From Gammaproteobacteria bacterium (GTDB taxonomy: Bacteria > Pseudomonadota > Gammaproteobacteria > SZUA-229): 32,192 nt of DNA. Below, in pieces: positions 1 through 32,192 of this stretch. The stretch spans positions 1 through 32,192 of the forward strand of contig JAPHSZ010000068.1 in NCBI GenBank assembly GCA_026196545.1, given 5' to 3'. The notes below the pieces were generated by a model. It was not told the DNA's origin, ran no database searches, and was given only the letters and a program-made list of their open reading frames with translations. Position numbers and translations under genes: made by a program. The first letter of the stretch is position 1; every line of letters begins with the position of its first letter.

Positions 1-590
1 CAGACATCCAGCTCAGAAGGGCGGATGAATTTGCTGTAGTCGTGTGTGCCCTTGGGCAGCATTTTCATTACGTACTCGGCGCCGAGTATGGCGAACAAAT
101 AAGACTTGGCATTTCGGTTAACGGTGGAAAAATACACAAATCCACCGGGTTTGACCAGCTGGGTGCAGGCATTGATGATGGAAGCGGGATCGGGCACGTG
201 TTCCAGCAATTCCATACAGCTCACTACATCATAGCGGGCGGTCTGCTCGGCGGCATGGGCTTCCACGGTGGTTTGAATGTATTCGACTTCCAGCTCTTCT
301 TCCATCGCGTGCAGTTTTGCGATGGAGAGCGGCGATTTACCCATGTCGATGCCGGTGGTTGTGGCACCAGCACGAGCCATGCTTTCGGTAAGAATGCCGC
401 CGCCGCAACCTACATCCAGCACCTTCTTGCCTGACAGGGGGCTATTGGTATTGATGAAGTTCAGCCGAATCGGGTTCATCTCGTGCAGGGCTTTGAATTC
501 ACCGCTTTTGTCCCACCAGCGGCTGGCCAGTTCTTCAAATTTTCGGATTTCTGTGGGATCTACGTTGTGTTTGGTATGGGCTGTGTTCAT
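1..590 (-). CDS. ubiG: UbiG, ubiquinone biosynthesis O-methyltransferase (3' end cut by window)
   Basis: SAM-dependent methyltransferase that carries out both O-methylation steps of ubiquinone synthesis in the cytoplasm. The reading frame runs from ATG at 590-588 off the left window edge, giving about 196 of the roughly 240 residues usual for the family. Visible marks are the N-terminal segment with ASRWWD, the SAM-binding loop VLDVGCGGG, the post-I acidic region ([10 protein letters not shown]), ELLEHVPDP, and the late conserved stretch [14 protein letters not shown] at the window edge. It lies 54 bases downstream of a lipoprotein gene on the same strand and is probably cotranscribed with mtaD, which is a usual neighbour of ubiG in gammaproteobacteria. 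No strong Shine-Dalgarno is seen before the start. Identification is secure; only the C-terminus is missing. Confidence 0.95.
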
Positions 591-644
591 GCGGCTTATT
601 TTAGGATAACTCTGATTAATTATCAGAAAAATGTCAGTTCTGTA

Positions 645-2054
645 TCAGGGGATTTCAATTAAGGCATAAAATGTCTCATCGCGGAAATCCAGCTTAATTT
701 CAGCCGTGCCGGCACCCAGTACCGTATAGATACCCACAAAGCCGGCTTTTTCTTCAATAACGACATCTTTACCCTGAGTAATGCTGTACACCAGAGTCGT
801 ATCGCTGGTGATGTCCGCTTCCGTATTGTCTGAAAAAACAGCCGTCGTTATCAGGTCAATCTCAACCGGGCGCACGCTCAGAATCAGGGCTTCAGCACTG
901 GTTAAATTAGTATTATTGGCACTAACCTTCAGGGATGTGACGCTGAGCAGGTCAATAGCAACGGTTGAGGAAGCGCTTAAACAGCTTGCGCCACTAAGGC
1001 AGCTGACTGGCGTATCAAGCACCACGCCCTGCGATATATCAATGCCATCAATTGCCTGTTCAATATCGCCACAGGCGACAGAAATGGTGGCATTGGATGC
1101 CTCGGTTGCACCGGTAATATTGAGCTGCTGGGCGTCTGTAGATAAAGCGATTGATGCGTTTGCAGTGTTATCGATGCCCCATTTACTGTTTGCGCTTATA
1201 TTCTCATAAAAATCAGAGCCGTCCAGTGCCTGGTAATTAGCTACCGAGATCAAGGAGATGGATTTGTCTTTTTTGACACTGGCATTAGTGACGGCGCAAC
1301 TGGTTAAGTCTGAAGCGCTGCTATAGCAAAGTTTAATGCTGTTCAGATTATTCGTTATTGCCTGATCAAAATCGCCAGAAGTCATTTCGGTATTGCTATA
1401 TTGAGAAACTGCTTTTGCCTGAATAATAATATTGCCCTCGGCCAATGAGTGCAAAGTTGCCTGATTATCCAATGTTTCAATGTGTGCTCGTTGTGATGGA
1501 TTATTATCCTGATCACGAATAATCCAGTCTATGGTATTAATGGTGATGCTATCGACCGGGCGTATTTCTTCGTTTCCGTTTTCATCTATATAACTACCAA
1601 TCGGGGTGAAAGTCTGTGAGCGACACATGTCAATGATGAGTTCATTCTGATCAAACTGAACTACCTGATCGAATTTTGCCGAGGATACTTTAATTTCAAT
1701 GGAGTCACTAAAAAAACCGAATTCGGCAGTGACGGTTATCAGTTCCGCAGTTGCACTGGCGGTAAAGTGGCCTTTCTGGTCAATAGTGCTAACGGCTCCA
1801 TCAGACAGGGACCATTGAATGCCGCCGCTGATGGTGGTTTCGACGCCATTTGATGTTAGGCCCTGCAGGCTAAAATCATACTCGCTGTTTATGGAAAGTA
1901 TGGTTTCAGTGTCAGCGGGAAAACTTATGGAAACGATGTCCTGGTCAGCAACGGTATGTAAGTTCACCAGGTTGGTCTCATCGCCAGAACTACAGGCAGC
2001 AAGAAAAATAAACAGGGCGTATAAGCATAACTTGTTGCAGGTTTTAAAATTCAT
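645..2054 (-). CDS. Lipoprotein with Ig-like (Big_2-type) region, function unknown
   Basis: I do not recognise a specific family. From ATG at 2054 the product is 469 residues. It starts with a lipoprotein signal whose lipobox LAAC places the lipidated cysteine at residue 21, followed by SSGDET. An open frame extends 15 codons further upstream, but that would put the signal peptide internally, so the internal ATG is preferred. The mature part is Ser/Thr/Asp-rich and beta-like. Roughly residues 35-125 (SINSEYDFSLQG ... IQWSLSDG ... GHFTASATAE) resemble a bacterial Ig-like Big_2 repeat, and weaker similar stretches follow. The start ATG lies 11 bases inside the end of the upstream outer-membrane-protein gene, so the two are probably translationally coupled. 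It is likely an envelope lipoprotein working with that barrel; this is inference. Confidence 0.75.
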   Translation of the reverse strand: MNFKTCNKLCLYALFIFLAACSSGDETNLVNLHTVADQDIVSISFPADTETILSINSEYDFSLQGLTSNGVETTISGGIQWSLSDGAVSTIDQKGHFTASATAELITVTAEFGFFSDSIEIKVSSAKFDQVVQFDQNELIIDMCRSQTFTPIGSYIDENGNEEIRPVDSITINTIDWIIRDQDNNPSQRAHIETLDNQATLHSLAEGNIIIQAKAVSQYSNTEMTSGDFDQAITNNLNSIKLCYSSASDLTSCAVTNASVKKDKSISLISVANYQALDGSDFYENISANSKWGIDNTANASIALSTDAQQLNITGATEASNATISVACGDIEQAIDGIDISQGVVLDTPVSCLSGASCLSASSTVAIDLLSVTSLKVSANNTNLTSAEALILSVRPVEIDLITTAVFSDNTEADITSDTTLVYSITQGKDVVIEEKAGFVGIYTVLGAGTAEIKLDFRDETFYALIEIP

Positions 2055-2565
2055 AGCGAAGCCCCAGACTGATGGTGCTAATAGTAATCTGGTCGCCATC
2101 GTACAATGAAATCCAGTCGAATTTTATTTTAAGGTCTGGGATAGACCGAAAGGCTTCTTCCAGGCCGATGCCATAACTAAAGCCATCAAACTGGTCGCTA
2201 GAATCAGCGATGCCTGGATAGGATGATTCTACTTCTATCTGACTGGCGCCCACTATTAAGTGAAATTTAACGTCAGATTTCGGGTTTGCTATATAACGAT
2301 AGAAAACTGATGCAACGGAGGGTATATCGATCGTCAGTTGATTGAGCTGGTCATCTTCGATGCTGGTCATGATTGCCAGTTCAAGCTGATGATGTGGGAT
2401 TTCGTAGCCAAGCCGAAAATCGGCGAGTAAAGGTCGGGTCGATGCCGAAGGTGTGCCAATTTTAGACATGCTGGGGGCGAGTGCAATGAAAGTATCTGCG
2501 CCTGCGGTCGATGAATAAAACAGGGCTAGAAAAAGACAGGCTTTAAAAATAAGGGTGTTTTTCAT
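2044..2565 (-). CDS. Small outer-membrane beta-barrel-like protein
   Basis: Product of 173 residues from ATG at 2565, two bases after the mtaD stop. A TTG at 2571 overlapping that stop is an alternative start adding two residues. Residues 1-23 form a signal peptide ending AGA before DTF. The mature protein alternates polar and hydrophobic residues in short strands (LLADFRLGYEI, HHQLELAIM, KFHLIVGAS, LKIKFDWISL) and ends in ISLGLRYEF, a C-terminal aromatic strand typical of barrels recognised by the BAM complex. The size fits an eight-stranded barrel of the OmpA/OmpW-like fold. No specific family is recognised. It is sandwiched between mtaD and a lipoprotein gene, with overlap or near-contact on both sides, so all are likely one transcript. 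Confidence 0.7.
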   Translation of the reverse strand: MKNTLIFKACLFLALFYSSTAGADTFIALAPSMSKIGTPSASTRPLLADFRLGYEIPHHQLELAIMTSIEDDQLNQLTIDIPSVASVFYRYIANPKSDVKFHLIVGASQIEVESSYPGIADSSDQFDGFSYGIGLEEAFRSIPDLKIKFDWISLYDGDQITISTISLGLRYEF

Positions 2566-2567
2566 GC

Positions 2568-3878
2568 TCAATTCAATTTCGCGCCAAATTCATTCGCTGC
2601 CTGTTTGATGCGCTCCGTCTCCAGTGTAGTGATAGTGCGGTTTTTCATCACATGCCTGCCGGCTATCCAGACATCAGAGACCTGCTCGCGCCCGCAACAG
2701 TAAACCAGGTGTGAGACCGGATCGTAGACCGGTGTGGCCTCGATGGAAGAGAAATCTACAGCTATCAGGTCTGCGTATTTGCCGATACTGAGTGAGCCGG
2801 TTTTGTCGCTTATGCCCAGCGCTCTTGCGCCATTGATGGTGGCCATGGCCAGCGCCTGGTGGGCTGGCACTGCCGTGGCATCACCCGAAACGCCTTTGGC
2901 CAGCAGCGCGGCGGTTTTCATTTCGCCAAACATGTCCAGATCGTTGTTGCTGGCGGCGCTGTCCGTGCCCAGTGCCACATTAATGCCGGCATCCAGTAGC
3001 TGTTTTACCGGACAAAAACCACTGGCGAGTTTCAGGTTGGATTCCGGGCAATGAACCACATGGCTGCTCGCCGCGGCCAGTTGCTCAATCTCATTATCTT
3101 CCAGCTGGGTCATATGTACAGCCACCAGGTTAGGTGAAATCAGTCCCAGGTCGTCCAGTCTCTGCAATGGTCGTTTGCCTGTATTTTTAACGGCTTCCTC
3201 CACTTCCTGCGCAGTTTCATGAATGTGCATGTGAATGGGCAGATCCAGCTCATCGGCCAGCATGCGTATTTTCTGTATTGGTTCATCAGAAACGGTATAG
3301 GGCGCATGCGGGGCAAAAGCCGTGGTGATCAGTTCATTGCCGCGATACTCATCGTGCACGACCAGCCCCTTGTCGATGTATTCATCGGCATTTTGTGCCC
3401 AGATGGTCGGAAAATCGAGAGCAATCAAACCGATGCTGGCGCGAATCCCCGTTTTATTGGCGATACGGGCGGTGATATCGGGAAAAAAGTACATATCATT
3501 GAAGCAGGTAGTGCCGCCACGCAGCATTTCGGCACAGGCCAGTTCGGTACCGAATTGCACAAATTCTTCATTGACCCACTTATTTTCAGCGGGCCAGATA
3601 TGGTTGTTCAGCCAGTCCATCAAGGGCAGGTCGTCGGCCAGGCCACGGAACAGGTTCATTGCGGCGTGAGTGTGGGCATTTATCAGCCCGGGTATCAGGG
3701 CATGTTCTGAATAGTTGATTTCAGTTTGAGCCTGGTACTCTTTTCTGGCTGTGTCGCTGGGCAGAATGTCGAGAATACGTTCTTCGTGAATAGCGATACT
3801 GTGATCAGGTAAATAGTTTTTATCCCCATCAACCGGGATAATCCAGCGAGCGTGCAGCAAGGTGTCAATATTTTTCAT
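2568..3878 (-). CDS. mtaD: MtaD-like amidohydrolase, 5-methylthioadenosine / S-adenosylhomocysteine deaminase (TRZ/ATZ family)
   Basis: Metal-dependent deaminase of the amidohydrolase superfamily, 436 residues, the usual length. Family members deaminate methylthioadenosine, S-adenosylhomocysteine or adenosine in the cytoplasm, salvaging by-products of SAM use. Visible marks are the metal-binding HxH in LIPGLINAHTHAAMN (H69, H71), the substrate-side histidine region AFAPHAPYTVSD, the metal His in HMHIHETAQE, VHMTQL, the VHCPESNLKLASG segment and the catalytic Asp in LGTDSAASNNDLDMF. It is first in a minus-strand run leading to ubiG, a known pairing that links SAH removal with a SAM-dependent methyltransferase. 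Here two envelope genes separate them. The exact substrate cannot be read from sequence. Confidence 0.88.
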   Translation of the reverse strand: MKNIDTLLHARWIIPVDGDKNYLPDHSIAIHEERILDILPSDTARKEYQAQTEINYSEHALIPGLINAHTHAAMNLFRGLADDLPLMDWLNNHIWPAENKWVNEEFVQFGTELACAEMLRGGTTCFNDMYFFPDITARIANKTGIRASIGLIALDFPTIWAQNADEYIDKGLVVHDEYRGNELITTAFAPHAPYTVSDEPIQKIRMLADELDLPIHMHIHETAQEVEEAVKNTGKRPLQRLDDLGLISPNLVAVHMTQLEDNEIEQLAAASSHVVHCPESNLKLASGFCPVKQLLDAGINVALGTDSAASNNDLDMFGEMKTAALLAKGVSGDATAVPAHQALAMATINGARALGISDKTGSLSIGKYADLIAVDFSSIEATPVYDPVSHLVYCCGREQVSDVWIAGRHVMKNRTITTLETERIKQAANEFGAKLN

Positions 3879-4025
3879 GCAGTGAAGATACCTGTTGTGT
3901 TATGTCAGTGCAACTTTGGCCGGGTATAATGCCAATTATTATGCCTTTGTTGTGATTTTTTCCAGATTAAATGGTATAAAAGCTACAGTTATTATTAGTT
4001 AAGAATTTTAAAAAAGGAGTGAGCT
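3879..4025. promoter_or_regulatory. Divergent intergenic region between mtaD and the lpoB-like gene
   Basis: Region of 147 bases that must hold promoters in both directions. A perfect -10-like hexamer TATAAT lies at 3925-3930 and a second candidate TATAAA at 3975-3980, both on the plus strand. Neither has a convincing -35 at ideal spacing, so the promoter assignment is weak. A strong Shine-Dalgarno AAGGAGT at 4014-4020 serves the plus-strand gene starting at 4026. Confidence 0.35.
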
Positions 4026-4640
4026 ATGTCTACCCGTTGTTTTCGTAACCTTCTGAGCGTGTTGCTGGTACTGAGCCTGGTTGCCGGTGTGGCTGCCTGC
4101 AAACCTGTTGTTAAACGTGAAGCTGTCGATTCTGTTAAAGACCTGAGTGGTAAATGGAATGACGTGGATTCAAGAAAAGTCTCCCAGGAAATGATTCAGG
4201 ATGTTTTATCACAAAGATGGCTGAGTAAATTCACGTCTAAAACGGGCAAGATGCCCACGGTGATTGTTGGTAAGGTGCGTAATCTTTCTCACGAGCATAT
4301 CAATACGCGAACATTTATAGCAGATATTGAGCGTGCCCTGATTAATTCTGGCGAAGTCAGTTTTGTTGCCTCCAGTGAGGAGCGTAAGGAAATTCGTAGC
4401 GAGCGTAAAGACCAGGATTTACACGCCTCTGAAGAAAGCAGAAAAGAAATGGGCAACGAGGCGGGTGCTGACTTTATGCTGAAAGGCACTATCAACACCA
4501 TTATCGATGCAATTGAAGGTGAGCAGGTGCGTTTTTATCAGGTTGATTTAACGTTAATCGATCTGGCCAATAATCGTAAGGTTTGGGTGGGGCAGCAGAA
4601 GATTAAAAAATCGATTGAGCGTAGCGGTCTGCGTCTGTAA
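4026..4640 (+). CDS. lpoB: LpoB-family lipoprotein, putative penicillin-binding protein activator
   Basis: Lipoprotein of 204 residues in the LpoB (YcfM) family; E. coli LpoB is an outer-membrane lipoprotein that activates the peptidoglycan synthase PBP1b. The signal segment LLSVLLVLSLVAGVAAC has lipobox VAAC with Cys25. The mature domain has the family signature: a SGKWNDVDS segment, a MIQDVLSQRWL helix, PTVIVGKVRNLSHEHINT, FIADIERALINSG, VSFVASSEERKEIRSER, GADFMLKGTI, and a closing NRKVWVGQQKIKK strand. The start has a near-perfect Shine-Dalgarno (AAGGAGT, 4014-4020). It heads a three-lipoprotein run with a COG3014-like and an LPP20-like gene, an arrangement seen in other proteobacteria. 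Whether it really activates a PBP here is inferred from the family; some homologues in such trios have no tested function. Confidence 0.75.
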   Translation: MSTRCFRNLLSVLLVLSLVAGVAACKPVVKREAVDSVKDLSGKWNDVDSRKVSQEMIQDVLSQRWLSKFTSKTGKMPTVIVGKVRNLSHEHINTRTFIADIERALINSGEVSFVASSEERKEIRSERKDQDLHASEESRKEMGNEAGADFMLKGTINTIIDAIEGEQVRFYQVDLTLIDLANNRKVWVGQQKIKKSIERSGLRL

Positions 4641-4689
4641 ACCGTTTGTTAATAAAAATAATAATAATAATTAATCAGGGAGTATTTTA

Positions 4690-6006
4690 ATGTTGGCACA
4701 CTACTGCTCAAGACGAGCCATTGTCTTTTTATGCCTGTCATTGTTGTTAACCGGTTGTGTCACTCTGGGCAAGAAAGCCGAAACCATGCACGGTGCACTG
4801 GCCGCTGGTCGTATTGGCAATGCGCTGGAGATTGCCGAGCAAGAGGATGCGCAACACGAAGATGTGCTGGCGAGCTTGAATAAGGGGATGCTGCGACGTA
4901 TAAAAGGTGATTATCAGGCCAGTAATCAAATTTTTGAAATCGCAAAGGGGAAAATTGAAGAGCTTTATGGCGTCAGTGTTTCCGAGCAGGCAGGCGCATT
5001 AATTGTCAATGACAAGATGCGCGGTTTTTCGGGCGACCGTTATGAACAAGTGCTGTTGCACGCCTATATGGCGATGAACTATATCCAGCTTAATGACCTT
5101 GATGCGGCACGTGTTGAAATATTGCAGGCGGATGTAAAAATGCAGGAGTGGGGTGAGCAACCTGAAGAAGATCCCTTTGTGCGTTATTTCTCCGGGATGA
5201 TTTTTGAAGTGCTGGGCGAAACTGATCAGGCTCTGGTTGCCTATCGACAGGCGAAGAAAGTTTATGAATCAACAAAAGATAAACAGGATATAGGAGTTCC
5301 AGATACGCTCAAAAAGGATTTGTTACGACTCCTTGCCCAAGAAGGTCATGATGAGGAATTGCGTACCCTGAAAAAGAACTTTAATTTAAAGCGGTTTAAG
5401 CCCAGAAAAATAGCTAAAGGAGAGGGAGAGCTTGTTGTTATTGTAAATAGTAGTCTGGCGCCAGTTCGAGAAGAAAATAGAATTGTTGCAAATGTTACTG
5501 GTAAAGTGGTCGATACTGTTAAAATTGCCGTACCAAAATACCCGGCACCGAAGCAACGTTACTCTGCGCAATTAACAACTGATAATAAGGTGTCGGCTAA
5601 TCTTGAGCTGGTAGAAGATATTGACGCCCTGGCAAGGGCGGCACTGGCCAGTGATATGCCTTTAATCACAACGCGGGCTATCGCCCGTGCAGTAGTTAAG
5701 CATGAAACACAGGAAAAGTTTGAAGAAAAACGTGGTCCATTGGCCGGTTTTCTGGCAACGGTTGTCAATGTGGCGACCGAGCAGGCTGATACCCGAAGCT
5801 GGACGACCTTGCCACAGACGATTCAGTTAGCGAGAGTCAAGCTGCCTGAAGGCAAAAATAAAGTTAACATTAACATTCATGGTGAATCAGGCGCCCTGAT
5901 TGATATCATTCAGAAAGAGGTGGACATTAAATCGGGCCAGACGGCATTTCTGATGGAGCATTGGGTGGCGCCTAATATGTCCCTGAATGTGATTGCTAAA
6001 AAATAA
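4690..6006 (+). CDS. COG3014-like lipoprotein with TPR-like helices
   Basis: Predicted lipoprotein of 438 residues. The signal ends in lipobox LTGC with Cys23. Residues about 30-210 are helical and repeat-like (AAGRIGNALEIAEQED, LNKGMLRRIKGDYQASNQIF, LLHAYMAMNYIQLNDLDAARVEI, YFSGMIFEVLGETDQALVAYRQA), consistent with tetratricopeptide-type hairpins. The C-terminal half is beta-rich and closes with a strand-rich tail (NININIHGESGALIDII). Homologues annotated COG3014 regularly sit between an LpoB-like and an LPP20-like gene, as here, which suggests one envelope assembly. Shine-Dalgarno AGGGAG at 4677-4682. The function is not established; binding or scaffolding near peptidoglycan synthesis would be a guess from the neighbour. 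Confidence 0.72.
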   Translation: MLAHYCSRRAIVFLCLSLLLTGCVTLGKKAETMHGALAAGRIGNALEIAEQEDAQHEDVLASLNKGMLRRIKGDYQASNQIFEIAKGKIEELYGVSVSEQAGALIVNDKMRGFSGDRYEQVLLHAYMAMNYIQLNDLDAARVEILQADVKMQEWGEQPEEDPFVRYFSGMIFEVLGETDQALVAYRQAKKVYESTKDKQDIGVPDTLKKDLLRLLAQEGHDEELRTLKKNFNLKRFKPRKIAKGEGELVVIVNSSLAPVREENRIVANVTGKVVDTVKIAVPKYPAPKQRYSAQLTTDNKVSANLELVEDIDALARAALASDMPLITTRAIARAVVKHETQEKFEEKRGPLAGFLATVVNVATEQADTRSWTTLPQTIQLARVKLPEGKNKVNINIHGESGALIDIIQKEVDIKSGQTAFLMEHWVAPNMSLNVIAKK

Positions 6007-6017
6007 CAGGAGCTATC

Positions 6018-7040
6018 ATGCGAGCAAGTCTGAAAAAACCGTTTATATTATCCTGCCTGTTTTTGATGGGGTGTATGAAAACAGCATCGGTGGTGAATGC
6101 CAATCAACCTAACTGGGTTAATGGTGAATCATCTAAATATCCAAATTCGATGTACGTGGTGGCGACTGGTTCAGCATCAGATACAGAACGTGCCAAAGAC
6201 CGGGCGCTGGCAAACTTGACCAGGGTTTTTGAATTGCGTATTCGTGAATCTTCGACCACCAGGCAGGATGTGCAGGTGGTTAATCAGAACGGCTCTGAAT
6301 CAGTGAACAAGTCACAGCGCATCATGCAGAACGTTAATATACAGACCAATAAGATTATTGACGGCGCACGGGTTGCCGAACAGTGGCAGTCACCTGATTT
6401 GACCCACTATGCTCTGGCGGTGCTGGATCGCCATCAGGCGGGCAATAATATTCGCCAGGAAATTGCCCGGATCGATAAGGAAGCTGATTTTGAACTGAGC
6501 ACTGTGGCGAGCAAGAAAAACCCTCTGCACCAGGTTGCTGTCTATCAGCGTGTGCTTGCTTCGCAGGATCAGCGCGATGCTTTGCAAAAGACCCTCAAGG
6601 TGATTGATCTCAGTGGTAAGGGGGTAGCCGCAAAATGGAATCGTGCTGAATTGCGCGACAGGCTGGAATCTGCCCTGGCTGCATTAAAGATGAAAGCTTC
6701 AATTATCCAGGATTCAGTCGGTGGTCTGGACAAAGTGCTCAAGGGTGCGATGGCTAAATCGGGCTTTCCTGAAGCCCCGGCCGGGTTGGCTGGCTACGGC
6801 TTATCATCAGGCCTGGAGATCCAGTCTCCCACCAGAAAAGATGACTGGTACTGGTTGCGTGGTACCCTGACCCTGCGACTGGTATCTGCTGATGGCAAAG
6901 TTCAGGGGAACAAAAGCTGGCCACTCAAGGTCTCAGCTTCAAGTAGAGAGCAGTTAAATCAGCGGATGCTGGCTAAAGTTGAGAAAAAACTGAATCAGGA
7001 GCTAAAAGAAACCATACTGGGTTTTGCTTCTGTAGAGTAA
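6018..7040 (+). CDS. LPP20-family lipoprotein
   Basis: Predicted lipoprotein of 340 residues. The signal ends in lipobox LMGC with Cys19. The region around residues 30-140 (QPNWVNGE, MYVVATGSAS, ERAKDRALANLTRVFELRIRESS, then a stretch ending THYALAVLDRHQA) is the pattern of the LPP20 domain, named for a Helicobacter pylori lipoprotein. The remainder is helical with a KVEKKLNQELKETI end. A Shine-Dalgarno AGGAG lies at 6008-6012, and the gene begins 11 bases after the COG3014-like gene, so it is the last member of the lipoprotein trio. Function unknown; likely envelope-associated. Confidence 0.75.
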   Translation: MRASLKKPFILSCLFLMGCMKTASVVNANQPNWVNGESSKYPNSMYVVATGSASDTERAKDRALANLTRVFELRIRESSTTRQDVQVVNQNGSESVNKSQRIMQNVNIQTNKIIDGARVAEQWQSPDLTHYALAVLDRHQAGNNIRQEIARIDKEADFELSTVASKKNPLHQVAVYQRVLASQDQRDALQKTLKVIDLSGKGVAAKWNRAELRDRLESALAALKMKASIIQDSVGGLDKVLKGAMAKSGFPEAPAGLAGYGLSSGLEIQSPTRKDDWYWLRGTLTLRLVSADGKVQGNKSWPLKVSASSREQLNQRMLAKVEKKLNQELKETILGFASVE

Positions 7041-7286
7041 CTTGTTGAAATACCGCTAAATATTCAGGACTATTGTATTAGCAGCTCCTGATGTAAAATT
7101 ATCCGTGTAATAAACTTTTACGTTTTATGTTGTGCTCTGAGACAGGATATCCCGGTTTTTTGGGTGTGATTAGCGGGGCGGTTAAGCCGGTTTTACCGCT
7201 AATCAGCAAAAGCACTGCATTGATGGAAGTAGTTTCTTACAAAAACTACAACATGTTCTACACTGAGAGTGAGCACTACAAGAATC
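7041..7286. promoter_or_regulatory. Intergenic region before clpS with two inverted repeats
   Basis: Region of 246 bases between the lipoprotein trio and clpS. It contains a perfect 10-base inverted repeat, TGATTAGCGG at 7167-7176 and CCGCTAATCA at 7196-7205, with a 19-base centre that itself has alternative pairing (GCGGT/ACCGC). No T-run follows, so it does not look like a simple terminator. A second perfect 7-base repeat GTAGTTT/AAACTAC lies at 7229-7235 and 7243-7249, closer to the gene. I see no clear -35/-10 pair. The clpS promoter must lie here, and the repeats may be operators or a leader structure. Confidence 0.4.
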
Positions 7287-7607
7287 ATGAGTAATCAACA
7301 CGATTTTGATTTTGATGAAGGCTTGGCGGTTGAAGAAGACCAGCCAAAGCTTGAGGAACCGAAAAAGTATAAAGTTGTACTGGTAAATGACGACTATACT
7401 CCTATGGAGTTTGTGGTTGAGATTTTATCCATGTTCTTTGGTATGGATTCTGATAAGGCAACTCGGGTTATGATGGCAGTGCATACCAAAGGAAAGGGGG
7501 TCTGTGGCGTTTTTAGTTATGAGATTGCCGAGACAAAGGTTGATCAGGTGAATGAGTTTTCACGAGTCAATCAACACCCATTAATGTGCACCATGGAGGA
7601 AGCTTAG
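7287..7607 (+). CDS. clpS: ClpS, adaptor of the ClpAP protease
   Basis: N-recognin adaptor that delivers N-degron substrates to ClpAP in the cytoplasm. From ATG at 7287 the product is 106 residues, the same as E. coli ClpS. A GTG at 7269 in frame would add six residues but is less likely, since [12 protein letters not shown] is a normal ClpS beginning. Marks of the family are the flexible acidic N-terminus, [20 protein letters not shown] (substrate pocket with the conserved NDDYTPM), the [12 protein letters not shown] segment, and the end [11 protein letters not shown]. It lies directly upstream of clpA with a 42-base gap, the standard arrangement. Confidence 0.95.
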
Positions 7608-7649
7608 AAACTCATAGCTACATTTGTATTAGTAAGAAGAGGTATCGTT

Positions 7650-9911
7650 ATGTTGAGTAAAGAACTTGAAGCGTCGTTGAATGAAGCATTTAGCGAAGCG
7701 CGTGACAAGCGTCACGAATACATAACAGTCGAACATTTATTGTTGGCGCTGCTGGACAATAGCAGTGCTAATTCGGTGCTGCAGGCCTGCGGTGCTGATC
7801 TCAACCTGCTGGCGAGTGAGCTGCGCGAATACCTGGAAAAACACACCCCTGTTTTTGGCGATGTGGTTGGCGGTGAAGTACAGCCTACATTGGGCTTCCA
7901 ACGTGTTTTGCAACGCGCTGTTTTCCATGTGCAGTCTTCGGGTAAAAAAGAAGTCGTCGGTGCCAACGTGCTGGTTGCCATGTTTGGTGAGCAGGAATCA
8001 CAGGCGGTTTACCTGCTTAGCCAGCAGAATATCAATCGCCTTGATATTGTTAATTACATTTCACACGGCATTACCAAGGTATCAGATGATCTTGAAGAGC
8101 TGGATGCCTTTACGCAGGAAGACCAAACTAATGACCCTGACCAGCAACCGCTGGAGAATTTCACTACCAATTTGAATCAACGTGCCATGCAGGGCCATAT
8201 AGATCCGCTGATTGGGCGTGATGATGAAATAGAACGCACTATACAGACACTGTGTCGCCGTAGAAAAAATAATCCCCTGCTGGTGGGTGAGGCCGGTGTC
8301 GGTAAAACTGCACTGGCTGAAGGTCTGGCAAAAAGAATTGTTGATAAAGAAGTGCCCGAAGTATTGAATGACTGCACCATTTATTCACTGGATCTGGGTG
8401 CGCTGGTTGCCGGCACCAAATATCGCGGTGACTTTGAGAAACGCCTGAAGGCGGTACTGAAAAATTTAAAACAGCGTAAAGGTTCAATTTTATTTATCGA
8501 TGAAATTCACACTATCATCGGTGCGGGTTCAGCATCGGGCGGGGTGATGGATGCGTCTAACCTGATCAAACCGGTGCTGGCTTCCGGTGAACTGAAATGC
8601 ATCGGTTCGACGACCTACAGTGAATTCCGCAGTATTTTTGAAAAAGACCACGCACTGGCGCGTCGTTTCCAGAAGATTGACCTGCCCGAGCCCAGTATTG
8701 AAGAAACCATCGATATTCTAAAAGGCCTGAAAACGCGTTTTGAAGAGCATCACGATGTGAAGTACAGCAATAATGCATTGCGTTCAGCGGCCGAATTGTC
8801 CGAGCGTTATATTACCGATCGGTTCCTGCCAGACAAGGCGATTGATGTGATTGATGAAGCCGGTGCGCACCGTCAGTTAAACAGCAAGTCAAGCAAGGCC
8901 TCGATTAATGTGCACGACATTGAAGCCATTGTTGCCAAGATTGCACGCATACCGCCTAAAACGGTATCGACTTCTGATACCGAAGTGTTGAAAAATCTTG
9001 ATCGTGATTTGAATCTGGTGGTATTTGGACAGGGTGATGCTATTGAGTCATTATCAACCGCGATTCGTATGTCACGCTCCGGTCTGGGTAACCCTGACAA
9101 ACCAATCGGGTCATTTCTGTTTACCGGCCCAACGGGCGTGGGCAAAACCGAAGTCTGTAATCAACTGGCTAATATTATGGGTGTAGAGCTGGTGCGTTTT
9201 GATATGTCTGAATACATGGAGCGGCATACTGTTTCCAGGTTGATCGGCGCACCTCCCGGTTATGTTGGTTTTGATGATGGTGGTCTTTTAACCGAAGCTA
9301 TCAAAAAACAGCCGCATTCAGTCCTGTTGCTCGACGAAATCGAAAAAGCGCATCCGGAAGTGTTCAATATCCTGTTGCAGGTGATGGATCACGGTACGCT
9401 CACCGATAGTAATGGTCGCAAAACAGATTTCAGAAATGTGATTCTCATTATGACTTCTAATGCGGGTGCGCAAATGATGGACAGGCGTTCCATGGGCTTC
9501 ACCGAGCAGAAACATGAGCTTGATGGTGCTGAAGAACTGAAGAAAATTTTCACGCCGGAATTCAGAAACCGTCTGGATGCTATAGTGCAATTTGGCCCGC
9601 TGGATGCTGCAACACTGTCACACGTGGTCGATAAATTCCTGGTTGAGCTTGAGACCCAGCTGGATGCCAAAAAAGTTTCAATTAATGTTGATGATGACGC
9701 CAGAAAATGGCTGGCTGAAAAAGGTTATGATCCAAAGATGGGCGCAAGACCCATGGCACGCGTTATTCAGGATTACCTTAAAAAGCCACTGGCCAATGCT
9801 TTGCTGTTTGGTGAATTATTACACGGCGGTAAGGTTAAGGTTTCAGTGAAAGATGGTGAACTGGATATACAGACAGAATCAACTTCGCAACCGAAGGCGG
9901 AAGAGGCCTGA
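7650..9911 (+). CDS. clpA: ClpA, ATPase subunit of ClpAP protease
   Basis: AAA+ unfoldase that forms hexamers and feeds proteins to ClpP. The product is 753 residues (E. coli 758). Domains in order: double Clp-N repeat (1-140), acidic linker, first AAA module with Walker A GEAGVGKT near residue 213 and Walker B ILFIDEIH, then the second module with GPTGVGKT near residue 492 and VLLLDEIEKAHPEV, followed by the C-terminal D2 small domain (KGYDPKMGARPMARVIQDYL). Shine-Dalgarno AGAGG at 7638-7642. The order clpS-clpA is standard, and a strong bidirectional terminator follows. No clpP is in the window, as expected for gammaproteobacteria where it sits elsewhere. Confidence 0.97.
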   Translation: MLSKELEASLNEAFSEARDKRHEYITVEHLLLALLDNSSANSVLQACGADLNLLASELREYLEKHTPVFGDVVGGEVQPTLGFQRVLQRAVFHVQSSGKKEVVGANVLVAMFGEQESQAVYLLSQQNINRLDIVNYISHGITKVSDDLEELDAFTQEDQTNDPDQQPLENFTTNLNQRAMQGHIDPLIGRDDEIERTIQTLCRRRKNNPLLVGEAGVGKTALAEGLAKRIVDKEVPEVLNDCTIYSLDLGALVAGTKYRGDFEKRLKAVLKNLKQRKGSILFIDEIHTIIGAGSASGGVMDASNLIKPVLASGELKCIGSTTYSEFRSIFEKDHALARRFQKIDLPEPSIEETIDILKGLKTRFEEHHDVKYSNNALRSAAELSERYITDRFLPDKAIDVIDEAGAHRQLNSKSSKASINVHDIEAIVAKIARIPPKTVSTSDTEVLKNLDRDLNLVVFGQGDAIESLSTAIRMSRSGLGNPDKPIGSFLFTGPTGVGKTEVCNQLANIMGVELVRFDMSEYMERHTVSRLIGAPPGYVGFDDGGLLTEAIKKQPHSVLLLDEIEKAHPEVFNILLQVMDHGTLTDSNGRKTDFRNVILIMTSNAGAQMMDRRSMGFTEQKHELDGAEELKKIFTPEFRNRLDAIVQFGPLDAATLSHVVDKFLVELETQLDAKKVSINVDDDARKWLAEKGYDPKMGARPMARVIQDYLKKPLANALLFGELLHGGKVKVSVKDGELDIQTESTSQPKAEEA

Positions 9912-9968
9912 TTTTTTAGTTTGCTGCCTGTTTTTTTGATATGGAACAACATTCCATTTCGTTAAAAT

Positions 9969-9998
9969 AAAAAAGCCTGTCATTTGACAGGCTTTTTT
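9969..9998. terminator. Bidirectional rho-independent terminator between clpA and infA
   Basis: A-run of six, stem GCCTGTC / GACAGGC (9975-9981 and 9986-9992) with a four-base loop ATTT, then a T-run of six (9993-9998). The symmetry with A and T runs on both flanks makes it work in both directions, fitting the convergent clpA (plus) and infA (minus). Confidence 0.92.
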
Positions 9999-10019
9999 AT
10001 GTATTCAAATTAAATAAAA

Positions 10020-10238
10020 TTACTTGGCGCGATATACAATGCGGCCTTTTTCCAGATCGTAGGGAGTCAGTTCAACTGTTACCTGGTCACCTGTCATGAT
10101 GCGAATGTAATGTTTGCGCATTTTTCCAGAGATGTGTGCAATGACCACGTGGCCATTTTCAAGTTCAACTCGGAACATTGTGTTGGGAAGTGTCTCAATG
10201 ACGGTGCCTTCCATTTGTATTGCTTCTTCTTTTGCCAT
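10020..10238 (-). CDS. infA: Translation initiation factor IF-1
   Basis: IF-1 is an OB-fold protein that binds the ribosomal A site during initiation. The 72-residue product has the complete family sequence pattern: [54 protein letters not shown], and the ending KGRIVYR. Its position beside clpA in convergent orientation is a common gammaproteobacterial arrangement. The gene ends 22 bases from the shared bidirectional terminator. Confidence 0.98.
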
Positions 10239-10280
10239 GTTTTACCGGTGTCTGTTTCAGGGTTGTGCTAAAGCGTTGTA

Positions 10281-10308
10281 ATTATCGTTAATTCCTGGCT
10301 GAACGCAA
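10281..10308 (-). promoter_or_regulatory. Candidate infA promoter
   Basis: On the minus strand TTGCGT (10308-10303) and GATAAT (10286-10281) are separated by 16 bases, a plausible sigma-70 pair 42 bases upstream of the infA start. It sits in the 101-base gap between infA and the upstream M23 peptidase gene. Confidence 0.4.
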
Positions 10309-10339
10309 GTGTTTTAATGGTTTTTGGTGGATAAAGTTT

Positions 10340-11203
10340 TCAGGGGTAAGCGCTCATCTGTGGTTTTTCAGTCGGCTGATCAGGGCGTTTTGGCAGCATA
10401 TAGATGGGGTCGATCAGGGTTTTATTGGCAAACACAGCGAAGTGCAGATGTGGGCCGGTGGAGCGGCCGGTCTGGCCTACGGCACCAATGCGTTCTCCCT
10501 GTTTGACGGTGTCACCGGGTTTAACATCAATGTGATCCATGTGGGCGTACAGGCTGATGATGCCCTGTCCATGGTCAATGAATACCATGTTGCCGCTAAA
10601 GAAGAAATCTCCAGCATCGATTACCGTGCCATCGGCGGTGGCCCTGACTGGCGTGCCGGTATTGGCGGCGATGTCCAGGCCATTGTGAGGACGGCGTTCC
10701 TGTCCATTGAAAAAACGACGCAGGCCGAATACGCTACTGATGTGGCCTTCGGTGGGCCATATGAAATCGACTTTGGGTATGGAGTCTGTTCGTATGGTTT
10801 TGGCTTTTTGCTTGCGAATGCGTTCTTTTTTAATTCGTACCATGTCCTCTTCGTTTGGATTCACCTTGCGTTTGTTCTTGATGGTGAGGTGCTGCTCCTG
10901 ATATTTTTTATCTTTGACTGTGACGCGGGTGTTCAGGGTGATACCCGTATGGTGTTTGATTGAGAATTGGTAATTTCCCGGTTTGGCGTCAAGCGGTATG
11001 CCGGCCATGGCGACCCAAGTGTTTTTATAGGGAAAGACGGCGATTTGTTTGTTGTCAAAAGTGACTTTCGTGCCTTCCTGGTAATCTGGCAAGGCGAGCA
11101 GGGCGATGCCACCCGGCACCAGCGCTTTTTCAGGGTAGGCTTCTGCCATTGCAGGGAATATCAGGCACAAGAGCAGAGGCAGGAAATGGAATTTGTGATG
11201 CAT
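10340..11203 (-). CDS. M23-family zinc metallopeptidase, probable periplasmic peptidoglycan endopeptidase
   Basis: Secreted protein of 287 residues with an N-terminal signal peptide (about residues 1-22, ending AMAEA). Residues 23-110 form a beta-rich region, 110-145 a lysine/arginine-rich linker, and 150-270 the LytM/M23 domain. The zinc ligands and active-site residues are present: H173 and D177 in HNGLDIA, H221 in SLYAHMDH, and H252/H254 in GPHLHF. The domain is therefore expected to be catalytically active and to cleave peptide cross-links in the cell wall, unlike degenerate EnvC/NlpD types. It is divergent from the aminotransferase gene and upstream of infA on the same strand. Confidence 0.9.
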   Translation of the reverse strand: MHHKFHFLPLLLCLIFPAMAEAYPEKALVPGGIALLALPDYQEGTKVTFDNKQIAVFPYKNTWVAMAGIPLDAKPGNYQFSIKHHTGITLNTRVTVKDKKYQEQHLTIKNKRKVNPNEEDMVRIKKERIRKQKAKTIRTDSIPKVDFIWPTEGHISSVFGLRRFFNGQERRPHNGLDIAANTGTPVRATADGTVIDAGDFFFSGNMVFIDHGQGIISLYAHMDHIDVKPGDTVKQGERIGAVGQTGRSTGPHLHFAVFANKTLIDPIYMLPKRPDQPTEKPQMSAYP

Positions 11204-11318
11204 TTTTGTATTTTACAAATATATTGCTGTTGCTTAAAGCTTACATTGTTTCCAGACTGTTTGGCTAAACTGATATAGTATGTGTTTTCTTAAAATGCAG
11301 CTTTAAATTGAATTATAA
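11204..11318. promoter_or_regulatory. Divergent promoter region with an extended -10
   Basis: Gap of 115 bases between the M23 peptidase (minus) and the aminotransferase (plus). TGATATAGT at 11271-11279 is an extended -10 element reading toward the aminotransferase; no good -35 is present at standard spacing, which extended -10 promoters tolerate. Nothing equally clear is seen for the minus strand. Confidence 0.35.
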
Positions 11319-12464
11319 ATGAGCCGAGCAGAAACAATTCCACCTTTTCACGTCATGGATTTGCTGGCGCGTGCCAGAAAGCTGGAAGCTGAAGGCCAGT
11401 CGATTGTTCATCTTGAAGTGGGTGAGCCGGATTTTGCCACCGCCAGACCGATTGTTGATGCCGGTATTCAGGCATTACGCCAGCTAAAAACCAATTATAC
11501 AGCGGCGACCGGTCTGCCGGAATTGCGCCAGGCGATTGCGGACCATTACCGGCACAAATACAATCTGGAAATTAATCCACGTCGTGTTGTGGTTACGCCG
11601 GGCGCCTCGGGTGCTCTGCAACTGGCCCTGTCGGTGTTGACGGATGCGGGCGACAGTATTTTGCTGACTGATCCCAGCTACCCGTGTAATCGAAATATCG
11701 CCCAGGTACTGGGTGTTAACAGTATCCATGTGCCAGTCGGCGCAGAGACGCAATACCAGTTTGTTGCTTCACTCATTGGCGAGCACTGGCAGGACAATAC
11801 TCGTGCCGCGATGGTGGCCAGCCCTTCAAATCCGACGGGCACGTTAATTGAACGCGGTGTAATGCAGGGGGTGTTCGAAGCGGTAAAGAAAAAGCATGGC
11901 CACCTGATCGTTGATGAAATTTATCAGGGGCTGGTTTACGATGCCGAAGAATACACCGCGCTGGCATTGTCGGAAGAGATGTTTGTGATCAACAGTTTCT
12001 CAAAATATTTTGGTATGACCGGCTGGCGCATTGGCTGGATGGTGGTGCCCGAGCAATTTGTCGATGTGGTTGATCGTGTTGCGCAGAATATTTTTCTGGC
12101 GCCACCAACCATTTCGCAATACGCAGCGCTGGTCGCTTTTGAGCCAGACACCGATGAAATTCTGCAACGCCGGGTTGCCATGTTCAGGGAGCGTCGTGAT
12201 TATTTGTTGCCACTGCTGGAAGAAGCCGGTTTTAAAATTCCAGTGCAGCCGCAGGGCGCATTTTATATCTATGCAGATTGCAGTGCGATTACCGATGATT
12301 CATTTCAGTGGACCAAAGACCTGCTCGAAAAAGAAGGCGTGGCGGTAACGCCGGGTATCGATTTTGGTGAGTTTGAAGCCAATACGCACGTGCGTTTTTC
12401 TTACACACGTTCGGTGGATGAGTTGAAGCGGGCGATGTGCCGGATTACAAGATTTATAAAATAA
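11319..12464 (+). CDS. Class I/II pyridoxal-phosphate aminotransferase
   Basis: Fold-type I PLP enzyme, 381 residues, close in length to aspartate/tyrosine aminotransferase-like proteins. Marks include VHLEVGEPDF near residue 30, NYTAATGLPELRQAIA, TPGASGALQLAL (phosphate-binding loop), SPSNPTGT (the conserved Asn contacting PLP), VDEIYQGLVY (Asp and Tyr of the cofactor site), the Schiff-base lysine K229 in SFSKYFGMTGWRIGW, and the substrate-carboxylate arginine in HVRFSYTRS near the end. The amino-acid substrate cannot be read from the sequence. It is followed by a DUF2797 gene after 25 bases, probably in the same transcript. Confidence 0.88.
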   Translation: MSRAETIPPFHVMDLLARARKLEAEGQSIVHLEVGEPDFATARPIVDAGIQALRQLKTNYTAATGLPELRQAIADHYRHKYNLEINPRRVVVTPGASGALQLALSVLTDAGDSILLTDPSYPCNRNIAQVLGVNSIHVPVGAETQYQFVASLIGEHWQDNTRAAMVASPSNPTGTLIERGVMQGVFEAVKKKHGHLIVDEIYQGLVYDAEEYTALALSEEMFVINSFSKYFGMTGWRIGWMVVPEQFVDVVDRVAQNIFLAPPTISQYAALVAFEPDTDEILQRRVAMFRERRDYLLPLLEEAGFKIPVQPQGAFYIYADCSAITDDSFQWTKDLLEKEGVAVTPGIDFGEFEANTHVRFSYTRSVDELKRAMCRITRFIK

Positions 12465-12489
12465 ACTTTTAAATGTTCAGGGTATTTTA

Positions 12490-13308
12490 GTGCAGGGCAA
12501 TATAAAAAAAATGAAAGTAGCGCTGGCTTCGCCAGTTAATTATCACTTGCCGATAGGTGATGAACTGATTTCCATGAATGAGCTGATTGGAAAAAAAATA
12601 TTGCTTGAGCACAGTGGTGAAATCAACTGTGTCTCCTGCGGTAGGAAAACCAGTAAGAGTTATGCGCAGGGGCACTGTTATCCCTGTTTCAGGGATCTGG
12701 CTGAATGCGACATGTGTATTATGAAACCGGAAACCTGTCACTATGATGCGGGAACCTGTCGCGAGCCCGAATGGGGTGAGCAGCACTGTATGCAGGTGCA
12801 TTACGTATACCTGGCGAATTCGTCGGGTGTAAAAGTGGGGATCACCCGTGGCACACAAATTCCTACACGCTGGATCGATCAGGGTGCGGGCCAGGCCTTG
12901 CCCATTTTTAAAGTGGCAACCCGATTGCAATCGGGCTTGCTTGAAGTGGAATTAAAAAAACACGTTTCGGATCGCACCGACTGGCGCAAGATGCTCAAGG
13001 GGTCACCTGACTCAATCAGCCTGGCGGAGGTGCGAGATCGAATCGTGGCTGAGTCAGCTTCGGTCATCGATGAATTAAAACAACAATTCGGTGCCGATGC
13101 GATTGAGTTTTTACCTGATGCTGAACAGCTTGAAATTCAATATCCCATTGCCAATCATCCCGAGAAGGTCAAGTCGCTGAATTTTGACAAGCAGGAAAAA
13201 ATTGAAGGTGTTTTGCAGGGTATTAAGGGGCAATACCTGGTTCTGGATTGCGGTGTGCTCAATATCCGTAAGTTTTCAGGTTATAACCTGGCCCTGTCCG
13301 TGCAATAA
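12490..13308 (+). CDS. DUF2797 family protein, cysteine-rich (zinc-binding likely)
   Basis: Product of 272 residues from GTG at 12490. This start has a Shine-Dalgarno AGGG seven bases upstream, and its N-terminus GNIKKM matches the family's usual opening better than the ATG at 12511 would. Residues about 46-100 contain many cysteines and histidines in CxxC-type pairs (CVSCGRK, CYPCFRD, CDMCIMKPETC, GTC, EQHC), which look like zinc-binding knuckles. Residues about 103-132 (HYVYLANSSGVKVGITR ... RWIDQGA) resemble a GIY-YIG-like strand pattern, so a nucleic-acid-related role is possible but unproven. It follows the aminotransferase and precedes cysE. Family function unknown. Confidence 0.8.
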   Translation: MQGNIKKMKVALASPVNYHLPIGDELISMNELIGKKILLEHSGEINCVSCGRKTSKSYAQGHCYPCFRDLAECDMCIMKPETCHYDAGTCREPEWGEQHCMQVHYVYLANSSGVKVGITRGTQIPTRWIDQGAGQALPIFKVATRLQSGLLEVELKKHVSDRTDWRKMLKGSPDSISLAEVRDRIVAESASVIDELKQQFGADAIEFLPDAEQLEIQYPIANHPEKVKSLNFDKQEKIEGVLQGIKGQYLVLDCGVLNIRKFSGYNLALSVQ

Positions 13309-13371
13309 TACCCGGCTAAGTGTCTGCTTTTAATCTATATTCTCAGGTACATATAACAAGAGGAATTAGTC

Positions 13372-14163
13372 ATCAGTTTACGAGAAGATATTCGCTGCGT
13401 TTTTGATCGCGACCCCGCGGCACGCCACACTTTAGAGGTGTTGACGGCCTATCCCGGTTTGCACGCCCTGATCATGCATCGCTTTAATCACTGGTTGTGG
13501 AATCTGGGACTGAAATGGCTGGCGCGTTTTTTTGCGCATATCGCTCGCTGGTTTACCGGTATTGAGATTCATCCGGGTGCGACCATCGGGCGTCGCTTTT
13601 TTATCGACCACGGCATGGGTGTGGTGATTGGTGAAACTGCTGAAATTGGTGACGACTGTACGCTTTATCATGGCGTCACGCTTGGTGGTACCAGCTGGAA
13701 TAAGGGCAAACGCCATCCAACCTTGATGGACAACGTGGTGGTAGGTGCCGGTGCCAAGGTGCTGGGCCCGATTACCATTAGCTCGGGCGTGCGTATTGGT
13801 TCGAATGCGGTGATAACCCATGATGTGCCTGAAAACGGCACCGTGGTTGGCGTGCCGGGGCGGCTTGTTCGCAAAACCCGGCAACAGGATAGTGCAAATC
13901 AGGAAAAACGCGATGCTATCGCTGAAAAAATGGGTTTTGATGCCTATGGTGCCACCAAAGAAGCCCCTGACCCGGTGGCGACAGCAATCAACCGCATGCT
14001 TGACCATATCCACGCCATGGACGAAAAAATGGAGACCATGTGCGGGGCGTTGAAGCACCTCGGCACTGAGATTGATGTCAGTAATCTGCCCGATCTTGGG
14101 CCCTGCAGTATTTCGTCCTCTGAGGATAGTGAAGATGAGCCCCAGAAGATCGAAGGTGAATAG
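13372..14163 (+). CDS. cysE: CysE, serine O-acetyltransferase (apparent ATC start)
   Basis: Converts serine and acetyl-CoA to O-acetylserine, the acceptor for sulfide in cysteine synthesis. The body is a left-handed beta-helix of hexapeptide repeats ([25 protein letters not shown] ... [12 protein letters not shown] ... VRIGSNAVI), with the catalytic-site GVTLGGT and the active-site His in FIDHGMG. The first ATG/GTG/TTG-type start in frame is GTG at 13438. However, conserved family residues [18 protein letters not shown] are encoded upstream of it, back to ATC at 13372, seven bases after the Shine-Dalgarno AAGAGGA (13358-13364). The frame is closed by TAA at 13354. I therefore place the start at 13372 (263 residues) and flag the missing ATG. 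The stop lies within the IscR-box region of iscR, and cysE before iscR supplies cysteine to the desulfurases. Confidence 0.9.
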
Positions 14164-14184
14164 TTGACTAAAATAGTCGGAAAT
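14160..14184 (+). promoter_or_regulatory. IscR type-1 binding site, first copy
   Basis: This 25-base stretch fits the known IscR type-1 (Fe-S-IscR) consensus closely: ATAG, TTGACT, AAAAT, AGTCGG, with only the next two or so positions off. It overlaps the cysE stop codon TAG (14161-14163) and lies just upstream of the iscR promoter -35. Autorepression of iscR by [2Fe-2S]-IscR is the known role of such sites. Confidence 0.8.
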
Positions 14185-14185
14185 A

Positions 14186-14219
14186 ATACTTGACTAAATT
14201 ACTAGGGATTAGGTAAAAT
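14186..14219 (+). promoter_or_regulatory. iscR promoter overlapping a second, half-conserved IscR box
   Basis: A sigma-70 pair, TTGACT at 14190-14195 and TAAAAT at 14214-14219, is spaced by 18 bases, with iscR starting at 14255. The -35 lies inside a second type-1-like IscR site (14186-14210) whose left half ATACTTGACTAAATT fits the consensus but whose right half is degenerate. IscR binding here would block RNA polymerase directly. Confidence 0.75.
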
Positions 14220-14254
14220 TAGCCACAACTTATATAGAACTTGGGTAGTGGGTA

Positions 14255-14716
14255 ATGCGATTAACAACAAAAGGCCGTTATGCGGTCACCGCAGTCTTAG
14301 ATTTGGCTTTCCATCAGGAGAAAGGTCCTGTTTCGCTTGCTGCAATTTCAGAGCGACAGGATATCTCACTGTCTTATCTGGAGCAGTTATTTTCAAAATT
14401 ACGCCGCAATGACATCGTCGTTAGTACACGAGGTCCAGGCGGTGGTTATTCACTCAAACGTCCTACTGATGAGATCAGTGTCTCATCGATAATCATGGCT
14501 GTAGATGAAAGTGTAAAAATGTCTGCCTGTGATGCGGGTGAGGGCTGCCAGAATGTACATCGCTGTCTGACCCATGATCTCTGGCAGGATTTGAGTAATG
14601 AAATTAAAGGTTTTCTGGATGGAATAACACTGGCAGGGATGATGGAAAATAAGCGAGTTAAGGAAGTTTCAATTCGTCAGGATTCAATCAGCTCTGATGC
14701 TGATGCGGCTGCCTGA
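14255..14716 (+). CDS. iscR: IscR, [2Fe-2S] Rrf2-family regulator of Fe-S cluster synthesis
   Basis: Transcription regulator that senses Fe-S cluster supply; the holo form represses isc at type-1 sites. The 153-residue protein starts [18 protein letters not shown] and carries the winged helix ([21 protein letters not shown]) and wing [13 protein letters not shown]. Cluster ligands C92, C98, C104 and H107 are all present at the same numbering as E. coli IscR. It is the first gene of the isc operon and is preceded by two IscR boxes, so autoregulation is expected. The C-terminal tail is Ser/Asp/Ala-rich and variable. Confidence 0.97.
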
Positions 14717-14739
14717 ATTCCAGCAGGCTAACGAAAAGC

Positions 14740-15891
14740 ATGGCGGTTTATTTTGATCATAATGCAACCACGCCATTGCATGAGAAGGCGCTTGAGGCAA
14801 TGCAGCCTTATATGGAGGCGATTTATGGCAACCCATCAAGCCTGCATCGTTTTGGACGATTACAGCGCGACGCCATAGAGCAGGCGCGTGAACAGGTTGC
14901 AGCGCTGATGGGTGCGCAGTCATCGCAGGTGGTTTTTACCAGCGGTGGCACTGAAGCAAATAATTTGATGCTCAAGGGATTGTGTATCGATGCAGGTGTG
15001 CAGCGAATTGCAGTCAGCGAAATTGAGCATATGTCGCTGTTACAACCGGCTGCAACGCTAGCTGATTCCGGCTGTGCTGTGGACAGGATAGCCGTTAATG
15101 AACAGGGGCTGGTGACGCAGGCATCGCTGAAGCAGGTGATAAAAGATGACACGGCACTGGTTTCGGTGATGGCCGCGAACAACGAAACTGGTGCGCTACA
15201 GGATATTAAAAAGCTGGCCGCACAGGCAAGGGCGAACGGGGCATGGTTTCACACCGATGCTTCACAAATCGCCGGTAAGCTGGCTTTTAGCTTCGAGCAA
15301 ACAGGTGTGCACGCGATGACCCTGTCGGCTCACAAGTTGTACGGGCCATTGGGTGCGGGGGCTTTGATTGTTGACAAACAGTTGCCTATGCATTCATTGA
15401 CGCAGGGTGGCTCACAGGAAAAAGGTTTGAGAGCAGGTACCGAGAACGTGCCTGCGATTGTTGGTTTTGGTATGGCAGCTGAGCTGGCCATGCAGGCAAT
15501 GGATGAACGCGCTGATCACGTAAGAACTTTACGTGATGCACTGGAAAAACTGTTGCAGCAGTTTGATCAGGTAAAAGTTTTTGCCAATGAGGCCGGACGT
15601 TTGCCAAACACATTGCAGATGGGTGTGCAGGACTTTGATGGTGAAACACTGTTGATGGAACTGGATCGGCGTGGTTTTGCGGTATCCAGCGGCTCGGCCT
15701 GTACCAGTGGCAAGACAGAGCCCAGCCATGTGCTAAAGGCGATGGCGATACCGGATGAACTGGCGACCAGTGCTGTTCGCATCAGTTTTGGCCGGGCCAA
15801 CACCATGGAAGAAGTTGAACGCTTTGTCGAAGCCCTGGAACAGATTTTAGGATTAAAAAGTTCAGCTGTCATGATGGCCGCGAACTTGTAA
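14740..15891 (+). CDS. Second (NifS/IscS-like) cysteine desulfurase, paralogue of iscS
   Basis: PLP enzyme that removes sulfur from cysteine as an enzyme-bound persulfide; 383 residues. Marks are YFDHNATTPLH, SGGTEANNLMLKG, HTDASQIAGK, the PLP lysine in LSAHKLYGPLGAG, GTENVPAIVG, and the catalytic C321 in [14 protein letters not shown]. It is clearly distinct from the adjacent IscS: shorter, with a GSQEKGLRAGTEN loop and no IEWAAH-type tail that in IscS contacts IscU. It sits between iscR and iscS, in the same transcript, 23 bases after iscR. It may supply sulfur to another acceptor, or be a duplicate retained for dosage; which is not shown. Confidence 0.9.
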   Translation: MAVYFDHNATTPLHEKALEAMQPYMEAIYGNPSSLHRFGRLQRDAIEQAREQVAALMGAQSSQVVFTSGGTEANNLMLKGLCIDAGVQRIAVSEIEHMSLLQPAATLADSGCAVDRIAVNEQGLVTQASLKQVIKDDTALVSVMAANNETGALQDIKKLAAQARANGAWFHTDASQIAGKLAFSFEQTGVHAMTLSAHKLYGPLGAGALIVDKQLPMHSLTQGGSQEKGLRAGTENVPAIVGFGMAAELAMQAMDERADHVRTLRDALEKLLQQFDQVKVFANEAGRLPNTLQMGVQDFDGETLLMELDRRGFAVSSGSACTSGKTEPSHVLKAMAIPDELATSAVRISFGRANTMEEVERFVEALEQILGLKSSAVMMAANL

Positions 15892-15934
15892 GTGAATTAA
15901 AGCAGCAAGATTAACGTAACAGAAGAGTTGAATT

Positions 15935-17161
15935 GTGAACGATAAAACAGATAAGCCAATTTATTTAGATTACAGCGCGACCACGCCGATTGATGAGCGC
16001 GTTGTCGCTGAAATGCTCAAGTATATGGGGCCGGATGCGACCTTTGGTAATCCTGCTTCACGTAGCCATGCTTATGGCTGGCAAGCAGAGGCTGCAGTTG
16101 AACAGGCGCGCCAGCATATTGCTGATTTAGTCGGTGCCGATCCACGTGAAATTATTTTTACTTCGGGTGCGACTGAATCAGATAACCTGGCAATCAAAGG
16201 TGTGGCGCATTTTAATAAAAAACGCGGTCAGCACATTATCACCTGTAAAACAGAACATAAGGCCGTGCTCGATAGCTGTCGTCAGTTAGAGCGAGAAGGC
16301 TACGAAGTGACCTATCTTGACCCGGAACAAAATGGACTGGTAGACCTGGAAAAACTCAAAGCCGCGATGCGCGATGACACAACGCTGGTTTCTATCATGC
16401 ATGTGAATAATGAAATCGGTGTGATTCAGGACATTGAAGCCATTGGTAATGCCTGTCGTGAACGCAAGATTGTTTTCCACGTTGATGCGGCGCAAAGTGC
16501 GGGTAAAGTCCCCATTGATCTTGCCAGCCTGCCGGTTGACCTGATGAGTTTCTCAGCGCATAAAATTTACGGCCCTAAAGGCATGGGTGCATTGTATGTA
16601 CAGAGAAAGCCACGCGTTCGCCTGGAAGCGCAGATGCACGGTGGCGGGCATGAGCGCGGTATGCGTTCTGGCACACTGGCAACGCACCAGATCGTTGGCA
16701 TGGGCGAGGCTTTTCGTATTGCCAATGAAGAAATGGCAACCGAGAATGAGCGCCTGATTACCTTGAGGAACCAGTTGTGGGATGGCCTCAAGGACATGGA
16801 GGAAGTTTATATTAATGGTGATTTTGAGCAGCGCGTTGCCGGCAATCTGAATATCAGTTTTAACTACGTTGAAGGTGAAAGCCTGTTGATGGCGCTGAAA
16901 GACCTGGCTATCTCCAGTGGTAGTGCCTGTACATCAGCCAGCCTGGAACCCAGTTATGTATTAAGGGCACTGGGTCGTAACGATGAACTGGCGCACAGTT
17001 CAATTCGTTTTAGTATGGGACGATATACGACCAGCAAAGATATTGAAACAACTATTAAGCATGTACGTACAGCGGTTGAAAAATTGAGAGAATTATCACC
17101 GCTTTGGGATATGTATAAGGATGGAATTGATCTCGATAGTATCGAGTGGGCTGCGCACTAG
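15935..17161 (+). CDS. iscS: IscS, housekeeping cysteine desulfurase
   Basis: Main sulfur donor for Fe-S clusters and tRNA thiolation. The product is 408 residues from GTG at 15935 (E. coli 404). It contains [49 protein letters not shown], the PLP lysine K210 in [12 protein letters not shown], and catalytic C332 in [17 protein letters not shown]. The C-terminus [12 protein letters not shown] matches the IscU-binding end of E. coli IscS (IEWAHH). It is followed by iscU after 46 bases. Start choice: the GTG gives [18 protein letters not shown], the proper N-terminus. Confidence 0.97.
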
Positions 17162-17207
17162 TTAGTTTGGTGTTCAGTTTAAAATATAAAGATTGAGGTA
17201 AGAAGAT

Positions 17208-17588
17208 ATGGCATACGGTGAAAAAGTTCTGGATCACTATGAGAATCCACGTAATGTAGGTAAGTTTGACCAAAACGAAGACAATATCGGAACCGGTATG
17301 GTCGGCGCCCCCGCCTGTGGCGATGTGATGCGCTTGCAGATCAAGGTGAATGATGAAGGCGTGATTGAAGATGCAGTATTCAAAACTTACGGCTGTGGTA
17401 GCGCAATTGCATCGAGTTCGCTTTTGACTGAATGGGTCAAAGGCAAAACGCTGGATGAAGCCAAGGCGATTAAAAATACTGAACTGGCTGAAGAGCTGGC
17501 TTTGCCACCGGTTAAAATTCATTGTTCTGTTCTGGCTGAAGATGCAATTAATGCTGCGGTAGAAGATTACAGAAAGAAAAACGCGTAA
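17208..17588 (+). CDS. iscU: IscU, Fe-S cluster scaffold
   Basis: Scaffold on which IscS and ferredoxin assemble [2Fe-2S] clusters. The 126-residue protein keeps all ligands: C37 and D39 in GAPACGDV, C63 in [11 protein letters not shown] and C106 in [12 protein letters not shown]. The chaperone-recognition motif LPPVK, bound by HscA, is at residues 99-103. Eight bases separate it from iscA. Confidence 0.98.
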
Positions 17589-17596
17589 TTGATTAT

Positions 17597-17920
17597 ATGG
17601 CTATTACATTAACTGAACCTGCTGCAGAACGTATTAAGAGTTTCCTTGAAAACCGCGGCAAGGGCATAGGCTTACGTCTGGGTGTAAAAACCATGGGTTG
17701 TTCCGGCATGGGTTATGTCATCGAGTTTGTCGATGAGATTAACGCCGACGATGAGGTTTTTGAAGACAAGGACATAAAAGTCATTGTCGACAAAAAAAGC
17801 CTGGTTTACCTTGATGGCACCGAAGTGGATTTTGCCAGAGAAGGGCTGAATGAAGGCTTTAAATTCAACAACCCAAAAGAAAAAGACTCGTGTGGTTGTG
17901 GTGAAAGCTTCACTGTCTAA
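17597..17920 (+). CDS. iscA: IscA, A-type Fe-S carrier
   Basis: Iron-sulfur carrier of 107 residues. The three conserved cysteines C35 (TMGCSGMGY) and C99/C101 (DSCGCGESF) are in place. It sits in the standard isc order after iscU. Its product probably hands clusters to [4Fe-4S] apoproteins. Confidence 0.97.
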
Positions 17921-17963
17921 TTGCGATTATTTAAAACTTGCCTGACTTTATAGTCGCAGCGTC

Positions 17964-18509
17964 ATGACTACCGATATTCTTACCCAGAACTTCTTTGAGC
18001 TATTTGATGTGCCTGTCTCATTTGAAGTTGATCTTGATCTGGTTCAGCAGCGTTACAGGGAATTACAGAAAGCCGTGCATCCTGACAAGTTTGTAAGTGC
18101 TTCTGATCAGGAAAAGCGTATCTCCATGCAGCAGACTTCATGGATTAATGAGGCTTTTAATGCCCTGCGGCAGCCCGTTGAGCGGGCAATTTATTTGTTG
18201 AAGCTAAAAGGCGTTGATCTTAACCTGGAAAATGAAACAACTATGGATGCCATGTTTTTGATGGAGCAAATGGAAATGCGCGAAGCCCTGTCCGATGTGC
18301 AATCAAAAGATGATCCTCTGGCAGCGCTGGATGATTTTTCTGTTCAGATAAAAAATAAAATGCAGGCTATGGCGGCAAACTTTTCTATTGCATATGAAGA
18401 TGATCAGTTGGATGATGCAAAAGAATTAATAAGAAAAATGCAGTTCATGCAAAAAGCCAGAAAAGAGGTCGATGAACTGACAGCAAAAATTGAAGACGAA
18501 TTATTTTAA
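17964..18509 (+). CDS. hscB: HscB, J-domain co-chaperone
   Basis: J-protein that brings IscU to HscA and stimulates its ATPase. The product is 181 residues, the typical size. The N-terminal J-domain holds HPDKF near residue 40, preceded by [13 protein letters not shown]; the C-terminal part is the three-helix IscU-binding region ([30 protein letters not shown]). The next gene hscA begins two bases after the stop, implying coupled translation. Confidence 0.96.
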
Positions 18510-18511
18510 TT

Positions 18512-20395
18512 ATGGCTTTATTACAAATTTCAGAACCAGGACAAACTACTGCACCGCATCAGCACAAGCTGGCAGTTGGTATAGATCTGGGTACGACAAA
18601 TTCACTGGTTGCCAGTGTCCGCAGCGGTGAGGCGCAAACCCTCGCTGATATTAATGGTGATCATATTTTGCCCTCGGTAGTACGTTATGCTGAACAGGGT
18701 ATCGAAGTGGGCCAGGCGGCTATTGAGCATGCGGTTATTGACCCATCCAATACCATTGTTTCGATAAAGCGTTTGATGGGGCGTGCGGCAACGGATTTAA
18801 AAAGCCTGCGTCAAAGCTCACCTTATGAATTTTCAATATCAGAATCGGTGGTGCCAAAAATTAAAACCCGCGCTGGTGATGTTAGTGCGGTTGAAGTCTC
18901 GTCTGAAATTCTTAAAAGCCTTAAAACAAGGGCCATTGAAACCCTGGGTGATGAACTGGTGGGCGCGGTGATTACCGTGCCGGCTTATTTTGATGATGCA
19001 CAGCGTCAGGCGACCAAAGATGCGGCACGCCTGGCTGAGCTGAATGTTCTGCGTTTGCTCAACGAGCCAACTGCCGCTGCTGTTGCTTATGGCCTGGATA
19101 CCGGTCAGGAAGGCGTGATTGCCATTTATGACCTCGGTGGTGGTACGTTTGATGTTTCGATCCTGCGTCTCAAGCAGGGCGTATTTGAAGTGCTGGCAAC
19201 CGGTGGCGATAGTGCGCTGGGTGGTGATGATTTTGATCATGCTATTGCTGACTGGATGCTTCAGCAATCTGGCTGTAAAAAAATACCAACGCCTTCTTTG
19301 GTGCGTCTACTGATGAGAGAAGCACGCTCTGCCAAAGAACAGTTAGCGAGTGTTACTGAAGTTAATGTTAAAGTCGAATTAGATGATTTTGCCTGGCAGG
19401 GTGAGTTAACTCGCTCGCAGATGCAGGCGCTGATCGAGCCGCTGATCAAGAAAACCATCATGGCCTGCCGCCGTTCTCTGCGCGATGCCGATGTTGCTGT
19501 TGAAGATGTGCTGGAAGTGGTGATGGTTGGTGGTTCAACCCGTACCCTGGCCGTGCGAGAAATGGTAGGCGAGTTTTTCAGGCGCGAGCCGCTGGTCAGT
19601 ATCGATCCTGATAAGGTGGTTGCAATTGGTGCAGCCCTGCAGGCCGATGTGCTGGCGGGTAACAAGCCCGATGATGAAATGCTGCTGCTGGATGTAATCC
19701 CGCTTTCACTGGGCATCGAAACCATGGGCGGTCTGGCAGAGAAAATTATTTATCGCAATACACCCATTCCTGTTGCCAAGGCGCAGGACTTTACCACTTA
19801 TAAAGATGGTCAGACCGCGATGGCAGTGCACGTGGTTCAGGGGGAGCGCGAACTGGTCGATGACTGCCGTTCGCTGGCACGTTTTGATCTGCGTGGTTTT
19901 CCTCCGCACGTCGCCGGTGCTGCAAGAATCCGGGTGACCTATCAGGTAGATGCCGATGGTTTATTGACCGTCAGCGCCTGTGAAGAAAACAGCGGCGTTG
20001 AAGCCAGCGTTGATGTCAAGCCATCTTATGGTCTGACTGATTCAGAAATCGAAACCATGTTGCGTGACTCCATGGATCACGCCGAAGACGATATGCACTC
20101 AAGAATGTTGCGTGAACAGCAGGTTGAAGCCGACCGTGTTGTTGAAGCACTGGATGCGGCTTTGCAGGTCGATGGAGATGAGCTGCTGTCTGAAGATGAA
20201 AAAGCAAACATTGCCCAGGCGCGAAACCAGCTAATTGAAGCCAAAGCCGGTGACGATTCAGAAATTATCAAAGCCGCGATTAAACAGGTCGAAGATGCCT
20301 GTGCAGATTATGTTGCACGGCGTATGAATTCCAATATCCGAAATGCCATGCAGGGTCATTCAGTTGAAGAATATGCAGGCAATGAACAGGAGTAG
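18512..20395 (+). CDS. hscA: HscA, Hsp70-type chaperone for Fe-S cluster transfer
   Basis: DnaK-like ATPase specialised for IscU. The product is 627 residues (E. coli 616). Nucleotide-binding domain: [75 protein letters not shown]. Substrate domain: [20 protein letters not shown], then a helical lid of about 120 residues. It ends 8 bases before fdx, in the standard isc order. Confidence 0.97.
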
Positions 20396-20403
20396 ATAGA
20401 GCA

Positions 20404-20742
20404 ATGCCACAAATAATATTTTTACCACACGAAGAGCTTTGTCCTGATGGCATGGTGATTGAAGCTGAGACAGGCAAAACTATCTGTGACGTTGCCCTGG
20501 CTAATGGCATTGAGATCGAACACGCCTGTGAGAAATCCTGTGCCTGTACCACCTGCCACGTTTACATACGCGAAGGAATGGATTCGCTCAATGAAAATTC
20601 CGAAGAAGAAGATGATATGCTCGACAAAGCCTGGGGGCTTGATCCAGATTCACGTTTGAGTTGTCAGGCGGAAGTGGGTGATGAAGACCTGGTGATAGAG
20701 ATTCCGAAGTATACGATTAATATGGTTTCGGAGAATCATTAG
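20404..20742 (+). CDS. fdx: Isc [2Fe-2S] ferredoxin
   Basis: Adrenodoxin-type ferredoxin supplying electrons for cluster assembly on IscU. The 112-residue protein has ligands C42, C48, C51 in ACEKSCACTTCHVY and C87 in RLSCQAEV, at the same numbering as E. coli Fdx, plus the extra conserved C46. It is the last gene of the contiguous isc run; iscX, normally next, is 8.4 kb away. Confidence 0.97.
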   Translation: MPQIIFLPHEELCPDGMVIEAETGKTICDVALANGIEIEHACEKSCACTTCHVYIREGMDSLNENSEEEDDMLDKAWGLDPDSRLSCQAEVGDEDLVIEIPKYTINMVSENH

Positions 20743-20756
20743 ATCGGGTTTGTTTT

Positions 20757-20784
20757 TGTAGGTGCGAATACATTCGAACCTACA
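20757..20784. repeat. Palindromic REP-like hairpin between fdx and the convergent accessory gene
   Basis: The two 13-base arms TGTAGGTGCGAAT (20757-20769) and ATTCGAACCTACA (20772-20784) pair with one mismatch around a two-base centre AC. It sits between two convergent genes and has a T-run just upstream on the plus strand. It could be a bidirectional terminator hairpin or a copy of a dispersed palindromic element; only one copy occurs in this window. Confidence 0.65.
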
Positions 20785-20791
20785 TAATTGC

Positions 20792-21151
20792 TCACATGAT
20801 TTGTTGCTTGCGGTTCATGATGACAGATTTTAAATCATCAAGTGTCTGTATCTGGTTTATGGTTGCCTGATCCACCCAAACCAAAATCTCACCATCCTCC
20901 TCAACAAAAACAGCAGGCAGTTCTGCATCACCCAATTTATATTTTTTCAAAAATTCGTCCCGATGCAAAAACTCCATCTCGGTGTCGATCTGTTCCAGAA
21001 ACTCAACCCAGTCCTGCTTGATTTTAAAGTGGCCGTGGGTGAGTACGCATAGATTGCAGCTGTAGGTTTTGGGTGAGAGTGCTTTGTGGGCGATGTCTGT
21101 GACGGTGTTGAACAGGCCGGAATCGGCGTTGTAGACAAAGATCAATTTCAT
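20792..21151 (-). CDS. Small conserved protein with CxxC-like NLC motif, function unknown
   Basis: 119 residues from ATG at 21151, with Shine-Dalgarno AAGGAG on the minus strand about eight bases upstream; a GTG one codon before is an alternative. Visible features: an opening strand LIFVYNADSGLF, cysteines in YSCNLCVLTHGHFK (CxxC near residues 32-35), WVEFLEQI, FLHRDEFLKKY, ELPAVFVEEDGEILVWVDQ. The alternation of strand and helix and the CxxC are reminiscent of a thioredoxin-like fold, but I cannot assign it. It follows the ArsR-rhodanese regulator by 32 bases in the same orientation and may be cotranscribed. Confidence 0.75.
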   Translation of the reverse strand: MKLIFVYNADSGLFNTVTDIAHKALSPKTYSCNLCVLTHGHFKIKQDWVEFLEQIDTEMEFLHRDEFLKKYKLGDAELPAVFVEEDGEILVWVDQATINQIQTLDDLKSVIMNRKQQIM

Positions 21152-21183
21152 CACGTTATCTCCTTATCAAAATTGACCATTGC

Positions 21184-21864
21184 TTAAGAGTTAAGTTTGC
21201 TGTTTGTTTTTTCTACAGGCAGGCCTGCAATTTTCCATTCGGGAAATCCGTCTTCCAGTCTGCTTGCTTTAAGACCCTGTTTGCGTAGTTTTTCTACCGC
21301 ATCGTAAGCCAGTACACAATGCGGGCCGCGGCAGTAGGCGACGATTTCCGTGTCGGAATCAAAATCAGCTAGTTGATCGTCGAGTTTGTCGAGTGGCATG
21401 TTGATTGCGCCGGGTACGTGGCCGGCATCGTATTCGAAGGCCGGGCGTACATCGATGATGGTGACCAGGCCCTGTTTTACGCGAGAGAGTAGTTCTTCGC
21501 GGGGCAGGGGTTCTAGTGAATCTTTTACGGTGAGGAAGTTGTCGATTAGTTGGTCCACTTCGGCGATATGGCGTTCGGCGACCTTGCGTTGTATTGATAG
21601 CAGTTCGATGACATCGTCACCGCTCAGGCTGTAATATACTTTCAACCCCTGTTTGCGGCTGCTGACCAGCCCCGCCTGACGCAGTTGTTGCAGGTGCTGG
21701 GAGGTGTTGGCCACGGTGATGCCTGCCAGTTTTGACAGTTCTTCGACATTGCACTCGCTCTGCGCCAGAAATTCCAGTATTTCCAGTCGGTTAGCATTGC
21801 TCATCGCCTTACCGACACGGGCAAACTGCTCGAATAGAAGTTGTTTTACGCCTTTGCTTGACAT
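21184..21864 (-). CDS. ArsR-family winged-helix regulator fused to a rhodanese domain
   Basis: 226 residues from ATG at 21864; a TTG at 21894 would add ten residues but looks less natural. Residues 8-100 are an ArsR/SmtB winged helix: VGKAMSNANRLEILEFLAQ, ELSKLAGITVANTSQHLQQLRQAGLVSSRKQG, VYYSLSGDDV. Residues 120-220 form a rhodanese domain with IIDVRPAFEYDAGHVPGAINMPL and active-site loop YCRGPHC (C178, with C183 alongside), then LRKQGLKASRLEDGFPEWKIAGLP. A third cysteine C38 lies before the recognition helix. Such fusions are known and are thought to sense sulfur species, but the ligand here is unknown. It is divergent from a six-gene operon, with a palindrome between the two (21888-21909), so it probably represses that operon and itself. 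Confidence 0.88.
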   Translation of the reverse strand: MSSKGVKQLLFEQFARVGKAMSNANRLEILEFLAQSECNVEELSKLAGITVANTSQHLQQLRQAGLVSSRKQGLKVYYSLSGDDVIELLSIQRKVAERHIAEVDQLIDNFLTVKDSLEPLPREELLSRVKQGLVTIIDVRPAFEYDAGHVPGAINMPLDKLDDQLADFDSDTEIVAYCRGPHCVLAYDAVEKLRKQGLKASRLEDGFPEWKIAGLPVEKTNSKLNS

Positions 21865-21887
21865 TGGTTTATTATCCAGTAATCTAT

Positions 21888-21930
21888 TATTCAAGTGATT
21901 AGTTGAATACTAACTAAATCCAATTATAAC
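21888..21930. promoter_or_regulatory. Candidate ArsR-type operator overlapping a divergent promoter
   Basis: A perfect inverted repeat TATTCAA (21888-21894), eight bases, TTGAATA (21903-21909) lies between the ArsR-rhodanese gene and the divergent operon. ArsR-family repressors usually bind such AT-rich palindromes. On the plus strand TTGAAT (21903-21908) and TATAAC (21925-21930) form a sigma-70-like pair with a 16-base spacer, so the repeat covers the -35 of the operon starting at 21969. Confidence 0.55.
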
Positions 21931-21968
21931 CAGATATTGATTTCATACAAGGGGTTGGTGGGGCTTGC

Positions 21969-22832
21969 ATGTCTTTATATGAATTTGTGACTGAAAATGA
22001 GAATACTATTCGTCTCAGCTTTTTTGTCGGGGTACTGGTGGTTATGGCTGTCTGGGAGATGATTGCGCCCAGACGCGCGTTGACGGTATCCAAGGCGGTG
22101 CGTTGGGCCAACAACCTCGGGCTGGTGTTTTTTAACAGTTTTATTGCCAGAATCCTGTTGCCAGCTACCGCGGTGGGTGTGGCCAAAATGGCGGCTGAAA
22201 ATGACTGGGGCCTGTTCAATCTAGTTGAAGTGCCGGTCTGGTTTGTAGTGCTGGCATCTGTCGTGATTATGGATTTTGTTATTTATATGCAGCACGTCAT
22301 GGTACATGCGGTGCCTGTGCTCTGGCGTTTGCATCGGGTGCACCACGCCGACCTCGATTATGATGTCACCACCGGTGCGCGTTTTCACACTCTGGAAATT
22401 ATTCTTTCGATGTTTATTAAATTCGCCACCATTTTATTGCTGGGGCCATCGGTGGTGGCGGTGATTATTTTTGAAGTGGTGCTCAATGCCATGGCGATGT
22501 TCAATCATGGCAATGTAGGGCTGCCAAAAATGCTGGATAGGTTTTTACGCTGGCTTATCGTGACGCCGGATATGCACCGGGTGCATCATTCGATAGAGGA
22601 TGATGAAACTAACAGCAACTTTGGTTTTAATCTTTCGTGGTGGGATCGTTTATTCGGTACCTATCGTGAACAGCCCAGGGCGGGGCATGTCGGCATGACC
22701 ATCGGCATCCATAATTTTACAGAGCCAAAACAGTGTTCATGGATAACGGGCATGCTGGCCATGCCTTTCATCGGCAAAGTAACCGACTATGCGATTAATC
22801 GTCGTCAGTGGAATAACAAAGATGAAAAATAA
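21969..22832 (+). CDS. Fatty acid hydroxylase / sterol desaturase superfamily membrane protein
   Basis: 287 residues with several membrane segments (about 15-30, 50-70, 90-108, 145-170) and the eight-histidine di-iron pattern of the superfamily: HVMVH at 109-113, HRVHH at 122-126, isolated H140 and H180, and HRVHH at 203-207. Family members insert oxygen or a double bond into lipids using O2, or, in the alkylglycerol monooxygenase branch, cleave ether lipids. The C-terminal NFGFNLSWWDRLFGTYR is also a typical motif. It is the first gene of a packed operon; its stop overlaps the next start by 11 bases. The substrate is unknown, and its link with the redox genes downstream is not obvious. Confidence 0.88.
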   Translation: MSLYEFVTENENTIRLSFFVGVLVVMAVWEMIAPRRALTVSKAVRWANNLGLVFFNSFIARILLPATAVGVAKMAAENDWGLFNLVEVPVWFVVLASVVIMDFVIYMQHVMVHAVPVLWRLHRVHHADLDYDVTTGARFHTLEIILSMFIKFATILLLGPSVVAVIIFEVVLNAMAMFNHGNVGLPKMLDRFLRWLIVTPDMHRVHHSIEDDETNSNFGFNLSWWDRLFGTYREQPRAGHVGMTIGIHNFTEPKQCSWITGMLAMPFIGKVTDYAINRRQWNNKDEK

Positions 22833-23784
22833 ATTACTACGAATCATTTTATTGCTGTTGGTAATCGCAGGTATTGCGGTGGTAGTTGTCTACCGGGATC
22901 AACTGGATGCGGCGGTGTTAGAATCATGGCTACAAGATGCAGGTGCAGCTGCACCAATAGTGTTCATGCTGGTTTATATTATTGGAACCCTGTTTTTCTT
23001 TCCCGGTTCTGTGCTCACCTTATTGGGTGGCGCCCTGTTTGGCCCGGTTATCGGTACCTTTTATAACCTGACTGCGGCTACCATCGGCGCGATGCTTTCT
23101 TTTTTAATGGCGCGCTTCATGGCCGCTGACTGGGTAGCGAATAAAACTGGTGGTTGGTTAAAACAACTGGTTAACGGTGTTGAGAATGAAGGTTGGCGTT
23201 TTGTAGCCTTTGTTCGACTGGTGCCCTTGTTTCCGTTTAATTTGCTGAACTATGCGCTGGGCCTGACGCGTATCAGCTTTACCCAATACAGCGTGGCTAC
23301 TTATATTTTTATGCTGCCCGGTGCGATTGCTTACACTTATCTTGGCTACATTGGCAAAGAAGCCGCGACGGGTGGAGAGGATCTGGTGCAGAAATCCATG
23401 ATGGCACTAGCGCTGCTGGCGGTGGTGTCATTTATTCCACGAATAATGGGCGCCTTGCGTAGAGGATCGATGTTATCTATCGATGAACTTAAACAACGTC
23501 TTGATAGTGACGAAGATGTTTTATTACTGGATGTGCGTACACCTGAAGATTATGTCGATGAACAGGGGCATGTTCCTGGCTCTAAATTAATCCCGCTGGA
23601 AGAACTGGTGCAGCGAATCGAAGAGATAGATGATTATCTTGAAAAACCGGTTGTGACCATTTGTCGAACCGATCGTAAATCGGCCAAAGCAGCACAGTTG
23701 CTCGCGCAACATGGTTTTGCCGATGTACACGTGGCGAAGATGGGGATGACGGACTGGATAAAAAACAATTATCCGACCGAGTAA
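22822..23784 (+). CDS. VTT (TVP38/DedA-like) membrane protein with C-terminal rhodanese domain
   Basis: 320 residues from ATG at 22822, overlapping the previous stop (22830-22832). An in-frame upstream start at 22789 would lie well inside the hydroxylase gene. Residues 5-25 are a hydrophobic segment; residues 45-210 form the VTT domain with the re-entrant motifs FFFPGSVLTLLGGALFGP and VRLVPLFPFNLLNYALGLTRI. Residues 218-318 form a rhodanese domain with LLLDVRTPEDY, GHVPGSKLIPLEEL and active-site loop ICRTDRKS (C281). So a sulfur-transfer domain is tethered at the membrane. Six bases separate it from the next gene. VTT proteins act in lipid scrambling or ion-dependent transport; the substrate here is unknown. 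Confidence 0.88.
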   Translation: MKNKLLRIILLLLVIAGIAVVVVYRDQLDAAVLESWLQDAGAAAPIVFMLVYIIGTLFFFPGSVLTLLGGALFGPVIGTFYNLTAATIGAMLSFLMARFMAADWVANKTGGWLKQLVNGVENEGWRFVAFVRLVPLFPFNLLNYALGLTRISFTQYSVATYIFMLPGAIAYTYLGYIGKEAATGGEDLVQKSMMALALLAVVSFIPRIMGALRRGSMLSIDELKQRLDSDEDVLLLDVRTPEDYVDEQGHVPGSKLIPLEELVQRIEEIDDYLEKPVVTICRTDRKSAKAAQLLAQHGFADVHVAKMGMTDWIKNNYPTE

Positions 23785-23790
23785 ATAATT

Positions 23791-26151
23791 ATGGCTACAG
23801 TCAATGTTGCACAACCAATATGCCACGCACCTCGTGAAGCATCTTCTGCTACACAGGATTTAATGCCGAGCCGTTATAGTATTGGTGTTCAGGTTTTGAG
23901 CATGGCGGCATTTACGCTGGCCTTTGTCGGCTGGCTGAATGAAACCTGGCTGTTCTGGTTTGAAAATCCCATCTGGCTGAATCGTTATACCGAATACTGC
24001 ATTATTCTTGGCTTCGGTATCTGGCGAATTATTGCGGAAAAAAACGCCTACACCCGCAGGCGTTTAATTATTTTAGTTGCTATGGTCACCGTGTTCTGGT
24101 GGCTGATTCCCTGGCTGTACCCCTTTTATGAACCCTATGTTGGCTTTCTCTGGGCACAACCTGTTTTTCCTTCCCTGCACGTGCCGGGTACGATTACTTT
24201 CTTTCTGGTTCTAGCGGCGGTGTTTCTGTTTGGCCGGCGTATCATCTGTGGTTTTAACTGTCCCTGTGTGGGCATTCGTGAAACCGTGGGTTTTGCTTTT
24301 CGTGATCGCACGCCTCGCTCAAACTGGACCTGGGCCCTGCGTCACACAAAATGGTTTTTCTTTATCTATTATGTCGGCATCATGGTGGTGACCCAGTACC
24401 CGCCCAATTCGTGGACGGTGAGTTTTGTCGGTGGTTTTTATCTCATCGTGGCGATGACTTATTTTGGTAGCTTTTTTATCGCGCCTATCGTTGGTAATCG
24501 TTTTTACTGTCGTTATCTGTGTCCTTATGGCGCGACCTTTGGCTTGCTCAATCATGCGGGTTTTTATGGCATCAATATGGACAGGGACAGGTGCAATGAC
24601 TGCCAGCGGTGTGAGCAGGTTTGCGACATGGGTATTCCTGTATGGAAGCAGGGTAAGTTAGCTGGTCGAGTTACCGCCATTGAGGATTGTATGGGCTGTG
24701 CCCGTTGTGTGGTTGCCTGTCCGACCGATGCGTTGGAAATTACCGATGTGCGAAATTTTTTCAATAAATCGTTGGTGCAAAATGCCAGTCACTTATTAAA
24801 ACGTGATCCCTTGAAAGATGAAGGTCGTCAACTGGCTGATTACCGTGATCCTTCTGAGCGCGTGCTTGACTGGGCTGAAATTTCTACACAGCCTTCTTTG
24901 TCAATGATCCAGCAGCAGGCCAGCCGCTGTCTTGATTGTGGCTTGCCGGGATGCAGCAATGCCTGTCCGTTAAATAATCGTATCCCTGAATGGCTGGAGC
25001 AGGTAGCGTTGGGCAATATCCAGCAGGCGGCAGAGATTGCGCATACCACCAGTAACATGCCGGAAATTTGTGGCACTTTATGTCCACAGCATCGTTTGTG
25101 TGAAGGCAGTTGTACCAAAGCCAATGAACCGGGTGGTGCAGTAACGATTGGTGCTATTGAACGCTATCTGGTCAACGAAGCACTGGATAATCAGTGGCAG
25201 CTCTTATATAAAATTAAAAATAATGCTAAATGCATTGCCGTTGTAGGCGCAGGCCCGGCGGGACTTGCCTGTGCTGATGAGCTCAACAAAGCAGGTTGTG
25301 AAGTTACGGTGTTTGACCGTAATGAGCAAGTGGGTGGCTTGATGGCAACGGGTGTGCCACCGTTCAAGCTGGATAAAGCCACATTAACACGTCGCCACAA
25401 AATGCTGGAGCAGCAGGGCGTAAAATTTCAGCTGGGTGTTGATATGAATGAAAGCAGGCTGCAGAAATTGATAGCTAGTTATGATGCAATTTTCCTGGCA
25501 ACGGGTGCGCAGACATCACGTGATTTAAAACTGCCTGGCCAGCACCTGAAAGGCGTGACAGATGCGCTGAGTTATTTGCAGCAGGTGAATACAACTAAAG
25601 ATGTCAATGCTCTGACAGGCAAGCATGTGCTGGTGATTGGTGGTGGTGATAGTGCCATTGATTGTGCTCGTTCTGCACTTCGCCAGAATGCTGAACAAGT
25701 CACCATCGCTTATCGTGGTAATGAGCAGGCAATGCGGGCAACGCCCAAAGAAAAACAGGCTGCCTGGGAAGAAGGTGTGCGCCTGCGTCTGGAATATGCA
25801 CCGGTAGAAGTTATTGGTAATGATTGTGTGACCGGTGTGCGTTTCGATAAAGTAGTCAGTGGGCAGGAAACTATTGACTGTGATCTTGTTATTTTTGCGG
25901 TGGGACAGGTGAACAAACCACAGTCATGGATGGAACAACTGAATATTAAAACTGATCGACAGGGCGTCATTATTATCGATGACAATGGTCGAACTTCAAA
26001 CTCAAAATTTTATGCTGGCGGAGATAATACTAATGGCCCTGATCTGGTGGTTACGGCTGTAGCTTCTGGTCGTAGTGCAGCAGAAGGCATTCTAAAAAGA
26101 TTCCGTCCTCACGAAAAAATCATTCGAGCCGTTTATCCTGAATCAGCATAA
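23791..26151 (+). CDS. NapH-like membrane ferredoxin fused to a GltD-like FAD/NAD(P)H oxidoreductase
   Basis: 786 residues, an unusual domain fusion. Residues 30-260 hold about five membrane segments with the NapH/CcoG-type cysteine motifs GFNCPC (C157, C159) and CRYLCPYG (C240, C244). Residues 268-310 hold two [4Fe-4S] motifs, CNDCQRCEQVC and CMGCARCVVACP. Residues 375-450 are the GltD/dihydropyrimidine-dehydrogenase N-terminal Fe-S domain (CLDCGLPGCSNACP; CGTLCPQHRLCEGSC). Residues 481-786 form the flavin module with FAD motif VVGAGPAGLA and NAD(P) motif VIGGGDSAID, ending in YAGGDNTNGPDLVVTAVASGR. All clusters and nucleotide sites look intact. This suggests electrons move between cytoplasmic NAD(P)H and the membrane, toward quinone or the periplasmic cytochromes encoded next. 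The next gene overlaps by one base. Confidence 0.92.
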   Translation: MATVNVAQPICHAPREASSATQDLMPSRYSIGVQVLSMAAFTLAFVGWLNETWLFWFENPIWLNRYTEYCIILGFGIWRIIAEKNAYTRRRLIILVAMVTVFWWLIPWLYPFYEPYVGFLWAQPVFPSLHVPGTITFFLVLAAVFLFGRRIICGFNCPCVGIRETVGFAFRDRTPRSNWTWALRHTKWFFFIYYVGIMVVTQYPPNSWTVSFVGGFYLIVAMTYFGSFFIAPIVGNRFYCRYLCPYGATFGLLNHAGFYGINMDRDRCNDCQRCEQVCDMGIPVWKQGKLAGRVTAIEDCMGCARCVVACPTDALEITDVRNFFNKSLVQNASHLLKRDPLKDEGRQLADYRDPSERVLDWAEISTQPSLSMIQQQASRCLDCGLPGCSNACPLNNRIPEWLEQVALGNIQQAAEIAHTTSNMPEICGTLCPQHRLCEGSCTKANEPGGAVTIGAIERYLVNEALDNQWQLLYKIKNNAKCIAVVGAGPAGLACADELNKAGCEVTVFDRNEQVGGLMATGVPPFKLDKATLTRRHKMLEQQGVKFQLGVDMNESRLQKLIASYDAIFLATGAQTSRDLKLPGQHLKGVTDALSYLQQVNTTKDVNALTGKHVLVIGGGDSAIDCARSALRQNAEQVTIAYRGNEQAMRATPKEKQAAWEEGVRLRLEYAPVEVIGNDCVTGVRFDKVVSGQETIDCDLVIFAVGQVNKPQSWMEQLNIKTDRQGVIIIDDNGRTSNSKFYAGGDNTNGPDLVVTAVASGRSAAEGILKRFRPHEKIIRAVYPESA

Positions 26152-26912
26152 TGAAAGTTTTATATAAAATATTGTTACTGATTTTTATTCTGAACTGTCC
26201 ATCGGTATTTGCCAGCCACAGTTATGCCGGTATGGATATGTGCGCGCTATATCCCGAAGTGATGCCGCCGGGTCTATCGCCTGATTTACTGCCCGAAGCG
26301 GGTAGTCAGGGGGCGGCACTGATGGAGGCGTACTGTACTCAGTGTCATGCCTTGCCCGGCCCCGGACGACACACCGCTGAAGAATGGCCGGACGTGCTGG
26401 ATCGTATGTTTGTATTGATGGATATGGCTGACAGGTTTGGTGGCCTGTTGGGAAATGTAAAGACGCCGTCTTTTGTTGAACGCGAACAACTGCGCGACTA
26501 TTTAATTCTGTATGCACTAAAGCCTTTAAAAATAGCACCTCAGGGCGTTGGCTATAATGCATTTGAAAACTATTGCGGCGATTGCCATGCGCTGCCCGAT
26601 ATGTCGCAATACAATCATCTCGACAAATCGAGTTTGTTAAAAAGAATGCAGCGCAATATGGAAGTGATGAAATATGCATCCCCTCCATCAGCGGTCATGA
26701 TGCAGATACAGCTTTATCTACAGGAAAATAGTAGTTCTGTAACAGCAGGAAAGGCGGCGGTAGATCAGGTTAAACCTAATGCTGACGCCGGTGATTTTAA
26801 TAACTCATTTAAATTTGGTAGCTGGCTGGCACTGGCGCCATTTTTCATTTTAGTCTTTGTTGGTTTGCTGCGCTGGTGGGGTAGTCACAAAAGGCAGGGG
26901 TGTGAGGGATAA
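26151..26912 (+). CDS. Membrane-anchored diheme cytochrome c
   Basis: 253 residues with an N-terminal signal peptide (about 1-22), two c-type heme motifs CTQCH (62-66) and CGDCH (142-146), and a C-terminal membrane helix (about 223-243) followed by a basic tail WWGSHKRQG. The heme-binding halves look related to each other (YCTQCHALPG versus YCGDCHALPD), suggesting an internal duplication. Its ATG overlaps the preceding stop as TAATG, so translation is coupled. A membrane-tethered periplasmic cytochrome fits as a carrier between the NapH-GltD protein and the multiheme proteins; this role is inferred. Confidence 0.9.
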   Translation: MKVLYKILLLIFILNCPSVFASHSYAGMDMCALYPEVMPPGLSPDLLPEAGSQGAALMEAYCTQCHALPGPGRHTAEEWPDVLDRMFVLMDMADRFGGLLGNVKTPSFVEREQLRDYLILYALKPLKIAPQGVGYNAFENYCGDCHALPDMSQYNHLDKSSLLKRMQRNMEVMKYASPPSAVMMQIQLYLQENSSSVTAGKAAVDQVKPNADAGDFNNSFKFGSWLALAPFFILVFVGLLRWWGSHKRQGCEG

Positions 26913-26916
26913 AATC

Positions 26917-28263
26917 ATGCGAACCCCTTATGTCTGGTTGACGCTTCTGGTTGCAGTAATTGCAGTACCGTCGGGTTTTTATTATGTCAACTGGAGCAAG
27001 TCGGGTGAGGGTGCTGGACTCTATTCGCGCGACTGGGTGCCTGAAGCTATTTTTGCTTACTGGAATCCAGATGATTTTTATAAGTCGGTTGAATCTGTTA
27101 AGGGTGAATTCAGCGGTGAACAGTGTGTTGAATGTCATGCAGCTGTTTCTCCTGGTATTGTTAATGACTGGCGAAAAAGTGGTCATTCAAAACCGGCCAA
27201 TAACCAGGCTGTGGTTTATTGTTCAGATTGTCATGGCAATAATCATGAAGACCTGCATTTGCCCACGCCCGATGTTTGCGGTGCCTGCCACGGTGTTCAG
27301 CATGATCAGTTTGTCGATGAAAAACGTTATGGTTTTCCTGGCCATTCACTGGCAATGGAGCGGGCCATGGATGCAAAACATTTTGCCGATAAACCCAAGG
27401 CTGAAGTAAGCGCCTGTTTGCAGTGCCACTCGGTGGCAAGTAAATGTGATTCCTGTCATACCCGGCATGTTTTTAGTGCGGCCGAAGCACGGCGACCTGA
27501 AGCCTGCATTACCTGCCACAGTGGGCCGCCGCACCCCGATGATGAAACCTATTTTCATTCCAAACACGGCCAGCTTTATCTGACCGAAGGTGAGAACTGG
27601 GACTGGTCAAAACCCTTGAGCAAGGGTAATTACCCGGCACCAACCTGTGCCTATTGTCATATGGACAATGGCAAACAGCAGGTGGCTGACAAGGCGATCT
27701 GGAAGTTTGGCCTTAAGCAGGTCAACCCACTGACTTCGGGTAATCAGGTAAGGCGTGAGCAGTGGGTGAAGCTATGCGGTGACTGTCATGAAAAAGACTG
27801 GTCGGCCGGGCAGTTAAGGCAACTGGATGTGGAGCGAAAACAGTCGTGGGCCAAATTGTACGAGGCTGAATCTGTACTCAAGAGTTTGCGCTCGGATGAG
27901 CTGATACAGCCTTCAGCAAAACAGCGTCCACCGTACCCGATGGATTCACCCGATACTTTCTTGCAATATCAACATATCGGTTTTTTTGAAGGCCAGGCTT
28001 CCGCTTTTTACAATGTCTCTCCCATAGAGCGGGATTATTTTGAGATGTGGTATTTCGATAATCTTAAATCGTACAAAGGTGCTGCACATGGTGATGCTTC
28101 TTTTGTTGAACAAGGTCAGGCAGAGATGGATGCCAGTCTTGATAGCATAAAGCAAACTGCCGAGCGTTTGCGTAGCGCGGGTGAACAAAAGTTAGATAAA
28201 GATGCACAGGGAAATATCTGGCTTGAAGGTGAATACACTGAATACAATCGGGAACACAACTGA
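26917..28263 (+). CDS. Octaheme c-type cytochrome, HAO (hydroxylamine oxidoreductase) family-like
   Basis: 448 residues from ATG at 26917, which has GAGGGAT upstream; the longer open frame from 26857 overlaps the previous gene and is less likely. Residues 5-25 are an uncleaved-looking membrane anchor. Eight CxxCH motifs start at residues 70, 102, 121, 167, 177, 197, 244 and 287. The run CDSCHTRHVFSAAEARRPEA, then CITCHSG, then SKHG, plus APTCAYCHM and later SPIERDYFEMWYFDNLKSYKGAAHG, matches the signature order of HAO-type octaheme proteins. Family members oxidise hydroxylamine or hydrazine, or reduce nitrite. At 448 residues it is shorter than Nitrosomonas HAO. I cannot tell whether the P460 cross-linking tyrosine exists, so the substrate and direction are open. 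Confidence 0.87.
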   Translation: MRTPYVWLTLLVAVIAVPSGFYYVNWSKSGEGAGLYSRDWVPEAIFAYWNPDDFYKSVESVKGEFSGEQCVECHAAVSPGIVNDWRKSGHSKPANNQAVVYCSDCHGNNHEDLHLPTPDVCGACHGVQHDQFVDEKRYGFPGHSLAMERAMDAKHFADKPKAEVSACLQCHSVASKCDSCHTRHVFSAAEARRPEACITCHSGPPHPDDETYFHSKHGQLYLTEGENWDWSKPLSKGNYPAPTCAYCHMDNGKQQVADKAIWKFGLKQVNPLTSGNQVRREQWVKLCGDCHEKDWSAGQLRQLDVERKQSWAKLYEAESVLKSLRSDELIQPSAKQRPPYPMDSPDTFLQYQHIGFFEGQASAFYNVSPIERDYFEMWYFDNLKSYKGAAHGDASFVEQGQAEMDASLDSIKQTAERLRSAGEQKLDKDAQGNIWLEGEYTEYNREHN

Positions 28264-29069
28264 TGATTAATCGAGTGCTCTTTTTCTGTTTTATAGTGAT
28301 GGCTTTCAGTGGTCATGCAGTGAGTACTGATAATTTGGTGTTAGGTATTTTTAATAATGAGCAATGCCTTCAATGCCATGAGAAAACAGATGGTGATCTG
28401 ATAGGGGGCTGGCGAAACAGCGCTCATGCTAGTTCTGAACCGGTTATTGATTGTGTGGCCTGCCATGGAACAGAGCATGAAAGTGTGGCGGCCAGGGCAC
28501 GTCAGGATCAGGCATGTATTGAATGCCATAGGGGTGCAAAAGGTCCGGTGGTGCACAGTTACTCAACTTCCAAGCACGGTGTCCTGATGAAAATTCAGGT
28601 CGGTCAGCAGGGCTGGAGCAAACCACTGTCAATGGCTAATTACCGGGTGCCAGGCTGTGCCTATTGTCATATGCATGCGGGTGAGCATGATGTCAGTATC
28701 AGTGTGCGTCATGATATTATGCTGAAATCTGAGTCGGTTCAGGACAAGATGAGGGCGGTATGTCAGGATTGTCATTCATCACGTTACATCAGCCGATTGC
28801 TGGAAAATGGCGAGGCCATGCTGGAGATAGCGCGTAAAAAGGTTCGTGAAGCGGATAATTTGATCAAACAGGCAGAGGCTAAATTCAGCGAGCAACAGTT
28901 GGCACCGGTAAAGCAGCAAAGGCTGAAAATGCAGCAACACCTGCTTAATGTGGCTCTGGGGGCTGGCCATCAGTCACCCGATTACCAGTGGTGGCATGGG
29001 CAACCCGCGCTGGATGGTGATTTGTTGCGGATCAAGGGTTTTATCAGTGAGCTGCCAACGATTGAGTAA
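28263..29069 (+). CDS. Pentaheme c-type cytochrome, shortened relative of the octaheme protein
   Basis: 268 residues with a signal peptide (about 1-20) and five CxxCH motifs starting at residues 35, 64, 85, 132 and 167. Local matches to the octaheme neighbour are clear: EQCLQCH...GGWRNSAH to its heme 1, CHGTEHE to heme 2, CIECH...STSKHG to heme 6, WSKPLS..NY...CAYCHM to heme 7, and CQDCH to heme 8. It thus looks like an octaheme ancestor that lost three hemes in the middle. The C-terminus GAGHQSPDYQWWHGQPALDGD resembles the ending of HAO-family proteins. It overlaps the previous stop by one base and is last in the operon. It is probably a periplasmic electron carrier or partner subunit. Confidence 0.88.
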   Translation: MINRVLFFCFIVMAFSGHAVSTDNLVLGIFNNEQCLQCHEKTDGDLIGGWRNSAHASSEPVIDCVACHGTEHESVAARARQDQACIECHRGAKGPVVHSYSTSKHGVLMKIQVGQQGWSKPLSMANYRVPGCAYCHMHAGEHDVSISVRHDIMLKSESVQDKMRAVCQDCHSSRYISRLLENGEAMLEIARKKVREADNLIKQAEAKFSEQQLAPVKQQRLKMQQHLLNVALGAGHQSPDYQWWHGQPALDGDLLRIKGFISELPTIE

Positions 29070-29084
29070 ACCCTTGCCTGAGTA

Positions 29085-29113
29085 TTGTAAATTTTTTTAA
29101 AACAACGTTATTA
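29085..29113 (+). promoter_or_regulatory. Weak promoter candidate upstream of iscX
   Basis: TTGTAA (29085-29090) and TTATTA (29108-29113) with 17 bases between them lie in the AT-rich gap of 85 bases between the pentaheme gene and iscX. A promoter is expected here because iscX is separated from the rest of isc, but the match is modest. Confidence 0.3.
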
Positions 29114-29154
29114 TTGATTTTTCTTTAAAAATCTTGGGTTTATGAGGTGTGTGT

Positions 29155-29355
29155 ATGGCTCTTAAGTGGACTGATTCGCTGGATATTGCTATAGAACTGG
29201 ATGAAAAATATCCGGATGTTGATCCAATGCATATCAATTTTGTAGATCTACGCGACTGGGTTTGCCAGCTCGATGATTTTGATGATCATCCCGATCATTC
29301 GGGTGAGCGTATCCTTGAAGCCATCCAGATGGCCTGGATTGAGGAAAAAAGCTGA
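29155..29355 (+). CDS. iscX: IscX, Fe-S assembly regulator
   Basis: Small acidic protein, 66 residues from ATG at 29155 with Shine-Dalgarno GAGGTG (29144-29149). Marks are [38 protein letters not shown] and the tail [12 protein letters not shown]. It binds IscS and iron and modulates cluster synthesis. It normally follows fdx directly; here 8.4 kb of other genes intervene, so it probably needs its own promoter or read-through from the cytochrome operon. Confidence 0.97.
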
Positions 29356-29387
29356 TTTCAGGCCATTTCAAAGCTTTATAAACACCC

Positions 29388-29413
29388 TAAACCCGCGTAC
29401 AATCGCGGGTTTA
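29388..29413 (+). terminator. Hairpin downstream of iscX
   Basis: A perfect 10-base stem TAAACCCGCG / CGCGGGTTTA encloses the six-base loop TACAAT. It is followed by TTGATTTT, a weak T-rich tail. It ends transcription after iscX or partly attenuates rlmN, whose start lies 55 bases downstream. Confidence 0.75.
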
Positions 29414-29467
29414 TTGATTTTAAATCAAAAAGTTAAGTTACCCCCTCGATGTTATCGAATGATTGAA

Positions 29468-30598
29468 ATGGTGAGTGAAGTTAATATCCCTGTGACAGCA
29501 GAAAAAACTAATTTGCTGGGTCTGGATCGTGAAGGTCTAATGGCCTTTTTTGGTTCGCTCGGAGAAAAGTCATTTCGCGCCAGTCAGGTCATGAAATGGA
29601 TTCACCAGCAGGATGTGGCTGATTTTCAGCAGATGAACAATATTTCAAAGTCGCTCCGCGATCAGCTTGAAGTTGTGGCTGAGATTAAAGCACCGGAAGT
29701 GGTGCTTGATGAATTGTCAGATGATGGTACTCGCAAGTGGGTATTAAAACTCGAGGATGGTAATCAGGTCGAAACTGTTTATATCCCGGAAACTGATCGC
29801 GGCACCTTATGTGTTTCATCACAGGTGGGCTGTGCACTGGATTGCAGTTTTTGCTCAACCGGTCGCCGTGGCTTCAATCGTAATTTGAGTTCGGCTGAAA
29901 TTATTTCACAGGTCTGGCTGGCAACACGTCTGGTCGATGAAGAAAAAAAACCGGGACGTAAAGTCACCAATGTCGTTTTGATGGGCATGGGAGAACCCTT
30001 GTTGAATTTTGATAATGTGGTTACAGCGGTGCACATCATGATGGATGATTTTGCTTATGGCCTGAGTAAGCGTCGGGTGACCGTGAGTACCGCAGGTGTG
30101 GTACCAGCTATGGACAGGCTGGGTGATGTGCTCGATTCGCGTCTGGCGGTTTCATTGCACGCAACTAATAATAAATTGCGCGATGAGCTGGTGCCGATTA
30201 ATAAAAAATACCCGCTGGAAGAATTGATTCCTGCTTGCCATCGCTTTATTGAAAAACAGAATACCCGTACTAGAATTACATTTGAATATGTCATGCTTGA
30301 TGGTGTTAATGATACCGATCAGCATGCCAGGGAGCTGATCAGGTTATTAAAAGGAGTTCCAGTTTTGATGAACCTGATTCCCTTTAATCCATTTGAAGGC
30401 TCGGGCTATAAAACGTCATCAGCAAAACGGGTTAATAAATTTAGTGAGATTTTAATGGCGTCAGGAATGACAACCGTTATACGTCGCACGCGCGGTGATG
30501 ATATTGATGCTGCCTGCGGTCAGCTGGTGGGCAAGGTTGAAGACAGGAGTCGCCGTGATCGCCGTTTTGAGGAGCCCAGGTTTGGGATGAATTTATGA
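29468..30598 (+). CDS. rlmN: RlmN, 23S rRNA/tRNA adenine-C2 methyltransferase
   Basis: Radical SAM enzyme that methylates A2503 of 23S rRNA and A37 of some tRNAs. From ATG at 29468 it has 376 residues (E. coli 384); ATG at 29459 and GTG at 29471 are close alternatives, and no clear Shine-Dalgarno decides. The open frame running back to 29273 overlaps iscX and is not coding. Marks: [16 protein letters not shown], the [4Fe-4S] motif [55 protein letters not shown], and the C-terminal reactive cysteine region [11 protein letters not shown]. Its stop overlaps the pilW start (ATGA). Confidence 0.95.
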
Positions 30599-31389
30599 AT
30601 AAAAAGTTAGAATTATTGGTTCTTATTATTGCTTTTGTTTTAATGGGGTGTAGTGGAGGAACTAATACAAAAAAAGATCATGAGAGAGACTCTGAGATAG
30701 ACCAGAAACAGGCATCAATGACCAATGTTCAGTTAGGTATTGGTTATTTTAAGCGAGGTAACTATGAAGTCTCACAAGATAAATTACTCAGGGCTATTGA
30801 GCAGGACCCAAATAATATTGTTGCTTATACCACTATGGCTTTTTTGCTGATGCAGATAAATAAAATGGAGGAAGCTGAAAAATATTATTTAGACGCTTTA
30901 GATATAAAGAGTAATGATCCTGGGCTTCGAAATGGTTATGGTACTTATCTGTGTCGAGTAGGGCGTATTGATGATGCTATGGAGCAATTTAAAGAAGCTT
31001 ATGGTAATCCATTTTATAAAACGCCATACCTGGCCTACTCTAATGCAGGTACCTGTTTGTTGCAGGTGGAAAAATATGGATTGGCTGAAAAACTGCTGCG
31101 TAAGGCGTTGGTGATGCAACCTGAATTATCGGGTGCCTTGATTTCTATGGCTGAGCTATCTATAAAGACAAAAAAGTATATGATGGCTCGTGCTTATGTA
31201 CAACGTTACCACGCTGTCAATAAGCCATCAGCTGAAAGCTTGTGGTTGCAGGTTCAGGCTGAAAGAGCATTAGGCGCAACAGAACATTATCTTAAGTATG
31301 CAAGACAGCTGCTGGATGAATTTCCTGATTCTGAGCAGGCAGGTCTGGTAGGGGAGTTGGGACGTCGTGACCGAATCAAACAGAACTGA
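30595..31389 (+). CDS. pilW: PilW/PilF, type IV pilus biogenesis lipoprotein
   Basis: Outer-membrane pilotin that helps the PilQ secretin assemble. 264 residues with lipobox LMGC (Cys19), then TPR repeats: [76 protein letters not shown], and others. It starts within the rlmN stop (ATGA overlap) and overlaps rodZ, so rlmN-pilW-rodZ form one coupled operon, the conserved gammaproteobacterial order. Confidence 0.93.
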
Positions 31390-32192
31390 AAAACCTGACG
31401 ATGAAAAATATGTGCTTTCTTTTGGAGAGTCATTATTTATTGAACGAAAAAAACAAAACCTTACGGTTGCAGATGTTGCCGGGGCTACGCATCTTTCAGA
31501 GCAGGTGATTGACGCGATTGAGCGCTCAGATGTTGAACAATTACCGCAACCTGCCTTTGTCCAGGGTTATTTAAGGGCTTACGCCAAATACCTGGGTGCT
31601 TCTGAATCCCAGGTTCTGGAGGACTATGCGCGTGATGTTCCTCATCAGCAGGAGTCTTACCTGCAGCCGCGGTCAATGCTGCCAGATGAGGCGAGTAGCG
31701 ATACGTTTTTTATAAAAATGATCACGGTCATGTTGTTGCTGGTTACCGTTGTTGCCGCGATTTATGCTTCATTTAGTTATTATAAAAATGCATTGCAGAA
31801 TGATGAGGCTGAGCTTGAGAATCATGCGTCATTATCCCTGCCTGAAGTTGTATCAGATGATCAGGCTGGAGTTGAGCATGAGTTTTCATCGGAATCAGAA
31901 ACGCAGATTGAAGTTGATCAGGCAGAAGCCGAAGAAGTTGTTGTTAAAAAAGATGTTGAAGTCGTAGAGGCTACAGCTGGTATTGTTGAGGATGAACAAA
32001 AGCAGGCGACTGAAGAACCAGTTGTAGAGCAGAGGGTGGTCAATCAGCTATCTGTCGAAGGCGATGATGTGCTGGGACTGACTGCGGTTGAGGTCTCATG
32101 GGCGGAAGTGGATGATGCTAATGGCGAGAATTTGTATTATGACATGTTGCAACCGGGGCAGAGTATAAGCCTGCAAGGTACTGCACCCTTTA
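31367..32192 (+). CDS. rodZ: RodZ, cell-shape protein (3' end cut by window)
   Basis: Membrane protein linking MreB to the elongation machinery. The start is GTG at 31367, inside the end of pilW, with GGGGAG at 31351-31356. Residues 15-85 are the cytoplasmic helix-turn-helix (GESLFIERKKQNLTVADVAGATHLSEQVIDAIE, PAFVQGYLRAYAKYLG); residues 114-138 are the single membrane helix. An acidic, low-complexity periplasmic linker rich in Glu and Val follows, then the start of the C-terminal DUF4115 domain (LTAVEVSWAEVDD ... MLQPGQSISLQG). The window ends inside that domain. Confidence 0.93.
   Translation, partial: MTESNRTEKPDDEKYVLSFGESLFIERKKQNLTVADVAGATHLSEQVIDAIERSDVEQLPQPAFVQGYLRAYAKYLGASESQVLEDYARDVPHQQESYLQPRSMLPDEASSDTFFIKMITVMLLLVTVVAAIYASFSYYKNALQNDEAELENHASLSLPEVVSDDQAGVEHEFSSESETQIEVDQAEAEEVVVKKDVEVVEATAGIVEDEQKQATEEPVVEQRVVNQLSVEGDDVLGLTAVEVSWAEVDDANGENLYYDMLQPGQSISLQGTAPF

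Follow-up and report, generated by a model that had tools for sequence, protein, structure and literature searches.

Between fdx and iscX, the window (the whole 32,192-nucleotide stretch of DNA that was analysed) carries a redox cassette that is a conserved module rather than a local accident, and whose role is probably tied to sulfur. This sulfur link has better support than either the precise substrate or the proposal that the cassette acts reductively. Our preferred but tentative reading is that the cassette encodes a periplasmic oxidoreductase, wired to the membrane and regulated by sulfane sulfur, which may act as a reductase of a sulfur species in Dsr-type sulfur oxidisers. The open reading frames that an earlier note had described for this island were all found open at roughly the coordinates claimed, and the domain assignments given there are backed by Pfam and NCBIfam:

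20404..20742, plus strand: fdx (ISC 2Fe-2S ferredoxin), left flank, outside the cassette; above the NCBIfam fdx_isc cut-off.
20792..21154, minus strand: sCxxC, small protein with a CNLC motif; isc-locus neighbour, probably no cassette member, judged by Cys conservation and locus comparison.
21184..21864, minus strand: ArsR-rhodanese regulator; the reading frame reaches TTG 21894, likely start ATG 21864; HTH_5 and Rhodanese above cut-off.
21888..21909, no strand: TATTCAA-N8-TTGAATA palindrome, probably the regulator's operator, located in the divergent promoter region; perfect match.
21969..22832, plus strand: FAH, FA_hydroxylase-family membrane protein; PF04116, 99.7 bits.
22822..23784, plus strand: VTT (DedA-type) membrane domain fused to a rhodanese; PF09335 and PF00581 above cut-off.
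23791..26151, plus strand: NapH-GltD fusion; NapH and gltD families, motif and hydropathy scan.
26151..26912, plus strand: diheme c-type cytochrome, lineage-specific; two CxxCH motifs, hydrophobic stretches 3-21 and 222-240.
26917..28263, plus strand: OCC, octaheme HAO-family cytochrome with an N-terminal hydrophobic anchor; eight CxxCH motifs, PDB matches, fold search.
28263..29069, plus strand: PCC, pentaheme cytochrome (five CxxCH motifs) with a signal peptide; profile comparison with OCC, HAO matches.
29149..29355, plus strand: iscX, right flank, outside the cassette; above the NCBIfam iscX cut-off.

Reading from fdx to iscX, sCxxC is followed by the divergent regulator, whose start is corrected from TTG 21894 to the likely ATG 21864, and then by six co-directional genes encoding FAH, VTT-rhodanese, NapH-GltD, the diheme cytochrome, OCC and PCC. 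The earlier description of these junctions as spanning at most six bases holds for all but one (-1 to +6), the exception being FAH and VTT-rhodanese, which overlap by 11 bases if VTT-rhodanese starts at ATG 22822 and by 44 if it starts at 22789. The statement that fdx is normally followed by iscX is nearly right, except that two genomes of the same genus (G002 and G004) have the sCxxC gene between them. Because of this arrangement, we count sCxxC as native to the isc locus and probably outside the cassette; it is found at this locus with or without the cassette, its C33 and C36 are invariant in nine sequences, and it has no Pfam or NCBIfam match. In two further genomes (G001 and G003) the isc locus holds only FAH and VTT-rhodanese, without the regulator, NapH-GltD or the cytochromes. 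Given that most carriers have the cassette elsewhere, its location here is incidental, and the isc locus was rejected as a functional partner.

The earlier note would have been contradicted by a gene set that fails to co-occur in other genomes; instead, dozens of genomes of beta- and gammaproteobacteria have the set with its order kept, which is more than chance would produce, and this conserved co-occurrence supports reading the genes as one redox module, coherent from the membrane to the multiheme cytochromes and controlled by a regulator of the sulfur type. Full-length relatives of NapH-GltD are present in 54 named loci. In another class of Pseudomonadota the cassette genes occur in permuted order, FAH and VTT-rhodanese being kept across classes, but NapH is unfused there and the diheme cytochrome has no match. 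Therefore, while the core of the proposed six-gene set recurs, neither the GltD fusion nor the diheme gene, which only part of the carriers have, is universal. The cassette is patchily distributed and is probably moving horizontally, and it can be considered accessory, as cassette-free Dsr genomes are common. A tblastn search of plasmids returned distant homologues only, the best being a true HaoA of Ruegeria. In line with the claim that no described system has this gene set, no published description was found in searches of an open-access library, in which the combination of NapH, GltD and an octaheme cytochrome had no match and searches otherwise returned related topics only.

The association with sulfur oxidation is seen at the level of whole genomes. 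Outside the window's own family, dsrA is present in 27/28 OCC-bearing genomes versus 25/369 others, these and the following being raw genome counts that ignore phylogeny, with the 28 OCC genomes spanning eight families. Genes of the cd1 (NirS) type are found in 17 of these 28 genomes; their association with OCC is gone once only dsrA genomes are compared, whereas among cd1 genomes dsrA still separates carriers. The window's own genome has both a dsr operon with dsrEFH-like genes and cd1-type genes. The thiosulfate-type soxB occurs in only 1/28, so the cassette is not part of Sox oxidation, and a Sox linkage was rejected. TauE, DsrE2 and SQR-like genes are often neighbours of the cassette, NifS-like genes are also among its neighbours, and a DsrE-like gene lies nearby in nine loci of the other class. 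Of the nitrogen or sulfur compound that had been suggested as substrate, genome association and neighbours thus favour sulfur, and the two rhodanese fusions in the cassette core point the same way.

Regulation by sulfane sulfur is suggested by the rhodanese part of the regulator. Cys188 and Cys193 (TTG-start numbering) are invariant in 50/50 sequences, which likens the protein to sulfane-sulfur repressors. The ArsR domain lacks two conserved cysteines, its only one, Cys48, being present in 2/50 sequences, and sensing of the BigR/SqrR type through this domain was rejected on that ground. The palindrome lies no more than 150 bp from the regulator start in 50/57 loci; elsewhere there are 39 sites in 849 kb, and it is missing where the regulator is missing (G001 and G003).

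The membrane part of the cassette appears built for electron transfer. NapH-GltD has four hydrophobic helices, a pair each of CX3CP and ferredoxin motifs (these four at residues 153, 240, 268 and 300) and a GltD-type Fe-S/FAD/NAD(P) part; its score against NapH TIGR02163, 71 bits, is below the NCBIfam cut-off of 213. For proteins of the NapH and GltD families the usual electron donor is quinol or NAD(P)H, so reduction is favoured. The diheme cytochrome has an N-terminal signal and a C-terminal membrane anchor.

OCC has the fold of the HAO family but an altered active site. Profile comparison gives homology over the length (4n4j, E 2e-86; 1fgj, E 4e-60), with 6t5e and 6h5l also among the PDB matches, and cassette OCCs form one clade of their own in the tree (95/90); 6h5l, on a long branch, is placed with uncertainty in that tree. 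The 'HAO-like' label stands for family and fold, but the site itself is remodelled: Pro205-His206 replaces Asp267-His268 of NeHAO, with Pro in all cassette OCCs read, and the cross-linking Tyr (NeHAO Tyr467, P460 heme) is missing at a two-residue deletion. The HAO-family comparison sequences, including the anammox KsHAOr, all retain the Asp. Conservation in OCC is among the highest around His206 and at residues 359-391, the stretch that lines the HAO active site, and this is the pattern that an active site should show. PCC, described earlier simply as a pentaheme cytochrome, is by profile comparison (probability 99.95, E 8e-38) a shortened OCC that has lost hemes 3, 4 (the catalytic one) and 5. 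AlphaFold models, of modest quality and with no hemes (pLDDT 57 for OCC and 68 for PCC), are used as fold support only. To our knowledge, the HAO-clade enzymes characterised so far all have nitrogen compounds as substrates, which counts against a sulfur substrate for OCC.

Under the preferred reading of a sulfur reductase, sulfane sulfur would modify the two invariant cysteines in the rhodanese part of the regulator, whereupon the regulator would leave TATTCAA-N8-TTGAATA and the operon would be switched on. Electrons could come from NAD(P)H by way of the GltD part in the fused proteins, or from quinol where NapH stands alone, and would cross the membrane through the NapH Fe-S clusters, with the diheme protein and PCC acting as wires. 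At a probably five-coordinate heme 4, OCC may then reduce sulfur in the periplasm, be it polysulfide, a persulfide derived from S0 or a sulfur oxyanion, while VTT-rhodanese might handle membrane sulfane sulfur and so feed or protect the cytoplasmic Dsr pathway. FAH has no place in this model. In its most specific form, an HAO-fold octaheme cytochrome that lacks the family's Asp/Tyr chemistry, draws on NAD(P)H or quinol to reduce sulfur in the periplasm and so activates sulfur, whether stored or external, for Dsr under a rhodanese-ArsR switch, the proposal is doubtful.

The main rival, which we consider unlikely, makes OCC a reductase of nitrite, NO or hydroxylamine, similar in kind to KsHAOr or a reverse HAO and fed by NAD(P)H or quinol; it would merely be expressed under sulfur oxidation, for example for NO or hydroxylamine detoxification in sulfide-driven denitrification. 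OCC does belong to the HAO clade and has lost the Tyr as KsHAOr has, but KsHAOr retains the Asp that is Pro in all cassette OCCs. Likewise, the cd1-type genes of the own genome and of 17/28 OCC genomes fit this rival, yet 11/28 lack them, the OCC-cd1 link does not persist within dsrA genomes, and the neighbourhoods read show no recurrent nitrogen genes. Biochemical precedent comes from one study in which KsHAOr converted nitrite to NO (PMC12485887), although the role of KsHAOr is itself disputed (PMC11897245), and from BOGUAY_0691, an octaheme cytochrome of a Guaymas Beggiatoaceae sulfur oxidiser with hydroxylamine activity and weak nitrite activity (PMC6449678).

Other rivals concern the direction of flow, catalysis itself and the element involved. 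Reverse flow, with OCC taking electrons from a periplasmic compound of low potential (sulfite or a persulfide, for instance) and NapH-GltD passing them to quinone or NAD(P)+ in support of autotrophy, would suit hosts that are largely sulfur lithotrophs and a family whose HAO and HDH members are dehydrogenases, and DsrL, a GltD relative, is NAD(P)-linked in the Dsr pathway; we find it quite improbable, given that NapH proteins known to date supply periplasmic reductases, that the Asp and Tyr of HAO oxidation are gone from OCC and that GltD is missing in the other class. That OCC and PCC form a non-catalytic conduit, leading perhaps to an acceptor outside the cell or in the outer membrane, would account for the lost catalytic heme of PCC and the two lost catalytic residues of OCC, but the active-site-like conservation around His206 and residues 359-391 and an operon encoding no outer-membrane partner leave it little likelihood. 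A part in arsenic or arsenosugar-like metabolism, suggested by the ArsR name and by nearby ArsS and TIGR04283/TIGR04282 glycosyltransferase genes, is very improbable: some ten loci have ArsS no more than about 8 kb away, some of them with a methyltransferase or phosphate-permease-like gene, but ArsS scores above cut-off in 19/30 relatives, mostly where there is no cassette, the own-genome ArsS is on a separate contig without the operator, and the regulator's ArsR domain has no conserved Cys.

How Dsr-type oxidisers use electrons to handle periplasmic sulfur is still poorly defined. With its remodelled site, sulfur-regulated operon and Dsr hosts, the OCC clade is a candidate for electron-driven handling of this kind, and an HAO fold known from nitrogen chemistry was perhaps re-tooled for a sulfur-linked job. 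An 'HAO' label on such genes in metagenomes would then wrongly imply nitrogen metabolism.

Compared with known systems, OCC shares with NeHAO and KsHOX the fold, eight heme motifs and an aligned distal His, but lacks Asp267 and Tyr467 and has a wholly different operon context. The anammox HAOr (Kustc0458, with partner Kustc0457; PDB 6h5l) is likewise an HAO-family octaheme protein with no cross-linking Tyr, a small heme partner and the GPxHPD motif region; however, 6h5l reads GPDHPD, keeping the Asp, where cassette OCCs read GPPHPD, and HAOr has no known NapH, rhodanese or HAO-derived pentaheme partner. The orange octaheme cytochrome BOGUAY_0691, compared by its published description, also has a sulfur-oxidiser host, but it is encoded beside napAB and genes for NADH dehydrogenase, with no such cassette. 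NapH of periplasmic nitrate reductase resembles the cassette protein in its four hydrophobic helices, CX3CP pair, ferredoxin-motif pair and NCBIfam NapH/MauN match, but the cassette protein is fused to GltD in the beta- and gammaproteobacterial loci, and neither the operon nor the recurring neighbours include NapA, NapB or NapG. DsrL and other GltD-type NAD(P)H oxidoreductases share the FAD/NAD(P) flavoprotein type and a link to sulfur metabolism; unlike DsrL, the cassette GltD is membrane-anchored through its NapH part, tied to periplasmic hemes and not encoded with DsrAB. Finally, sHdrR, SqrR and BigR are sulfane-sulfur ArsR repressors whose ArsR fold is found beside TauE and rhodanese genes (PMC12423496), as is that of the cassette regulator, which lacks both of their ArsR-domain sensor cysteines and instead has two invariant cysteines in a rhodanese at its C-terminal end.

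The genes that an earlier note had named between fdx and iscX are all found in the window, whose assembly comprises 2.67 Mb in 237 contigs.

20404-20742: fdx, left flank of the gene set
20792-21154, minus strand: small CxxC protein
between fdx and iscX, minus strand: ArsR-rhodanese fusion (the regulator)
between fdx and iscX, plus strand, tightly packed in this order: FA-hydroxylase, VTT-rhodanese, NapH-GltD fusion (786 residues), diheme cytochrome, octaheme cytochrome of the hydroxylamine oxidoreductase (HAO) family (OCC), pentaheme cytochrome (PCC)
29149-29355: iscX, right flank

The plus-strand junctions measure, in order, -11, +6, -1, +4 and -1 bases, so the overlaps or gaps of at most six bases claimed for them hold at four junctions and fail only at the first.

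The question of whether this gene set co-occurs in other genomes, raised in the same note, can be answered in the affirmative. A NapH-GltD scan of named genomes returned 55 loci, 38 of which carry OCC, nearly always together with PCC, and in most OCC loci the regulator, FA-hydroxylase and VTT-rhodanese are also present, in unchanged order. Named carriers include Thiodiazotropha, Sulfuricaulis, Thiobacillus denitrificans, Sulfuritalea, Thiohalobacter and Methylophaga MAGs. Several of the OCC-less loci are cut off by a contig edge. NapH-GltD occurs without OCC in gamma loci L041, L043 and L061 and in beta or proteobacterial loci L055, L056, L059 and L062; in L043 and L061 the diheme gene is followed by a phosphate-permease-like gene, a methyltransferase and ArsS, as assigned by reading ORFs. 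Of the 54 genomes in the window's family, 10 have OCC and 13 have the NapH part; the two share a contig in 10/10 OCC genomes, and the three NapH genomes without OCC (G006, G008 and G456) all stop at contig edges. One Thiodiazotropha MAG has NapH-GltD in two pieces (L067:8001-10249) and a sponge-type MAG matches NapH-GltD and OCC only partly (L064:8001-9691), both reflecting decay or assembly error.

Among 398 genomes drawn from the phylum, cassette-type OCC was found in 28 outside the window's family. In another class the order is divergent regulator, FA-hydroxylase, NapH, OCC, VTT-rhodanese and PCC, with a NapH of ~400 residues that lacks GltD. This layout indicates that the core of the cassette is six genes, and that the GltD fusion and diheme gene belong to particular lineages. 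A DsrE-like gene, its family assigned by reading the sequence, lies near 9 of these other-class loci.

The isc location of the cassette is probably not meaningful. In two genomes of the same genus, G002 and G004, the isc locus reads fdx, small CxxC gene, iscX, rlmN, with the complete cassette on other contigs; in two further congeners, G001 and G003, the isc locus holds only the FA-hydroxylase and VTT-rhodanese of the set. From these layouts, the small CxxC gene is a resident of the isc locus, while the regulator and redox genes come and go. Across the broader locus set, no cassette apart from that of the window and those of its near relatives L015 and L018/G006 has isc neighbours. In G001 a further three genes separate fdx from the small CxxC gene (L171:6960-8914), the largest resembling, by eye, a HupE-type membrane protein, so this isc gap gathers insertions. 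The small CxxC protein is also encoded beside ArsS/glycosyltransferase genes in L046 (16319-16660).

OCC matches HAO structures across almost its entire length, and its low-confidence predicted model fits the HAO fold. On alignment, Asp267-His268 of Nitrosomonas HAO corresponds to Pro205-His206 of OCC, and at the position of HAO Tyr467 there is no Tyr but a two-residue deletion. All 38 OCCs of the first set have Pro205, as does each other-class cassette OCC read, whereas the Asp is kept in KsHOX, KsHAOr, HDH, HAO, Ruegeria HaoA and other non-cassette octaheme homologues; cassette OCCs form one clade (support 95/90). All eight proximal heme His are retained, as are seven His aligned with HAO distal ligands (a distal-ligand assignment inferred from the alignment), so heme 4 is probably five-coordinate and its site probably still able to catalyse. 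Some carriers encode a second, distant octaheme-like protein away from the cassette (L155 in G102, G153:C6 and G455:C308), ~27% identical to OCC and with the Asp kept in L155.

PCC is a shortened form of OCC: profile comparison of the two gives a probability of 99.95 (E 8e-38), with an alignment that spans heme 1 to near the C-terminus and is interrupted where PCC lacks hemes 3, 4 and 5, and PDB matches and a fold search agree. PCC has a conserved block of its own, GHQSPDYQWWHGQPALDGD. Because it lacks the catalytic heme, PCC is probably an electron-transfer partner. A further multiheme cytochrome lies near the cassette in L024 (7444-8403), L044 (12872-14203) and L059 (3526-4749), with five CxxCH in L024 and L044; it resembles cytochrome c554 by eye only and gave no Pfam or NCBIfam match where scanned.

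In the regulator, rhodanese-loop Cys188 and Cys193 are invariant (50/50 sequences), and no Cys of the ArsR domain is conserved across the same 50. About 24 bases upstream of the regulator's likely ATG, positions 21888-21909 form a perfect TATTCAA-N8-TTGAATA palindrome. Allowing up to 3 mismatches, 50 of 57 loci have such a site no more than 150 bp from the regulator start, a count that includes some duplicate copies of the same contig; elsewhere there are just 39 in 849 kb. The palindrome was not found at the isc locus in G001 or G003, where the regulator is missing, nor at the own genome's dsr and ArsS loci.

dsrA is present in 27/28 OCC genomes versus 25/369 others (Fisher p ~2e-26) and cd1-family genes in 17/28 versus 34/369. 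Among dsrA genomes the cd1 difference disappears (16/27 with OCC, 16/25 without), whereas among cd1 genomes dsrA still discriminates (16/17 versus 16/34, p=0.0016); soxB is found in 1/28 OCC genomes. All these tests ignore phylogeny; the 28 genomes represent 8 families, every one of which has at least one dsrA carrier. The window's own genome has an oxidative-type dsrABEFHC-MKLJOP-like operon (names beyond dsrA by reading) and NirS-family genes. Cassette neighbours include TauE, DsrE2, SQR-III-like and NifS-like genes, and sulfane-sulfur ArsR repressors with targets like these are known (PMC12423496). Taken with the dsrA association and the own dsr operon, this leads us to favour a role in sulfur, with no claim on substrate.

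A NifS-like cysteine desulfurase adjoins cassette genes in L040 (3958-5121) and L055 (2901-3977). ArsS (TIGR04167) lies close to the cassette in ten loci (L026, L032, L035, L040, L041, L043, L046, L054, L055 and L061), most of which also have TIGR04283/TIGR04282 "arsenosugar" glycosyltransferases nearby; relatives that lack the cassette often have these families too. In the own genome, ArsS and the glycosyltransferases are encoded on another contig (L078, G000:C82:8431-10685), without the palindrome.

The anatomy, conservation and association of the cassette are observations; for its substrate, direction and partners we infer a scheme in which the GltD domain would take electrons from NAD(P)H, or NapH would take them from quinol, and they would pass through NapH Fe-S clusters and then the hemes of the diheme cytochrome and PCC to OCC, whose heme 4 would act on a periplasmic sulfur species. 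Control would be exerted by persulfide on the regulator's rhodanese Cys pair. VTT-rhodanese, a type of fusion that published work mentions as having no known role (PMC10127716), would probably handle sulfane sulfur at the membrane; the scheme assigns no role to the FA-hydroxylase.

A search of an open-access library found no published description of this gene set. Each domain is already known; novelty appears to lie in how they are combined, in the clade with Pro for Asp, in a pentaheme protein derived from OCC and in the conserved operator, and we class the cassette among the HAO-family redox modules.
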